Of a stretch of 64,000 bases of DNA, positions 1 through 64,000 are shown in pieces. Position 1 is the first letter of the stretch; the number at the start of each line of letters is the position of its first letter. The notes beneath the pieces were generated by a model. The model ran no database searches. It was given only the letters and a program-made list of their open reading frames with translations, and had not been told where the DNA came from. Both the position numbers and the translations under genes were made by a program. The stretch comes from Sphingosinicella sp. LHD-64 (GTDB lineage Bacteria > Pseudomonadota > Alphaproteobacteria > Sphingomonadales > Sphingomonadaceae), in NCBI RefSeq assembly GCF_031157375.1, contig NZ_JAVIFV010000004.1, positions 1 through 64,000 of the forward strand, in the 5' to 3' direction.

Positions 1-1886
1 TCGCCAGCCCCCTCGAACACCAGGTCGCCGCCGTCCACGTAAAGCAGGTCGTTGCCAAGCCCGCCAGCCAATTGGTCGCTGCCGTCACCCCCGTTCAAAA
101 CGTCGTCGCCGGCAAAGCCCAGCAGCGAGTCATGCAGCGCGGTGCCAACGAGAAAATCCGCTCCAGCCGTTCCGGCAATCGAAATCACGCCAGGAGCGAA
201 GCCGAGATTGACCTGCGTCAAAGTGCTGGCGGTGACGCCGGACAGGCGGAGCAGCAGCGAATAGAACTCACCTTCTCCGCTCGCGTCGAACAGCAGCAGG
301 GTATCTGCGCCGCTCTGCGCCAGGCGCAGGTAATTTGCCTCGAACGGGTTCACCGCGGGGTTCCACGGACCGCCGACCAGACTCCCGAGGAAAGACAGCA
401 GATAAAGCTCGTCCCCGCCGCTTCCCGACTGGAAATCGGTGATGACGATGGTGCCGACCTGCAGGCCAGGCGTACCCGGAAGGTGCACGCGATCCGCACC
501 CATGCCGAGCGTGATTGATGTGTTAACGGAGGCTGCGCCGAAGCTGACAATGTCTGAGCCTTCCCCGGCGTCGATCGTCACAGAGCCACCGCCAGAGACG
601 GAGATGTGATCATCGCCATCACCACCCAGGATCGTGGCGTTGTCGGTTTCGGGTCTGAAGCTCCCCGACCGTCCGAAGAAGAAGAGGGTGTCGTTGCCCT
701 CGCCGCCATCGATCAGCACATTCGAGCCGGGAGCCAGCAGCCACTGGCGGTCAATGAAGACCGAGTCTCGGCCTTCGCCACCGTAAATCCGGTCGTCTCC
801 GTCGAGGAAATCGCTGATCTTGTCGTCGCCATTGCCGCCGTAGATCAGATCGCTGCCCAGCTCCCCGCTGATCTCGTCGTCCCCGTCCCCCCCGTCAATC
901 AGGTCCGCACCAGCACCGCCGAGCAGCACGTCGTTGCCACCAAAGCCACGGATTATGTCGTCACCCCCCGTCGCGCTGCGTAAATCTTGCTCCGCAGTTC
1001 CGTTGATCTCAACCGCCGCCGGGGCGCCGTCGACGGCATAGCCCCCCAAATTCTGCGCTGTGAGCGAGAGTGCGTCGATACTCTGGAAAATAACCAGATC
1101 GGCAAAGGCATTGCCCGATCCCGCGCCGTCGCTGTCAAGTTGAAGCACCGCGTCAGCACCGCGCTGGATGAGACGAAGATGGCCTGTCAGAAACGGGTTG
1201 GCATCATAGGCCCACCCATTCGTCTTGAACGCGAGGAATTTCGCAAGGCTGATGGCGTCACCATTACCGCCTGCGGCGAAATCGGTAATGGTCACCGTGC
1301 CGGCTGGAGGCGAGTAGTTGGCAAAACTATCCACGACGAGCAGATCGATGCCCTGTCCAAGGGTCACGACAAAATCGGTCGGCCCCGAATGCGGCGGGCC
1401 GAATCCGTCACCGATCAGGTTGACTGTGACCAGGTCGCTGCCTTGACCCGCATCGATGACAACATCTCCTCCTCCGGAGGATCTGATACGATCAAATCCG
1501 TCTCCGCCGATCAGTACCGAGGTGGAAAGGGCGACGGTGAAGCAAGAATGATCGATTAAGTCGTCGCCCGAACCGCCATCCAAAAGCACATTTAACGGCG
1601 ACGATGACGGGCCTGCAGAAAATCTAATCTCGTCATTTCCTGCTTCGCCATACATCCGGTCATTCGCGCCACCCGAAAACTCGGCCAAGAAGTCGTCTCC
1701 GGCACCGCCGAAAAACAAATCATCCCCTTCGCCTCCTTGCAGGGAGTCATTTCCATCGCCCCCCTGGAGCTCGTCATTCCCTGCCCCGCCGGTGAGAAAG
1801 TCACTGCCGCCAAGTCCGCGGATGAGGTCCGCCTCTGCGGTGCCATTCAAGGTGTCACTGCCACCCGTTCCAGTGATGACCGGCAT
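1..1886 (-). CDS. RTX-type calcium-binding repeat protein (5' part, runs off left edge)
   Basis: Read on the minus strand from the ATG at 1886-1884, this frame stays open to base 1 and is dense in glycine/aspartate nonapeptides (GGAGNDELQ, GGDGNDSLQ, GGEGDDLFF, GGLGNDLLY), the hemolysin-type Ca2+-binding repeat that folds into a parallel beta-roll. The first residues, MPVITGTGGSDTLNG, start directly in repeat; there is no Sec signal peptide, as expected for a type I secretion substrate whose signal is C-terminal and here off the window. Repeat blocks alternate with non-repeat stretches (for example near 380-500 and 560-600), as in sphingomonad RTX proteins. An AG-rich segment (GGGGAGAAGAATAG) precedes the start. 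The enzymatic role, if any, cannot be seen. The partner transporter is not in the window. Confidence 0.85.
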   Translation of the reverse strand, partial: MPVITGTGGSDTLNGTAEADLIRGLGGSDFLTGGAGNDELQGGDGNDSLQGGEGDDLFFGGAGDDFLAEFSGGANDRMYGEAGNDEIRFSAGPSSSPLNVLLDGGSGDDLIDHSCFTVALSTSVLIGGDGFDRIRSSGGGDVVIDAGQGSDLVTVNLIGDGFGPPHSGPTDFVVTLGQGIDLLVVDSFANYSPPAGTVTITDFAAGGNGDAISLAKFLAFKTNGWAYDANPFLTGHLRLIQRGADAVLQLDSDGAGSGNAFADLVIFQSIDALSLTAQNLGGYAVDGAPAAVEINGTAEQDLRSATGGDDIIRGFGGNDVLLGGAGADLIDGGDGDDEISGELGSDLIYGGNGDDKISDFLDGDDRIYGGEGRDSVFIDRQWLLAPGSNVLIDGGEGNDTLFFFGRSGSFRPETDNATILGGDGDDHISVSGGGSVTIDAGEGSDIVSFGAASVNTSITLGMGADRVHLPGTPGLQVGTIVITDFQSGSGGDELYLLSFLGSLVGGPWNPAVNPFEANYLRLAQSGADTLLLFDASGEGEFYSLLLRLSGVTASTLTQVNLGFAPGVISIAGTAGADFLVGTALHDSLLGFAGDDVLNGGDGSDQLAGGLGNDLLYVDGGDLVFEGAG

Positions 1887-2097
1887 CTATTCTTCTCCCC
1901 GCAAGCGCACGGCGCTGCCCCGATTTTCGATAGGCTAATAGACTATTGCGCGGAATCAAAGGGGATAGTGCCGCAACATCCCAGCGATAGCTTGCACTCC
2001 CGCTGCTCCCTTGCGCGTCGGGACAGTCCTGCCAACGCTTGGCAAGCTCTGCGCGCCGTTGCATGACAATTCGGGGATTTGAAACAGGGATGAGAGA

Positions 2098-2619
2098 GTG
2101 GCCGACGACAATCGGGCGGAGACGCCCACTTATCCTGTAAATGCCGTGCACATGATGCGCACCGCGCAGCTCGCGCAGCTGCAGCTCTCGGCGATGGCCG
2201 ATACGAAGGCGAGCATCCTGATGGGCGCGACCTTCGTCATCTTCACCATCACGGTCAGCCAGGCGCGCGGCGGGGCGGCGCCGGTGCCGTTGCTCATCCT
2301 CGGCGCCGCGGCCTTCCTGTCGGCGATCTTCGCGATCCTCGCCGTCCTGCCGATGACCCGGAAGCGCAAGCCCGCGGGCGAGCCGAACCTCTTGTTCTTC
2401 GGCGTGTTCAGCCGGATGGACGAGGACGAGTTCATCGAGGCGATCACGGCGCGTCTGGCGAGCGACGACAGCATCTACCGGACGATGGCGCGCGACATCC
2501 ACCAGGCCGGATCGGTGCTGCAGAACAAGAAGTACCGGATGCTGAGCTATGCCTACCGGATGCTGCTGCTCGGGCTGGTGGCGAGTTTCGTCAGCTATGT
2601 GGTGATCTATCTCACCTGA
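2098..2619 (+). CDS. PycTM/DUF5706-like membrane protein (orphan Pycsar-effector fold)
   Basis: 173 residues from a GTG start with a GA-rich leader. The layout is a short N-terminal helix with ADTKAS, a first hydrophobic pair (about residues 40-53 and 62-83), a cytosolic middle with an acidic DEDEFIEAI stretch and QNKKYRML, and a C-terminal membrane helix to the end. This order (D-x-KA motif, two helices, K-x-x-x-L, last helix) is what I recognise as the PycTM family (DUF5706), the membrane effector of Pycsar anti-phage systems that disrupts the inner membrane when bound by cCMP or cUMP. No uridylate/cytidylate cyclase lies next to it: neighbours are an RTX gene and a housekeeping epimerase. 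It may be a stand-alone family member with another role. Its TGA stop abuts the stop of the convergent gene at 2620. Confidence 0.65.
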   Translation: MADDNRAETPTYPVNAVHMMRTAQLAQLQLSAMADTKASILMGATFVIFTITVSQARGGAAPVPLLILGAAAFLSAIFAILAVLPMTRKRKPAGEPNLLFFGVFSRMDEDEFIEAITARLASDDSIYRTMARDIHQAGSVLQNKKYRMLSYAYRMLLLGLVASFVSYVVIYLT

Positions 2620-4586
<1,967 letters not shown>

Positions 4587-4617
4587 TTAGTGTGCGACGG
4601 GCGGCGTGGGAAGGGCG

Positions 4618-5214
4618 TCAGCCCGCCGCCTTGCCCTCCTCGAACCGTTTCTGGGTCGCGATGAGCTGGCCGCGGGCCAGTTCGCGGGCCTTGCCGCGGG
4701 GAAGGCCGAGCGCGGTCGCCATCTCGTCGCCGAGCAGCGAGTCGCCGAGCGCGGCGAGGACCAGCCACAGCGTCATCTCGTGGACCGGCCTGTCCTCATG
4801 GCCCTCGCCCAGCTGGTCGACCAGGCCGTGGATCGCATCGAGCACCGGATTGAGCGCATCGCGGTTGCCGGACAGGATCATCCAGGCGGCGAGCGCGCCC
4901 GCACCCTCCCTGCCGAACGCGTCGAACGTGCGGTCGACGATCTCGATCGGATCGACCTCGCCCTGCCGGCTCTTGACCACCGCCTCGGCGATGCCGGCGC
5001 TGACACGCTTGCTGATCAGCGCGGCAAGCGCCGACTGAAGGCCTGCCGCCGAGCCGAAATGGTGGAGCAGGTTGGCGTGGGTCTTGCCGACCTCGGCCGC
5101 CACCGCCTTGAGGGTGACGGCCTGCGGGCCATGTTCGATCAGGAGGCGGCGGGCGGCTTCGAGTGCGGCGGCGCGACTCTCCTCAGGATTGAGTCGCTCG
5201 CGCTTTATTGACAT
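4618..5214 (-). CDS. TetR-family transcriptional regulator
   Basis: 198 residues from the ATG at 5214. The frame is open further upstream, but that extension would run through the start of the divergent gene, so MSIKRERLN is chosen. The N-terminal helix-turn-helix is visible (AAARLL...VTLKAVAAEVGKTHANLLHHFGS, about residues 20-62), and the ligand domain is helical and unassigned. It lies 43 bases from, and divergent to, the metal-dependent hydrolase at 5258, the usual arrangement for a local TetR repressor controlling its neighbour and itself. The inducer is unknown. Confidence 0.85.
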   Translation of the reverse strand: MSIKRERLNPEESRAAALEAARRLLIEHGPQAVTLKAVAAEVGKTHANLLHHFGSAAGLQSALAALISKRVSAGIAEAVVKSRQGEVDPIEIVDRTFDAFGREGAGALAAWMILSGNRDALNPVLDAIHGLVDQLGEGHEDRPVHEMTLWLVLAALGDSLLGDEMATALGLPRGKARELARGQLIATQKRFEEGKAAG

Positions 5215-5231
5215 CTGTGTAAGTATGAGGC

Positions 5232-5251
5232 ATCTCCTTATCGAAGGAGAT
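5232..5251. promoter_or_regulatory. Perfect palindrome covering the Shine-Dalgarno of the hydrolase gene
   Basis: ATCTCCTT-ATCG-AAGGAGAT is a perfect 8-bp inverted repeat with a 4-base loop. Its right arm contains the AAGGAGA ribosome-binding site, seven bases before the ATG at 5258. On RNA it would form a hairpin that hides the binding site. On DNA it is also a reasonable operator for the divergent TetR protein. The sequence alone cannot separate the two roles. Confidence 0.6.
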
Positions 5252-5257
5252 ACAGGT

Positions 5258-6109
5258 ATGAGTCGGCCCGGTACACCCGCAGACTTGACGATCACCCCGC
5301 GCGACCGCCGGTTCGGTCGGGGCACGACCCAGGCGCGCTGGTGGATGGGCGGCGATCCGGTCGCCACCGCCTTCTACAACGCGCTGTCGGCGACCTTCCC
5401 CAAGGGCGAGGGCTTCTTCGTCGAGAGCGTGCGGCTGTTCCGCGAAGGCGCGCCGCCCAAGCTCGCCGAGGAGATCAAGGCCTTCACGACGCAAGAGGTT
5501 ATGCACAGCCGCGAGCATGTGCAGTTCAACAAGCGCGCGCTCGACGCCGGCTATGACCTGACCGCGCTCGAGGCCCAGGTCGACTATCGCCTCGCCGTCA
5601 CCCGCGCAAAGCCGCCGATCGTCAGCCTCGCGGCGACGATGTGCCTGGAGCATTTCACCGCGATCCTCGCCCACGAACTGCTCAAGGATCCGCGCCATCT
5701 CGGGACGGCGGATGCCGAGAGCGCCGCAATGTGGCGCTGGCACGCGATCGAGGAGATCGAGCACAAGGGCGTCGCCTACGATACCTGGCTGCATGCGACG
5801 GCGCACTGGCCGCGCAAGACGCGCTGGAAGGTGAAGGCCAAGGTGATGCTGTTCGTCAGCCGCAACTTCATCGTCGATCGCACCCGGGGCGCGCTCGAGC
5901 TGCTGCGGCAGGACGGCATCACCGGACCCAAGGCCTGGGCGCGGATGTTCTGGTTCGCCTGGGTGCGGCCGGGCATGCTGCGCAAGATCTTCGGAGCCTG
6001 GCTTGCCTTCTTCCTGCCGGGCTTCCATCCCTGGAACCATGACGACCGCGCGCTGATCGTCCGCGAAGAGGCCGCCCCGGCGGCATCCGCTCCCGAAGCC
6101 TACGCCTGA
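5258..6109 (+). CDS. Metal-dependent hydrolase, PF10118-like
   Basis: 283 residues. The ATG at 5258 is chosen over an in-frame ATG at 5225 because AAGGAGA sits seven bases upstream of it. The order of metal-ligand-like motifs (EEIKAFTTQEVMHSREH, LEHFTAILAHEL, WHAIEEIEHKGVAYD) is that of the predicted metal-dependent hydrolase family PF10118, with repeated E and E-x-x-H groups suggesting a di-metal helical bundle. The substrate is unknown, though members often sit with lipid or steroid genes. A single hydrophobic segment near the C-terminus (MLRKIFGAWLAFFLPGF) could touch the membrane. Probably repressed by the adjacent TetR protein. Confidence 0.8.
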   Translation: MSRPGTPADLTITPRDRRFGRGTTQARWWMGGDPVATAFYNALSATFPKGEGFFVESVRLFREGAPPKLAEEIKAFTTQEVMHSREHVQFNKRALDAGYDLTALEAQVDYRLAVTRAKPPIVSLAATMCLEHFTAILAHELLKDPRHLGTADAESAAMWRWHAIEEIEHKGVAYDTWLHATAHWPRKTRWKVKAKVMLFVSRNFIVDRTRGALELLRQDGITGPKAWARMFWFAWVRPGMLRKIFGAWLAFFLPGFHPWNHDDRALIVREEAAPAASAPEAYA

Positions 6110-6115
6110 ACCTGC

Positions 6116-6143
6116 TTCCTCCCCGGCATCTGCCGGGGAGGAA
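6116..6143. terminator. Strong hairpin between convergent genes
   Basis: TTCCTCCCCGGCA-TC-TGCCGGGGAGGAA is a perfect 13-bp stem with a two-base loop, seven bases past the hydrolase stop and just before the stop of the convergent acetyltransferase. There is no T-tract, but position and symmetry suit a bidirectional terminator or transcript-stabilising hairpin. Confidence 0.6.
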
Positions 6144-6149
6144 ACCGGA

Positions 6150-6707
6150 CTAGGCCGCCATCATCTCGCGCGGTTGATCGGCCACCATCGTATCCGCGAG
6201 ATCGAGCGCATATTCGCGGCTCGGCGTCTCGGCGCCGCGCCCGGCGCTGTAGCGTGGCCGGACGATGCCGGTCGGCCGGAAGCCGAGCTTGCACAGCACC
6301 CGGCCCGACGCCGGATTGTCGAGGAAATGGGCGGCGACCAGCCGCCTCACCCGCAGCGTGTGGCGGGCGTTGTCGAGCGCCGCACGGGCCGCCTCGGTCG
6401 CGAAGCCCAGGCCCCAATAGGGCCGGGCGATCCAGTAGCCGAACTCGGTCTCGCCTTCCGGAGTGGCGCCGAATCCGACGCCGCCGATCAGGCGCGGCGC
6501 GCCATGGGTGCGCAGGAAGACGAGGCTGGCAGGCTCACCGGCCGTGCGCTCGCGGGCGATGAACGCCTCGGCGTCGGCCGGCCGGTAGGGCCAGGGCGCC
6601 TGCGCGAGATTGCACACGATCTTCTCGTCGGCGATGGCCTTGAAGAGCGCCGAAGCGTCCTCTCCCCAGGCGGGCCGCAGCAGAAGTCTCGGGGTCCTCG
6701 CGAACAT
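6150..6707 (-). CDS. GNAT-family N-acetyltransferase, RimJ/RimL type
   Basis: 185 residues. It starts with TPRLLLRP, typical of the RimJ/RimL/SpeG-like acetyltransferase group, and has the acetyl-CoA-binding segment YWGLGFATEA (near residue 97, a variant of the usual R/QxxGxG/A loop) and NPASGRVLCKLGF in the last third. The acceptor, protein N-terminus or small molecule, cannot be predicted. It lies downstream of rpmA but is separated from it by a strong terminator at 6789-6817, so it should have its own promoter. Confidence 0.85.
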   Translation of the reverse strand: MFARTPRLLLRPAWGEDASALFKAIADEKIVCNLAQAPWPYRPADAEAFIARERTAGEPASLVFLRTHGAPRLIGGVGFGATPEGETEFGYWIARPYWGLGFATEAARAALDNARHTLRVRRLVAAHFLDNPASGRVLCKLGFRPTGIVRPRYSAGRGAETPSREYALDLADTMVADQPREMMAA

Positions 6708-6788
6708 GTTCGTCTCCTCTCTTCCCCTGCCGCCGTCCCCTTGCCCAGAGCGGGTTACGGACCGGCGACATCGTCACGAGGGAGACAA

Positions 6789-6817
6789 GAAAAAAGGGAG
6801 AGGGGGCGGCCCTCTCC
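6789..6817 (-). terminator. Rho-independent terminator of rplU-rpmA
   Basis: Read on the minus strand, GGGAGAGGG-N5-CCCTCTCCC forms a perfect 9-bp stem followed directly by TTTTTT. It lies about 80 bases past the rpmA stop and is the most canonical intrinsic terminator in the window. Confidence 0.9.
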
Positions 6818-6893
6818 CTCGATTTTCGGGCATCTCGTCTCAAGAAGCCCCTGGGCCGTCCCTCGGTGGACAGCCCGTCATCGACTGTCCGTT

Positions 6894-7163
6894 TTATTCC
6901 GCCGCTTGCGCAATCATGTCCACACACACGTACTTGCGGCCGAGCTTGCCGTCGCGGAACGCCACGCGGCCGGCGGTGAGCGCGAAGAGGGTGTGGTCCT
7001 TGCCGATGCCCACGTTCGTGCCCGGATAATATTTGGTGCCGCGCTGGCGCACGATGATGTTGCCGCCGACGACCGTCTCGCCGCCGAACTTCTTCACGCC
7101 GAGGCGCTTGGACTGCGAATCGCGGCCGTTACGCGACGAGCCGCCTGCTTTCTTATGTGCCAT
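6894..7163 (-). CDS. rpmA: 50S ribosomal protein L27
   Basis: 89 residues, normal length for L27. It has the conserved N-terminus [16 protein letters not shown] and the core [22 protein letters not shown]. The flexible N-terminal tail reaches the peptidyl-transferase centre. It starts MAHKK with no cleavable leader of the Firmicutes type. It follows rplU on the same strand with a gap of about 37 bases, the usual rplU-rpmA pair, and ends at the terminator at 6789-6817. Confidence 0.98.
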
Positions 7164-7200
7164 GAGTCTTCTCTAGCCCAAATCTCGTTACCAAATCCGT

Positions 7201-7713
7201 TCATTCGCCCTTAGCAGCCGCGGGCTTCTTTGTCGAAGCCTTCTTCGCAGGCGCAGCATCGGTCGTCTTGTCCTCAGCCTTCGCCTTGGTCGCGGCCGCC
7301 TTCTTCGGCGGCTCCGCCTTGGCTTCCACCGCCGTGTCCGCGCCGCCCTTGGCCGGCGCCTCCGCCTTCGGGCCCTCGTCCTTCGCCGGAGCAGCCTTCT
7401 TGGCTTCCGCCTTCTTGCCGCCGATCGCGACGATCTTCAGGATCGTGTGCTGCTGACGATGGCCCTTCTTGCGGCGGTAATTGTGCCGGCGGCGCTTCTT
7501 GAAGACGATGACCTTCTCGCCCTTCGCCTGGGCGACGATCTCGGCCGAGACGGTGAGGCCGTCGGTCGACTTCAGCTCACCGCCGTCGCCGGCCAGCAGG
7601 ACATCGTCCAGGGTCACGGTGTCGCCCGCCTCACCAGCGAGCTTCTCGACGACGATCTTGTCTCCGGCGGCGACGCGATACTGCTTGCCGCCCGTGCGCA
7701 CGATAGCGAACAT
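7201..7713 (-). CDS. rplU: 50S ribosomal protein L21 with long Lys/Ala-rich tail
   Basis: 170 residues from the ATG at 7713 ([14 protein letters not shown]). The in-frame codons further upstream are not used, because L21 always begins at this motif. Residues 1-100 are the ordinary L21 barrel, including [16 protein letters not shown]. The remaining 70 residues are a low-complexity tail of Lys, Ala, Glu and Pro ([15 protein letters not shown] and similar), so the protein is much longer than the usual 103. Similar tails occur on L21 of other sphingomonads and alphaproteobacteria and are probably disordered RNA-binding extensions. Confidence 0.97.
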
Positions 7714-7776
7714 GGGCCTATCCAATAAGTTCAAATTGCTTGGCGCGCCGAGACACGTCTCCGCGCGGAAGGTGGG

Positions 7777-7805
7777 CTGCTACAGAGGGTGCGGGCGCCT
7801 GTCAA
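7777..7805 (-). promoter_or_regulatory. Putative promoter of rplU-rpmA
   Basis: On the minus strand TTGACA (7805-7800) is followed after 17 bases by TAGCAG (7782-7777), about 65 bases before the rplU start. The same -35/-10 style recurs before other housekeeping genes here. Confidence 0.5.
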
Positions 7806-7829
7806 CCGAGCGCGGCGCGCCGGTGGGGA

Positions 7830-8216
7830 TTAATGCCGCCGTTCCGGGCGCAGGTTGTAGCGGCCGGCCTTGAAGCCGTCGAACAGGTCGGCGATCGCCG
7901 GATGGTCGATCGGCTCGCCGCCCTCATCGGCCAACAGGTTCTGCTGGCTCACATAGGCGATGTAGCTCGATTCCGTATTCTCGGCGAGCAGATGATAGAA
8001 GGGCTGGTCCTTGGGCGGGCGGATGTCCTCGGGAATGGCCTGATACCATTCCTCGCTGTTGGCGAAGACCGGATCGATATCGAAGACGACGCCGCGGAAG
8101 TCGAACAATCGGTGGCGGACGACATCGCCGATCGAGAAGGCAGCATGGGCGATCGGCGGCGCCGGCGGCGCGCCATCGCTCAAGGGAATGTGGTCGGTAC
8201 GCGACATCAGACTCAC
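7830..8216 (-). CDS. hspQ: Heat shock protein HspQ (YccV-like)
   Basis: 128 residues from 8216; an ATG at 8207 (MSRTDH) is an equally possible start. The core (FSIGDVVRHRLFDFRGVVFDIDP, PFYHLLAEN, AYVSQQNLL) matches the HspQ/YccV hemimethylated-DNA-binding-like family, a small beta-barrel. In Escherichia coli HspQ is a heat-induced specificity factor that enhances Lon activity. It ends about 115 bases upstream of rplU on the same strand, and a separate promoter is predicted between them. Confidence 0.9.
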   Translation of the reverse strand: MSLMSRTDHIPLSDGAPPAPPIAHAAFSIGDVVRHRLFDFRGVVFDIDPVFANSEEWYQAIPEDIRPPKDQPFYHLLAENTESSYIAYVSQQNLLADEGGEPIDHPAIADLFDGFKAGRYNLRPERRH

Positions 8217-8300
8217 TATGTAGGGCCTGGCGTGTCCGGCGGCAAGCGAGGCGGCGTTTCGACGTCGTTCGCGACCCCTCCGACAAATGCCCGGGACATG

Positions 8301-8347
8301 CCCTTCGACGTCGCTCAGGACAGACCCTTCGACGTCGCTCAGGACAG
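8301..8347. repeat. Tandem 23-bp sphingomonad-type intergenic repeat
   Basis: The 23-base unit CCCTTCGACGTC...CTCAGGACAG occurs twice, at 8301-8323 and 8325-8347, with a 24-base period. A diverged, inverted relative is visible at 38207-38240. Such units are scattered in sphingomonad genomes and often get mis-called as coding (PFDVAQDR). Confidence 0.75.
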
Positions 8348-8348
8348 G

Positions 8349-8377
8349 CTTGGCAAGCCGGCCCGGGTAAGCTAGAG
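8349..8377 (+). promoter_or_regulatory. Putative tRNA-Ser promoter
   Basis: CTTGGC (8349-8354), 17 bases, CTAGAG (8372-8377), about 55 bases before the tRNA. It begins just at the end of the tandem repeat. Confidence 0.45.
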
Positions 8378-8431
8378 CGCGCGGCTCATTCGACCGGGCG
8401 AGCGCCCCACGGGGGCGGTTTCCTCACATGC

Positions 8432-8524
<93 letters not shown>

Positions 8525-8546
8525 ACGGGCGATCGTCCTCCGCGGT

Positions 8547-10565
8547 TCAGGTCGTGCCTCCGACACCCCCGTGCCCGGTCAGCCTCGCGAGCTCCCCCAC
8601 TCCGATCGGTGGTGCGCACAGGAAGCCCTGATAGAGGGTGCAGCCTTCCTCGGCGAGGAGGCTCAGTTGGGTCTCGGTTTCCACGCCTTCGGCCACGACG
8701 TCGAGGCCCAGTGAGCGCGCCATGTCGATGACGCTGCGCACCACGATCCGGTCGCGCATCGAGCCGGCGATATCCTGGCTGAGGCGCTTGTCGATCTTGA
8801 GATAGTCGAGCGGCAGCGCCTTCAGATAGGCGAGATTCGAATAGCCCGTGCCGAAATCGTCGATCGCGACCCTGAGGCCGCCGCGGCGCAGCTCGGCCAG
8901 CAGTTCGGCGGCGCCGGGCAGATCCTCGATCAGGCCGCTCTCCGTCACCTCGACGGTGAGCCGGCGCGGATCGAAGCCGCTTTCTGCCACCGACGCCAGG
9001 AACTGCGCGGCGAAGCCGGGGCGCAATATGTCGGCCGCAGTGATGTTGACCGCAAGCCTGAGATTCGTCAGCGCCACCGGCCAGGCTGCGGCCATCCGGA
9101 TCGCCTTGCGCTGCACATGATCGGACAGCTGGGCGAGATAGTCCGAGCGCTCGGCGACCCTGAGGAGCGTTCCGGCGCCAAGCTCGCCGTAGAGCGGATG
9201 ATTCCAGCGGGCGAGCGCCTCCGCGCCGACGATCTCCCCGCTGGTCACCGCCACCTGCGGCTGGAAGAGGATTTCAATCTCGTCGCGGTCGAGGGCGCGC
9301 CTGAGGTCCACTTCCAACCGGTCCTCGCGCGCCGTCGCGCTTTCCGCGCCCTCCTCGAGGACGCGCACCGGCGCGCTGTCCGCGCCCTTGGCTTCGGCGA
9401 GTGCCGCGCTCGCGCGCCGCAGCAGCGCTGCCGCATCGTCACCGGACTGCGAAACGGCGACGCCCGCCCGGCTCGCGAGCGTGATGACGTGACCGCCCGA
9501 CACGAAGGGCCGCCCGATCGCCTCGACCAGCTCGCCGGCGAGGAAGCGGCCGTCGCCGAGCGAGGCGGGGGCGGAGAGCAGCACGGCGAACTCTGCCCCC
9601 GCCATCCGTGCCACCACCCGGCGCCGGCCGTCATGATCGAGCACGCGCTGGATGCGACGCCCGACGGCCTGGAGCACGGCATCTCCCGTGTCGCGACCGA
9701 ATGCCGCGTTGATCGCGTCGTAGCGGCTGACCGAGAGCAGCAGCGCCACCACCGGTCCGCCGCTATCCTCATCATCGAGGCGGCGCGCGAGCCAGGCGCG
9801 CGCACTGCGGCTGTCGGCGAGACCGGTCAGTGCGTCGCGGCTGCCCGAACTGCCACCCGGCGCGATCGTTTCGGCACGGCCTGCGATCTCGCCTTCGGGC
9901 AGCACCCGGACGTGATGGGCGATGCGCGTGTCCGCGCCGTCGGAATCGCGATGGGCAAACGCGGTCGCCTCACCGGTCGTGAGCACCCGGCTCACCGCCG
10001 ATCGGGCGGCGCGACGGCCCTCGGGATCGAGCTTGCGGAACAGCTCCATCAGGCTGATCCGCCGCCCGCCATCCTCGCCGAGGCCTGCCTTGCGGGCGAG
10101 CGCGGCGCTAAGCTCGACGCTGCGCGAGCCCGGCCGCCAGCGCCAGGAGGCGGTTTCGCTGTCGTTCCGACGCGCCGCCTCCGACGACGGGCCGACGCGC
10201 TCGGCATGCCGCCGGGCGAATTGCAGCGCCTGGATCAGCGCGGCGTCGGTGAACGGGCTGACCAGGAAGTGGGTCGCACCAAACTGGTACATCTGCTCCA
10301 GCGCCTCGGCGTCGCCGCGCGACAACAGCACGAGCAGGGCGGCGGCGTTCGCCTCGGCGGCGTCGCCGATCGCCCGCATCGCCTCGACGCCCTCGCCGAG
10401 CGCGCCGCGGGCATCGACCACCGCCACCGCGGCGCCGGATGCCACGAAACGGGCCTCCGCATTGTCCGCCCGCCGGGCGGCGATCGGCTGCCATCCCGCA
10501 TCCTCGGCAAGCCGGTTGAGCTCGTCGCGGTGGCGAAAGGAAAGGATGAACAACGGTGCGCCCAT
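8547..10565 (-). CDS. Cyclic di-GMP phosphodiesterase with degenerate GGDEF and intact EAL domain
   Basis: 672 residues, no signal peptide or membrane helix. Residues 1-115 resemble a receiver fold (AVAVVDARGA, ALLVLLSRGDA, GATHFLVSPFTDA) with no clear phospho-acceptor site. About 130-235 is PAS-like. The GGDEF domain (about 242-400) has AGAEF instead of GGDEF at 322-326, so it is probably not a cyclase. The EAL domain (about 415-660) keeps EALARW near 449, E in TVEVTESG and DDFGTGYSNL near 568, so it should hydrolyse c-di-GMP. It is a single gene facing the tRNA-Ser. Confidence 0.9.
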   Translation of the reverse strand: MGAPLFILSFRHRDELNRLAEDAGWQPIAARRADNAEARFVASGAAVAVVDARGALGEGVEAMRAIGDAAEANAAALLVLLSRGDAEALEQMYQFGATHFLVSPFTDAALIQALQFARRHAERVGPSSEAARRNDSETASWRWRPGSRSVELSAALARKAGLGEDGGRRISLMELFRKLDPEGRRAARSAVSRVLTTGEATAFAHRDSDGADTRIAHHVRVLPEGEIAGRAETIAPGGSSGSRDALTGLADSRSARAWLARRLDDEDSGGPVVALLLSVSRYDAINAAFGRDTGDAVLQAVGRRIQRVLDHDGRRRVVARMAGAEFAVLLSAPASLGDGRFLAGELVEAIGRPFVSGGHVITLASRAGVAVSQSGDDAAALLRRASAALAEAKGADSAPVRVLEEGAESATAREDRLEVDLRRALDRDEIEILFQPQVAVTSGEIVGAEALARWNHPLYGELGAGTLLRVAERSDYLAQLSDHVQRKAIRMAAAWPVALTNLRLAVNITAADILRPGFAAQFLASVAESGFDPRRLTVEVTESGLIEDLPGAAELLAELRRGGLRVAIDDFGTGYSNLAYLKALPLDYLKIDKRLSQDIAGSMRDRIVVRSVIDMARSLGLDVVAEGVETETQLSLLAEEGCTLYQGFLCAPPIGVGELARLTGHGGVGGTT

Positions 10566-10662
10566 GGCGACGGTCTAGACAAGGTTGCGGACTCCGCCAA
10601 TCGCCCGCCGCCGAACCAATCCCGTGCTGGTACATCCGTCACCCCGAATCCAGGCGTCCTCG

Positions 10663-10688
10663 CAAATAGGATTTGCCAAATAGGATTT
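10663..10688 (+). promoter_or_regulatory. Tandem direct repeat upstream of the Rhs operon
   Basis: CAAATAGGATTT occurs at 10663-10674 and again at 10677-10688 (period 14), 60-90 bases before the start of the first Rhs gene. It is AT-rich against a GC-rich background and could be a site for an activator bound as a dimer. No known motif is recognised. Confidence 0.4.
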
Positions 10689-10750
10689 CTGGTGTTCTCT
10701 ATTTGTTCCTCATCGCGACTCGCGTCGAGTCGTATCGCAGGAGGAGCAAG

Positions 10751-10966
10751 ATGACAGCACGAAGCAGATGGCTGGCCGCCGCCATGGCGGCCGCGCTGGC
10801 CGGGGCGGCCGCCTATGCCGCCGAGACGATCACCTACCGCTACGATGCGCGCGGCCGGCTGGTGAAGGTCGAGCATACCGGCTCGGTCAATCACAACGTC
10901 AACACGACCTATACCTACGACAAGGCCGACAACCGGACGAACCGGACGACGACCGGCGCCCCGTAG
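10751..10966 (+). CDS. Small secreted YD-repeat (RHS-repeat) protein
   Basis: 71 residues from the ATG at 10751, with GGAGGAG ending five bases upstream (10740-10746); the frame is open further 5' but without such a site. The Sec signal is clear (R, then AAAMAAALAGAAAYA, cleavage near residue 24). The mature ~47 residues hold one or two YD repeats (ITYRYDARGRLVKVEH, TYTYDKADNRTNRT). It lies 64 bases before the large Rhs gene and probably shares its transcript. The function is unknown: a free YD-repeat peptide might cap or help close the Rhs shell, but that is inference. Confidence 0.75.
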   Translation: MTARSRWLAAAMAAALAGAAAYAAETITYRYDARGRLVKVEHTGSVNHNVNTTYTYDKADNRTNRTTTGAP

Positions 10967-11030
10967 GCTTCGACGGAACGAACAGATCAAACGGGCGGCG
11001 CGGCGACGCCGCCTGAACAGGAGACACGAC

Positions 11031-14000
11031 ATGACACCCAACCTGCTTCGCGCGGGCGCCCTTGCCTGCGCGCTGATGACCAGCACGGCGCTGACCGCGC
11101 CGGCGCAGGCGCAAGGCCTGCCCTCGATCTACCAGCAGCCCGACGAGAACGGCGTCGACCTCACCGACGGGAGCTTCAACTTCGCCCTCGTCGAAGGCTC
11201 GATCGGCGCCGGGGAAGGCGCGATCGCGCTGACCCGCAGCTTCGGGTTCGGCGGCGAGCGCGACAACCTCTCGGTCCAGTTCCAGCGCAGCGTGTGGAGC
11301 GGCACCGCCACCCTCTCGCTGACCTTCGGCAACCGCACCGAAACCTTCACCGGCGCCTCGACGGCGACCAGCTTCGCCTCCGCGCAGGGCAACGGCGCGG
11401 TGCTGACCAAGGTCTCGGCGAGCGAATATACCTATACCGATGCCGACGGCACGGTGACTTACTACGCGCCCCCGCCGGGGCTCAGCAACGCCTCCAACCA
11501 GGGCTTCTGCGGCCCCGGCGCCGAGACGAGCTGCCGGCTGATCGCGACGCAGACCGTCCGCCCCAACGGCCACGCCACCTATTACGACTGGGACGTGCGC
11601 GAGACCTGCTGGATCAGCGACTACGACCCCAATGGCGAGCCGATCTATTCCTGCGTCCAGTACTGGCGCCAGCGCGGCCTCTCCAGCAGCTTCGGCTATC
11701 ATGTGAGCTTCGGCTTCCAGCAGGAAGCCGATCCCACGTCCGGCCTGCCGCCGCTCGCCTGGCACACCCGCGCCAGCGCGACATTCTCCAACACCGCCCT
11801 CCCGGGCGCGCCGACGCGCACGGTGACCTACGCCTATCCTTCCGCCTCTGTGACCGAGGTCACCACCGACGGCGGGCGGACCTGGCGGTTCAGCCGCGAC
11901 ACGCAGCAGCGCCTGACCGGCATCCGCCGGCCCGGCTCGGCGTCGGACGATATCACGATCGGCTATGCCGCCCCGACCTCGCTGGTGGTCAGCCAGATCA
12001 CCATCGATGGCGTCACCACCAGCTACAGCCGCTCGGTCAGCGGATCGACCGGCACGATCACCCGCACCAACGCGCTCAGCCAGACGCTGACCGCGGTGTC
12101 GAACCTCAATGTCGGCCGGCCGACCGCGATCACCGACGGGCTCGAGCGGACGACCTCGTTCAGCTACGACACGCAGGGACGGCTCAGCACCGTCACCCTC
12201 CCGGAGCTCAATGCGACCACCTACACCTATGACGGCCGCGGCAATGTCACGGCCACCTTGCGAAGCGCGAAGCTGGGCGCGCTGGCGCCGATCACGACGA
12301 GCGCGACCTTCCCGGCGACCTGCACCAACGTGGTGACCTGCAACCGGCCGACCTCGACGACGGACGCGCGCGGCAACGTCACCGACTATGCCTATGATGC
12401 CACCCATGGCGGCGTCACCAGCGTCACCCTGCCGGCGCCGGCGGGCGGGGCGGTGCGGCCGCAGACGCGCTATGCCTACACGCCGACCAACGGCGCGCAT
12501 CTGCTGACCCAGGTCTCGGCCTGCCAGACGCTGGCGAGCTGCACCGGCACCGCGGACGAGGTGCGCGCGAGCTTCGGCTACGACGCGAACGGCAACGTCA
12601 CCAGCACGTCGTCGGGCGCCGGCGACGGATCGCTGACTGCGACCAATACGATGACCTATGACGCCCACGGCAACCTCACCAGCGTCGACGGGCCGCTCGC
12701 CGGCAGCGCCGACACCAGCCGCCTGCGCTACAATGCGGCGCGCGAGGTGGTCGGCGCGATCGGGCCCGATCCCGACGGCGGCGGCGCGCTCAAACACCGC
12801 GCGGTGCGCACCACCTATGACGGCGCGGGCCGGGTGACCGCAGTGGAGCGCGGCACGGTCGCCAGCCAGTCCGACGGCGACTGGGCGGCGTTCACAAGCC
12901 TGGAACGGGTCGAGCAGGATTATGATCCCTATCACCGCCCTACGGTGCGCCGCCTGGTGGCGGGCGGCACGATCTATGCGCTGACCCAGACGGGCTATGA
13001 CGCGCTGGGCCGGCCCGACTGCGTGGCGGTGCGGATGGACCCGGCGGCGTTCGCCCCGCCGCTGCCGGCGGCGTGCGTTCCGGGCGCGCCGGGGGGCTTT
13101 GGCCCGGACCGGATCACCCGCACGACCTATGATGAGGCGGGGCAGGTGACTTTGGCCCAGACCGGCTACGGCACCGCCGACCAGGCCGACGAGGTGGCGA
13201 CCGGCTACGGGCCGAACGGGCAGGTCGAGACGGTGACGGACGGCAACGGCAACCGCACCACCTATGTCTGGGACGCGCACGACCGGCCGAGCCGGACGCG
13301 CATGCCTTCGCCGAGCGTGCCGGGGACGAGCTCGACCACCGACTATGAGGAGCTCGGCTACGATCCGGCCGGCAACGTCACCTCGCGGCGGCTCAGGGAC
13401 GGCACGAGCATCGCGTTCGGCTATGACGGTCTCGACCGGCTGATCTCGAAGGATCCGCCGGGAAGCGCGCCGACGGTGACCTACGGCTACGACCTGCTGG
13501 GCCGGATGACCGCGGCCGCGACCCCGGCCGATCCGTCGATGGGCCTGTCGTTCGGCTACGACGCGCTGGGACGCAACCTGACGCAGACCGGCCCGCTGGG
13601 GACGGTGAGCCACCAGTACGATCTTGCCGGCCGGCGCACGCAGCTGACCGGGCCGGACGGCTATGCGCTGGGCTATACGCATCTGGTGACCGGCGAGGTG
13701 GCGACGCTTCTCAACGGCGCCGGCCTCCCGTTTGCCAATCTAAGCCATGACGATCTCGGCCGGCGCACGCGGCTGCAGATGTACAACGGGACGGTGACGG
13801 CCTACGGCTACGATCCGGTGTCGCGGCTGGCGAGCCGGGCGCTGGACGTTCCGGGCAGCGCGGGCGATCTGGTGCTGGGGTTCGGCTACAACCCGGCGTC
13901 GCAGATCGTCGGCACGACCCGCTCCAACGATGCCTATGCCTATACGGCGCATGCCAATGCGAACGTGACCGACGTCGTGAACGGCCTGAACCAGATCGTC

Positions 14001-15170
14001 ACGACCGGCGCGACCGGGATCGGCCATGACGGGCGCGGCAATGTGAGCGCGATCGGGTCGGCGGGTTATGGCTATGACGGCGAGAACCGGCTGGTGTCGG
14101 CGCCGGGCGGGGTGACGCTGGTCTATGATCCGCTGGGGCGGCTCTACGAGGTGAGCGGTCCGTCGGGCACGCGGCGGCTGCTCCATGACGGGCACGATCT
14201 CATCGCCGAGTATGATGCCGGATCGCGGCTGGCGGCCTATGTCCATGGTCCCGGGGTGGACGAGCCGCTGCTGTGGTTCGACACGCCGGCGGGCACGCAC
14301 GGCACCTATCATGCCGACGAGCGCGGCAGCATCGTCGCGCTGCGCGACAATGCGGGCAATGCGATCGCCGCCAACGCGTACGACGACTATGGCCGTGCGC
14401 AGGGCGGGGGCCCGCTCGCCGGCCGGTTCGGCTATACCGGCCAGCCCTGGGTCCCCGAGATCGGGCTCTATTACTACCGGGCCCGGATGTACAATCCGGG
14501 GGTCGGCGGGCCGAGGTTCATGCAGACCGATCCGCTGGGATGGGCGGCAGGGCCCAACAACTACATCTACCCCACCGATCCCATCAACCGCACCGACCCA
14601 AGCGGATTATGCCCTATTGAGCCTTGCGAGGGGATCACTGTAACTGGAGGCATCTCAACCATCGGTGGCAACTGGACCGAATGGTTCCAGCGCGCCTCTT
14701 CCTTGGGAGGATATTATCAGGAAGACCTCGGCCTCTTGCAGGACACCGGCCAGGATGTGGGCGGCGGACAGTCGCCGCGCGATGGCTTTAGGTGTCTTCA
14801 GGGTGTTGTGGATTTCGGTGCGGCACTGAAGAGGTCGGCTGAAAATGCCAATACATTAGGTCAGGCTGCAGGCCTTGCCGCGGGTGTCGCAGCTCTGACG
14901 CCAGGTGGGCAGCCTGCTGCCCCGCCGCTGGCCGGCTTGGCAGGCATATCCCTTGGGGTTGGAGGGTTACTAGACATTCTTGGATCGACAATTATAGCCG
15001 TCGAAACAGGGAATTATGGCGGATATGCTTACGACGCTACAGCAGCGATTCTAGGGCAAGTTGTGGGAACCGGAAGCGCTGGGGCTGATGCAGCCAGTAG
15101 TCGGATAATCGATACAATGAATCGCACGGCTCAAGGGGATAACTCCAGCCCAAGATGTCCAGGACAGTAA
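11031..15170 (+). CDS. Secreted Rhs/YD-repeat polymorphic toxin with C-terminal tip
   Basis: 1379 residues. Sec signal peptide (residues 1-28, ...TSTALTAPAQAQG), an N-terminal domain of about 300 residues that packages strands, then many YD repeats (YDTQGRLSTV, YDGRGNVTA, YDAHGNLTS). The Rhs core (about residues 905-1185) ends in RFGYTGQPW, YYYRARMYNPGVG and the TDPSGL boundary. The tip (about 1190-1379) is glycine/alanine-rich with two hydrophobic segments (TLGQAAGLAAGVAAL and GISLGVGGLLDILGSTIIAV) and no recognisable enzyme motif, suggesting a membrane-acting toxin. There is no PAAR or T6SS feature, so export is probably Sec-dependent. It is followed one base later by a small two-helix membrane protein, the candidate immunity gene. 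Three displaced tip cassettes follow. Confidence 0.9.
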   Translation: MTPNLLRAGALACALMTSTALTAPAQAQGLPSIYQQPDENGVDLTDGSFNFALVEGSIGAGEGAIALTRSFGFGGERDNLSVQFQRSVWSGTATLSLTFGNRTETFTGASTATSFASAQGNGAVLTKVSASEYTYTDADGTVTYYAPPPGLSNASNQGFCGPGAETSCRLIATQTVRPNGHATYYDWDVRETCWISDYDPNGEPIYSCVQYWRQRGLSSSFGYHVSFGFQQEADPTSGLPPLAWHTRASATFSNTALPGAPTRTVTYAYPSASVTEVTTDGGRTWRFSRDTQQRLTGIRRPGSASDDITIGYAAPTSLVVSQITIDGVTTSYSRSVSGSTGTITRTNALSQTLTAVSNLNVGRPTAITDGLERTTSFSYDTQGRLSTVTLPELNATTYTYDGRGNVTATLRSAKLGALAPITTSATFPATCTNVVTCNRPTSTTDARGNVTDYAYDATHGGVTSVTLPAPAGGAVRPQTRYAYTPTNGAHLLTQVSACQTLASCTGTADEVRASFGYDANGNVTSTSSGAGDGSLTATNTMTYDAHGNLTSVDGPLAGSADTSRLRYNAAREVVGAIGPDPDGGGALKHRAVRTTYDGAGRVTAVERGTVASQSDGDWAAFTSLERVEQDYDPYHRPTVRRLVAGGTIYALTQTGYDALGRPDCVAVRMDPAAFAPPLPAACVPGAPGGFGPDRITRTTYDEAGQVTLAQTGYGTADQADEVATGYGPNGQVETVTDGNGNRTTYVWDAHDRPSRTRMPSPSVPGTSSTTDYEELGYDPAGNVTSRRLRDGTSIAFGYDGLDRLISKDPPGSAPTVTYGYDLLGRMTAAATPADPSMGLSFGYDALGRNLTQTGPLGTVSHQYDLAGRRTQLTGPDGYALGYTHLVTGEVATLLNGAGLPFANLSHDDLGRRTRLQMYNGTVTAYGYDPVSRLASRALDVPGSAGDLVLGFGYNPASQIVGTTRSNDAYAYTAHANANVTDVVNGLNQIVTTGATGIGHDGRGNVSAIGSAGYGYDGENRLVSAPGGVTLVYDPLGRLYEVSGPSGTRRLLHDGHDLIAEYDAGSRLAAYVHGPGVDEPLLWFDTPAGTHGTYHADERGSIVALRDNAGNAIAANAYDDYGRAQGGGPLAGRFGYTGQPWVPEIGLYYYRARMYNPGVGGPRFMQTDPLGWAAGPNNYIYPTDPINRTDPSGLCPIEPCEGITVTGGISTIGGNWTEWFQRASSLGGYYQEDLGLLQDTGQDVGGGQSPRDGFRCLQGVVDFGAALKRSAENANTLGQAAGLAAGVAALTPGGQPAAPPLAGLAGISLGVGGLLDILGSTIIAVETGNYGGYAYDATAAILGQVVGTGSAGADAASSRIIDTMNRTAQGDNSSPRCPGQ
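13744..14590 (+). repeat. Rhs core repeat, copy 1 (inside the full-length gene)
   Basis: The segment encoding HDDLGRRTRLQMYNG through the TDPSG boundary. It recurs as copy 2 (about 15420-16220), the diverged and truncated copy 3 (about 17400-17670) and copy 4 (about 18570-19195). Copies 1 and 4 look almost identical base for base over about 620 bases. Confidence 0.85.
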
Positions 15171-15171
15171 T

Positions 15172-15330
15172 ATGACGATGAATAACAATAATAGACCTAT
15201 AGCTGTAGCTATATGTGGAATAATATTGGCTGCTGCAGCCAGCCTGCATTTGATCGACTTATGGATTGGTTGGATCGCCGTGCTTCTTGCCATCGGCGTT
15301 TCGGTCATAGTTTGGAAGAAGTTGTCTTAG
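15172..15330 (+). CDS. Candidate immunity protein of the main Rhs tip (52 aa, two membrane helices)
   Basis: A 52-residue frame starts one base after the Rhs stop: MTMNNNNRPIAVAICGII..., ending ...VIVWKKLS. It holds two hydrophobic helices (about 9-25 and 31-48) and almost nothing else. Base composition is clearly AT-richer than the Rhs core, as is usual for tip/immunity pairs. Position directly after the tip and the membrane nature fit an inner-membrane immunity protein against a pore-forming or membrane-acting tip. No family is recognised. The hairpin at 15342-15366 follows its stop by 11 bases. Confidence 0.6.
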   Translation: MTMNNNNRPIAVAICGIILAAAASLHLIDLWIGWIAVLLAIGVSVIVWKKLS

Positions 15331-15331
15331 A

Positions 15332-16888
15332 ATGAGCTGGGGGAGCCGGCGCCTGTCGCCGGCTCCTTTGCAAAGCTATACGTGGGAGAACCGGCTCTAT
15401 GCCGGCCCCGGCGACTATGCGATCTACGATCCGGTGTCGCGGCTGGCGAGCCTGACCAGCGATTTTCCAGGCAGCGCGGGCGATCTGGCGCTGACGTTCG
15501 GCTACAACCCGGCCTCGCAGATCGTCGGCCGCACGGCCTCGAACGATGCGTACAGCTTCACCGGTCATGCCAATGCGAACGTGACCGACGTCGTGAACGG
15601 CCTGAACCAGATCGTCACGACCGGCGCGACCGGGATCGGCCATGACGGGCGCGGCAATGTGAGCGCGATCGGGTCGGCGGGTTATGGCTATGACGGCGAG
15701 AACCGGCTGGTGTCGGCGCCGGGCGGGGTGACGCTGGCCTACGATCCGCTGGGGCGGCTCTACGAGGTGAGCGGTCCGTCGGGCACGCGGCGGCTGCTCC
15801 ATGACGGGCACGATCTCATCGCCGAGTATGATGCCGGATCGCGGCTGGCGGCCTATGTCCATGGGCCCGGGGTGGACGAGCCGCTGCTGTGGTTCGACAC
15901 GCCGGCGGGCACGCACGGCACCTATCATGCCGACGAGCGCGGCTCGATCATCGCGCTGCGCGACAATGCGGGCAATGCGATCGCCGTCAACGGCTATGAC
16001 GACTATGGCCGTTCGCAAAGCGGCGGCGGCGGCCCGCTCGCCGGCCGGTTCGGCTATACCGGACAGCCCTGGGTCCCCGAGGTCGGCCTCTATTACTACC
16101 GGGCCAGGATGTACAATCCGGGGGTCGGCGGGCCACGGTTCATGCAGACCGACCCTGCCGGCTACCGCGACGGGCTGCACCTGTACAATTATGCGAGCGG
16201 CGATCCGGTGAACCTGATCGACCCGAGCGGCATGACCGCCTGCACCGGCTCGCGCATTGCCGATGCGTGCGAGAACGCCGATGGACAGGGCGGCGTCGCA
16301 GGCGGATATAGTGGCTACAGCTCGGCCGGATGGCGCGGCGACTACAGGAACGAGCAAGCGGGCGGCAACAGCGGCGACACTTCCACCGTCCCCGAACAGG
16401 TCATTAAACAAACGAGCGGCCAGCACATCACCTTTAGCGATGGGTCGACCAAGACTGTCGTCGAAGATGCGCGGCTGATATATCCGTCAATGGGTTTTGG
16501 AGTCGGGGACTTTGGCTTTTCCAGTGGAGGCGATGCTGAAGTCCAGCTAGCCTGTTGGGGCAGTCTGTCAGAGCGCTGTCGACAAGTTATTGGTACCGTT
16601 TTGAACCGCATTTTTCCCCCAGCTGCTGCTCCATATAAGGGGAGGAGGGTTCAAGAATTCGGCAGAGCAGTTGGCTTTGAGCAAGGTTTGGACCGAAGTA
16701 GAGCCGCATTGAATCGCCCTTTCGATGCACGTGCAGCCCTGCAACGTTTACAGGGAGGAGGATTCACTCGAGAGGAAACGGTGGCATGGCAAAGATTCTA
16801 TAGTGACCAGTTTTGGAGAGTTAACAGAAACAATATAAGCGCTTTCCATAGATCTGAGATCATACGTGAGATTCTGAGGATATGGTGA
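15332..16888 (+). CDS. Displaced Rhs tip cassette 2 (core fragment plus toxin tip)
   Basis: A 518-residue open frame. Its first 15 codons read through the boundary hairpin, and there is no good ribosome site, so the apparent ATG at 15332 may not be used; it is best seen as a silent, displaced Rhs end. From about residue 30 it is Rhs core (YDPVSRLASL ... RFGYTGQPW ... TDPAGY ... IDPSGM) and is almost identical to the main gene from 15569 on. The tip (from about 16230) is different and ends in a compact domain with ARAALQRLQGGGFTREETV, WQRFYSDQF and FHRSEIIREILRIW. That pattern reminds me of an uncharacterised tip family (possibly DUF4951), unconfirmed. A candidate immunity gene overlaps its stop. 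Confidence 0.75.
   Translation: MSWGSRRLSPAPLQSYTWENRLYAGPGDYAIYDPVSRLASLTSDFPGSAGDLALTFGYNPASQIVGRTASNDAYSFTGHANANVTDVVNGLNQIVTTGATGIGHDGRGNVSAIGSAGYGYDGENRLVSAPGGVTLAYDPLGRLYEVSGPSGTRRLLHDGHDLIAEYDAGSRLAAYVHGPGVDEPLLWFDTPAGTHGTYHADERGSIIALRDNAGNAIAVNGYDDYGRSQSGGGGPLAGRFGYTGQPWVPEVGLYYYRARMYNPGVGGPRFMQTDPAGYRDGLHLYNYASGDPVNLIDPSGMTACTGSRIADACENADGQGGVAGGYSGYSSAGWRGDYRNEQAGGNSGDTSTVPEQVIKQTSGQHITFSDGSTKTVVEDARLIYPSMGFGVGDFGFSSGGDAEVQLACWGSLSERCRQVIGTVLNRIFPPAAAPYKGRRVQEFGRAVGFEQGLDRSRAALNRPFDARAALQRLQGGGFTREETVAWQRFYSDQFWRVNRNNISAFHRSEIIREILRIW
15342..15366. repeat. Cassette-boundary hairpin 1
   Basis: GGAGCCGGCG, five bases (CCTGT), CGCCGGCTCC, then CTTTG-like sequence: a perfect 10-bp stem. 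It stands 11 bases after the first immunity gene. The same hairpin recurs at 17200, 18518 and 19278. The T-tract is short (TTT), so it is at best a modest terminator. Confidence 0.85.
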
Positions 16889-17154
16889 AAAATATGGAGA
16901 AAGAATTTTCAATAGAGATGATGAACTCATCTGATAATGACAAGAATATAATAATTGAACCTTGGGCAGAAGAATTCCTTCTGAGAGGAAGGCAATCATA
17001 TACGATAAATATCCACTCTGACCAAGATGGAGTACCATTGATATCGGTTAATGATGATCAAATTTCTGTTTATTTATGGTCTGGATGTACTTGTGATGTT
17101 ATCATTGATGGAAGAAGTGTATTAGATGGTATGATGAGGACGCCATCTCCTTAA
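16882..17154 (+). CDS. Candidate immunity protein of Rhs cassette 2
   Basis: 90 residues from 16882, or 86 from the ATG at 16894. Either start overlaps or nearly touches the tip's TGA (16886-16888), which is the usual tip/immunity coupling. The product is acidic and soluble (MEKEFSIEMMNSSDND, then a beta-rich stretch YTINIHSDQDGVPLISV, then YLWSGCTCDVIIDG). The DNA is strikingly AT-rich relative to the surrounding core. No family is recognised; assignment as immunity rests on position and composition. The boundary hairpin follows 46 bases after the stop. Confidence 0.55.
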   Translation: MVKNMEKEFSIEMMNSSDNDKNIIIEPWAEEFLLRGRQSYTINIHSDQDGVPLISVNDDQISVYLWSGCTCDVIIDGRSVLDGMMRTPSP

Positions 17155-17199
17155 TACGATTAGGGAATTAGAGCTATGGTTTCATTTTCCTAAATTTAA

Positions 17200-17224
17200 G
17201 GAGCCGGCGCGTATCGCCGGCTCC
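17200..17224. repeat. Cassette-boundary hairpin 2
   Basis: GGAGCCGGCG, CGTAT, CGCCGGCTCC. Here the stem extends to 12 bp with flanking AA/TT. It is followed by GCATCCGCACACTGTGCG, which recurs in near-identical form after hairpin 4, so the conserved boundary element is longer than the hairpin itself. Confidence 0.85.
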
Positions 17225-17331
17225 TTTGCATCCGCACACTGTGCGATAATCACATCCTCTCCAGTCACCTCGCCGGCCGGCTGACCCGGCTGACCCGGCC
17301 GGACGCGTTCTACGTCACCTACGATCACAAT

Positions 17332-18258
17332 GTGGCGGGCGACCTGACCGCGATCCGGGAGAACGGCGCGGCCTCGGGGATCGGGGTGCTGGCCACGTTC
17401 GGCCATGACGATCTGGGCCGGCGCACGAGCCTGGTCCGCGGCAACGGGACGGTGACGAGCTATGCTTATGATCCGGTGTCGCGGCTGGCGTCGCTGGGCC
17501 ACGACCTGCCGGGCGCGGGCTCGGACCTGACCCTGACGTTCGGCTACAATCCGGCCTCGCAGATCGCGAGCCGTACCGGCACCCATGGCGCCTATGCGTT
17601 CGCGTTCGCCAACCGGAACACAACCGACACGGTCAACGGGCTCAACCAGGTGGTGACCACCGGCGGTACCGGCGTCGTCCAGCCCTGCGACGGGATTACG
17701 ATCACCGCACCAAGGGGAGGTGGTGACTGGACCTACCTGTTCCAGCGAGGGAACTCTTTGGGAGGGTATTTCCAGGAGGATACCGGCGTCCTGAACGATG
17801 ACTGCGGAGGTTGGGGATGCGAGCCGATCGTCATTACCGCGAGGCGGTCGCAAAATGAGGAAAGCAGGCAGTGCCGGATTCTGCGCAACAACGCGGAAGC
17901 GAACTCACGTGTTCTGCCTCCTTATCTCACTGGAAATCGGAACTGGGGCAACCCCGGACTCTTGCGTGGATATGAAAATTACTATCAAAGCAATGCGGAC
18001 CAATGGAAGCCCCTGAATACCCGTACTGGTCAAAGTGTTTTGGTTCTTGCCGGATGGACATTCTCGAACTCGCCTTGGGGAAGAGCGGCATCAATACCAG
18101 TTCGCATTGGGTCTGTGAGCGGCCGGTTTGGAGCTGGAGAAATTGCGGGGACCGCCCTTGCTATAATTGCATCTGAGCAGTTGGCTCTCAATGAAAATAG
18201 GGCTCGCGCCCTTGATGCGCGGGCGGATTATCTAGAGGCGGGATGTCAAGGGAGGTGA
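17332..18258 (+). CDS. Displaced, internally deleted Rhs tip cassette 3
   Basis: 308 codons from a GTG with no clear ribosome site; the Rhs-like frame extends 5' to about 17260 (RLTRLTRPDAFYVTYDHN). The core fragment runs from FGHDDLGRRTSL to VNGLNQVVTTGGTG and then jumps directly to VQPCDGITITAPRGGGDW: the rest of the core, including the FGYTGQ and DPSG boundary, is missing. The linker after the jump is homologous to the linker of the main tip (both have PC-D/E-GIT[IV]T ... FQR..SLGGY[YF]QED), so a deletion joined core to linker. The last 130 residues are a distinct tip with a hydrophobic stretch (SVLVLAGWTF; GEIAGTALAIIAS). Probably not functional as a toxin. Confidence 0.7.
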   Translation: MAGDLTAIRENGAASGIGVLATFGHDDLGRRTSLVRGNGTVTSYAYDPVSRLASLGHDLPGAGSDLTLTFGYNPASQIASRTGTHGAYAFAFANRNTTDTVNGLNQVVTTGGTGVVQPCDGITITAPRGGGDWTYLFQRGNSLGGYFQEDTGVLNDDCGGWGCEPIVITARRSQNEESRQCRILRNNAEANSRVLPPYLTGNRNWGNPGLLRGYENYYQSNADQWKPLNTRTGQSVLVLAGWTFSNSPWGRAASIPVRIGSVSGRFGAGEIAGTALAIIASEQLALNENRARALDARADYLEAGCQGR

Positions 18259-18261
18259 TCT

Positions 18262-18477
18262 GTGAAAATTGTTGATAAAAAAAGCATAGTAGATAGCATA
18301 ATTGTATCTACTATTGTAGTAATACTTAGCTTTACAGTAAAAAAGCTCCTAGATGACTCCGATAGCGTGCGCTCCTATCTGATAAGTATAATTCGTGAAT
18401 TACATTGGATTGTAGCTATAGTGGTAATCTCCGTTTTGATTGTCTCTTTATTTAGAGGATGGATAAAGTTCAAATAG
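18262..18477 (+). CDS. Candidate immunity protein of Rhs cassette 3 (71 aa, two membrane helices)
   Basis: 71 residues from a GTG preceded by GGGAGGTGAT, an almost perfect Shine-Dalgarno sequence that makes this the best-supported start in the array. It has two hydrophobic helices (about 9-27 and 48-65) separated by a charged loop (KKLLDDSDSVRSYL), and the DNA is very AT-rich. It begins four bases after the tip stop. The fold type matches the 52-residue partner of the main tip, so both tips may act on membranes. It may still be translated even though its toxin is damaged, which would leave immunity to kin carrying the intact tip. Confidence 0.6.
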   Translation: MKIVDKKSIVDSIIVSTIVVILSFTVKKLLDDSDSVRSYLISIIRELHWIVAIVVISVLIVSLFRGWIKFK

Positions 18478-18510
18478 TTTTGAACTACGATGCCAGTTTA
18501 CTAAATTGAG

Positions 18511-19215
18511 TTGAGGGGGAGCCGGCGCGTGTCGCCGGCTCCTCGCGTTTGTGCTCCGACTGCCTCGTTCGGCCATGACGATCTGGGCCGTCGCACGCGG
18601 CTGCAGATGTACAACGGGACGGTGACGGCCTACGGCTACGATCCGGTGTCGCGGCTGGCGAGCCGGGCGCTGGACGTTCCGGGCAGCGCGGGCGATCTGG
18701 TGCTGGGGTTCGGCTACAACCCGGCGTCGCAGATCGTCGGCACGACCCGCTCCAACGATGCCTATGCCTATACGGCGCATGCCAATGCGAACGTGACCGA
18801 CGTCGTGAACGGCCTGAACCAGATCGTCGCGACCGGCGCGACCGGGATCGGCCATGACGGGCGCGGCAATGTGAGCGCGATCGGGTCGGCGGGCTATGGC
18901 TATGACGGCGAGAACCGGCTGGTGTCGGCGCCGGGCGGGGTGACGCTGGTCTATGATCCGCTGGGGCGGCTCTACGAGGTGAGCGGTCCGTCGGGCGTGC
19001 GGCGGCTGCTCCATGACGGGCACGATCTCATCGCCGAGTATGATGCCGGATCGCGGCTGGCGGCCTATGTCCATGGTCCCGGGGTGGACGAGCCGCTGCT
19101 GTGGTTCGACACGCCGGCGGGCACGCACGGCACCTATCATGCCGACGAGCGCGGCAGCATCGTCGCGCTGCGCGACAATGCGGGCAATGCGATCGTCCAC
19201 AATGCGCACCCTTAA
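18511..19215 (+). pseudogene. Rhs core remnant, cassette 4 (no tip)
   Basis: The open frame from 18511 reads through the boundary hairpin, and real Rhs homology starts at SFGHDDLGRRTRLQ (about 18568). It is nearly identical to the main gene to NAGNAI (about 19192), then stops after VHNAHP without the FGYTGQ motif, the DPSG boundary, a tip or an immunity gene. No ribosome site is visible. It appears to be a truncated cassette that can only serve as a recombination donor or substrate. Confidence 0.7.
18518..18542. repeat. Cassette-boundary hairpin 3
   Basis: GGAGCCGGCG, CGTGT, CGCCGGCTCC, 40 bases after the 71-residue candidate immunity gene. It is followed by CTCGCG rather than a T-run. Confidence 0.85.
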
Positions 19216-19277
19216 CCGCGAGGGATTACGGTGACGGGATTAGGGTGACAGTGCACTGAATTATGCACTAAATTGGG
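19216..19277. other. AT-richer remnant with internal short repeats after the last Rhs fragment
   Basis: This stretch holds two GGTGAC-type and two TGCACT-type words (GGTGACGGGATTAGGGTGAC, then TGCACTGAATTATGCACT). It has no coding potential. The pattern recalls sequence near small palindromic mobile units served by Y1 (REP-associated) transposases, but no transposase is present; the source is unproven. Confidence 0.3.
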
Positions 19278-19302
19278 GGAGCCGGCGCGTGTCGCCGGCT
19301 CC
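19278..19302. repeat. Cassette-boundary hairpin 4
   Basis: GGAGCCGGCG, CGTGT, CGCCGGCTCC, followed by TTCGCATCCGTACATTGTGCG. The tail matches that after hairpin 2. This marks the right end of the Rhs array; nadK follows. Confidence 0.85.
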
Positions 19303-19401
19303 TTCGCATCCGTACATTGTGCGCCGGCCGCACCCTCCAACCACGCCAACCCCAGCTACCGCACCCCGCACCCCGCATGGCGACCGCTCCGCGCCACATC
19401 C

Positions 19402-19430
19402 ATTGACGCCTTCGCCTTCGCCGCCCTAGC
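19402..19430 (+). promoter_or_regulatory. Putative nadK promoter
   Basis: ATTGAC (19402-19407), 17 bases, CCTAGC (19425-19430). The predicted transcript start, about 19437, would leave almost no leader for the ATG at 19441 but a normal leader for 19465. Confidence 0.45.
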
Positions 19431-19464
19431 TTCGCGCGCGATGGGCGAGACAGGGGTGAGATCG

Positions 19465-20223
19465 ATGGCGCTGGTCGCCTCCAACGCCGAGGCGGCGCTG
19501 GCGGCGGAGGGGATGCTGCGCGCGCGCTACGATTTCGTGCCGCCCGGAGAAGCGGAGCTGATCGTCGCGCTGGGCGGCGACGGCTTCATGCTGCAGACGC
19601 TGCACGACATGGTGGAGCGCGGGCGGGTCTGTCCGGTGTTCGGGATGAACCGCGGCACCGTCGGCTTCCTGATGAACGAGTGGCGGATCGAGGCGCTGGC
19701 CGACCGGCTGGCCCGGGCCCGCGCCTTCTCGATCGCGCCGCTGGAGATGACCGCGACGACGGTGAGCGGCGAGGTCTTCCGCCACAATGCGATCAACGAG
19801 GTGTCGCTGCTGCGCGAGACCCGCCAGACCGCCTGGGTCGAGGTGTCGGTGGGCGGCCGGGTGGTGCTGCCCGAGCTGATCTGCGACGGCGTGCTGGTCG
19901 CGACGCCGGCCGGATCGACCGCCTACAACCTGTCCGCCCAGGGGCCGATCCTGCCGCTGAACTCCAAGCTGGTGGCGCTGACGCCGATCAGCCCGTTCCG
20001 GCCGCGGCGCTGGCGTGGCGCGCTGGTGCCCGAGGATCTCAGAATCGCATTCCGGGTGCTCGATCCGGTCAAGCGGCCGGTCTCGGCCGTGGCCGACCAG
20101 TTCGAGGTGCGCGACGTCGCGACGGTCGAGGTCTGCGTCGATCGCGACGAGGCGCTCACCCTGCTGTTCGATCCCGAGCACGCCCTCGACGAGCGGATCG
20201 CGATGGAGCAGTTCGCGGTCTGA
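19465..20223 (+). CDS. nadK: NAD kinase
   Basis: 252 residues from the ATG at 19465, which has AGGGGTGAG upstream and fits the predicted promoter; an in-frame ATG at 19441 would add eight residues. The catalytic GGDG motif (IVALGGDGFML) lies near residue 36, NE/D motif HNAINEVSLL near 110, and the ATP-binding TPAGSTAYNLSAQGPI near 150. NAD kinase makes NADP and is essential. The gene is single, downstream of the Rhs array and upstream of tRNA-Asn. Confidence 0.95.
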   Translation: MALVASNAEAALAAEGMLRARYDFVPPGEAELIVALGGDGFMLQTLHDMVERGRVCPVFGMNRGTVGFLMNEWRIEALADRLARARAFSIAPLEMTATTVSGEVFRHNAINEVSLLRETRQTAWVEVSVGGRVVLPELICDGVLVATPAGSTAYNLSAQGPILPLNSKLVALTPISPFRPRRWRGALVPEDLRIAFRVLDPVKRPVSAVADQFEVRDVATVEVCVDRDEALTLLFDPEHALDERIAMEQFAV

Positions 20224-20265
20224 GGCGGCGTGTCCCGTTCGCCGGGGAGCCGGCGCTCAACGCCC

Positions 20266-20295
20266 CTTGCGCAAGCCAAAAAGGCGCTGCTATAG
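20266..20295 (+). promoter_or_regulatory. Putative tRNA-Asn promoter
   Basis: CTTGCG (20266-20271), 18 bases, CTATAG (20290-20295), about 22 bases before the mature tRNA. Confidence 0.5.
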
Positions 20296-20317
20296 GCGCC
20301 GCTCGCCGAAAGGCTGC

Positions 20318-20392
20318 TCCCCGGTAGCTCAGCGGTAGAGCAACCGGCTGTTAACCGGTTGGTCGATGGTTCGAATCCGTCCCGGGGAGCCA
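20318..20392 (+). tRNA. tRNA-Asn (anticodon GTT)
   Basis: 75 bases. Acceptor stem TCCCCGG pairs with CCGGGGA (20382-20388), discriminator G, encoded CCA at 20390-20392. The D-arm starts TAGCTCAGCGG, the anticodon loop CTGTTAA gives GTT, and the T-loop is GGTTCGAATCC. Confidence 0.98.
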
Positions 20393-20421
20393 TTCGGCGC
20401 CAGGCCGCCGAAATCCCGACA

Positions 20422-22389
20422 TCAGCGAAGCGACCGATCCTGCGCGCCCTCCGGCGGCGCGGGCGGTGGCGCGGCCGGCTGGCCGGTCGGCGCGGGCTGA
20501 ACGGGCGCGGGTTGCGCGGGCGCCGGCTGGACCGGGAAGGGCGGCGGATTGACGATGATCGGGACGCTGTCGGCCTGGTTGGTCGCGGCGTCGACGCTGT
20601 CGGTCTGCGAGAGCGGGGTCGGCGGCGGGCGGCGGACCGGGCGGATGCCGAGCGCCTCCGACATGAAGGTCCGCCAGATCCTGGCCGGCGTGCCGCCGCC
20701 GCTGGTGCCGGGCAGCGGACTGTTGTCGTCATTGCCGATCCAGACGCCGACGACGAGATCGCCGGCGAACCCGACGAAGACGGCGTCGCGATAGTCCGAG
20801 GTGGTGCCGGTCTTGCCGAAGGTCGGGACGCCGAGATTGGCGGCGCGGCCGGTGCCGTGATCGACGACGGCGTACAGCACGTCGCGCAGCATCGGGAAGG
20901 CGCGGTCGCGGCTGAGGCGATCGGCGAGCGGACGATCGAGCCAGCCCGGCGCGGGCTCGGGCAGGCCGCGCGGGGTGATCGGGTAGCGGCCCGACGCGAT
21001 CGCGGCATAGGCGGCGGTGAGCTCGATCAGGGTGACGCCGTTGGTGCCGAGCGCGAGGCTGGGATCGGGGCGCAGCGGCGTGGCGATGCCGAGATCGCGG
21101 GCGGCGCGGATCACCGCATTGCGGCCGACCCGCTCCTGGACCTGCACCGCGACCGAATTGCTCGACCAGGCGACGGCGTCGCGCAGCGTGATCTCGCCGC
21201 GATAGCTGTTGCCGTAATTGCGTGGCTGCCAGTCGCCGAGGCGGATCGGCGCGTCATTGACCGGCGTGTTGGGCGTCAGGCCGGCACGGAAGGCGGCGAG
21301 ATAGACGAAGGGCTTGAACGCCGAGCCGGGCTGGCGGCGGGCCTGGGTGGCGCGGTTGAACACGCTCCGGGAATAATCGCGGCCGCCGACCATCGCGACG
21401 ACGCGGCCGTCGAGGCGCATCGCGACGAGCGCCGCCTGGGCGCGGCCGAGGCCGGCGCGGCGCACGGTGCGGGCGGCGAGGCGCTGGAGGTCGCCGTCGA
21501 GGGTGGTGATGACCTGGCGCTCGCCATAGCTGCCTTCGGAAAGCTCGCCGGCCTGCGGCGCGACCCAGTCGGCGAAATAGGTGCCGGGGGGGACGCTGTC
21601 CTCGCGGCCGCGGCGGACGCGCGCCGGACGGGCGGCGTCCATCTGGGCCTGGGTGATGTAGCCGGCCTCGACCATCTCGCCCAGCACCAGCCGGGCGCGG
21701 CGGCGGGCGCCCTCGATATTGGTGGTGGGCGCGAGGCGGGAGGGATTGTTCACGACGCCGGCGAGCATCGCCGACTGGGCAAGGGTGAGGTCTTCCGGAT
21801 CGACATTGAAATAGTGCCGGGCGGCGGCGCGCAGGCCGTAGATATTGTCGCCGAAATAGACGTTGGAGAGGTAGCGGCTGAGGATCTCCTCCTTCGAAAG
21901 CCGCGCTTCCAGCCAGAGCGTGATCAGCGCCTCCTGCGCCTTGCGTGAAGGCGTGCGGTCCTGGGTCAGGAAGCTGGTCTTGGCGAGCTGCTGGCTGATC
22001 GTCGAGCCGCCCTGGCGCAGGCGTCCGGCGGCGAGATTGCGGACCATCGCGCGGGCGACGCCCCAGGGATCGATGCCGATATGGCGGAAGAAGCGCTGAT
22101 CCTCGATCGCGACGAAGGCCTGGCCGACATGGGGCGGGAGGGTCGTGACGTCGACCGGCTCCCCCATGATCGCGCCCCAGCGGGCGATCGGCTCGCCGTC
22201 GGCGGCGAGGATGGTGAGGCCGGGCGCGTTGGCGGGCTGGAGCGAGCGCGACAGCGGGGCGGTCAGGATCAGCCAGGCGAGAATGGCGAGGAAAAGACCG
22301 GCGGCGATCTTGAGCGCCAGCTTCACCAGTCGGGCCCGCGAGACCGGCGGCAGATCGGCCGTTTCGGCGGGTGCCGGGGCGTCCGCCAT
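20422..22389 (-). CDS. Class A penicillin-binding protein (PBP1A-like), second of tandem pair
   Basis: 655 residues from the ATG at 22389, which overlaps the stop of the upstream paralogue by one base (TGATG); this coupling is preferred over the 15-codon-longer frame. A short cytosolic N-terminus and one membrane helix (about 38-60) lead into the GT51 glycosyltransferase (catalytic E in VAIEDQRFF; GGSTISQQLAKTSF; ARLSKEEILSRYLSNVYFG). The transpeptidase follows with S-x-x-K in SAFKPF, S-x-N in SSNSVAV and KTGTTSDY. The C-terminus is a Pro/Ala/Gln-rich tail. It polymerises and cross-links peptidoglycan from the inner membrane. Confidence 0.95.
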   Translation of the reverse strand: MADAPAPAETADLPPVSRARLVKLALKIAAGLFLAILAWLILTAPLSRSLQPANAPGLTILAADGEPIARWGAIMGEPVDVTTLPPHVGQAFVAIEDQRFFRHIGIDPWGVARAMVRNLAAGRLRQGGSTISQQLAKTSFLTQDRTPSRKAQEALITLWLEARLSKEEILSRYLSNVYFGDNIYGLRAAARHYFNVDPEDLTLAQSAMLAGVVNNPSRLAPTTNIEGARRRARLVLGEMVEAGYITQAQMDAARPARVRRGREDSVPPGTYFADWVAPQAGELSEGSYGERQVITTLDGDLQRLAARTVRRAGLGRAQAALVAMRLDGRVVAMVGGRDYSRSVFNRATQARRQPGSAFKPFVYLAAFRAGLTPNTPVNDAPIRLGDWQPRNYGNSYRGEITLRDAVAWSSNSVAVQVQERVGRNAVIRAARDLGIATPLRPDPSLALGTNGVTLIELTAAYAAIASGRYPITPRGLPEPAPGWLDRPLADRLSRDRAFPMLRDVLYAVVDHGTGRAANLGVPTFGKTGTTSDYRDAVFVGFAGDLVVGVWIGNDDNSPLPGTSGGGTPARIWRTFMSEALGIRPVRRPPPTPLSQTDSVDAATNQADSVPIIVNPPPFPVQPAPAQPAPVQPAPTGQPAAPPPAPPEGAQDRSLR

Positions 22390-24458
22390 CAGCGCTCCTG
22401 GAGCTCCAGGGCGCGGATCATGAAGCTGCGCCACAGGCGCGCCGGCAGGCCGCCGCCGGCCACGCGCGGCATCGGCGTGTTGTCGTCATTGCCGACCCAG
22501 ACACCCACCACCAGGTCTCCCGCAAAGCCGATGAACAAAGCATCGCGATAGTCCTGCGTAGTGCCGGTTTTGCCGTACGTCACCACCGGGAGGGCCGCAG
22601 CCCGGCCCGTGCCCTTGGTGGCGGCATAGGCGAGCATCTCGCGCATCGCATCGAACGCCGGGTCGCTTCGGCCATTGCCCTCTCCGGTCATGCTGCCGAC
22701 GATGCGGCCGACGATGCCGCGGCCCTCGTCCCCGCCCGTGTCGCCATGCGCGACGACCGGGTAGCGGCCGGAGGCGATTGCGGCATAGGCTGCGGTCATC
22801 TCGGTGAGGCTGACGTCGACGGTGCCGAGCGCGATGCTGGGATCGTCGCTCGGAATGCGCGCGGTGACGCCGAGATCGCGGGCGGCGCGGATCACGTTGG
22901 CCAGGCCGACCCGTTCCGCGAGGCGGACCGCGGCCACGTTGCTGGAATAGGCGAAGGCGTCATGCAGCGGGATCTCGCCGCGATAGACGCCGTCGGAGTT
23001 GCGCGGACGGTAGGCGCCGGTGGTGATCGGCGAATCGTCGATCAGCGTGTCGGGAGTCATGCCGGCGCGCAGGGCGGCGAGATAGACGAAGAGCTTGAAG
23101 GTCGATCCCGGCTGGCGGCGCGCCTGCGTGGCGCGGTTGAAGGGGCTTCTCGCGTAGTCCCGTCCGCCGAGCATCGCGACGACCCGGCCGTCCGGGCGCA
23201 TCGCGACCAGTGCCGCCTGGTGGCCGGCGAGCCGGGCGTCGCGGAAGGCGGCAATGGCGGCGCGCTGGAGATCGGGCTCGAGCGTGCTCTTGATCTGCTG
23301 CTCGCCATAATCGTCCTGGTCGCGCTCCTGCGCGCCGGCGAGCACCCAGTCGGCGAAATAAGTGCCGGTCGGCACGGTCGAGCGGCTTGCGAGACGGAGG
23401 CGCGCCGGTCGGATTTCATCACGTTCCTCCGCGGTGATGAAGCCCGATTCGTCCATCGTCTGGAGCACCAGCGCGGCGCGGCCGCGGGCGCCGTCGAGAT
23501 TGCGGTTGGGCGCGAGGCGGTTGGGGGCATTGACGAGGCCGGCGAGCAAGGCGGCCTGCGAGAGGGTCAGCTCCTCCGGCTCGATGCTGAAATAGAAGCG
23601 GGCGGCGGCGCGCAGGCCGTAGACGTTGTTGCCGAAATAGACGTTGGAGAGATAGCGGCTGAGGATCTCCTCCTTGGAAAGCCACGCCTCCAGCCAGAGC
23701 GTGATCAGCGCTTCCTGCGCCTTGCGGGTTATGGTGCGGTCACCACCGGTGAAGCTGGTCTTGGCGAGCTGCTGGCTGATCGTCGAGCCGCCCTCGCGCA
23801 GACCCCCGGCGCTCCAGTTGCGGAACATGGCGCGGCTGACGCCGTAGAGATCGATGCCGGGGTGGCGGTAGAAGCGCCGGTCCTCGATCGCGACGAAGGC
23901 CTGGCTGACATGCGGCGGCAGCTCCAGCACGTCGACCGGCTCGGCGCGGACGGCGCCGCGGCGGGCGATCGGCTGGCCGTCGGCGGCGAGGACGACGCGG
24001 CTCGGGGCGGCGATCGGCTGGAGCGACTGGCTCAAGGGCGCGGTGACGGCGAGCCAGAGCAGCAGGACGGTGAGGCCGGCGAAGGCGAAGTAGAGGACAT
24101 ATTTGGTCGCCGTGCGGATGCGCTGGACGACGCGGGCGTAGCGGCGGCTGTGACCCTCCAGCGTCGCCTCGACGATCCGCGGCCGCTCGCGCTCGACGTC
24201 GGGCATGGCGACGTAGCGGGGCTTCAGCTCGTAGAGCGCGTCCTTGAGATAATAGTCGCGGACATGGGGCGGCGCGTTCTGCCAGGGCGGACAGCCGGCA
24301 CCGGACCGGTCCATTTCCTCGTAATAGCGGGCGGTCGCATGGGCGCGGATCTGGGCATGCTCGCGCATCGTCTGGTCGATCCGCGCGCGATCGGCGTCGG
24401 ACATCGTGTCCCAGGTGTCGGATGAGATGCCGGAATTGAGAGGCGGGCCGTACGACAT
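22389..24458 (-). CDS. Class A penicillin-binding protein (PBP1A-like), first of tandem pair
   Basis: 689 residues, a close paralogue of its downstream neighbour. It carries an additional cytosolic N-terminal region of about 110 residues (with TMREHAQIRAHATARYYEEM) before the membrane helix (about 117-140). The GT51 motifs are EDRRFYRH and GGSTISQQLAKTSF, and the transpeptidase has STFK, SSNVAAV and KTGTTQDYRDA, so both activities look intact. The insert IASGRYPVVAHGDTGGDEG near the C-terminus differs from the paralogue. It probably arose by tandem duplication followed by divergence. Confidence 0.95.
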   Translation of the reverse strand: MSYGPPLNSGISSDTWDTMSDADRARIDQTMREHAQIRAHATARYYEEMDRSGAGCPPWQNAPPHVRDYYLKDALYELKPRYVAMPDVERERPRIVEATLEGHSRRYARVVQRIRTATKYVLYFAFAGLTVLLLWLAVTAPLSQSLQPIAAPSRVVLAADGQPIARRGAVRAEPVDVLELPPHVSQAFVAIEDRRFYRHPGIDLYGVSRAMFRNWSAGGLREGGSTISQQLAKTSFTGGDRTITRKAQEALITLWLEAWLSKEEILSRYLSNVYFGNNVYGLRAAARFYFSIEPEELTLSQAALLAGLVNAPNRLAPNRNLDGARGRAALVLQTMDESGFITAEERDEIRPARLRLASRSTVPTGTYFADWVLAGAQERDQDDYGEQQIKSTLEPDLQRAAIAAFRDARLAGHQAALVAMRPDGRVVAMLGGRDYARSPFNRATQARRQPGSTFKLFVYLAALRAGMTPDTLIDDSPITTGAYRPRNSDGVYRGEIPLHDAFAYSSNVAAVRLAERVGLANVIRAARDLGVTARIPSDDPSIALGTVDVSLTEMTAAYAAIASGRYPVVAHGDTGGDEGRGIVGRIVGSMTGEGNGRSDPAFDAMREMLAYAATKGTGRAAALPVVTYGKTGTTQDYRDALFIGFAGDLVVGVWVGNDDNTPMPRVAGGGLPARLWRSFMIRALELQER

Positions 24459-24501
24459 CGAGCTTGGCCGGGTGATACAGGCTGCGGAGTGTCTTGTGTA
24501 G

Positions 24502-25614
24502 CTATCTCAGCCGCGCCGGATCGAGCTCCGCGGCGGTGACGCCGTCGGCCGCGAGCGCGCCGGGCCAGGGCGAGCCGGTCACCAGCGCCTCGACCGCCTC
24601 GGCCATCGCCGGCGCGGTCTGGAGGCCGAAGCCGCCCTGGCCGGCGAGCCAGAGGAAGCCCGGCGCCTCGGTGTCAAAGCCCGCTGCCGGAGTGCGGTCC
24701 GCCGTGAAGGTACGCAGGCCGGCCCAGCGATGGGCGATGCGGGCGACCGAGAGGGTCGTATATTCCTCGACCTTCGCGGCGGTCAGGGCGATGTCATATT
24801 CCTCGGGCTGGGCATCGCACGGATCGCTGGCGATCTCGTCGACCGGCGAAGCCATCAGCCGGCCCGATTCGGGAAGGATGTAGAAATCATCCATCACCGT
24901 CTTCACGAACGGCCAGCCGCGCACGTTGGCGCCGGCAGGCGGATCGACGACGATGATCGTGCGACGCTTGGGGGTGAGGCCAAGCGGGGCCACACCGGCG
25001 AGTTCCGCGATGCGATCCGCCCAGGCGCCGGCGGCGTTGATCAGGACTGGCGCGGTCCAGCGCTCGCCCGCTTCGGTCTCGGCCGTCCAGCCCTCGCCTA
25101 TCCTGGCGATCCGCTGGCGGGTCAGCACGGCCCCTCCTGCGGTCCGGATGGTCCGGGCGAAATGCTGGAGCATCGCATCGGAATCGAGCCTGAGCCCGTC
25201 CGGATAGACAAGGCCGGCGACGATCGCGTCGCCGCCGGTGCGCAGCGGCGGGAACAGGTCCAGCATCTCGGCTTCGCGCGCCATGTGGCCGGTATCGGTG
25301 AAGGCGGCCATGGTTTCGGCCAGCGCGTCGAGCGTCGACCGCATCTCGGCAGTGGCGACATAGAGCGCGGTGCTGCTGCGGGCGAGGGCGCCGCCGTCGG
25401 TCTCGAGGAAGAAGCGGCGGCTGTGCTCGGTCAGCACCCGCACGACATGATTGCCGATGCCGTAATGCGAGAAGGTCGCACTGCGCCCGGACGAATGAAA
25501 GCCGAGCGCCTCCTCAGCCTCGAGCACGACGACGCGGCCATGGCGCGCCAGTCGGGCGCCGGCGGAAAGGCCCGCGACGCCGCCGCCAATGATCAGGAAA
25601 TCGGCACTGTCCAT
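24502..25614 (-). CDS. FAD-dependent oxidoreductase, DAO family
   Basis: 370 residues. The N-terminal FAD-binding loop is LIIGGGVAGLSAGARL, followed by VVVLEAEEALGFHSSGRSA, which is characteristic of the DAO group (glycine oxidase, D-amino-acid dehydrogenase, L-2-hydroxyglutarate oxidase-like). The C-terminus has GFLWLAGQGGFGLQTAPAM, the usual second FAD contact. The substrate is unknown. Its start lies inside the last 22 bases of wecB, so the two form a compact pair, although their products have no evident link. Confidence 0.85.
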   Translation of the reverse strand: MDSADFLIIGGGVAGLSAGARLARHGRVVVLEAEEALGFHSSGRSATFSHYGIGNHVVRVLTEHSRRFFLETDGGALARSSTALYVATAEMRSTLDALAETMAAFTDTGHMAREAEMLDLFPPLRTGGDAIVAGLVYPDGLRLDSDAMLQHFARTIRTAGGAVLTRQRIARIGEGWTAETEAGERWTAPVLINAAGAWADRIAELAGVAPLGLTPKRRTIIVVDPPAGANVRGWPFVKTVMDDFYILPESGRLMASPVDEIASDPCDAQPEEYDIALTAAKVEEYTTLSVARIAHRWAGLRTFTADRTPAAGFDTEAPGFLWLAGQGGFGLQTAPAMAEAVEALVTGSPWPGALAADGVTAAELDPARLR

Positions 25615-26738
25615 AGCGGCGCGCTAGCCGATCGCGGCACTGGCGTCACCTGTCCGGGACTGAAAGGAGAGACCGGCAGGCCGCACAGAGCGTCGGCGAT
25701 CCGACCGGCGGCGAGGCCATCACCGTACAGCGTCGAAGGCCGTAACGCCGGCGGGTCGTCGAGCCATATATTTGCAGCTTCCACGATCCGGTTTCGGTCG
25801 GTTCCGACAAGCCGGGCAACGCCGGCGGCGATCCCCTCCGGCCGCTCGGTGACCTCGCGCATGACCAGCACCGGGATACCGAGCGTCGCCGCCTCTTCCT
25901 GCACGCCGCCCGAATCGGTGAGGATCAGATCGGCGGCCCGCATCAGATCGACGAAGCTCGGCAGGTCGAGCGGGTCGATCAGGTGGATGGCGGGCCGGTC
26001 GCCCAGCGCTGCGGCGACCGGCCCGCGCACGGCCGGGTTGGGATGCACAGGATAGACGATCTCGACGTCCGGCCGTGTCGCGAGGTCCAGCAGCGCCGCG
26101 CAGATCGCTTCGAACGGCGCGCCGAAACTTTCCCGGCGATGACCCGTGACGAGGACGAGCTTGCGGCCGCAACCGACGCATCTTGAAGGTCCGATCCTGT
26201 CGAGGACGATATAGAGCGCGTCGACGCCGGTATTGCCGGTCACCAGCACTTCGCCGGGCACGCGTTCGGCCACGAGATTCGCAGCGGCACCCGGCGTGGG
26301 CGCGAAATGGAGGTCGGCCACGGTCGCGATCCCGCGCCGGTTCGATTCCTCCGGCCACGGGTGCGGGGCATAGGTCCTCAGCCCGGCTTCCACATGGGCG
26401 ACACGGATCTGCCGATGGTGTGCCGCGAGGGTCGCGGCGAACGCCGTGGTGGTGTCGCCGTGCACGATGACCCAATCTGGTGCGACGATGGCGAGAACCT
26501 CATCGAATCGCTCGACGATCCGGGGCAGGAGCTGATTCAATGACTGTCCGGGTGTCATGAGATCGAGATCGAAGTCTGGCTTGATACCGAAGAAATCCAG
26601 CACGATATCAAGCATGTTTCGATGTTGTGCAGTAATACAGATATAGGTTTCAATATCAGGATTGTTGCAAAATTCATGGACCAGTGGTGCCATTTTAACG
26701 GCTTCCGGCCTCGTCCCGAATACCGGCAAGACTCGCAC
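25593..26738 (-). CDS. wecB: UDP-N-acetylglucosamine 2-epimerase (non-hydrolysing)
   Basis: 381 residues from the GTG at 26738, which follows AAAGGGGGA by 8 bases; the very long frame further upstream lies antisense to the neighbouring phosphatase and is rejected, and a TTG at 26744 is the alternative. Family landmarks are VFGTRPEAVKM at the start, HGDTTTAFA, HVEAGLRTY, PEESNRRG, LVTGHRRESFG and TDSGGVQEEA. It interconverts UDP-GlcNAc and UDP-ManNAc for surface polysaccharide. No other polysaccharide gene is nearby. The first ~60 codons are noticeably AT-richer than the rest. Confidence 0.92.
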   Translation of the reverse strand: MRVLPVFGTRPEAVKMAPLVHEFCNNPDIETYICITAQHRNMLDIVLDFFGIKPDFDLDLMTPGQSLNQLLPRIVERFDEVLAIVAPDWVIVHGDTTTAFAATLAAHHRQIRVAHVEAGLRTYAPHPWPEESNRRGIATVADLHFAPTPGAAANLVAERVPGEVLVTGNTGVDALYIVLDRIGPSRCVGCGRKLVLVTGHRRESFGAPFEAICAALLDLATRPDVEIVYPVHPNPAVRGPVAAALGDRPAIHLIDPLDLPSFVDLMRAADLILTDSGGVQEEAATLGIPVLVMREVTERPEGIAAGVARLVGTDRNRIVEAANIWLDDPPALRPSTLYGDGLAAGRIADALCGLPVSPFSPGQVTPVPRSASAPLWTVPIS

Positions 26739-26834
26739 CGCCAAATATCCCCCTTTGACCAGGATAAGCACAGATGAGATCGGAACGGAAGCGTCACGCT
26801 TGTGTCGGCGCGCGCGCGCGCCCATCAGCAGGCC

Positions 26835-27596
26835 ATGACCGACGAACAGCTTGCGGCGGAACTGGCGGAAGAGGCGGGCCGGCATTTGCTGGCGCTCAGG
26901 AGTACCGGAGGCGCGGAAGGCAAGGCCTTGGGCGCGCTCGCCGATCGGGCGGCGAACGACATCCTGCTCGCCGGGCTCGCGCGCTGGCGCCCGGACGATC
27001 CGGTCCTGTCGGAAGAGAGTGCAGACGCGCCGGCGCGGCTGACCCGCCAGCGGGTGTGGATCATCGATCCGCTCGACGGGACCCGCGAATATGTCGAAGG
27101 GCGAAGCGACTGGGGCGTCCATGTCGCGCTGGCAGTGGATGGACGTCCGGCGCTGGGTGTGGTGGCGCTGCCCGCGCAGGGGCGGCTGTTCCGATCGGAC
27201 AAGGTGCAGCCGCCCGCGTCGCCACCGCGGGCGCGGCCGCTGATCCTGATGAGCCGTACCCGTCCGTGCGGGGAGGCGGCCGCCTGCGCCGAGCATCTTG
27301 GCGCCGATATCGCGGACATGGGCTCGGCTGGCGCGAAAGCGATGGCGGTGGTCGCAGGAGAGGCCGACCTCTACATCCATTCGGGTGGCCAGCATCAGTG
27401 GGACAATTGCGCGCCGGCTGCTGTCGCGCTGGCTGCGGGTCTGCATGCGACCCGCCTGGATGGGACCCCCTTGGTCTACAACCGGCCGGAGACACTCATC
27501 CCTGATCTCGTGATCGCCCGGCCGGAACTCGGATCGCGGGTTGTCGATTTCATCTCCTCGCGGACGGGCACTGACGGACATTTCGATGCTTGCTGA
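26835..27596 (+). CDS. cysQ: Inositol monophosphatase-family phosphatase, CysQ-like (3'(2'),5'-bisphosphate nucleotidase)
   Basis: 253 residues from the ATG at 26835; an alternative at 26802 would add 11 residues. Metal-site motifs are ordered as in the family: EES near residue 67, DPLDGTREYVEGR (the DPxDGT signature) near 80, and QWDNCAPAAVALAAG near 190. The REYV continuation after the signature favours the CysQ/PAP-phosphatase subgroup, which removes 3'-phosphoadenosine 5'-phosphate from sulfate assimilation. It is divergent from wecB and overlaps the small membrane gene downstream. Confidence 0.85.
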   Translation: MTDEQLAAELAEEAGRHLLALRSTGGAEGKALGALADRAANDILLAGLARWRPDDPVLSEESADAPARLTRQRVWIIDPLDGTREYVEGRSDWGVHVALAVDGRPALGVVALPAQGRLFRSDKVQPPASPPRARPLILMSRTRPCGEAAACAEHLGADIADMGSAGAKAMAVVAGEADLYIHSGGQHQWDNCAPAAVALAAGLHATRLDGTPLVYNRPETLIPDLVIARPELGSRVVDFISSRTGTDGHFDAC

Positions 27597-27897
27597 ATAT
27601 TCCAGCTTCAAGGACCGCCTCGGCGTGCTCACCGGCATGTCCGAGGATCTGATTCATGTTCATATCGGCCTGGCGATCTTCGTGCTGGTCGCGCTGGTCC
27701 TGCGGCGACGCATGCGCTCGCCGATTCCGCTCGCCGCGGTCGTCGCATTGGCGCTCATCAACGAGCTCGTCGATTACAGGGCGGGCACGGGCTGGGCGCC
27801 GGTCACGTCGGCGTTCGATTTTGTCAACACGGTGTTCTGGCCCCTGTTGCTTTTCCTCCTCGCGCGGCGCGGCAAGGGACCCGTCACCCTGCGCTAG
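27586..27897 (+). CDS. Small membrane protein, unknown
   Basis: 103 residues from the ATG at 27586 (MLAEYSSFKDRLG), which overlaps the end of the CysQ-like gene by 11 bases and so is probably translated with it. Two or three hydrophobic segments are visible (HIGLAIFVLVALVL, LAAVVALALINELVDY, FDFVNTVFWPLLLFLLARR). The LINELVDY and DFVNTVFWP motifs suggest a conserved small family, but no name is recognised. Its TAG stop overlaps the convergent glycosylase stop in the palindrome CTAG. Confidence 0.7.
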   Translation: MLAEYSSFKDRLGVLTGMSEDLIHVHIGLAIFVLVALVLRRRMRSPIPLAAVVALALINELVDYRAGTGWAPVTSAFDFVNTVFWPLLLFLLARRGKGPVTLR

Positions 27898-28397
27898 AGG
27901 AAGGTGCGCAGGACCAGCCACGCTTCGCGCTTATGGTCGAACGGGATGGTATAAGCAGGGCTGCTGGACGGCAGGTCGATCAGCCTCAGTCCCGCCGGAT
28001 CGCCAAGCTGCCGCCGACCGATTCGCGCCGAGGTGCCGCCATTGAAGGCCAGGGCGCGGAGCTTGGGCAGGTGCGCGACGAGCGATCCGAGATCGCTCGC
28101 TTCATGGCGGCGAATATCCGCATCGAGGCTGCCCTTGCGGACAGCGGCGGCAACGGTGTCCCAGAGGCCGACGCCGGCGTCGAGCAGCGCCTGGAGGCGT
28201 GCCTCATAGGGAAGCGGGACGAGATCGCGTCCGAGGACCGGACCGGTCAGGCGCCAGAACTGATTCTGCGGGTGGGCGTAATATTGCCCCCGCGCGAGGG
28301 AGATCGCGCCCGGAAGGCTGCCCAGGACGAGCAGGCGGGTGTCGGCGCGAACGACGGGCGGGAAGCAATGCTGGAGAGGCGGATCCGGATCGCTCAA
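27894..28397 (-). CDS. DNA-deoxyinosine (hypoxanthine) glycosylase, UDG family 6-like
   Basis: 167 residues. The N-terminal LVLGSLPGAISLARGQYYAHP with NQFWRL is the signature of the hypoxanthine-DNA glycosylase branch of the uracil-DNA glycosylase superfamily. A second conserved part, FNGGTSA, and the loop LPSSSPAY near the end complete the fold. It would remove deaminated adenine (hypoxanthine) from DNA. Its ATG overlaps the stop of the upstream DUF885 gene (ATGA), so the two are co-transcribed, with no obvious functional tie. Confidence 0.85.
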   Translation of the reverse strand: MSDPDPPLQHCFPPVVRADTRLLVLGSLPGAISLARGQYYAHPQNQFWRLTGPVLGRDLVPLPYEARLQALLDAGVGLWDTVAAAVRKGSLDADIRRHEASDLGSLVAHLPKLRALAFNGGTSARIGRRQLGDPAGLRLIDLPSSSPAYTIPFDHKREAWLVLRTFL

Positions 28398-30190
28398 GCA
28401 GCAGCGCCTGCCCAGCGCATGATCTTGTCATCCAGGATGGCCAGCGGCAGCGCCCCCGTGCCGATCACCTGGTCGTGGAAGGCGCGAATGTCGAAGCGTC
28501 CCCCGAGCCGGGCGTTGGCACGGCGTCGCAGATCGAGGATCTTGAGCTCGCCCATCTTGTAGGCGCACGCTTGGCCCGGAATCGAGATGTAGCGGTCGAT
28601 CTCCACCTCCACGTCGCGCGGCGCCATCGAGGTGTTCGCGAGCATATAATCGATCGCCTGCTGGCGGCTCCATTCCTTGTCGTGAAGACCCGTGTCCACG
28701 ACCAGGCGCACGGCGCGGAGCATCTCCATGTCGAGATGGCCGAACCATTGATAAGGATCTTCGAACAGGCCGAGCTCCCGTCCGAGGGACTCGGCATAGA
28801 GGCCCCAGCCCTCGCTGAACGCCGTGACCGAGCCGAAGCGGAGCAGATCCGGAAGGGCCGTGTCTTCCTGGACGAGGCTGATTTGATAGTGGTGGCCCGG
28901 AATGCCTTCGTGGAGCGTGAGCGTCTCCATCGTCGGGATCGGACGGGTGTCCAGCATCGCCATGTTGAAATAGAGAATCCCCGGTCCGGAACCGTCGGCC
29001 GGGCCGGCGCGATAGTAGCCGGTACCGCGCTGGCCGCCGAGCGCCGGTAGCGGTCGGACCTCGAACGGAGCGCGGGGGCGCCGGCCGAACAGGCGCGGCA
29101 TGCCGTCCCAGATGCGCTCTTCGATCCGCTCGAAATGCGCGATCAGATCCTCCTGGCGCCTATGATAGAAGCGGGGATCGGTGCGGATATGGGCGAAGAA
29201 GGCGGGAAGATCGCCGGAAAAGCCGATCTCGGTCCGCGTGCGCTCCATCTCGCCGCGAATGCGTTCCACCTCGGCGCGGCCAAGCCGATGAATCTCGTCG
29301 GCGGAATCGCTCGTGGTCGTGTGCCGCACGAGTTCCGACGCATAGAGCGCGCGCCCGTCCTTCATCGCCCAGCGGCCGGGCGCGCGGGTCGTGCGCGGCA
29401 GATAGTCTTCGGCGAGATAGGCGCGCCATGCGGCGAGGCCCGGGCGAATCTCCCGCTCGATTGTCGCACGATATCGGGCATCGAGCTGCGGCCGTTCCTC
29501 GGCCAGGCCTTCGGGCAGCTGCCGGACCGGCGCCATGAACGGGCTTTGCTCGAGCGGAGTTTCGAGCATTGCATCGAGCTGGCGGAGCACGTTGGCGGCG
29601 ACGACCTGCGATTCAACATAGCCGTCCGCCACGCCCTCGCGCAGGCGCATCGTGATCGAGCGGAGATGACCCGCGAATCCGGCCATCTGCGCGAGCATCA
29701 GCGCGTGATCGGCGGGCGTGGCGAGCTGCGGCGCGCGGGTGACGACATAGTCCGGAAAATCGAGGTGCAGCCCGAAGGACGCGTTGAGCGGCGCCCTGCG
29801 CTGGACATCGGCCAGCCCGGAGCGGGCGGCGTCCAGTGTCTGCACGGCCCGATAGCGCAGCACGTCATAGGCGATGGCATCGACATTGCTCAGCGCCGCG
29901 CGGTCGATGTCGTCGAGTGCTTCCTGATCGCTTGCTGCGCTGCGCGCAACCGCGTCGGCATAATCGTCACCGAGCGGGTCGACGAAGGCCGGTCCGGCCA
30001 GGGGCAGGCCCTGGCGCAACGTGCCCAGCGGATCCAGCGCGCGTCGTGCCCGGTCGCTCGCCGCGATCGCCGCGCGAAGTCGGGCGGACGGGTCGGCGAC
30101 CTGCCCGGCCCATGCGGGCCCCGGCAGGGCTGCGGCGATCCCGGCGGCGCCGGCCGAGCGAAGCAGGTCGCGGCGCGTCCATCCCGTCAT
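28394..30190 (-). CDS. DUF885 family protein with Tat signal
   Basis: 598 residues. The N-terminus MTGWTRRDLLRSAG-AAGIAAALPGPAWA is a twin-arginine signal peptide, so the folded enzyme is exported, probably with a metal bound. The body is the DUF885 fold, with HEGIPGHHYQISL near residue 424 as the probable metal site and GWGLYAESLGRELG downstream; the family is related to zinc-dependent peptidases. Substrates are unknown. The gene starts divergently from the CsaA-like gene, with 47 bases between starts. Confidence 0.88.
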   Translation of the reverse strand: MTGWTRRDLLRSAGAAGIAAALPGPAWAGQVADPSARLRAAIAASDRARRALDPLGTLRQGLPLAGPAFVDPLGDDYADAVARSAASDQEALDDIDRAALSNVDAIAYDVLRYRAVQTLDAARSGLADVQRRAPLNASFGLHLDFPDYVVTRAPQLATPADHALMLAQMAGFAGHLRSITMRLREGVADGYVESQVVAANVLRQLDAMLETPLEQSPFMAPVRQLPEGLAEERPQLDARYRATIEREIRPGLAAWRAYLAEDYLPRTTRAPGRWAMKDGRALYASELVRHTTTSDSADEIHRLGRAEVERIRGEMERTRTEIGFSGDLPAFFAHIRTDPRFYHRRQEDLIAHFERIEERIWDGMPRLFGRRPRAPFEVRPLPALGGQRGTGYYRAGPADGSGPGILYFNMAMLDTRPIPTMETLTLHEGIPGHHYQISLVQEDTALPDLLRFGSVTAFSEGWGLYAESLGRELGLFEDPYQWFGHLDMEMLRAVRLVVDTGLHDKEWSRQQAIDYMLANTSMAPRDVEVEIDRYISIPGQACAYKMGELKILDLRRRANARLGGRFDIRAFHDQVIGTGALPLAILDDKIMRWAGAAA

Positions 30191-30237
30191 GCCACAAGTC
30201 CCTTTCGCTGCGGGCGAGAGCCGCTACATGCGGCGGC

Positions 30238-30591
30238 ATGATCGATACGTCCAGCAGCCAGGTCAGCTTCGACCAGTTCCTCGCCGTCGACATTCGCGTC
30301 GGCACCGTGATCGCCGCCGAGCCCTTTCCCGAAGCGCGCAAGCCGGCGTTCAAGCTGCGCATCGATTTCGGCGACGAGATCGGCATTCGAAGATCGAGCG
30401 CCCAGATCACGACTCATTATGCGCCCGGGACGCTGGTCGGCCAGCAGGTCGCCGCGGTGGTGAACTTCCCGCCCCGCCAGATCGGGCCGTTCATGTCCGA
30501 GGTGCTGACGCTCGGCTTCGCCGATGCGGACGGCGCGATCGTGCTGGTTCAGCCGGAACGCGCCGTTCCGAACGGCAGCCGCCTGTTCTAG
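30238..30591 (+). CDS. csaA: CsaA-like tRNA-binding-domain protein
   Basis: 117 residues from the ATG at 30238; the open frame further upstream is antisense to DUF885 and is rejected. VSFDQFLAVDIRVGTVIAAEPFPEARKP is the OB-fold EMAP/tRNA-binding domain, and the whole protein is that domain alone, with QITTHYAPGTLVGQQVAAVVNFPPRQIG typical of CsaA. CsaA is described as a chaperone-like export-related protein that binds tRNA as a dimer. The stop overlaps the convergent gene's stop (CTAG). Confidence 0.9.
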   Translation: MIDTSSSQVSFDQFLAVDIRVGTVIAAEPFPEARKPAFKLRIDFGDEIGIRRSSAQITTHYAPGTLVGQQVAAVVNFPPRQIGPFMSEVLTLGFADADGAIVLVQPERAVPNGSRLF

Positions 30592-31415
30592 GCGGGAATC
30601 AGCGGCTGCCCGGCCACGGCCTGGGCGAAGACGGCGAGCGTGACGGCGGTGTAGGCGATCGTTCCTGCGACCAGCACCAGCCAGCGGGTCCGCGCCGGAG
30701 CGCCCGCAACGAGCGCCGCCAGCAGCGGCATCGCCTGCTCGGCATGGATACCGAGGAAATGCGCGACCCTGAGGTCGCCGCCGAGCCGGTTCCAGCCGAA
30801 CAGCGCGACATGGCCGCCCTGTGCGCCAACGGCGTGTCCGGCCTGACTGCTCATATAGCCGCCGAGGCCGCCGCCGAGCAGGAAGGTGAGGACAAGGCCG
30901 ATCACCACCGCCGCGACGAAGCTGCGCTGAAGGCCGGCGGCCGGTCGCCGGGCGATCTCCCAGGCCATCGGCAGGGTCGTTCCGACCAGCAACACGGCGC
31001 CGACCCCCATCAGCTGGTACATGCGGACATGGAACAGGGAATCGACGTTGAAGTGGGACTCGAGCCCTTGCGCGGCCTGAAAGCAGATATAGGCGAGCTC
31101 GAACGTGCCGGCGGCAATCAGCGTGGCCGCGGTGGCGCGCATCGCGATCGATCCCCGCCGCTCCGGCCGGACATAGCCGAAGAACCAGGCGGCGGTGAGC
31201 GCGAACACGCCGATGGAGATGAAGAACTTGGCCGGCTTCACCCAGATGCCGATGCCGCTGGCGAGCGTGCGTGGATCGAGCACCTGCAGGGCGATTGCCA
31301 CGGCGCCGAGGGCCAGCATGGCGAGCCCGTAGACGGTGAGCGTCCGATGGCGTTCCAAGGCGATGCTCGGGATCGGCAGGCGAACGGGGTTCGATTGCAG
31401 GGCGAGGCCGTTCAT
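30588..31415 (-). CDS. Multi-pass membrane protein, unknown
   Basis: 275 residues from the ATG at 31415, overlapping the ABA4-like stop by four bases (ATGA). Six or seven hydrophobic helices are visible. Conserved-looking motifs include WVKPAKFFISIGVFALTAAWFF, FHVRMYQLMGVGAVLLV and RVAHFLGIHAEQAMPLL, with histidines near helix ends that might bind a cofactor. I do not recognise a named family. The tight coupling to an ABA4-like gene suggests the two proteins act together in the inner membrane. Confidence 0.75.
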   Translation of the reverse strand: MNGLALQSNPVRLPIPSIALERHRTLTVYGLAMLALGAVAIALQVLDPRTLASGIGIWVKPAKFFISIGVFALTAAWFFGYVRPERRGSIAMRATAATLIAAGTFELAYICFQAAQGLESHFNVDSLFHVRMYQLMGVGAVLLVGTTLPMAWEIARRPAAGLQRSFVAAVVIGLVLTFLLGGGLGGYMSSQAGHAVGAQGGHVALFGWNRLGGDLRVAHFLGIHAEQAMPLLAALVAGAPARTRWLVLVAGTIAYTAVTLAVFAQAVAGQPLIPA

Positions 31416-31858
31416 TGCGCGGTCTCCGGCTGGTCCCGGCGGAAGGCGAGCCGCAGGACGAGGTAGAGGAGGAGCCCGGTCGGGCCGAACAGGAAGGTGA
31501 GCGGCAGGCAGGGCAGGAGGAGCAAGGCCGGCACGCGTCCGGCGCCGTCGCGGGCGATCCACGCGCCGACGAACAGGTCGAAGGCGAGATAGTGGAGCCA
31601 GCCCGCTGCGAGCGCGCTGTCGTTGGCGAAGAGGGCGCGGACCTGCGCGATGGAGCCGAATCCACCCTCCTCGAATCCGGCGCGGCCGCCGAGGATGAGC
31701 AGGATGTAGCCGACGGCGAGGATCGACGGGATGGCGAACTGGGCGACCGGCCAGACGAACGGCCGCGCTGCCTTCACGAACAGCGCGACAATGAGACCGA
31801 GCCAGCCGACCAGCACGAGCTGGCTGGCGATCGAGAAGGCCAGGGACGGATCAAGCAT
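31412..31858 (-). CDS. ABA4-like (DUF4281) membrane protein
   Basis: 148 residues from the ATG at 31858 (MLDPSLAFSI); the longer frame would overlap the divergent TetR start. Four helices and the signature WLHYLAFDLFVGAWIARDG match the ABA4-like family, named after the plant protein needed for neoxanthin formation. Its role in bacteria is not established. It forms an operon with the seven-helix gene downstream and is divergent from a TetR regulator 37 bases away. Confidence 0.8.
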   Translation of the reverse strand: MLDPSLAFSIASQLVLVGWLGLIVALFVKAARPFVWPVAQFAIPSILAVGYILLILGGRAGFEEGGFGSIAQVRALFANDSALAAGWLHYLAFDLFVGAWIARDGAGRVPALLLLPCLPLTFLFGPTGLLLYLVLRLAFRRDQPETAQ

Positions 31859-31873
31859 GTTGCGACTCCAATC

Positions 31874-31921
31874 TTGACGCTGTATAGATCGCGCTATGAG
31901 CAATGATCTTAACAGTGTCAA
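31874..31921. promoter_or_regulatory. Widely spaced inverted repeat between ABA4-like and TetR genes
   Basis: TTGACGCTGT (31874-31883) and ACAGTGTCAA (31912-31921) are inverted copies with one mismatch, 28 bases apart. The second lies inside the first codons of the TetR gene. Between them TATAG-N6-CTATG is a smaller imperfect palindrome. These are candidate TetR operators, unproven. Confidence 0.4.
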
Positions 31922-32516
31922 TATCAAATCCGGCTATCATCATGGAGCATTGCGCGAGGCGCTGATCGCGGCGGCGGAAGAGGTCATCGCCGAACGCGGC
32001 GTCGACGGCTTCTCGCTCCGGGAAACGGCGCGCCGCGTGGGCGTGTCGCCGGCGGCGCCCGGTCATCATTTCAGGGACGCCCGCGGGCTGCTGACCGCGG
32101 TAGCGACCGGTGCGTTCCGCGCCTTCGGCGATGCGCTGGAAGCAGCGGACCGGGAGGCGGGGCGCGATCGGGTGGCGCGGGTTCGCGCCCAGGGGATGGC
32201 CTATGTCCGGTTCGCGCTGGCCAACCGGGCGAAGTTCGATCTGCTCTGGCGCAAGGTGCTGATCGACGGGACGGATCCGGACTATCAGGCGGCTGGGGAC
32301 CGTGCCTTCGCCATCCTGGACGACGCGGTGCGCGGCGCCCTGGCGCCCATCGGCCAGAACTGGGAAGGGGATCTCGCGCCCTCGATGGCGGCCTGGTCGA
32401 TGGTCCACGGTTTCGCCCGGCTGGCGATGGATGGCGTTTTCGGGGGCGAGGACGACGCGGCCGAGCGGGCGACGGAGGCGCTGTTGCCGCGGGTGCTCGA
32501 TCACCTGCGGATCTAG
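31896..32516 (+). CDS. TetR-family transcriptional regulator (TetR_C_33/WHG type)
   Basis: 206 residues. The DNA-binding part (YHHGALREALIAAAEEVI, FSLRETARRVGVSPAAPGHHF) starts about residue 15, the pattern of the WHG-domain TetR group. The C-terminal half contains RFALANRAKFDLLWRK and MVHGFARLAMDG, also usual for that group. It is divergent from the ABA4-like membrane pair and is their likely regulator. The transporter 80 bases downstream could be a second target. Confidence 0.88.
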   Translation: MSNDLNSVNIKSGYHHGALREALIAAAEEVIAERGVDGFSLRETARRVGVSPAAPGHHFRDARGLLTAVATGAFRAFGDALEAADREAGRDRVARVRAQGMAYVRFALANRAKFDLLWRKVLIDGTDPDYQAAGDRAFAILDDAVRGALAPIGQNWEGDLAPSMAAWSMVHGFARLAMDGVFGGEDDAAERATEALLPRVLDHLRI

Positions 32517-32596
32517 ACGAGCCCCGCGGGTGGTACGGGTTGCCGCCGTTTCGATACCGGCATAATCTCGGCCGCCTGACGGGGGGAGATGGACGC

Positions 32597-34222
32597 ATGA
32601 CCGACGCGGTCGCGGACAGGCTGGAAGCCGTGCCGGAGGGTGCGCACGTCGTCGATCCGAAGCGCGACCGGCTGGTCATCGTCGCCTCGTCGCTCGGCAC
32701 CGTGTTCGAATGGTATGATTTCTTCATCTACGGGACGCTGGCCCCGGTCATCGCGGGGCTCTTCTTCCCGACGACCAATCCCACCGCCGCCTTCCTGCTG
32801 ACCCTGGCGACCTTCGGCGCGGGCTTCGGCGTGCGGCCGGTCGGTGCGATCCTGTTCGGCTATCTCGGCGACCGGTGGGGGCGGAAATACACCTTCCTCA
32901 TCACCATCACCCTGATGGGCGTGGCGACCGCAGCGGTCGGGCTGCTCCCGACCTACGCCTCGATCGGCATCGCCGCACCGATCCTGCTCGTCATCTGCCG
33001 GCTGCTGCAGGGGCTGGCGCTCGGCGGCGAATATGGCGGCGCGGCGATCTATGTCGCCGAGCATGCGCCGCGCAACCGGCGCGGCTTCTACACCAGCTTC
33101 GTCCAGGCAAGCGTGGCCGGCGGCTTCCTGCTGAGCGTGATCGTGGTGATCGCGAGCAACGCGACGTTCGGCGACGCGGCCCAGGCCGACTGGGCCTGGC
33201 GCATCCCGTTCCTGGTCTCCCTCGTGCTGCTCGCGATTTCGCTGTGGGTGCGCCTGAAGCTCAAGGAGAGCCCGGTCTTCCAGGCGATGAAGGAGGCGGG
33301 GCGCATCTCGGGCAATCCGTTGCGCGAGAGCTTCCGCACCTGGAACCAGGTAAAGATGATCCTGGTCGCCTTGTTCGGGGTTTCCGCGGGCCTCACCGTG
33401 ATCTGGTACACGGCGCAGTTCCACGCCCTCTACTTCCTGCAGAATGCGCTCAGGATCGACGAGGATTCGGCGCGGCTGATGGTCGGCTTCTCGGCCCTGC
33501 TCAGCGTCGTCTGGTTCGTGCTGTTCGGCTGGCTCTCCGACAGGATCGGCCGCAAGACGCCGCTCGTCACCGGCTATGTGCTCACCCTGCTGCTGATCTT
33601 CCCGCTGTTCCACTGGATGGCGGCCGCGGCCAATCCCGAGCAGGCGGTCGCGCGCGATCGCAATCCGGTGACCGTCCAGGGCAATCATTGCGAATATGCG
33701 CCCTTCGCGTCCCGGCAGGCCAATCCGTGCGGCGCCGCGCTCGACGCGCTGACGCGGCGTGGCATCCACTACACGATCATCCCGGCGCCGGGCTGGGGCG
33801 GCGAGGCCTATCAGGTCCGCGTCGGCCCCGATCCGGTCGACATCGAGGACTCGGCTGCGCTCGACCGGGCGCTGGCCGAGGCTGGCTACCGGCTCGAGCG
33901 GACAGCGCCGCCCTTCTGGAGCGGGGTCCAGGTCGTGCTCGCCATCCTCCTCCTCGGCCTCCTCTCCGGCATGACCTACGGACCGGTGGCGGCGCTGCTC
34001 GTCGAGCTGTTCCCGGCGCGCGTGCGCTACACCTCGCTGTCCATCCCCTACCATTTCGGCACCGGCTATTTCGGCGGATTTCTGCCGTTCATCAGCCAGT
34101 ATATCGTCGCCAAGACCGGCGATCCGTTCGCGGGCCTCTGGTACACGGTCGCCGTGGTCGCGGTGGGTCTGGTGATCACGATCATCTGGCTGCCCGAGAC
34201 CTCCGGCAAGCGGTTGGACTAA
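32597..34222 (+). CDS. MFS transporter, metabolite:H+ symporter (MHS) family
   Basis: 541 residues from the ATG at 32597, preceded by a GGGGGGAG ribosome site. Family motifs are SSLGTVFEWYDFFIYGTLAP (helix 1), GDRWGRKYTF (loop 2-3), LQGLALGGEYGGAAIY and RIGRKTPLV (loop 8-9). Twelve helices are expected. An unusual soluble insert of about 95 residues lies between helices near residue 345-440, with several cysteines (NHCEYAPFA, NPCGAAL); ordinary MHS proteins are about 430 residues. The substrate is likely a small organic acid or betaine, not determinable here. Confidence 0.9.
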   Translation: MTDAVADRLEAVPEGAHVVDPKRDRLVIVASSLGTVFEWYDFFIYGTLAPVIAGLFFPTTNPTAAFLLTLATFGAGFGVRPVGAILFGYLGDRWGRKYTFLITITLMGVATAAVGLLPTYASIGIAAPILLVICRLLQGLALGGEYGGAAIYVAEHAPRNRRGFYTSFVQASVAGGFLLSVIVVIASNATFGDAAQADWAWRIPFLVSLVLLAISLWVRLKLKESPVFQAMKEAGRISGNPLRESFRTWNQVKMILVALFGVSAGLTVIWYTAQFHALYFLQNALRIDEDSARLMVGFSALLSVVWFVLFGWLSDRIGRKTPLVTGYVLTLLLIFPLFHWMAAAANPEQAVARDRNPVTVQGNHCEYAPFASRQANPCGAALDALTRRGIHYTIIPAPGWGGEAYQVRVGPDPVDIEDSAALDRALAEAGYRLERTAPPFWSGVQVVLAILLLGLLSGMTYGPVAALLVELFPARVRYTSLSIPYHFGTGYFGGFLPFISQYIVAKTGDPFAGLWYTVAVVAVGLVITIIWLPETSGKRLD

Positions 34223-34249
34223 GCGCCGCACCCGCGTTACGGCGCCGCC

Positions 34250-35284
34250 ATGGTCCACCGCCCGCTTCGTCTCACCCTCGATTCCGACGCGCTCGTCTCC
34301 AACTGGCACTGGCTCGCCCACAAGGGTGGCGGCGCGGCCTGCGGCGCGGCGGTCAAGGCGAACGCCTACGGGCTCGGCGCGCGCGCGGTGGTGAAGCGGC
34401 TGCAGGATGCCGGCTGCCGCGACTTCTTCGTCTCCACCTGGGCGGAGGTCGAGGCGCTGGAGCCCTGGCCGGGCGACCTCGCCTTGTCGGTCCTGCACGG
34501 TGCCGGTCCGGACGACATGGCGGTCGCGGCGACCCGGATCGCCCGGCCGGTGCTGAACAGCCCGGAGCAGGTGCGGCGCTGGCGTGAAACGGGGCGGCCC
34601 TGCGACGTGATGGTCGACACCGGCATGAACCGGCTCGGCCTCGCGCCGGCGGACGTGGCGGCCGGCCTGCTCGACGGCCTCAGGATCGAGACGCTGATGA
34701 GCCACCTCGCCTGCGCCGAGGAGGACACAGACACGAACGAGGCGCAGCGCAAGGGCTTCCGCGAGGTCGCCGCCAAGGTGAAGGCGAAGCGGCTGAGCCT
34801 GTCGAACAGCGCCGGCGTCTGCCTCGGCCCGCGCTTCGCCTTCGATCTCACCCGGCCCGGCGTCGCGCTCTACGGCGGCATCCCGCGCCGCGAGGCCGCG
34901 CCGCACATCCGCCAGGTCGCCCGTGTCGAGGCGCAGATCATCCAGCGCCGCCGGATCGGGCGGGGCGATCGGGTCGGCTATGGCGGCACCTTCCTCGCCG
35001 AGCGGGACCACGAACTGGCCATTCTCAACATCGGCTATGCCGACGGCTACCTGCGCGGCTTCTCCAACGCGGGCCGGGCAAAGGCCGGCGACACCCCGCT
35101 GCCGGTCGTCGGCCGCGTCTCGATGGATCTCACCGCGATTTCGGTCGACGCGGCACCCGACCTGAAGGAGGGCGACTGGATCGAGCTCGACTACGACCTG
35201 CCGGAGGCCGCCGCCCAGTCGGGGCTCAGCCAGTACGAACTGCTCACCACATTGGGCAGCCGCTTCGCGCGGCGCTGGACCTAG
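34250..35284 (+). CDS. alr: Alanine racemase
   Basis: 344 residues. The PLP lysine is in AAVKANAYGLGA (near residue 38). The second catalytic residue, Tyr, lies in RVGYGGTFLAERD, and YADGYLRGFSN and GRVSMDLTAI are further landmarks. Slightly shorter than the usual 360-370, mainly at the N-terminus. It makes D-alanine for peptidoglycan. It starts 27 bases after the transporter and may be read from the same transcript; its stop nearly meets that of phaA. Confidence 0.93.
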   Translation: MVHRPLRLTLDSDALVSNWHWLAHKGGGAACGAAVKANAYGLGARAVVKRLQDAGCRDFFVSTWAEVEALEPWPGDLALSVLHGAGPDDMAVAATRIARPVLNSPEQVRRWRETGRPCDVMVDTGMNRLGLAPADVAAGLLDGLRIETLMSHLACAEEDTDTNEAQRKGFREVAAKVKAKRLSLSNSAGVCLGPRFAFDLTRPGVALYGGIPRREAAPHIRQVARVEAQIIQRRRIGRGDRVGYGGTFLAERDHELAILNIGYADGYLRGFSNAGRAKAGDTPLPVVGRVSMDLTAISVDAAPDLKEGDWIELDYDLPEAAAQSGLSQYELLTTLGSRFARRWT

Positions 35285-35285
35285 G

Positions 35286-36461
35286 TCAGTCGCGCTCGAC
35301 GCAGAGCGCGATGCCCATGCCGCCGCCGATGCAGAGCGTGGCGAGGCCCTTCTTGGCGTCGCGCTTCTGCATCTCGTAGATGAGGGTGGTCAGCACGCGC
35401 GCGCCGGATGCGCCGATCGGGTGGCCGATGGCGATCGCGCCGCCGTTGACGTTCACCTTGTCGGCGTCCCAGCCGAGCTCCTTGCCGACCGCCAGCGCCT
35501 GGGCGGCGAAGGCCTCGTTCGCCTCGATGAGGTCGAGGTCGGCGAGCGTCCAGCCGGCTTTCTCCAGCGCCTTCTTCGAGGCCGGCACCGGACCGATGCC
35601 CATGATCGAGGGATCGACACCAGCCGAGGCCCAGGAGGCGACGCGGGCGAGGATCGGCGCGCCCCGGCGTGTCGCTTCCTCGCGGCTCATCAGCACGAGC
35701 GCGGCGGCGCCGTCGTTGAGGCCCGAGGCGTTGGCGGCGGTGACGGTGCCATCCTTCTTGAAGGCGGGCTTGAGGCCGGCGAGGCCGGACTGCTCGACGC
35801 CGTCGCGGATATATTCGTCGGCGTCGACCACGGTCTCGCCCTTGCGGCTCTTGACCGTCACCGGCGCGATCTCGTCCTTGAACCGGCCGGCCGCGCGGGC
35901 GGCCGAGGCCTTGTTCTGGGAGGCCGCCGCGAAGCTGTCCTGCGCGTCGCGGGTGATCTGGTACTGTTCGGCCAGATTCTCGGCGGTGATGCCCATGTGA
36001 TAGTTGTTGAAGACGTCGGTGAGACCGTCCTTGATCATCGTGTCGACGAGCTCGACCGACCCCATCTTGGTGCCGCCGCGCAAATTCTGGGCGTGGGTGG
36101 AAAGGCTCATGCTCTCCTGGCCGCCGGCGACGACGATGGTCGCGTCGCCGGTCTGGATGGCCTGGCTGGCGAGCGCAACGGCGCGCAGGCCCGAGCCGCA
36201 CACCTGGTTGACGCCCCAGGCCGGAACCTCCTTCGGGATGCCCGCGCCCATCGAGGCCTGGCGGGCCGGGTTCTGGCCCTGGGCGGCGGTCAGCACCTGG
36301 CCGAGGATCACTTCGGAGACGTCTTCCGGCGCGACGCCGGCCTGCGCCAGCGCGGCCTCGATCGCGACGCGGCCGAGCTCATGGGCGGGGGTACCGCCGA
36401 AACTGCCGAGGAAGGAACCTACGGGGGTGCGCTTGGCGGCGGTGATGACGACGTCGGTCAT
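35286..36461 (-). CDS. phaA: Acetyl-CoA acetyltransferase (beta-ketothiolase)
   Basis: 391 residues from the ATG at 36461 ([15 protein letters not shown]); the frame extends upstream but the family always starts here. Catalytic groups are intact: Cys in [14 protein letters not shown] (near residue 88), His in [18 protein letters not shown] (near 348) and Cys in [13 protein letters not shown] (near 378). It condenses two acetyl-CoA to acetoacetyl-CoA, the first step of polyhydroxybutyrate synthesis. It follows the PhaC-like gene by 43 bases and faces alr. No phaB is present. Confidence 0.95.
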
Positions 36462-36504
36462 GGGGACTCGGCCCTTTCGGAGGTGAAGAATTGACGCCGG
36501 CCTA

Positions 36505-37578
36505 TCACTTTGCTGCGGTGCGGGAAAGCCAGGAGGCCAGCGGCTCCCACAGAGCGTCGCGGGCGCGCGATCCCACGACCATGCCGACATGGCCGAGCGC
36601 GAGGTCGATCCGCTCGCCGGCCTGCACGGCGCTGGCATAGGGCACGATGCGGTCGGTGGTCGAGACGATGTTGAGGATGGGCACCTCGAGTCTTGCCGGA
36701 TCGATGATTTCGCCGCTGACGCGCCAGCCGCCGATGCCGGGCAGGTCCGCGGCGAAGAAGTCCTCCATCAGCTCGCGCGCCGCCGCGGCGGTGAGCGGCG
36801 GGCCGTCATTGGCCCAGTCCTCCAGCGCGACGAAGGCGTCGGCAGCGGGGCCGTCCATCTCGGCGAAGGCTTCGAACTTGGCGACGGTGCGGGCCGGATC
36901 GAGGCCCCAGAAGGCGCTCTGCAGCACCTCCATCGGCATCAGGCCGAGCGCATCGACGGTGGCGCGGGACTGGGCCCAGAGCCGGGCGAGCTGCGCCCGC
37001 GACTCGCCGAAGCCCGCAAAGTGCCAGGGCGTGGCGATGAGGGCGAGGCTGCGCACGGGGCCGAGTTGCGCGGCCGCCGCGGCCATGGTTCCGCCGAGAC
37101 AATAGCCGGCGAGATCCACCGGCGCGCCGACCACCTCCATCAGCGGTAGCAGAACCTGCTCGACGTGGCCGGCGACCGACAGCGCCTTTCGCGTCTCGTC
37201 GGGCCAGCCCCAGTCGACGAGCAGAACGCGCCGGTCCTGCGTCGCCAGCCAGCGCAGCAGCGAGCGTTTCCCGAGGTCGAGCACGGTCGGCGGATTGATG
37301 AGGGATGGCACGATCAGCAGCGGCGGCCCGTCCCCGCCATAGTCGCGCAGGCTGGCACCCTCCACGGCGGCGATCGCCGGCATCGGTGACGGCGCAGGCG
37401 GGCGCGGTGCCTCCTGATATTTGCGCAGGCCCGCGAGCGCGCGCTCCATCCGTGCCGGATTTGCTGCGGTTTCGCTGTGCAACAAAGAGAGGAACAGCGG
37501 CAGCGGGCGGGGTCTGTGTTGCAGCGCCGCAAAAGATGGTGCTACAGCAGTAGCCCCAGCTTTAGAGGAGTCCGGCAT
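36505..37578 (-). CDS. phaC: Short PhaC-like polyhydroxyalkanoate synthase family protein
   Basis: 357 residues if started at the ATG at 37578. The alpha/beta-hydrolase core carries the synthase-type lipase box GYCLGG (Cys nucleophile, not Ser), the Asp region ALEDWANDG and the His in [14 protein letters not shown] after LLVDWG is also typical of PhaC. It is much shorter than class I PhaC (about 590), lacking most of the N-terminal domain. The start is uncertain: the ATG at 37578 overlaps the divergent phaR ATG (CATG), has no ribosome site, and lies beyond a PhaR-like palindrome; an ATG at 37449 would remove 43 residues. Next to phaA and phaR, a role in PHA is likely. Confidence 0.8.
37519..37532. 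promoter_or_regulatory. Palindrome upstream of phaR (candidate PhaR box)
   Basis: TTGCAGCGCCGCAA is a palindrome apart from one symmetric mismatch pair, of the type TTGC-N6-GCAA, 44 bases before the phaR ATG. PhaR repressors are known to bind GC-rich TTGC/GCAA or CTGC-type palindromes near pha genes, so autoregulation is plausible. Confidence 0.45.
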
Positions 37579-38128
37579 GGCGGCGCCCCGGTCCGAAGAC
37601 GATCCAGTCATCATCAAGAAATATGCGAACCGGCGGCTCTACGATACCGAAAGCTCGACCTATATCACGCTCGAGCGGCTCGCGCAGATGGTCCGGCAGA
37701 AGCGCGACTTCAAGGTGCTCGATGCCAAGAGCGGCGAGGACATCACCCGCTCGGTCCTCACCCAGATCATCATGGAGGAGGAAGCGCATGGCTCGACCAT
37801 GCTGCCGGTCAATTTCCTGCGCCAGCTGATCGGCATGTATGGCGGCCAGATGCAGGCGGTCGTCCCGCAATATCTGGAGGCGAGCCTGGAGGCGCTGCAG
37901 CGCAACCAGAGTCAGCTGCATGAGGCGATGGCCGGTGCGTTCGCCTCCAATCCCTTCGCCGAGCTTGCCCGTCGCAACATGGAGATGTTCACCGCGGCGG
38001 CGGCCGGGCGCGGCAAGGCCAATGCGGCGGCGCCGGCGCCGGCGGAGGGCGACACCAAGGCCGAGCTGGCCGAGCTCAAGGCCCAGCTCGCCGCGCTCCA
38101 GACCAAGCTCGACAAGCTGAGCGACTGA
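37577..38128 (+). CDS. phaR: Polyhydroxyalkanoate synthesis repressor PhaR
   Basis: 183 residues from the ATG at 37577, with GAGGAG six bases upstream. The DNA-binding domain is nearly invariant: IIKKYANRRLYDTESSTYITLERLAQMVR, then FKVLDAKSGEDITRSVLTQIIMEEE (PHB/PHA accumulation regulator). The C-terminal part is Ala-rich and ends in a short coiled coil (ELAELKAQLAALQTKLDKL). PhaR binds PHA granules and represses phasin genes and itself. It is divergent from the PhaC-like gene; the two annotated starts overlap. Confidence 0.95.
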   Translation: MAAPRSEDDPVIIKKYANRRLYDTESSTYITLERLAQMVRQKRDFKVLDAKSGEDITRSVLTQIIMEEEAHGSTMLPVNFLRQLIGMYGGQMQAVVPQYLEASLEALQRNQSQLHEAMAGAFASNPFAELARRNMEMFTAAAAGRGKANAAAPAPAEGDTKAELAELKAQLAALQTKLDKLSD

Positions 38129-38131
38129 TTC

Positions 38132-38154
38132 CGTCACCCCAGCGAAGGCTGGGG
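38132..38154. repeat. Interspersed palindromic unit (REP-like), copy A
   Basis: GTCACCCCAGC-GAAG-GCTGGGG: a 7-bp perfect stem with a GAAG loop, right after phaR. Related units are at 44947-45003 and 51469-51539. The rest of this 125-base gap holds a diverged inverted copy of the CCCTTCGAC...GGACA repeat (about 38207-38240). Confidence 0.7.
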
Positions 38155-38254
38155 TCTCAGGGAGCATCTCGCCGCGACGTCCGGTCCTCAGATCCCGGCC
38201 GGAGTTTGTCCTGAGCGACGCCGCGGGCGGGGTCGAAGGGCCGGGATGACGCGG

Positions 38255-39097
38255 TTATTCCGGCTTCACGAACCGGAGCGTCATCCGGTCGCTCTCGCCG
38301 ATCGCGGCATAGCGTTCGCGGTCCTGGTCGCCGAGCCGGTAGGTGGGCGGCAGCGTCCAGACGCCGCGCGGCCAGTCGGCCGTGTCGCGCGGATTGGCGT
38401 TGACCTCGGAGGCGCCGACGAAGCGGAAGCCGGCGGCCTCGGCGAGACGGCGGACGGTCGAGACCTTGATGTAGCCGCTGTCCTCCTCGCGCGCCGAATC
38501 GACGCTTTCCGGCAGGCGGTGGTCGACGACGCCGAGCGTGCCGCCGGGCTTCAGCATCGCGAACATCTGGCGGAAGGCGTCCTCGGCATAGGGTTCGTCG
38601 TTGCGCTGGTAGCCGCTCGCCCAGTTGTGGACGTTGCGGAAGGTCAGCACGACATCGGCGGTGCCGTCGGGCACGCGGGTGTCGGCGCTGTTGAAGGCGG
38701 GGAAGGTCGCCAGCCGGATCTGGCCGTAGAGCGACGGATTGGCGGTCATCAACCGGCGCACGCCAGTGTGGCCGTTGTCGCTCATCGCGACCGCATAATA
38801 GCTGCCGCCGCCCTGGGCGAGATAGGGGGCGAGGATCTCCGTATACCAGCCGCCCGACGGCCAGATCTCGACCACCGTATCGCCGGGCTCGACGCCGAAG
38901 AAGGCGAGCGTCTCGCGCGGATGGCGGTAGCGGTCGCGCGCGACGTTGGCGGGGGTGCGGGTCTGGGCGGCGATCGCGGCGGCAAGCGCCCGGTCGTGCG
39001 CGGGCGAGAGCGCCGCGGCCTGCTGGCCCGCCATGGCGGCGGCACCGGCTGCCAGGGTGGAGGCGGCAAAAGCGAGCGCGGCAATCTGGCGGATCAT
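38255..39097 (-). CDS. Exported SAM-dependent methyltransferase-like protein
   Basis: 280 residues from the ATG at 39097, with GGGAGAG upstream; the longer frame has no such site. The Sec signal peptide ends near ...AAGAAAMA. The mature part has the Rossmann methyltransferase motifs modified from the usual: VVEIWPSGGWYTEILAPYL in place of the E/DxGxGxG loop, and LKPGGTLGVVDHR later. This fits a family of predicted periplasmic methyltransferases common in proteobacteria (often annotated only as methyltransferase). Whether it methylates anything in the periplasm, where SAM is absent, is unclear. Confidence 0.8.
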   Translation of the reverse strand: MIRQIAALAFAASTLAAGAAAMAGQQAAALSPAHDRALAAAIAAQTRTPANVARDRYRHPRETLAFFGVEPGDTVVEIWPSGGWYTEILAPYLAQGGGSYYAVAMSDNGHTGVRRLMTANPSLYGQIRLATFPAFNSADTRVPDGTADVVLTFRNVHNWASGYQRNDEPYAEDAFRQMFAMLKPGGTLGVVDHRLPESVDSAREEDSGYIKVSTVRRLAEAAGFRFVGASEVNANPRDTADWPRGVWTLPPTYRLGDQDRERYAAIGESDRMTLRFVKPE

Positions 39098-39165
39098 GAA
39101 GCTCTCCCTAGATATGTTGTGAGACGAGCCCATGACGGAGCGGCGGCGAGGATTCAAGGGGAACG

Positions 39166-39354
39166 ATGGATCAGCACCTGATGTGGGCGGCCGACGGCGT
39201 CGCGATCGGGATCGTATTGGTCGCCGGCCTCGCCGACTGGAAGCGGAGCCGCCGCACCGATCTGGACGACAGCGGCTGGATGCCGTGGCGCGGCATCCAG
39301 ATCGTCGCCATCTTCGCCGCGATCGCCTTCGCGATCCTGGCGATGCATGGGTGA
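39166..39354 (+). CDS. Small membrane protein, unknown (62 aa)
   Basis: 62 residues with AAGGGGAACG before the ATG. Two helices (about 8-23 and 43-60) flank a charged loop (DWKRSRRTDLDDSG). It is short and isolated between two minus-strand genes. No family is recognised. The good ribosome site and helix pair make it more credible than the many random frames nearby. Confidence 0.6.
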   Translation: MDQHLMWAADGVAIGIVLVAGLADWKRSRRTDLDDSGWMPWRGIQIVAIFAAIAFAILAMHG

Positions 39355-39361
39355 GCGAGGG

Positions 39362-40876
39362 CTAGAGGCACGCCTCCAGATAGGGCTGGTCGAAGCCGAA
39401 CATCTTGGCCTTCTCCAGCGTGTACGGCCTGAGTCCCATGCAGCGATATTCGCCGATGATCTTGCCGTCCGGCGTCTCGTCCAGATATTCGAACTTGAAC
39501 AATTCCTGGGTGACGATGACGTCGCCCTCCATGCCGATCACCTCGGTGATGTTGGTGGTGCGGCGCGAGCCGTCGCGCAGGCGCTTCACCTGGACGATGA
39601 GATCGACCGAGTCGGCGATCTGACGGCTGATCGCCTCCTTCGGCACCTTGATGTCGCTCATCATCACCATGTTCTCCATACGCGCGAGGCATTCGCGCGG
39701 GGAGTTGGAGTGGAGCGTCGCCATCGAGCCGTCATGGCCGGTGTTCATGGCGGCGAGCAGGTCGAAGCACTCGCTGCCGCGGATCTCGCCGAGGATGATG
39801 CGGTCGGGGCGCATACGCAGCGCGTTGATGACGAGGTCGCGGATGGTGATCGCGCCCTGACCCTCGAGGTTCGGCGGGCGGGTTTCAAGCGGCAGCCAAT
39901 GCGGCTGCTGCAGCCTCAGCTCGGCCGCGTCCTCGATCGTGATGACGCGCTCGCCCGGGTCGATCAGCTTGGAGAGGGCGTTCAGCATCGTCGTCTTGCC
40001 CGAGCCGGTGCCGCCCGAAATGATGACGTTCATGCGGCTCGCGCCGGCGATCTTCAGCACCGTCGCCATCTTCTCCGACATCGAGCCGAAGCCGCGCATC
40101 ATGTCGACGGTGATCGGCTTTTCCGAGAATTTGCGGATCGAGATGGCGGTGCCGCGCAGGGAGAGCGGCGGGATGATGACGTTGACGCGGCTGCCGTCCT
40201 GCAGGCGGGCGTCGGCGAGCGGCGTCGTCTGGTCGACGCGGCGGCCGACCTTGTTGACGATGCGCTGGGCGATCTGGAGCAAATGCTCCTCGTCGCGGAA
40301 CTGGATGGTGGCGAGGGCGAGCTTGCCCTTCTTTTCGATGAAGGTCTGCAGCGGCCCGTTGACCATGATGTCGCTGACCTCGGGGTCGTTGAGCAGCTCC
40401 TCCAAGGGCCCGAGCCCGAGCAGCTCGTCGACCAGCACCTTCTCCAGCGCGAACTGCTCGCGCCGGTTGAGGTTGATCTTCAGTTCGGCGAGCACCTCGC
40501 CGATGATCGGGCGGAACTCCTCGGCGAGCTCGTCCTTGCTGAGCGTCGCGGCCGCCTCGGGGTCGACGCGCTCGAGGAGGCGCGGCAGCACCTGCTCCTT
40601 GATCCGGTGGATCGAGGCCTCGAAGCCTTCGTTGCGCTGGGTGTTGTGGTCGACCACCTGCGCCTGGCGATCGTCGAGGCGCGCCATCGCGCCGCTCGCG
40701 CTGCGGTCGATCGGGGTCGCCTCGACCTCCTCGACCGCCTCGGGAAGCGATTCGACCGGCGGGAACTGGCTGCCGCCGGCCGGGCGCGGGGCCGGGCCCT
40801 TCATCGGCGCGGCCGTTCCGAAGCTCGGGCGCCCGCCCGTGCCACCCACGCCGCCACGTCGTCCAAAAGCGCTCAT
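39362..40876 (-). CDS. cpaF: CpaF/TadA-type secretion ATPase
   Basis: 504 residues from the ATG at 40876 ([12 protein letters not shown]). The first ~110 residues are a Gly/Pro-rich linker. The rest is Cpa[25 protein letters not shown], the Walker A loop [15 protein letters not shown], the [16 protein letters not shown] box, [14 protein letters not shown] and [12 protein letters not shown] (His box). It powers Flp/tight-adherence pilus assembly. No other tad/cpa gene lies in the window, so the locus must be split, or this copy is isolated. Confidence 0.93.
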
Positions 40877-40977
40877 ATCGACAGCAAACCCCGCCCTGCT
40901 GTGTGGTTCTTCAAGGTCGAAGTGGTGAATAAGGCGGAAACTTTGACAAACACCTAACCGCGCCCGATGGCGAGGCG

Positions 40978-41883
40978 ATGAGCGCCGCCCAGACCCGCAC
41001 CGCCATCCTGATCGCACTCGCGGGTTTCATCTCGCTCTCCTGCGGCGACGCGATCGTCAAATCGATGGCCGGGGCATGGCCCGGGAGCGCGGTCTCGGCG
41101 CTGCGCTACGCGTTCGGCGCTCTGGGCCTGCTGGCTTATGTCGCCGTGCGGCATGGGGGCGGGGGGTTCGTCCTGCCGCGCGCCGGGCTGCAGTTCGGGC
41201 GCGGACTGGCGGTGAGCGTTGCAACCCTGTGCTTTTTCATGGGCGTGATGGCGATGCCGCTGGCGGACGCGACCGCGATCCAGTTCACTAGCCCGATCCT
41301 GACCGCCTTGCTGGCGCCGTTCGTGCTGGGGGAGAAGACGCCGCGGGCCGTATGGCTGGCGCTGGTGCTGGCCTTTTCGGGCGTGCTCGTCGTGCTGCGG
41401 CCGAACGTGGTCGAGCTCGGCATCGTGGCGCTCTATCCGGTGGGCGCGGCGTTCGGCATGTCCTGGCTGATGATGCTGAACCGCAAGACCGCGGGCGATG
41501 CGCCGGTGGCCGTGATGCAGTTCCTGCTCGCGGCGATCGCGGCGCCGATCCTGATCGCGGCGGCCTGGGCGCTGCACAGCTTCGGCGGGCCGCCGTTCCG
41601 GATTTCAGCGCCGGACGCGGTCATCGTGGCGAAATGCGCGGCGGTCGCGGTGTTCGCGACCTTGGGCCATGCGCTGATCTTCACCGCGGTGGGTAGGGCG
41701 ACGGCGCAGGTTGTGGCGCCGATGACCTATGTGCAACTGCTCGTCGCGGCCGGGCTCGGTTGGGCCTGGTTCGGCAACGCGCCGGACGCGGCGACATTTG
41801 GCGGCGCGGCGCTGATCATCCTCGGCGGATTGTGGCTCTGGCGGGCGCAGAAGGCACCGGCCGTGGCCGAGACACCGGATTGA
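40978..41883 (+). CDS. DMT-superfamily (EamA) transporter
   Basis: 301 residues with ten predicted helices and two EamA repeats (about 10-140 and 150-290). [10 protein letters not shown] in helix 1, [31 protein letters not shown] (end of repeat one) and [18 protein letters not shown] (end of repeat two) are typical. The substrate cannot be predicted; most relatives export small metabolites. Starts about 100 bases from the divergent cpaF. Confidence 0.88.
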
Positions 41884-41919
41884 TATGACAAAGCGGGGCT
41901 AGCGCTCTCTTGGAATCAC

Positions 41920-41939
41920 ATATAAAGACTTCTTTATAT
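41920..41939. promoter_or_regulatory. AT-rich perfect palindrome upstream of LysE-family gene
   Basis: ATATAAAGACTTCTTTATAT: 9-bp arms, 2-base centre, in otherwise GC-rich DNA, 27 bases before the LysE coding start. It closely resembles the ATATAAAGATATCTTTATAT-type box that I recall for ArsR-family SAH/SAM-responsive regulators of methionine genes in alphaproteobacteria. A further half-site (CTTTATAT) follows. Confidence 0.55.
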
Positions 41940-41966
41940 CTTTATATTTGATTCGAGAGATAAGCC

Positions 41967-42575
41967 CTGGCCCCGTTCATCGCCTTCCTCCTGGCTGCCG
42001 TCGCTCTGCTCGGTTCACCGGGGCCAGGGATCGCGGCGCTGGTCGCCATTGGACGCAGCGGCGGCGTTCGAAGCGGCCTTCCGTTCTATGCAGGGCTTCA
42101 GCTTGGACTGGCGCTGGTCGTGCTGGTTTGCGGCCTGGGATTGTTTTCCGCTCTGGCGGCGGTTCCGGGCCTGCTCCTGATGATGAGCGTGGGCGGAGCC
42201 GCCTATCTCGCCTATCTGGCCTGGCAGATCGCGAGCGCGCCGATCGCCGGCGCGGGCGATGCGCCGCCACCGGCCCGGGCGACCGCCTTGGGCGGTTTCC
42301 TGCTGGGGGTGCTGAACCCCAAGGCCTATCTTGCGCTGATGGCGCTCCTGTCTGCTTCCGTGCTGATCCCCGACAGCCGCGAGCTCGACATGCTGCTCAA
42401 GATGGCGCTGTGCATGGCTGTCATTCTGGCCGTCGACATCGCCTGGCTGGCGGCCGGCGCCGGCCTCGGCACGCTGCGGCTGACGCCGCTTCAGGAGCGG
42501 GCGATGAATGTCACGATGGGGGTCACGGTCGTGCTGGCGGCGCTGGCCGGTTTCTCGGCCAGCGCACCCGCCTAA
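41967..42575 (+). CDS. LysE-family exporter, apparently with a CTG start
   Basis: 202 residues if begun at CTG 41967 ([25 protein letters not shown]...). The family needs this first helix and its SPGP motif, yet in-frame there is a TAA at 41961-41963 and no ATG, GTG or TTG before the GTG at 42120, which would delete 51 residues. GAGAGA lies about seven bases before the CTG. Later family marks are [19 protein letters not shown] and [16 protein letters not shown]. Members export amino acids such as lysine, threonine or homoserine. Either a CTG start is used, or the 5' end is a frameshift or mutation. Stop overlaps atpC's stop. Confidence 0.75.
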
Positions 42576-42835
42576 GCGTCGGCCTTTTCGACGAGGACGG
42601 TCAGGCCCTTGTCGTTGACCTCGGCGAAGCCGCCCTCGACGCGGATGCGCTCGGGCTCGCCGCCCTGGGTGCGGTAGACCGCCAGCTCGGCGTCGGCGCG
42701 GATCGTCGACATGACCGGTGCGTGGCCGGCGAGTACGCCGAAATCGCCCTCCGTGCCGGGAACGACCACCATGTGGACGTCCTCGGAGCGGACCAGCTTT
42801 TCCGGCGTGACGAGTTCGAAGTGGAGGTCTGCCAT
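42572..42835 (-). CDS. atpC: F1F0 ATP synthase subunit epsilon (short form)
   Basis: 87 residues from the ATG at 42835 ([15 protein letters not shown]). Only the N-terminal beta-sandwich domain is present ([33 protein letters not shown]); the C-terminal helical hairpin found in epsilon of about 135 residues is missing. The short form is usual for some alphaproteobacteria, which inhibit hydrolysis by another protein (zeta). Last gene of the operon, five bases after an exported hypothetical gene. Confidence 0.95.
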
Positions 42836-42840
42836 GTGAA

Positions 42841-43386
42841 TCAATCCCGTGAAAAATAGATGGTGGCGATGGTGACCGGATCCCGATCCGTGTCGGGGCC
42901 GTGCGCAATGGTCAAGCGGTGGCTCAGTTCACTTCCGAGTCGAAACCGATAACTGTCGATGGCCAACGGTCCCGCCGGCATCGGGGCGGACGTATCCGGC
43001 GCCAGTCCGGGGAGGCCCGCAAGGTGCGTTCGAATCGCCTGAAGCGTGTCGTGCCGACGACTGCCCCCGAACATGACCGCGCACGCGCTCAGGCTCGGAT
43101 AGTGGAGAACCGTGATCATCTCGGCCCCTTCGCCTCGGCGGACAATGACCGGGGCCTGATCGGCAGTTCCCCTGAGTCGCTCCTCGAGTGCCCGCGGTGT
43201 GCGGCGGAAACCGAGCCCGCCAAGCTCGGGGTGATTCCATAGTTCGGCGTTGCGGACGATGATCTCTTCGCAAACGCCGAACAGCACCCGCACGACGATC
43301 CCGGCCTGCCTGTTCTCCGTGGCTCCCGCGGGCGCGCACATGACAGCCAGCATCGTCCAGGCTATCAGTGCGCGTCCCTTGCGCAC
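42841..43386 (-). CDS. Exported protein of unknown function inside the atp operon
   Basis: 181 residues with a Sec signal ([22 protein letters not shown]). The mature part has two cysteines ([16 protein letters not shown]) and no motif I recognise. It starts six bases after atpD's stop and ends five bases before atpC, so it is locked into the operon. It is likely periplasmic. No link to ATP synthase can be shown beyond position. Confidence 0.7.
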
Positions 43387-43392
43387 TGGGGC

Positions 43393-45327
<1,935 letters not shown>

Positions 45328-45331
<4 letters not shown>

Positions 45332-46215
45332 AGGGCCTCCGCGCCGGAGATGATCTCGATCAGCTCCTTGGTGATGGCCGCCTGACGGGTGCGGTTATAT
45401 TCGATGCTCAGCCGGTTGATCATGTCGCCGGCATTGCGCGTCGCATTGTCCATGGCGGTCATCCGGCTACCCTGCTCAGAAGCGGCGTTCTCGAGCAAGG
45501 CGCGGAAGATCTGGACCGCGATGTTGCGTGGCAAAAGCTCGGCGAGGATTTCCTCCTCGTCCGGTTCATACTCGACCGCCGCGGCCGCAACGCCCGACTC
45601 GGCCTTCGCCGCGGTCTCGACCGGCGGGACCGGAATGATCTGCTGCGCGACCGGCTCCTGCACCAGCGCCGACTGGAACCTGGCGTAGAACAGGTGGACG
45701 ACGTCGATGCCGTCGGTCGTGTAGCGATCGACGATGTCGTTCGCGATCTCCTGCGCGTCGGCGAAGCTCACCTGCTTGATCGCGCTGGTGTCGTGCTGGT
45801 GGATGATCTGCTTCGGGAAGAAGCGCTGGATCACCGCGCGGCCCTTGCGGCCGACCAGATAGAAATAGACGGTCTTGCCCTGGGCCTTGAGCTCGTCGGC
45901 CTTGCGACGGGCGGCGCGCACGATGTTCGAGTTGAACGCGCCGGCGAGGCCGCGGTCCGAGGTCGCGACGATGAGAAGGTGGGTGTCGTCCTTGCCCGTG
46001 CCGGCGAGGAGCTTCGGGCTTTGCGGGCCCGGCTGGATGGTCGAGGCGAGGCTCGCCATCACGTTCGCCATGCGCTCGGAATAGGGGCGCGCGGCCTCGG
46101 CCGCCTGCTGCGCGCGGCGCAGCTTGGCGGCGGCGACCATCTTCATCGCCTTGGTGATCTTCTGCGTTGACTTGACCGACGCGATCCGGTTCTTGAGCGC
46201 CTTGAGACTTGCCAT
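45328..46215 (-). CDS. atpG: F1F0 ATP synthase subunit gamma
   Basis: 295 residues. It begins MASLKALKNRIASVKSTQKITKAMKMVAAAKLRRAQ and ends [40 protein letters not shown], the paired helices that form the rotor shaft. The central part has SDRGLAGAFNSNIVR. Insert-rich mid-region (AAKAESGVAAAAVEYEPDEEE) resembles alphaproteobacterial gamma. It follows a LysE-family gene by only five bases. Confidence 0.97.
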
Positions 46216-46220
46216 TGTAC

Positions 46221-46838
46221 CTATACGTTCCGAGCAAGGGCCAGGCGGCCCGCCAAACCAAAGAATGCCACGCCGAGCAGGCCTTCGACCCAGCGCATCG
46301 CGTTGCTTGTCTTCACCGCGCGGCCCGCGCGGGCGGCAACGATCGCGAGGCCGGAGAGCCAGAAGGCGCCCATCACATAGGGCACCGCGATCAGCAGCGC
46401 GCCCTTGAGCGGGGCGTCAGGGCCGACGCCGACGAACTGCGGCAGGATCGCGAGGAAGAACAACGCGACCTTGGGATTGAGCGCGGTGGTGAGCAGCCCC
46501 TGCCAGAAGGGCTTGCCGAGCGCGGGTGCCTCTGCCGCCGCCGGCGCCGGGCGGATCGCGCCGCTGAGCAGCCGGAAGCCGAGCCAGGCGAGATAGATCG
46601 CGCCGGCGATCTTCACGACCGTGAACAGGGCCGGGAAGGCGGTCAGGACGCTGAGGAAGCCGAAGCCGCACAACGCCATGTACCAGAGGCCGCCGATCAC
46701 CACGCCTGCCGTCGCCGCAAGGCCGGCCCGCGCGCCTCCGCGCGCAGCGTGACCCGCGACGAGCATCATGTCCGGGCCCGGCGTCAGCACGAGGCCGATG
46801 CTGAGCAGCGTCCATGCGAGGAGAGAGTGGTCGGCCAT
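46221..46838 (-). CDS. LysE/RhtB-family exporter inside the atp operon
   Basis: 205 residues from the ATG at 46838 (MADHSLLAWTLLSIGLVLTPGPDMML); the longer frame would overlap atpA. The TPGPDMM motif of helix 1, YLAWLGFRLL and ALNPKVALFFLAILPQF are diagnostic, and six helices are expected. It should export an amino acid or related metabolite. It sits ten bases after atpA and five before atpG, an unusual site for a transporter. Confidence 0.9.
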   Translation of the reverse strand: MADHSLLAWTLLSIGLVLTPGPDMMLVAGHAARGGARAGLAATAGVVIGGLWYMALCGFGFLSVLTAFPALFTVVKIAGAIYLAWLGFRLLSGAIRPAPAAAEAPALGKPFWQGLLTTALNPKVALFFLAILPQFVGVGPDAPLKGALLIAVPYVMGAFWLSGLAIVAARAGRAVKTSNAMRWVEGLLGVAFFGLAGRLALARNV

Positions 46839-46848
46839 CGGCGTCAGC

Positions 46849-48399
<1,551 letters not shown>

Positions 48400-48410
48400 T
48401 TAGAGGGCCT

Positions 48411-48965
48411 TCAGCCCTTCATGGCTTGGGCGAGGGAGTTGAGCTTGGTGCGGATCGAGCCGTCGATCATCTGGCTGCCGATCTTCACGACGAGACCGCC
48501 GAGGATGGCGGGATCGACGGTCGTTTCGACGGCGATGTCGCGGCCCATGCGGGTGCGGAGATTCTGCTTGATCGCGTCAACCTGCTTGCCATCGAGCGGA
48601 TGGGCCGAGGTGACCTCGGCGGTGATCTCGCCGCGGTGACGGGCGGCGAGACTGTTGAAGGCGCGGACGATGTTGCCGATCTGCGAGAGCCGCCGGTTGC
48701 GGGCGAGCACGCCGGTGAAGTTGCGGGTCAGCGGATCGAGCTTCATCGTCTCGACGATCGCCGCGACGCTCTGCGCGCTCTCGTTGCGGCCGATCAGCGG
48801 ACTGGTGACGAGGGTCCGGAAATCGTCCGATTCGTCGATCGCGCGCTTCAGTGCGGCGAGACTGGCCGAAACCTCGTCGAGCTTCTTCTCGTCACGGGCA
48901 AGCTCGAACAGTGCGAGGGCGTAACGGCCCGCGAGGCTTGCCTGAATGCCGCCGGAAATATCCAC
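48411..48965 (-). CDS. atpH: F1F0 ATP synthase subunit delta
   Basis: 184 residues from the GTG at 48965 (GGAG about 11 bases upstream); the longer open frame is not supported. It reads SLAGRYALALFELARDEKKLDEV and ends in DPAILGGLVVKIGSQMIDGSIRTKLNSLAQAMKG, both characteristic of delta/OSCP, which ties F1 to the peripheral stalk. First gene of the F1 operon; F0 genes are elsewhere, as usual for alphaproteobacteria. Confidence 0.95.
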   Translation of the reverse strand: MDISGGIQASLAGRYALALFELARDEKKLDEVSASLAALKRAIDESDDFRTLVTSPLIGRNESAQSVAAIVETMKLDPLTRNFTGVLARNRRLSQIGNIVRAFNSLAARHRGEITAEVTSAHPLDGKQVDAIKQNLRTRMGRDIAVETTVDPAILGGLVVKIGSQMIDGSIRTKLNSLAQAMKG

Positions 48966-49045
48966 GCGCGTTAGAACTCCTGAATCGGATTTGGCCCCAT
49001 GCGCGACTGCGGGCGCGAAGCCGCGCCTCCCATGGGTCGCGGGCG

Positions 49046-49074
49046 CCGTAGCAGGGGCTTTGCTGCGATGCAAG
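49046..49074 (-). promoter_or_regulatory. Putative promoter of the atp operon
   Basis: On the minus strand CTTGCA (49074-49069), 17 bases, CTACGG (49051-49046), about 80 bases before atpH. Confidence 0.5.
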
Positions 49075-49156
49075 GTGGCCTGTCAGGGCCTCGGATCAAG
49101 TTGCTGTGTGCCTCTAAGCCTTTTAACAAGTGGTGAGTTGGGGGTGGGAGGAATAG

Positions 49157-49813
49157 ATGAGATTGCTTGCCGTCGCGGTGGCATTTTTGATCACACCGAT
49201 TGACGCGGTGGGGGCGCAGCGGGCGTCATTCCGCATGCCCGGGATTGAGTTCGAATTGCCGATTCCCGCAGGCTACTGCCTGCCGCAAGGTGCGCAAGCC
49301 GATGCGGCTCAGCTTCTGGCCGCGGCAGACTCTTTAAATGTTACGCATTTGACTTTGGTGCGCTGTGAGGAATCGCCGGAAGCCGCAACCGACTACAATC
49401 TTATAAAGACCCCCAGGCAGGCCTTGCTTACAACTATTGAGCGGCGAGCTTTTTTGGATTCAGTCGGAGAGGCTTTCGCGACAACTGAGCTGACCCAACT
49501 CATGGAATCGGGTAGCCTAAATAGTCAATCTGAAGAAGGGATTTCTCAAGTCATCGGCCGCCAAATTGATATTTCCGGCTCGATCCGACCGTTGGGTAGA
49601 GACCAAGTTTGCGCCTATGTTGGTGGGACAGTGCAAATGCAGTCTAACGAAGTTTCATATGATATTTCGATGGGTGCATGCATGACAATAGTGTCTTCAA
49701 GGCTGCTTTTTATCTATGCATATGGTCCTGCATCGGGGTCTGCAGGTGTAGCGCGGCTAATGGTGCGTGCGAGACGATTGGCCGAGTCAATTTCCGAGAC
49801 GTCTAGTCGATAG
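49157..49813 (+). CDS. Exported protein of unknown function, lower GC
   Basis: 218 residues. Signal peptide MRLLAVAVAFLITPIDAVGA, then a mature protein with four cysteines (AGYCLPQG, LVRCEES, DQVCAYVGG, MGACMTI). The stretch FELPIPAGYCLPQG resembles the start of several exported sphingomonad proteins of unknown role. The gene is visibly AT-richer than its neighbours (for example TTTAAATGTTACGC near 49334), which hints at horizontal acquisition. No function can be given. Confidence 0.7.
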   Translation: MRLLAVAVAFLITPIDAVGAQRASFRMPGIEFELPIPAGYCLPQGAQADAAQLLAAADSLNVTHLTLVRCEESPEAATDYNLIKTPRQALLTTIERRAFLDSVGEAFATTELTQLMESGSLNSQSEEGISQVIGRQIDISGSIRPLGRDQVCAYVGGTVQMQSNEVSYDISMGACMTIVSSRLLFIYAYGPASGSAGVARLMVRARRLAESISETSSR

Positions 49814-49899
49814 ACGCATCGTCCAGGTTTGATCGCAAGGGCCGGGACGCACCCGTTCCTCGCCTGCGGCACAAGGGCTGCACGGACGAGGAGAGATCA

Positions 49900-50367
49900 A
49901 TGACCTACCGAATCGAAGGGCTGGCGCCGGCGGCGTTCGAGAGCCTGTTCAGCATGACCGAGGGCGAACTCGCCGCGCGCAACGCGGTGCGGGTGACGGC
50001 CAAGAGCGCCCGCGGTTATCCCTGCCGGGTGACGCTGGAGGATGCAGGCGAGGGCGAAAGCCTGATCCTGCTCCATCATGTCTCGCACGACGTGGCGACC
50101 CCGTACCGCTCGGCCTATGCCATCTATGTGCGCGAGAGTGCGACCGAGGCGGCGTCCTATACGGACGAACTGCCGCCGGTGTTCGAAGGCCGCCCGCTCG
50201 GGCCGCGTGCCTTCGACGCGGAGGGGATGCTGCGCGACGCGCTGCTCGCCCTTCCCGGCGAGGCCGACGCGAAGATCCGGGCGCTGTTCGAGCGGCCGGA
50301 GATCGCCACCATCCACGCCCACAATGCCGCGCATGGCTGTTTCGCCGCGCGGATCGAAAGGAACTGA
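49900..50367 (+). CDS. DUF1203 family protein
   Basis: 155 residues, soluble. YRIEGLAPAAFESLFSM at the start, RGYPCRVTLEDAGEGESLILLHHVSH in the middle and THAHNAAHGCF-like IHAHNAAHGCFAARI at the end match DUF1203, a small family of unknown role. GAGGAG lies 8 bases upstream. It is read together with ada, four bases downstream, in what looks like a two-gene operon. Confidence 0.85.
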   Translation: MTYRIEGLAPAAFESLFSMTEGELAARNAVRVTAKSARGYPCRVTLEDAGEGESLILLHHVSHDVATPYRSAYAIYVRESATEAASYTDELPPVFEGRPLGPRAFDAEGMLRDALLALPGEADAKIRALFERPEIATIHAHNAAHGCFAARIERN

Positions 50368-50370
50368 ATC

Positions 50371-51456
50371 ATGGCGACCCTTGCAACCAATGTGATCGAG
50401 TTTAGATCGAAGGCCGTGAACGATCCTGTGACTGTAACCGACGACGAGGCCTGGGCGGCGTTCGAGCGCCGCGACCGGACCTGGGACGGCCGCCTCGTCG
50501 GCGGCGTCAAGACGACCGGCATCTATTGTCGGCCGAGCTGCCCGGCGCGGCGCCCGAAGCGGGAGAATGTCGAATTCTTCCCGGACGGCGCGGCGGCACG
50601 GGCGGCGGGCTATCGGGCGTGCCTGCGCTGCGAGCCCGACGACGTGAACCGGGAGGAGGTGGCGCTCGAGAAGGCGTACAAGCTCCTCAATGCGGCGGAA
50701 GAGGCACCTTCGCTGGAGGAACTGGCACAGGCGGCGGGTTATTCGCCGCATCATTTCCACCGCCTGTTCAAGCGCGCGACCGGGGTGACGCCGGCTGCCT
50801 ACTACCGGACCCTCCGGGCCAGGCGGGCCGAGGCGGCGCTCGACGAGAACGACCGGATCACCGACGCGATCTACGATGCGGGCTATTCGGGGCCGGCGCG
50901 CTTCTATGCCGATGCGAAGGGCCGGCTGGGCATGACGCCCTCGGCCTGGCGCAACGGCGGGCGCGGCGAGACGATCCGCTGGGCGACGGCCGAGACCGAT
51001 CTCGGCACGATGCTGGTCGCGGCGACCGACAAGGGCATCTGCCGCCTGTCGTTCGACGAGGACGAGGCGGCGCTGCACCGGCGCTTCCCCAATGCGGTGA
51101 TCAAGCCGGGCGGCGAGAAGATGGCCGATCTGGTGCGCCGCACCGTCGCGGCGGTGAACGCGCCGGAGAAGCCCAACGATCTGCCGCTCGACGTGCGCGG
51201 CACCGCTTTCCAGGAAGCGGTGTGGCGCGAGCTGACCCGGATTCCGGCCGGCGAGACGCGCACCTACTCCCAGATCGCCGCGGCGGTCGGGCGGCCCAGG
51301 GCGGTGCGCGCGGCGGGCACGGCGAACGGCGACAACAATGTCGCCGTGCTGATCCCCTGCCACCGCGTCATCCGTACCGATGGCACGCTCGGCGGCTACG
51401 CCTACGGGCTGGATCGCAAGACGAAGCTGCTCGAGAAGGAAGCCCGCAAGGGCTGA
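50371..51456 (+). CDS. ada: Bifunctional Ada: DNA methylphosphotriester / O6-methylguanine methyltransferase and regulator
   Basis: 361 residues. Residues about 20-95 are the Ada zinc domain with four cysteines in order (TTGIYCRPSCPARRP, ACLRC), where the first Cys accepts methyl from phosphotriesters. An AraC-type helix-turn-helix follows (AGYSPHHFHRLFKRATGVTPAAY). The C-terminal methyltransferase has VLIPCHRVI with the active Cys near residue 328. It repairs alkylated DNA and activates the adaptive response. No alkB or alkA is adjacent. Confidence 0.97.
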   Translation: MATLATNVIEFRSKAVNDPVTVTDDEAWAAFERRDRTWDGRLVGGVKTTGIYCRPSCPARRPKRENVEFFPDGAAARAAGYRACLRCEPDDVNREEVALEKAYKLLNAAEEAPSLEELAQAAGYSPHHFHRLFKRATGVTPAAYYRTLRARRAEAALDENDRITDAIYDAGYSGPARFYADAKGRLGMTPSAWRNGGRGETIRWATAETDLGTMLVAATDKGICRLSFDEDEAALHRRFPNAVIKPGGEKMADLVRRTVAAVNAPEKPNDLPLDVRGTAFQEAVWRELTRIPAGETRTYSQIAAAVGRPRAVRAAGTANGDNNVAVLIPCHRVIRTDGTLGGYAYGLDRKTKLLEKEARKG

Positions 51457-51468
51457 TCCCAAGCAGTC

Positions 51469-51539
51469 GTCATTCCAGCGCAGGCTGGAATCTCCCTTCC
51501 TTTTGAAGGCGGTGGGATTCCAGCTTGCGCTGGAATGAC
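51469..51539. repeat. Interspersed palindromic pair (REP/BIME-like), copy C
   Basis: ATTCCAGC-GCAG-GCTGGAAT (51472-51491) and GATTCCAGC-TTGC-GCTGGAAT in opposite order (51516-51537), between the convergent ada and protease genes; likely also acts as a terminator. Confidence 0.75.
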
Positions 51540-51544
51540 GTGTT

Positions 51545-53059
51545 TCAGCTGGCCGCCGGCCGCCCCTGATTCTGGCAGGCGAAGACCAGCCGCTCGTTGG
51601 GCTGGCGGGGCAGCGCCTCCTGAATCTCGCGCTGCTGATCGGCGAGGATCGTGCGGGCCTCCTGCGAGGCGCCGCACGTCTTCACGTCGACACCCCGGCG
51701 CAGGCCGCGGATCTGGGCCATCGACTGGTCGCCGAGCTGGTAGCGGGTGACGACATACTCGCCGTCGCTGGGATCGAACTCCAGCACCGAGACGGCCGAC
51801 TGGTCTTCCGGCACCAGGATGCGCGACCAGACGAGGCCGTTCTGCGCATATTGGGTGCGGCCGTTGACGCAGCCCGCCTCGTTCCAGTCGAGCGGCACGT
51901 CCTGCGTCGAGGAGACCGTGACCCGGCTGCGCTCCGGCACCAGCCGGCAGATGTTGCGCCCGGCGAAACGGCCAGGCCCGGCGGCGGTGCCGTTGCTGGC
52001 TTCGCCTTGCTGCCCATCGACATCGGCGAGGCTCGGCCGGGTCAGGAACGTGATGATGGCGGCAATGATCAGCAGCGTGCCCACCCCGGCGAGGATCGCG
52101 GCCGGGCGGTTGCGGTTCTTGATGACGAGCAGACCCGCGCCGCCGAACGCGATCAGCGCGAGCGCGAGCAGCAGGGCGGCGACGGCAAGGCCGTTCTCGC
52201 GCGATTCGGTGGTCTGGACGAACGCCCGCTCGCGCGCGTCACGGGCGCGCTCGGCGGCCTCGTCGCGGCGCCGCTCCTCCGCCTCGGCCCGGTCGCGGTC
52301 CTGGCTGATCCGCTCGGCCATGCTGATGCAGGGCGTTGTGATCGTCGGATAGGGCTGCCGGGCGGCGCGCAGGAAGGTTTCGACCTCGCGGTTGGCGACC
52401 GCGAAGGCGAAGGAAGCATCGCCCTCCTGGTTACGGGTGATGAGCGTGTTGACGCCGAGCACCCGGCCGCACGGATCGAGGAGCGGCCCGCCACTGTTGC
52501 CGCGCGCGATATTGGCGGTGTGGAGCAGGGTGGTGATGCCGTTGATCGGCCGGACGTTCGAGAAGATGCCGACCGAGCGGGTCGGCGGCAGCGGCGTGAT
52601 ATAGTCCTGCGACGACTGGGCGGTGGCGAGGTCGACATTCCCGGGATAGCCGAGGGCGGCGACCTGCGATCCGTCGTCGAGCGTGCCGGTATAGAGCGGG
52701 ATCGGCGTGAAGCGCGCCCCCTCGCCGACCTCGACGAGGGCGAGGTCGCGCGCCTGATCGACCGCCACGACGCGGGCGCGGAAGGCCTGGCTGCCCTCCG
52801 ACGGGACGACGCCGACCGCGACATTCTCGACCCCCTGCGCCGCCTGCGCGACGACGTGGGCGTTGGTGACGATCCGGTTCGGGCCGACCGCAAAGCCACT
52901 GCCATGGCCGAAGCCGACCACCTCGCCATCCTCGAACGCGACGACGACGACGCGGACGACGGAGCGACCGGCCGCCGAGATGTCGTCGGCATGGGCCGGC
53001 ACGGCGAAGGCCAGCAGCATCGCCGCCCATACGATCAGCCCGGTCGCAAACCTCATCAT
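51545..53059 (-). CDS. Exported trypsin-like (S1/DegP-type) serine protease with C-terminal membrane region
   Basis: 504 residues. Signal peptide MMRFATGLIVWAAMLLAFAVPAHA. Protease domain with triad His in VTNAHVVAQ (near 70), Asp in DQARDLALVEV (near 109) and Ser in ARGNSGGPLLDP (near 190). Then a coiled coil rich in Arg/Glu (DRAEAEERRRDEAAERARDARERA), two membrane helices (about 288-310 and 320-338) and a C-terminal domain of about 165 residues with four cysteines. No PDZ domain is seen. It is probably anchored in the inner membrane and cleaves periplasmic proteins. Confidence 0.88.
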   Translation of the reverse strand: MMRFATGLIVWAAMLLAFAVPAHADDISAAGRSVVRVVVVAFEDGEVVGFGHGSGFAVGPNRIVTNAHVVAQAAQGVENVAVGVVPSEGSQAFRARVVAVDQARDLALVEVGEGARFTPIPLYTGTLDDGSQVAALGYPGNVDLATAQSSQDYITPLPPTRSVGIFSNVRPINGITTLLHTANIARGNSGGPLLDPCGRVLGVNTLITRNQEGDASFAFAVANREVETFLRAARQPYPTITTPCISMAERISQDRDRAEAEERRRDEAAERARDARERAFVQTTESRENGLAVAALLLALALIAFGGAGLLVIKNRNRPAAILAGVGTLLIIAAIITFLTRPSLADVDGQQGEASNGTAAGPGRFAGRNICRLVPERSRVTVSSTQDVPLDWNEAGCVNGRTQYAQNGLVWSRILVPEDQSAVSVLEFDPSDGEYVVTRYQLGDQSMAQIRGLRRGVDVKTCGASQEARTILADQQREIQEALPRQPNERLVFACQNQGRPAAS

Positions 53060-53102
53060 CGCCGGGCCTTCTAGGGAGGCAGGCGAGACCGTGGCAAGCG
53101 CG

Positions 53103-54677
53103 CTATTGCACCCGACGCCCGCCCGGGCGCGCCACCGCGTACATCGCCTGGGCGATGTCGCGCATCAGATCGGTGCCGTCGGGGCGAGGGCGGTAGAGAC
53201 TGAAATGGGTGCCGCCGTCGACATAGGTGAAGCTGGCGCGTGCGCCGAGCCGGTCGAGCACTGCCTGCAGCCGCCGCGCCGACCCGTCGAGATAGAAGGT
53301 GTCGGCGGTGCCGACGATCACATGGATCTTGCCGTCGAGGTGCGGGCGTAGCCGTGCCCAGTCCCGCGCGAGCATGTGGGCGATGTCGTAATTGTCCCGC
53401 CAGTAAGCCGCGACTGCCGGATCGATGACGCCGGTCGCACGATCGAACAATTGCAGCGGCCGGCCATCGGGTCCTTTGGGCGAGAACACCCAGTCGAACG
53501 AGGCGAACTGGCCACCATAGGCGCCGAGCACCGATTCGAGCCTGGCGAACTGCTCCAGCGTCGCCGCCACCCGGCCTTCGTTGCGGACCAGCGGAAGCGC
53601 GGTGCCGTCCGCGCCGCGATAGGCGTTCGCATTGGGCGCGTAGATGTCGATATTGGTGAAATCGTGGAAGTCGCTGGCGTCCGGCGCGGTCGGCCAGGTG
53701 CCGCCGAACAGCTCGGGATAGCGAACCTGAAGCCAGAGCGTCGCCCAGCCGCCCGAGCTGTGGCCGGTGAGGAAGCGGCCATTCGGCCGCGCGTCCATCC
53801 GGTAGCGGCTTTCGAGCCAGGGGATGAGCTCGGTGGTCAGCGCCTCGCCCCAGGGGCCGTTGTTCACGGAATCGGCGAATTCATGCGTGCCGGTCGCCGA
53901 ACTCTGGTCGAGGAACACCCAGATCATCGGCGGCCATTCGCCGGCCGCCATCCGCCGGATCGCCTGTGCGGCGTTGACGCGCTGCGACCTCAGGCTGCCG
54001 CCGAAGCCGTGGGTCGAGTAGGCGACCGGGAAGGTCGGGCCGTCGGCGCGATAGCCGGGCGGCAGCGCGATCCAGCCGCGCATGTGGACGGGGCGGCCCC
54101 AGAAGGCCGACAGCTTCGGGCTGGCGAAATCGACTTCGACGGTCTGGCCCCAGGCCGTCCGTGTGGCTTCGCGCTCCGCCTCGGGCACATTGGCGAGGAA
54201 GGCGTCCGGCGCCCGCTCGGGAAGTGTCTCGCCCAGCGTCAGCTGCGGGACGGCGCCCGGCAGCCGGGCCTCGACCACCGGCGAGACGATGTCGCCGGCG
54301 CCGCGCCCGCCATAATTGTAGTCGTGGTTGCGATCGAGCACGGCCTGGAAGCGGTAGGTGCCCGCCGGCAGCTCCGAGAAGCGCGACGGGAAGGCGTCGA
54401 CCTCGCCGTCGACCAAAGCCGTCTGGCCGCTCGCGAGGGCATGGACTTCGCGCGCGGCGACCGCCGTGTTGGTCGGCGCGAAGGGCGAGCTGTCGATCTC
54501 GGTCTGCGGAGCAGCCCCTGGCTCGACCCGTTGCGCGAAGACGATCAGCCGTCCGGAGAGCGGCGCAGGTGCGGCGGCGGGCGCGATTGTGACCGGAATT
54601 GCGACCGGATCGGCGAGCGCCCAGGCCGGCGCGGCGAGGGACAGCAGGGCAGCGGCAAAAGCGGCGAATGGTCTCAC
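53103..54677 (-). CDS. Putative esterase (PF00756 type), exported
   Basis: 524 residues from the GTG at 54677, which follows AAGGGGG by five to seven bases. Signal peptide VRPFAAFAAALLSLAAPAWALA. The first ~200 residues form a beta-rich domain. The alpha/beta-hydrolase part has the nucleophile in TGHSSGGWAT (near 350), and His in DGGTHFSLYRP at the end. GVDE-type substrate motifs are absent. It resembles the esterase D/enterochelin-esterase family. Substrate unknown; likely periplasmic. Confidence 0.85.
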   Translation of the reverse strand: MRPFAAFAAALLSLAAPAWALADPVAIPVTIAPAAAPAPLSGRLIVFAQRVEPGAAPQTEIDSSPFAPTNTAVAAREVHALASGQTALVDGEVDAFPSRFSELPAGTYRFQAVLDRNHDYNYGGRGAGDIVSPVVEARLPGAVPQLTLGETLPERAPDAFLANVPEAEREATRTAWGQTVEVDFASPKLSAFWGRPVHMRGWIALPPGYRADGPTFPVAYSTHGFGGSLRSQRVNAAQAIRRMAAGEWPPMIWVFLDQSSATGTHEFADSVNNGPWGEALTTELIPWLESRYRMDARPNGRFLTGHSSGGWATLWLQVRYPELFGGTWPTAPDASDFHDFTNIDIYAPNANAYRGADGTALPLVRNEGRVAATLEQFARLESVLGAYGGQFASFDWVFSPKGPDGRPLQLFDRATGVIDPAVAAYWRDNYDIAHMLARDWARLRPHLDGKIHVIVGTADTFYLDGSARRLQAVLDRLGARASFTYVDGGTHFSLYRPRPDGTDLMRDIAQAMYAVARPGGRRVQ

Positions 54678-54729
54678 GGGAACCCCCTTGGAATGGCGAC
54701 GGATGCCTAGCGGAAGAGCAGCGGCGCTG

Positions 54730-55665
54730 TCACAGCGCAATACCGGGATACCAGCCGCTGGCGGCGAAAAAGGCCTGATGGTCGGTCATCTGGAGCATTT
54801 CGCGCACCGCGCGTCGTTTGTCCGGGGCGTTGCGGTAATAGGCCTTGGCGATCCGGTAGCCGACCCAGTAGCCGAGGTCGCCGGGCCGCTCGAACGTGCC
54901 GTTGTCGATCCACGCGCTCATATCCGTGTTGTCCTTGTCGGCGAGGAAGGCCCGCTCGACCTCCGTCTCGCGACCCGCCACGGACCTGCGCAAATGCGCG
55001 GAGCTCATGTCGCCGGTGATCAGCTCGGTGACGAATTCGGCAATGCCCTCTTCGAGCGAGCGCTGGAGCACGGTCTGGTTGGTCGCGTTGGCGAGCGTCG
55101 GCGATTGCTGGGAATGGACGAACTCGTGCGCGAGGACGCGAACGAAGCGGTCTTCGAGATTCGGGTCGAAATAGGGGATCGAGCACAGCACCTCGAGCCC
55201 GACCTGCACGCCGGAGGCATCGGCGATGCCCATCGGCCGGCTGCGCCCGATCGCCACCGTGATCGGCGGGAAGCGCGCCTCGGGATAGAGCCGGCCGAGC
55301 TCGCGCAAGGCGGCGTCGAGCCGGGGCCGCATGCGCGGCAGCACGGCGACGCAGCGCCGCGCATCCTCATAGACCTGGGGACGCGCGGCGATCGCTTCGG
55401 CGATGCGGACGCCGGTGGTGCGCCGCGCCGCGGCGAAATGGCGCAGGCCCGGCGAGCCGGTGTCGATATAGGCCTGGAGCTGCTCGGCCGTCGGCCGTCC
55501 GCCGGCGCCGTCGTAGAGCTCGTAGAAGCGATAGACGTCGTCCACGACGATCGTCGGGCCCGCTGCAACCTCTCCGCCTTGTCCCGCGGAGGCACCGGGA
55601 AGAGTCGACAAGGCCAGAGCGCAGAGGGCAGCCGCGACGGCGCGGATCGAGGTGTCGAAAGCCAC
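54730..55665 (-). CDS. Exported metallopeptidase-like protein, HExxH type (DUF2268-like)
   Basis: 311 residues. Signal peptide ends near ...STLPGASA. The zinc site is LAHEFVHSQQ (near residue 185), with the third ligand candidate in EEGIAEFVTELI about 27 residues later, the gluzincin layout. Pro-rich and helical segments precede it. It lies immediately before the esterase gene on the same strand, 52 bases apart, and could be transcribed with it. Confidence 0.82.
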   Translation of the reverse strand: MAFDTSIRAVAAALCALALSTLPGASAGQGGEVAAGPTIVVDDVYRFYELYDGAGGRPTAEQLQAYIDTGSPGLRHFAAARRTTGVRIAEAIAARPQVYEDARRCVAVLPRMRPRLDAALRELGRLYPEARFPPITVAIGRSRPMGIADASGVQVGLEVLCSIPYFDPNLEDRFVRVLAHEFVHSQQSPTLANATNQTVLQRSLEEGIAEFVTELITGDMSSAHLRRSVAGRETEVERAFLADKDNTDMSAWIDNGTFERPGDLGYWVGYRIAKAYYRNAPDKRRAVREMLQMTDHQAFFAASGWYPGIAL

Positions 55666-55841
55666 GTTCCTCCCCTGTAGCTCAGGCGTGCGAACCTTGG
55701 CGCCAGCAGGTCGGGCCGTCCACTACTTCCTGGATTGGCGTCGGGATTCGTCGCCCGATCGCACATCTTCGTCGCGTCGCGCTTCGCCGGTGCAGCGGCG
55801 CACCCCATCCTGCTCGCGGTCATAAGAGAGATGGGACGAAG

Positions 55842-56333
55842 ATGTCGAATCGCCTTGCGTGCCTGGGCCTTGCCGCCCTGCTTGTCGCCGGTTGCGGCGG
55901 CGGCGATGTCGATGGGAACGCGACCGGTAATGCGGGAGCGACCGGCGCCGGCGCTCAGGCGACATTCAGCGGGACGCTGCGGCCGGGCCGCTGGGCGGTG
56001 GCCGCCACCGGCGACGTCGACGGCACCGAGGATTTGTGCATCACTGCCGAGCAGGTGCAGCGCGCATCCTTCATCGGCGATGCGCTGGCCGAGGAGCCCC
56101 GGTGCAGTGTCGTGCGCGACCGGATGGCCGGCGGCACGATCGACGTCGAGGTCGCCTGCGGCGAGGGCCGTCACCCGATGCGGATGCGTGGCACCTACAC
56201 TGCGGAGCGCTTCACGATCGACAGCGCGCTCGAAATGCCGGTCGGGCAGGGGACCGAGACGATCCGCTCGCAGCGCACCGGCCGCTGGGTTGCAGACCGG
56301 TGCGCGCCCGTCGCCGACGCGGCCGAAGGCTAG
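55842..56333 (+). CDS. DUF3617-like lipoprotein
   Basis: 163 residues. Signal with lipobox LVAGC, so Cys-18 would be lipid-modified, followed by a Gly/Asn-rich spacer (GGGDVDGNATGNAGATG). The rest has LRPGRWAV and EDLCITAEQV with two further cysteines (PRCSVV, VACGEG), the layout of DUF3617, a small family common in sphingomonads. Probably outer-membrane anchored. Function unknown. Its stop overlaps the stop of convergent priA. Confidence 0.75.
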   Translation: MSNRLACLGLAALLVAGCGGGDVDGNATGNAGATGAGAQATFSGTLRPGRWAVAATGDVDGTEDLCITAEQVQRASFIGDALAEEPRCSVVRDRMAGGTIDVEVACGEGRHPMRMRGTYTAERFTIDSALEMPVGQGTETIRSQRTGRWVADRCAPVADAAEG

Positions 56334-58495
56334 AGGAAGCTGTAGGGATCGACGTCGACGGCGACGCGCACGCTGCGCGGGAAGGTCAGCGCGTCGAGCC
56401 AGGTGCGGATGATCTCCTGCACCGGCACGGCGCGGGCGGCGTGGACGAGCAGGCGGAGGCGGTGGCGGCCGCGCAGCATGGCGAGCGGCGCCGGCGCCGG
56501 GCCGAAGACCGCCATGTTGTCGTGACGCGGCGCGGTGCGGCCGATCAGCCGCGCGACCTCGGTCGCCTCGGCCTGGTCCTCCGACGATACGATGATCGCC
56601 GCCAGCCGGCCAAAGGGCGGCATGCCGGCCAGGCGCCGCGCCTCGGTCTCGGCGGCGTAGAAGCCTTCGGCGTCGCCGCCGATCAACGCCTGCATCACCG
56701 GGGCATTGGGATCGTGGGTCTGGACGAGGACGCGGCCGTGCTTGTCGCCGCGGCCGGCGCGGCCGGACACCTGCTGGATCTGCTGGAAGGTGCGCTCGGC
56801 GGCGCGCAGGTCCCCACCCGAGAGACCGAGGTCGGCGTCGACCACGCCGACCAGGGTGAGATTGGGGAAATGATAGCCCTTCGTCACCAGCTGGGTGCCG
56901 ATGACGATATCGATCTCGCCTGCTTCCATCCGGGCGACGAATTCGGCCGCCTTGGCCGGCGACCAGATCGTGTCGGAGGTGACGATCGCGGCGCGCGCGT
57001 CGGGGAAGAGCGTGGCGACTTCGTCGGCGATCCGCTCGACGCCGGGGCCGCAGGCGACGAGACTGTCCTCCTCCTTGCATTTCGGGCAGGCGTGCGGCGT
57101 CGGCATGATATGGCCGCAATGGTGGCAGGCGAGGCGCCGGGTGAAGCGGTGCTCGACCATCCAGGCGGTGCAGTTCGGGCACTGGAAGCGGTAGCCGCAA
57201 TGACGGCAGAGGGTGAGCGGGGCATAGCCGCGGCGATTGAGGAAGAGCAGGGACTGCTCCTCGGCGTCGAGATTCTCTTCCAGCGCCCGGACGAGCTCCG
57301 GTGCCAGCCAGCGGCCGCGATCCGGGGGGCTGGCGAGGAGGTCGACCGCGGCCATATCGGGCAGACGCGCGCCGCCATAGCGGTCGGGCAGCTTCAATTC
57401 GGTGTAGACGCCGGTCTCGGCCATGTGCCGCGTCTCGATCGCCGGCGTCGCCGAGGCGAGAACGATGGGGATCTCCTCCAGCTTGGCGCGCATCACCGCG
57501 ACGTCGCGGGCGTGATATTGGACGCCGTCCTCCTGCTTGAAGCTCGCCTCGTGCGCCTCGTCGACGACGATCAGGCCGAGATTCGCGTAGGGCAGGAACA
57601 GGGCGGAGCGGGCACCGACGACGACGCGGGCCTCGCCGCTCTGAATCGCCCGCCAGGCGCGGCGGCGCTGGGACTGGCGGAGGCCCGAATGCCAGGCGAC
57701 CGGTTCCGCGCCGAAGCGCGCGGCGAAGCGCTTCAGGAACGGCTCGGTGAGCGCGATCTCGGGGAGGAGGACGAGGGTCTGGCGGCTATGGCGCAAGGAC
57801 TCGGCGATCGCCTCGAAATAGACCTCGGTCTTGCCCGAGCCGGTGACGCCGTCGAGGAGGAAGGGAGCGAACCTACCCGCATCGACCGCTTCGTGAAGTC
57901 TTGCGGCGACATCCGTCTGCGCCGGCTCCAGCGCCGGCGGATCATGATCGGGATCGGGCACGGGATAGGGATCGTCGATCGCGACCTCGACCGCCTCGAT
58001 CGCGCCGGTCTTGACGAGGCCGCGGATCACGCCGTCGGAAACGCCGCCGATGATCGCGAGCTCGCGGACCAGCCCCATCCGGTCGCCGATCCGCTCCAGC
58101 GCCTGGGCGCGCTGCGGGGTCAGGCGGCCGGGGACGTGACCGGTGGCGCGATATTCCGTGATCGACCGCGCGCCGTCGAGCGCGCCCGAGGACGGGAGCG
58201 CCATGCGCAGCACGGACGCGATCGGCGAGAGATAATAGTCCGACGTCCATTCGATCAGGCGCCGGAGCGGTGCAGCCAGCGGCGGCAGGTCGTAGGCGTG
58301 AAGCAGCGGGCGCAGCCGATTGTCGCCGACCTCCTCGGTCGGCAGCCGCTCCGGCTCCCAGACGACGCCGATCAGCTGGCGTGGTCCGAGCGGCGCGACG
58401 ACGATCGAGCCCGGCGCGACCGTCATGCCCTGCGGCACGCGATAGTCGAGCGGGCCGAGCGCTGAGTTGAGGACGATGAGGCGGGCGCGGGACAT
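56330..58495 (-). CDS. priA: Primosomal protein N' (replication restart helicase)
   Basis: 721 residues from the ATG at 58495 (MSRARLIVLNSALGPLDYRVP); the frame continues upstream but the family starts here. The helicase part has Walker A GVTGSGKTEVY, DEAH box VVDEAHEASF and the aromatic loop KQEDGVQYHARDVAVMR. Eight zinc cysteines follow (CRHCGYRFQCPNC, then CHHCGH and CPKC). PriA reloads the replisome at stalled forks. It is divergent from fpr. Confidence 0.97.
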   Translation of the reverse strand: MSRARLIVLNSALGPLDYRVPQGMTVAPGSIVVAPLGPRQLIGVVWEPERLPTEEVGDNRLRPLLHAYDLPPLAAPLRRLIEWTSDYYLSPIASVLRMALPSSGALDGARSITEYRATGHVPGRLTPQRAQALERIGDRMGLVRELAIIGGVSDGVIRGLVKTGAIEAVEVAIDDPYPVPDPDHDPPALEPAQTDVAARLHEAVDAGRFAPFLLDGVTGSGKTEVYFEAIAESLRHSRQTLVLLPEIALTEPFLKRFAARFGAEPVAWHSGLRQSQRRRAWRAIQSGEARVVVGARSALFLPYANLGLIVVDEAHEASFKQEDGVQYHARDVAVMRAKLEEIPIVLASATPAIETRHMAETGVYTELKLPDRYGGARLPDMAAVDLLASPPDRGRWLAPELVRALEENLDAEEQSLLFLNRRGYAPLTLCRHCGYRFQCPNCTAWMVEHRFTRRLACHHCGHIMPTPHACPKCKEEDSLVACGPGVERIADEVATLFPDARAAIVTSDTIWSPAKAAEFVARMEAGEIDIVIGTQLVTKGYHFPNLTLVGVVDADLGLSGGDLRAAERTFQQIQQVSGRAGRGDKHGRVLVQTHDPNAPVMQALIGGDAEGFYAAETEARRLAGMPPFGRLAAIIVSSEDQAEATEVARLIGRTAPRHDNMAVFGPAPAPLAMLRGRHRLRLLVHAARAVPVQEIIRTWLDALTFPRSVRVAVDVDPYSFL

Positions 58496-58584
58496 GGATG
58501 CCCTAGATCGAGTCCCCGCGGCGAAAAGACAACGGTTCTTGCGATCCGGCATTGACGCGCGCGGTTCGCACTTATAATCGCTAC

Positions 58585-58603
58585 TGCGAATTAATCTCAA
58601 TAA
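58585..58603. promoter_or_regulatory. Fur-like box upstream of fpr
   Basis: TGCGAATTAATCTCAATAA resembles the TGCGAATnATTCTCA-type iron box seen in front of iron-regulated genes in sphingomonads and relatives. It ends about ten bases before the fpr start region. Recognition is by memory and imperfect. Confidence 0.4.
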
Positions 58604-58613
58604 GAGGCTTGTG

Positions 58614-59423
58614 ATGAGCAACCGCAACGCGATTCCGCTCGCGCCCTCGGCCGCGCTGACTGCGGAGGAGGTGCTGTCGGTCCACCATTGGAACCAGCAC
58701 CTGTTCAGTTTCTCGATCACCCGGCCGCGGAGCTTCCGCTTCCGGTCGGGCGAGTTCGTGATGATCGGATTGCCGGCGGACGGCAAGCCGCTGCTCCGCG
58801 CCTATTCGATCGCCAGCCCGGCCTGGTCCGAGACGCTCGATTTCCTGTCGATCAAGGTGCCGGACGGTCCGCTCACCTCGCGGCTCCAGCAGATCGGGCC
58901 CGGCGACCACATCTTCCTCGGCCGCAAGCCGACCGGCACCTTGGTCACCGATGCGCTGCGCCCGGGACGCCGCCTGTTCCTGCTCGCCACCGGCACCGGC
59001 CTCGCGCCGTTCCTGAGCCTGATCCGGGATCCCGACGTGTACGAGCGCTTCGCCGAGGTGGTCGTCGTCCATTGCGTGCGGCAGGTGAGCGATCTCGCCT
59101 GGCGCACCGAGCTCGAGGCGCTGCTCGCCGCCGACCCGCTGGTGCGCGACCAGGCGCTGGTCCAGCTCGATTATGTGCCGACCGTCACCCGCGAGCCGTT
59201 CCGGACCACCGGCCGGATCGACGCGCTGCACGACAGCGGTGCGCTGTTCACGCCGCGCGTCACCGGCCCCCGCCACTTCGATCCGGCAGGCGACCGGGTG
59301 ATGCTGTGCGGCAGCATGACGATGATCCGCGACTTCGCGGCGAAGCTCGACGCGATGGGTTTCGTCGAGGGCTCCAACGCCCAGCCCGGCGACTATGTGA
59401 TCGAGCGCGCCTTCGTTTCCTAG
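58614..59423 (+). CDS. fpr: Ferredoxin-NADP reductase
   Basis: 269 residues from the ATG at 58614; a GTG three bases earlier is possible. FAD-binding motif LLRAYSIASPAW near residue 63, ending in TGTGLAPFLSLIRD (NADP site, near 125), CGSMTMIRDF and a C-terminal ERAFVS, which matches bacterial Fpr with a short tail. It exchanges electrons between NADPH and ferredoxin/flavodoxin, helping Fe-S and oxidative stress responses. A Fur-like box lies upstream. Confidence 0.94.
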   Translation: MSNRNAIPLAPSAALTAEEVLSVHHWNQHLFSFSITRPRSFRFRSGEFVMIGLPADGKPLLRAYSIASPAWSETLDFLSIKVPDGPLTSRLQQIGPGDHIFLGRKPTGTLVTDALRPGRRLFLLATGTGLAPFLSLIRDPDVYERFAEVVVVHCVRQVSDLAWRTELEALLAADPLVRDQALVQLDYVPTVTREPFRTTGRIDALHDSGALFTPRVTGPRHFDPAGDRVMLCGSMTMIRDFAAKLDAMGFVEGSNAQPGDYVIERAFVS

Positions 59424-59491
59424 AGAAGGCCGGGACGTCGGGCCATTTCCGCGGCCTCTTCGGCAGCCCGCTTGCCTACCGTCGATGACAA

Positions 59492-59513
59492 GTGTATTAT
59501 TCATACAATACAC
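59492..59513. promoter_or_regulatory. Palindromic operator-like site before membrane protein gene
   Basis: GTGTATT-N8-AATACAC, perfect 7-bp arms. It ends just before an ATG at 59514 and 13 bases before the preferred start at 59526, so a bound protein would block transcription or translation. The TGTAT...ATACA form is typical of GntR/YtrA-type operators; no regulator gene of that kind is adjacent. Confidence 0.5.
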
Positions 59514-59525
59514 ATGGAGTCGGCC

Positions 59526-60182
59526 ATGAGCTATCGCACCGCGCGGCGCGTCCACGTCCTCCTGATGAGCTGGCTCACGCTCGGCTTCGTCCTCGGCTGG
59601 CTGCCGCTCGTCCGCAGCGTCATGGACGGGCCGAGCTATCAATGGGGCACGACCTTCTTCGGTCTCGGCTTCGGCGGCGCCGGACTAAGCGGGGATTTCT
59701 GGTTTGCCGCGCTGATGGCGGCGCTCGGCGTCGCCTTCCTCTGTATCGGCTGGCGCCGGCCCAACGGACCGTTCCGGATCGTGCTGGTCGCCTGGCTGGC
59801 GCTGATGCTCGCCGACACGCTCTACAGTGTCGTGACCGCGCCGGAGAGCTACCGCTTCCAGGGCGATACGCTCGGCATCGACATCTCGCTCGCCGTCGCC
59901 GTGCCGGCCCTCAAGGCGGTGGCGCTCGGGCTCGCCCTCTGGTGGTTCCAATGGGCGCCCGCGCTGCCGGTGCCGCCGCTCGGCCGCGCCAATTTCACGC
60001 TGATGGCGATGGCCGCGGCGCTCCTCCCCGTCCAGTTCGCGTTGCTGAGCCGCGGTCAGGGGCAGGAAGCGGCGGACGTGGTCGGCGTGCTGCTGACCAT
60101 GACGGGCTGGGCCCTGTTCAGCGCCGGCCTGGGTCTCTGGCGCAACCCCGGGCCGGCGCCGAGACCGATCCAGGCGATCTAG
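59526..60182 (+). CDS. Membrane protein of unknown function
   Basis: 218 residues from the ATG at 59526, with GGAG eight bases upstream; an ATG at 59514 is alternative. Six hydrophobic helices are visible (LLMSWLTLGFVLGWLPL, FWFAALMAALGVAFLCIG, IVLVAWLALMLADTLYSVV, and others). No family is recognised. An operator-like palindrome abuts its 5' end. Its stop is 16 bases from the convergent peptidase. Confidence 0.7.
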   Translation: MSYRTARRVHVLLMSWLTLGFVLGWLPLVRSVMDGPSYQWGTTFFGLGFGGAGLSGDFWFAALMAALGVAFLCIGWRRPNGPFRIVLVAWLALMLADTLYSVVTAPESYRFQGDTLGIDISLAVAVPALKAVALGLALWWFQWAPALPVPPLGRANFTLMAMAAALLPVQFALLSRGQGQEAADVVGVLLTMTGWALFSAGLGLWRNPGPAPRPIQAI

Positions 60183-60197
60183 GGTCCAGACCCTGGC

Positions 60198-61640
60198 TCA
60201 TTCCGCCGTCATGATGCCGGCGATGGTGACGATCCCGTTCATCAGGCTGTCGATGCGGACATTCTCGTCCTCGGCATGCTGGTTGTTGTCGTGGTTCCAC
60301 AGCGCCACGGTCACGCTCGGCGCGCCGAGCTCCTGCCGGATGAGATAGAGCGGGAGGCTGCCGCCGAGGCTCGGCAGCAGCACGAAGGGGCCGTTGGCGC
60401 GCATTGCCCGGGACAGCGACTGGGCGAGCGGGTGATCGAGCGGGGTGCGTTCGGCCGGATAGCCGGGCTCGCGCGTCACCGTCGCGATGCGGGGGAAGCG
60501 GCGGCGTTCCGCGATGGTCGGCGCGCGGTCGAGCACCTCATAGCCCTGGGCGCGGATATGATCGACGACGCGCTGGACCTGCCGGTCCGGCGTGTTGCCC
60601 AGGACGAGGCGCAGGTCGAGCGCGGCGGTGGCCTGGGTCGGGATGACGTTGCGCCCGTTGGCGCCGACATCGGCGCTGCGCATGCCGTTGATGTTGAGCG
60701 AGGGCCGGTTGATGAGCTCGGTCAGCGTCGCGCCGTCGCCCTCGGTCCAGCCGAGGCCGAGCTCGTTTCGCAGCGACGCATCCGGCGCCGGGACCGCGGC
60801 GATCGCCGCGCGCTCGGCATCGGTCAGCGGGATCACGTCGTCGTAGAAGCCGGAAATCGTGACCCGGCCGGTCTCGTCCTTCATCGAGGCGAGCAGCTCG
60901 GCGAGCATCAATGCCGGATTGGGTGCCCAGTTGCCGTAATGGCCGCTGTGGAGCGGCCGGGCGGGGCCGTGGACCGTCACCTCCATGTTGACGTCGCCGC
61001 GCACGCCCAGGGTGAGCTGCGGCGGGCCGGACTGATGGGCGGGGCCGTCGACGATCACCCAGCCGTCCGAGGCGAGCGTCTCGCGATGACGGCGGAGCAG
61101 GGCGGCGAGATGGGGCGAGCCCGCCTCCTCCTCGCCCTCGAACACGATCTTGAGGTTGAAGGCGGGCCGGCGGTTCTCGGCGCGCAGCGCATCGACGGCG
61201 GCGAGGATCGCCATCACCCCGGCCTTGTCGTCCGATGCGCTGCGGGCGTAGATGCGGGCCTCGCGTCCTTCGCCGACCAGGCGGGGTTCGAACGGCGGGG
61301 TGACGGTCCAGTCCTCGGGCGTGACCGGCTGGCCGTCATAATGGGCGTAGAGGATGTAGGTGCGCGTCGCGCCGGGGACGCGCCATTCCCCGTAGATGAG
61401 CGGTGGGGCGGTGCCGTCCTCGCTTTCCAGGAGCCGTGGCGCGAGATCCCGGCGCGCCATCATCGCGACGATATGATCGGCGTTGCGGCGGATGTCCGCG
61501 CGGTTCGCCGCGACGTTGGGGATGGCGAGCAGCGGGAGATACTCGTCGAGGATCTGTTGACGGTGCCCGTCCACCCACTCGCGCGGCGCCGCCGCCGCGC
61601 CCGTCGCCAGGAAAAGCAAAAGGAGAACGAACCACCGCAT
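60198..61640 (-). CDS. M20-family metallopeptidase, exported
   Basis: 480 residues. Signal peptide [17 protein letters not shown]. Metal-binding groups of the M20 family are in order: YAHYDGQPV (His-ligand), [10 protein letters not shown] (bridging Asp), FEGEEEAGS (catalytic and ligand Glu) and a final [14 protein letters not shown] (His). A lid domain of about 120 residues lies between. Similar proteins are periplasmic dipeptidases or carboxypeptidases. Confidence 0.9.
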
Positions 61641-61752
61641 CCGGGGTGGCTCTCACGCCCGATGCCAAAGGTCAATCGGGCCGCACGCCGCCTGCTTTTG
61701 CTTGCCGGCTTCCCGATCGGGTCACGGACCTGGCGCCGATAGGGCTGGAGTC

Positions 61753-61781
61753 CTTGACTTTTGCGGCCCGATCCGCTCTAG
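61753..61781 (+). promoter_or_regulatory. Putative rplQ promoter
   Basis: CTTGAC (61753-61758), 17 bases, CTCTAG (61776-61781), about 120 bases before rplQ. It resembles the CTTGAC-N17-CTATAT type reported for alphaproteobacterial housekeeping genes. Confidence 0.5.
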
Positions 61782-61899
61782 GCGCAGCGCGCGGCGGGGC
61801 AGAAGCTCCGCCTTTGCTTTTGGGGTCTGGGCCGTCCCCCGTTCGATGGCCTGGCCGGAGCTACCTCACACGGGCCCCGGACGAACGAAGGAAGAAGAC

Positions 61900-62325
61900 A
61901 TGCGCCATCGCGTCGGCGGCCGCAAGCTCGGCCGCACCGGTTCCCACCGTATCGCCATGTTCCGCAACATGGCTGCCGCGCTCATCAAGCACGAGCAGAT
62001 CACGACCACGCTCCCGAAGGCGAAGGAGCTGCGTCCCTATGTCGAGAAGCTGATCACGCTGGCCAAGAAGGGCGGTCTTTCCAACCGCCGTCTCGCCCAC
62101 GCCCGGCTGCTCGACGACGCCCAGCTGGTGAAGCTGTTCGATGTGCTGGCGACGCGCTACGCCGACCGCAACGGCGGCTACACCCGCGTGCTGAAGGCCG
62201 GCCTTCGCGCCTCGGACGCGGCGCCGATGGCGATCATCGAGCTGGTCGACCGCGATCCCGACGCCAAGGGCCAGGATTCGGGCCCGGTGATGGGCGCCGA
62301 CGAGGACGCGCTGCAGGCCGCCTAA
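61900..62325 (+). CDS. rplQ: 50S ribosomal protein L17
   Basis: 141 residues from the ATG at 61900 (GAAGGAAGAAGAC upstream). The conserved N-terminus [20 protein letters not shown] is unmistakable, with [24 protein letters not shown] later. In most bacteria rplQ follows rpoA; here rpoA is not adjacent, since an oppositely oriented peptidase occupies the upstream side. Confidence 0.98.
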
Positions 62326-62330
62326 ATCGT

Positions 62331-62395
62331 CCGAAAGTGGTACTTTCGGCCGGATAGACAGATTAAGAGGAAGGGTCGCTGCGGCGGCCCTTTTT
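62331..62395 (+). terminator. Terminator region of rplQ (two hairpins)
   Basis: CCGAAAGT-GGT-ACTTTCGG is a perfect 8-bp stem at 62331-62349. A second hairpin, GGGTCGC-TGCG-GCGGCCC (one mismatch), at 62373-62390 is followed by TTTTTC and is a normal Rho-independent terminator. Confidence 0.8.
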
Positions 62396-62411
62396 CGTTG
62401 GGGGATATGAC

Positions 62412-62591
62412 ATGGCGGAGCGGTTCGAGCGGCACAGGCAGCCCTGGACTCAGGACGAGATCCAGAAGCTGCATCTGCTTGCCGGGAAGGGCATGGCGCT
62501 GAAGGCCATTTCCAGGGCGATGACCCGCAGCGAGGAATCGATCAGGGATCGCGCCAAGGCGGACGGGCTCAAGATCTCGAAGCTGCGCTGA
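62412..62591 (+). CDS. Small SANT/Myb-like protein (59 aa)
   Basis: 59 residues, MAERFERHRQPWTQDE to KISKLR. PWTQDEIQKLHLLAGKGMAL... with ISRAMTRSEESIRDRA is the helix pattern of SANT/Myb-like DNA-binding proteins found as small genes in alphaproteobacteria (first conserved Trp present; others replaced). It lies after the rplQ terminator. The role is unknown, probably DNA binding. Confidence 0.65.
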   Translation: MAERFERHRQPWTQDEIQKLHLLAGKGMALKAISRAMTRSEESIRDRAKADGLKISKLR

Positions 62592-62594
62592 AGC

Positions 62595-62804
62595 TTAGGC
62601 GTCGGGCTCCCAGACGAGCAGGTCGCCGGGCTGGCAGTCGAGATACTGGCAGATTTTCTCCAGCGTCTCGAAACGGATGCCCTTGACCCGGCCGGACTTG
62701 AGCAGGCTCAGGTTGGTCTCGGTGATGCCGACATAAGCGGCGAGATCCTTCGACCGCGCTTTCCGGAGCGCCAGCATGACATCGAGGCGGACGGTGATCG
62801 CCAT
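62595..62804 (-). CDS. Small HTH (Cro/C1, YozG-like) regulator
   Basis: 69 residues from the ATG at 62804 (MAITVRLDVMLALRKARSKDLAAYVG). The helix-turn-helix is DLAAYVGITETNLSLLKSGRVKGIRFETLEK, and it ends CQYLDCQPGDLLVWEPDA, the usual tail of small XRE regulators. It is paired with a DUF2975 membrane gene eight bases upstream, an arrangement seen in many bacteria. Confidence 0.9.
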   Translation of the reverse strand: MAITVRLDVMLALRKARSKDLAAYVGITETNLSLLKSGRVKGIRFETLEKICQYLDCQPGDLLVWEPDA

Positions 62805-62812
62805 GGCGCGCC

Positions 62813-63301
62813 TCAGACGATCTGGCTGGCGTCGTCGGCGACGCGCTGGGCCTCGTCGAGCAGCTTCGCGACGAAGAACAGGAGGCCGGTGACGAACAGC
62901 ATCAGCGCGTCGCCGCCGCTGACCGCGAGAACGAGCCGGCGCCCGCCGAAGGCGAGGTCGAGCAGCGGCGCGAGCAGGATCGAGGCGAGCACGGCAAGGA
63001 AGAGGAAGAGGGCGAAGCCGCGGAGCGGCGCGGCCGCGAACGAGGCGCCGGCTTCGACCTGGCGCAGCATCCGCACGAGCTGGAGCAGAGCGGCGGCGAG
63101 CAGGATGCCGACCGCCAGCAGCGACAGCGCGGCCGGCCACGGTGTCAGACCTTCGGTCTCGATTCGCAGAACGCCGAGGCCATCGGCGCGGCCGGCAGCC
63201 AGAGCCCCTGCCGCCGCGATGCTGCCCCCGATAACGAGGGCGATTCCAGCCTGCGTCACATAGCGCAGGCGGCGGGCAGCCAGACGGATGTCATTCGTCA
63301 T
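62813..63301 (-). CDS. DUF2975 family membrane protein
   Basis: 162 residues with four hydrophobic helices (about 15-35, 55-78, 92-112 and 128-145) and a loop after helix 2 (LRQVEAGASFAAAPLRGF) that matches the DUF2975 pattern. These are often encoded next to a small XRE regulator, as here. Function unknown; the regulator may sense its membrane partner. Confidence 0.82.
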   Translation of the reverse strand: MTNDIRLAARRLRYVTQAGIALVIGGSIAAAGALAAGRADGLGVLRIETEGLTPWPAALSLLAVGILLAAALLQLVRMLRQVEAGASFAAAPLRGFALFLFLAVLASILLAPLLDLAFGGRRLVLAVSGGDALMLFVTGLLFFVAKLLDEAQRVADDASQIV

Positions 63302-63405
63302 TTGACAACCTTTTCTTATCGTAATACGATAATTTATATTCGCTTGACGAGGCTAGCGTTTCGCGCGGCCCCGGGCAAGCGTCTTGACGAGAGAAAGGAA
63401 CGGGA

Positions 63406-64000
63406 ATGGCCCGATGTGTGCGTATTGGGATGGTCTTGCTGGGCGCGCTTGCGCTCGCCGACGTGGCGCGGGCGCAGAATGCGGCCGCGCTGGATGACCT
63501 GTTCGAAGCGGCCGACCGGGGCGAGATCGCGGCGGTCGCCGCAGCGGCCCGGACCGCGCCGGACGACGACGTGCGGACGCTGCTCGCGGCACGGCTGGCG
63601 GCGGCGCGGGACGATCTTGGCCCGGCCCGCCCGGACGCGCTGCGACGGCTCGCCGCCGAGGGGAACGATCCGGCGTTGCGGCGGGCGGCGCTGTCGGTGC
63701 TCAGCACCGACGCTTTCGCCCGCGGCGACTATGCCGAGGCCGAGCGCGTCACGCTTCTGCTCGAGCCGCTGGTCGCCGCGACCGGCGACACCGAGGAGCT
63801 GGCCGAGCTGCAGCGGCTGCGCGGCGTCGCCGCCCTGTTGGCCGGGCAGCCGGCGACGCGGGTCGAGGGGACGATCGCCGCCGGCAGCGCGGCGGCGCGC
63901 TACGACCGGGTCGGCCTGCCGCGCATCGACCTGGCGGTGAACGGCCAGACGCAGGAAGCCGTGTTCGACACCGGTGCGGCGCTGTCGGTCCTGTCGGCGG
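63406..64000 (+). CDS. Retropepsin-like aspartic protease domain protein (5' part)
   Basis: Open from the ATG at 63406 to the right edge (198 codons). Signal peptide MARCVRIGMVLLGALALADVARA. After an Ala/Arg-rich helical region, about residue 175 onward reads RIDLAVNGQTQEAVFDTGAALSVLS, a retropepsin-like beta strand with the catalytic D-T-G. The rest of the protease lies beyond the window. Alternative start at the second Met (residue 9) is possible. Probably a periplasmic peptidase of the single-domain kind. Confidence 0.75.
   Translation, partial: MARCVRIGMVLLGALALADVARAQNAAALDDLFEAADRGEIAAVAAAARTAPDDDVRTLLAARLAAARDDLGPARPDALRRLAAEGNDPALRRAALSVLSTDAFARGDYAEAERVTLLLEPLVAATGDTEELAELQRLRGVAALLAGQPATRVEGTIAAGSAAARYDRVGLPRIDLAVNGQTQEAVFDTGAALSVLSA

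Follow-up and report, generated by a model that had tools for sequence, protein, structure and literature searches.

A probable Sec-exported Rhs toxin island with displaced tips, and a TonB-box-like motif in Rhs tip linkers of the Sphingomonadaceae

The locus described here lies in a window of 64,000 nucleotides, the whole stretch of DNA that was analysed, and is very probably an inserted island that carries a Sec-exported Rhs polymorphic-toxin gene together with tips displaced from that same gene, for which we infer delivery by TonB. Ordinary Rhs C-terminal displacement accounts for the locus, and its array exemplifies a process that is common in the family Sphingomonadaceae. A TonB-box-like motif, which appears in a share of the Rhs tip linkers of the family, looks to be new.

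The island and its Rhs gene

The locus is an insertion of about 8.8 kb (Table 1). The genes that flank it are neighbours in 11 of 12 relatives (whose stretches span 1.6-13 kb), and rhs matched none of the 12 stretches at the empty site at E 1e-5. The Sec-signal Rhs gene (11031-15170) with its candidate immunity gene is followed by three displaced units with core copies, giving four units in total; the array of displaced Rhs tip cassettes that an earlier note on this DNA had described is real. The gene for the YD-repeat protein 5' of rhs belongs to the conserved layout: in 8 of 8 genus loci (L030-L037), namely those in which the rhs gene was matched from residues 1-7, the distance from the end of its tblastn match to the rhs match downstream is 65-245 bp. 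A search for related loci returned 4 matches, all distant.

The main gene has the YD/RHS repeats and the Rhs_assc_core by which Rhs polymorphic toxins are recognized, and its sequence matches solved Rhs chains. A structure model of the protein is of low confidence (pLDDT 59, pTM 0.39), and its top fold matches are also Rhs chains (E 1.8e-37). The DPxG-x~18-DPxG motif, which we take to be the Rhs autocleavage motif, has a spacing of x18 in the main gene and of x19 in unit 2. The Sec signal, which had been thought unusual for an Rhs protein, is usual in this family: among the other Rhs genes inspected in family loci, such signals were found, by reading, in 18 of 18 in one set and 11 of 11 in a second. 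Of two named plasmid Rhs proteins, one carries it, and the other, judged from its annotated start, lacks it. The two features that mark T6SS Rhs effectors, a T6SS in the genome and a PAAR domain, were not found: the genome gave no match to the sheath protein VipB, the one T6SS gene tested (with a positive E. coli control), and the Pfam scan showed no PAAR domain.

Table 1. Features of the island, with positions in the window
Feature	Position	Strand	Basis or remark
Whole inserted island	10636..19401	.	edges approximate, by eye against empty site
Secreted YD-repeat protein, 71 aa, within island, conserved 5' of rhs	10751..10966	+	tblastn
Main Rhs gene, 1379 aa	11031..15170	+	PF05593 7.7e-41, TIGR03696 2.3e-16
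Sec signal peptide, ...TAPAQA/QG cleavage (by eye)	11031..11111	+	sequence; same type in relatives
Core copy, main gene	13700-14630
Rhs-associated core end with DPxG-x18-DPxG	14379..14609	+	TIGR03696, motif
Tip 1 (expressed position)	14607..15167	+	3' of core end
TonB-box-like ITVTG in EGITVTGG, tip 1	14634..14648	+	profile; weak, 6.1 bits
Candidate immunity 1 (52 aa; hydrophobic at two segments)	15172..15330	+	position, sequence
Unit 2 frame: tip 2 behind a displaced core fragment whose homology begins at ~15420	15332..16888	+	DNA search, self-comparison
Hairpin 1	15342..15366	+	perfect copy, fold
Core copy, unit 2	15424-16155		92% (93% in self-comparison)
TGSRI in tip 2 linker, receptor-like form	16244..16258	+	sequence; profile does not detect
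Candidate immunity 2, 90 aa, soluble	16882..17154	+	position, sequence
Hairpin 2	17198..17226	+	followed by 21 nt of 3' flank common to hairpin 4
Unit 3 frame: tip 3 behind a core fragment that is diverged and cut short	17332..18258	+	DNA comparison
Core copy, unit 3	17402-17681		72% (74% in self-comparison)
ITITA in CDGITITAPR, tip 3	17695..17709	+	motif
TonB-box-like IVITA in EPIVITARRSQ, tip 3	17827..17841	+	profile; 21.7 bits
Candidate immunity 3, judged hydrophobic by eye, 71 aa	18262..18477	+	position, sequence
Unit 4 frame: core fragment; core end and tip both missing	18511..19215	+	DNA comparison
Hairpin 3	18518..18542	+	perfect copy, fold
Core copy, unit 4	18572-19209		98% (99% in self-comparison)
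Hairpin 4, last before island edge	19278..19302	+	perfect copy

Displaced units

Core copies were located by a DNA search of the genome in which 40 of 185 candidates were scored, and among these the long copies lie only at the locus; percentages were also taken from a self-comparison. The downstream core fragments are joined to unrelated tips, which supports the reading of the units as displaced tip/immunity cassettes, the candidate immunity genes being judged by adjacency, size and hydrophobicity. In unit 3 the core ends before the Rhs end motif, with tip 3 directly after it, and unit 4 ends inside the core, and its tip is missing, as the earlier note had stated. The further proposal that core homology would allow the expressed tip to be swapped is supported for unit 2 (731 columns, 93%): because unit 3 is diverged and truncated and unit 4 is tipless, long near-identical DNA with a complete tip occurs at unit 2 only. 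The core of unit 2 is a mosaic, identical to the main core at 121 of 150 positions (13819-13968) and then at 526 of 544 (13969-14512), the first 150 positions from 13969 being without any difference. The end of tip 2 is DUF4951-like (1.8e-5, below the cut-off), and with tip 2 as the query no relatives were found in plasmids or in 245 other genomes of the order searched.

We propose that incoming DNA with a homologous core, a new tip, an immunity gene and a 3' hairpin would recombine at the core, and that each arrival would push the older units downstream. Displaced tips, lacking a signal peptide, would stay silent until a recombination event links one of them to the main core, and the immunity genes of displaced units may still be useful. 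Contrary to a simple ageing series, unit 4, the oldest by position, is the closest to the main core. Somewhat doubtful, though a serious possibility, is that the array is instead decaying debris of no present use, with tips that are not swapped. The truncated core of unit 3 and the loss of the tip from unit 4 would fit such decay, but the frame of unit 2 is open through core end and tip with a small gene adjoining, and its core has recently been made similar to the main core.

Of the 63 family genomes tabulated for their core matches, about 21 show tandem core copies among the matches listed; 68 of 298 genomes had a core match, several small fragments were left out of the table, and the count is approximate. 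The tandem displaced cores of other genomes begin at varied 5' points. Among 79 tips, two pairs of related toxin domains (34% and 40% identity) occupy the expressed position in one genome and a displaced one in another, and one pair occupies both positions of a single array. A second tandem orphan-tip pair lies on contig C2, with a shared repeat of 496 bp at 99.6%.

As in the enterobacterial arrays of Jackson 2009 (PMC2935791), for which homologous recombination through a circle was proposed, an intact rhs gene is followed by core fragments of varied length with other tips. Unlike those arrays, as that account describes them, the Rhs protein here is Sec-exported and each unit is closed by the same hairpin; the main text of PMC2935791 nowhere uses the strings 'terminator', 'palindrom' or 'inverted repeat'. 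In Salmonella LT2 an orphan rhs-CT with its immunity gene is also reported 3' of the main gene, and 522 bp of homology at 95%, a length similar to that found here, recombined (Koskiniemi 2014, PMC3967940). Recombination and killing were demonstrated in LT2, whereas the present array is known from sequence and no T6SS sheath gene was found here. Orphan cdiA-CT/cdiI arrays are likewise described as ordered orphan toxin/immunity modules after the main gene, but there the carrier is CdiA and here it is Rhs (Poole 2011, PMC3150448).

Hairpins at the unit ends

The hairpin is 25 nt long, GGAGCCGGCG-N5-CGCCGGCTCC, and its copies, with 0 mismatches, start at 15342, 17200, 18518 and 19278. These four are all the perfect copies in the genome searched, which measures 3.89 Mb; they are confined to the Rhs array and not scattered genome-wide. 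Elsewhere in the genome there is a single match at up to 3 mismatches, on contig C3 and with 3; the chance expectation at this tolerance is 0.01 matches in the 64-kb window. The folding energies of the four copies lie between -25.4 and -27.6 kcal/mol, with z between -3.3 and -5.5. As a point against the transcript-end reading given below, no copy shows a clear T-run, and all four are absent from the terminator scan. A 56-nt block surrounds hairpins 2 and 4 and is shortened after hairpins 1 and 3. The cassette form of hairpin, core, tip and hairpin stands in part, with one hairpin at each 3' end, four for four units, and none 5' of the main gene. The reading that suits the hairpin best is that of an ancestral 3' unit end: it would mark where the tip/immunity transcript originally ended, which is why each unit would have retained it, and breakpoints would fall a few to tens of bases past it.

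This punctuation, which the earlier note found unusual, is peculiar to the lineage itself; the idea that the hairpin marks cassettes throughout the family was rejected. At up to 2 mismatches it occurs in 8 of 397 family genomes including this one, the other seven holding one match each; no common hairpin was found in the other 16 genus loci scanned; and boundary repeats of at least 16 nt common to units were present in 4 of 26 arrays, the present one among them, in a comparison that excludes L034, which also has displaced fragments. The outside match in G205 (C9:330840), one of the seven, has an Rhs core at a distance of about 7 kb. That the hairpin is a site-specific recombination site, at which a recombinase moves the units as integron-like cassettes, is highly improbable. 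The presence of one hairpin per unit end, in the array only, would agree with such a site, but the other genus loci scanned showed no common hairpin, 22 of the 26 arrays have no boundary repeat, and the flanks are cut at differing points instead of one; since the homologous core is long, ordinary recombination is sufficient.

A TonB-box-like motif in the tip linkers

A TonB-box-like 5-mer was enriched in two sets of family tips; of 59 plug matches, 30 receptors were inspected, and in 27 of them the same 5-mer stands ahead of the Plug domain. Because it was picked after the tips had been seen, the second tip set and a receptor-trained profile were added. The profile, trained on TonB receptors of the genome itself (30 boxes, 29 distinct, picked with a slightly wider expression), scored at least 10 bits in 22 of 142 tip linkers versus 13 of 2840 shuffles, in a test that reused all 142 tips. 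Since shuffles fail to model strand-rich sequence, real-sequence controls were added, and the same threshold was reached by 0 of 503 Rhs shell or core pieces and by 3 of 390 other pieces, where the other-frame controls may include frames that are not genes. By either regular expression the motif is present in 44 of 141 tips (77+64=141, or 142 depending on the script; 6 of 72 tip stretches had no junction), and 36 of 37 motifs fall within the first 90 aa of the tip. Tip 3, whose core end is absent, stands outside all tip counts and was scored separately. The linkers are judged flexible from their Gly-rich sequence, and the motif is a sequence match in a subset of tips. The 5-mer is absent from the tip linkers of the two named alphaproteobacterial plasmid Rhs proteins, and the stricter motif from three tips outside the family. 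In the open-access literature searched, we found no paper that joins a TonB box with Rhs or polymorphic toxin tips.

It is rather unlikely that the motif is something other than a TonB box, be it a linker sequence with a different function or a hydrophobic strand required in the interior of the cocoon. Several matches are weak, and in the first tip set the position of the motif varies between 3 and 86 past the core end, as such a linker might show; but a profile built solely from the genome's own receptors matches, the occurrence of the 5-mer in 28 of 115 linker clusters argues against one inherited linker, and the motif is tied to one Rhs core class (34/81 vs 4/46, Fisher p 5e-5), in a division into classes that was itself made once the tips were known. 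It is more improbable still that the motif engages the TonB of the producer, for Rhs export or surface display, and does not serve import into the target. The Sec signals on the same proteins imply passage through the producer's periplasm, where TonB acts, but the motif lies in the variable tip and not in the constant shell, as the shell and core pieces above indicate, and the TonB boxes of toxins are described as acting in uptake (PMC9040868).

In accounts of pyocins G, S2 and S5 and of bacteriocins of the ColM type, the TonB box lies in an unstructured N-terminal part before the toxin domain (PMC9040868, PMC5821083), and the TonB-box-like motif of the tips would have a corresponding place ahead of the toxin domain. 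Unlike in those bacteriocins, it lies in a tip expected to be cleaved from the Rhs cocoon, its part in uptake is putative, and no receptor-binding domain was identified in the tips here. Cleavage at the Rhs core end would free a tip that begins with a flexible linker and in many cases a TonB box, and we infer that the TonB of the target cell may pull it across the outer membrane, as with TonB-dependent bacteriocins. Against this explanation, the motif is found in a minority of tips, the expressed tip scores 6.1 bits and tip 2 fails the profile. It may well be, although we stop just short of calling it probable, that Sec-exported Rhs proteins of the family, which is rich in TonB receptors, release tips resembling small TonB-dependent bacteriocins, each with an exchangeable toxin domain behind a flexible linker whose TonB box resembles that in receptors of kin. 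If so, the exchange of Rhs tips would also be an exchange of import signals, Rhs toxins would be linked with TonB-dependent bacteriocins, and the TonB box would offer a concrete import route for Rhs toxins that Gram-negative bacteria export by Sec and that have no T6SS to carry them.

By simple rules, the partner genes of tips are of the envelope type in 87 of 134 cases, versus 11 of 62 after other long frames. Envelope-type immunity as a property specific to tips with a TonB box was rejected (Fisher p 1.0 between the core classes): such partners do not point to TonB uptake alone, because they are equally common in the core class with few motifs.

The Rhs array and its insertion site

As the earlier note had proposed, a full Rhs gene with its own tip, the variable C-terminal toxin part that follows the Rhs core, and a candidate immunity gene is followed by three further core-bearing units, whose coordinates bear the arrangement out. 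The last of them, unit 4, ends within the core and has indeed no tip.

Main Rhs gene and core fragments of the displaced units
Feature	Position in window	Content or source
Main Rhs gene	11031-15170	own tip and candidate immunity gene, then three units
Unit 2 core fragment	15424-16155	DNA search of genome, self-comparison
Unit 3 core fragment	17402-17681	DNA search of genome, self-comparison
Unit 4 core fragment	18572-19209	DNA search of genome, self-comparison

Unit 2 comprises a complete core end, a tip (tip 2) whose end is DUF4951-like (E 1.8e-5, below Pfam's cut-off), and a 90-aa partner, the adjacent candidate immunity gene. The near-identity to the main gene that had been claimed for all core fragments applies to unit 4 (99% over 624 nt in self-comparison) and to unit 2 from position 13969 of the main gene, but not to unit 3, whose core is diverged and shortened and is joined directly by tip 3. 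By eye, the linker of tip 3, its N-terminal stretch, is similar to that of tip 1. When aligned with the main gene, unit 2 is identical at 121 of 150 positions over 13819-13968 and at 526 of 544 over 13969-14512, with no difference in the first 150 of the latter; the unit 2 core is a mosaic relative to the main gene. The DNA search of the 3.89-Mb genome, with 40 of 185 candidates scored, reported no core copies outside the array.

The array lies in an insertion from about 10636 to 19401, judged by visual alignment with the relatives' shorter spacers, between a left gene that we take to be of the EAL type and a right gene that is presumably NAD-kinase-like. These genes are neighbours in 11 of 12 relatives' stretches, the right gene alone being matched in the twelfth, and no rhs match was found in any of the 12, some of which (L068, L072) are short or matched in part only. 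Displaced units, homology and insertion can all be observed directly in the DNA. A 71-aa secreted YD-repeat protein is encoded directly upstream of the Sec-type rhs (10751-10966), and it precedes rhs in all 8 genus loci matched from the rhs N-terminus. Upstream of this small gene, at 10670-10700, an AT-rich repeat resembling AAATAGGATTTGCC stands in two approximate copies, and this may be the promoter region.

An Rhs gene of the main type is present in 12 of 26 genus genomes (E 1e-30) and a core match in 68 of 298 family genomes (1e-10), our own genome included in both counts. Among the matches listed, about 21 of the 63 genomes tabulated have same-strand cores 0.3-4 kb apart; displaced cores in relatives differ in where they start, and they frequently extend to the core end. 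Searched against named plasmids, the Rhs protein has its best relatives in Asticcacaulis (34.7% identity) and Sphingomonas (39.3%); with the 59 TonB-receptor plug matches given below, these make a sphingomonad the probable source of the genome. Recombination of orphan tips is known from relatives, according to a published account (PMC3967940). The array belongs to a known kind, of which it is a new example. L082 (G254:C4) and L085 (G048:C1) are long Rhs arrays in which roughly four to seven core fragments are displaced, and at L085 some unit boundaries have repeats of up to 73 nt in common.

The hairpin at unit ends

Each of the four units closes with the 25-nt hairpin, at a distance of 11 to 62 nt from the stop codon before it. 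Genome-wide scatter of the hairpin, named beforehand as a refutation of its link to the cassettes, was not seen, the sole match outside the array having 3 mismatches. Folding is strong and the T-run weak, and the hairpins are absent from the list of a terminator scan. Hairpins 2 and 4 have a 56-nt block in common (87.5% in self-comparison), and in the alignment the common 3′ flank ends 6 nt past hairpin 1 and 1 nt past hairpin 3. The related locus L075 has four blocks of 20-43 nt, inside about 225 bp, that recur exactly behind the first unit and again beyond the end of the array, as predicted by displacement with a copied 3′ flank; we therefore read the hairpin as our lineage's own form of such a flank. 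Repeats of at least 16 nt common to unit boundaries occur in only 4 of 26 arrays, that of the window included. In a different genus of the family, about 7 kb separate a hairpin copy with 2 mismatches (G205:C9:330840) from an Rhs core, and a perfect 42-nt hairpin with 19-bp arms is found beyond a displaced Rhs core at L042:4757-4798 (13204-13245 of the reversed locus).

A second tip site

The same genome has two tandem orphan Rhs tips, whose partner genes differ, on contig C2 (L061, about 9625-12121, minus strand); they sit behind a transglutaminase-like gene (Transglut_core2, 3.4e-11), which we assume to be SirB1-like. A 496-bp repeat (99.6%) covers the 3′ end of this gene together with a short Rhs core end and the linker that both tips share, and one partner gene matches DUF6968 (1.8e-22). 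Rhs core ends over the cut-off were found by the family search in the window only.

TonB-box-like motifs in tip linkers

Beyond the array itself, the main point of interest is that sequence statistics suggest TonB boxes in Rhs tips, of which no description was found as far as our literature searches reach. Motifs of this kind occur in the linkers of tip 1 (EGITVTGG) and tip 3 (CDGITITAPR, EPIVITARRS) and in the C2 tips (DPIVVTASV, EEIVVTGVRV, GEIVITAVRP). A first set of 77 tips has 24 occurrences of the 5-mer [ILV][VIT][VI]T[AG], spread over 19 tips (500 shuffles: mean 0.78, maximum 5), and a second set of 64 has 13, spread over 11 tips (1000 shuffles: mean 0.65, maximum 4), with 36 of the 37 occurrences within the first 90 tip residues; it is present in 28 of 115 linker clusters. 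Its frequency is 9 per 48,717 residues in Rhs shell and core and 1 per 39,183 in other frames of the window that span 250 codons or more.

Our genome has 59 TonB-receptor plug matches, and the same 5-mer stands immediately ahead of the plug in 27 of the 30 receptors inspected. A profile built from the boxes of those 30 reached the threshold of 10 bits in 22 of 142 tip linkers versus 13 of 2840 shuffles; hits at this level numbered 1 among 128 later tip parts, 3 among 390 other pieces and none among 503 shell/core pieces. The two C2 tips scored 23.3 and 15.0 bits and tip 3 21.7, against no more than 6.1 for tip 1 and -1.3 for tip 2; a further form like that of receptors, G[ST][RH][IV], is found in 17 of 141 tips, tip 2 among them (shuffle mean 1.16). 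Between two core classes defined after the fact, motif tips number 34 of 81 versus 4 of 46, and 6 of the 15 unclassified tips have the motif. Against the TonB-box reading count two named Rhs proteins from alphaproteobacterial plasmids, whose linkers lack the 5-mer, and three loci from outside the family, whose tips lack a stricter motif. In the IIVT of a Sphingobium receptor, V and T matter, and the double alanine mutant behaves like the deletion, as shown in one study (PMC6874591).

Possible route of the tips

The Rhs protein matches solved relatives from which the Rhs cocoon is known. Self-cleavage of the tip is likewise known from relatives and is named in the titles of structure entries matched. 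We propose that the protein would be exported by Sec and the tip then released, and that the freed tip may bind TonB of a neighbouring cell and so arrive in the periplasm. By simple rules, 87 of 134 tip partner genes look envelope-bound versus 11 of 62 genes after other long frames, a trait that is independent of the motif and consistent with toxins acting in the envelope.
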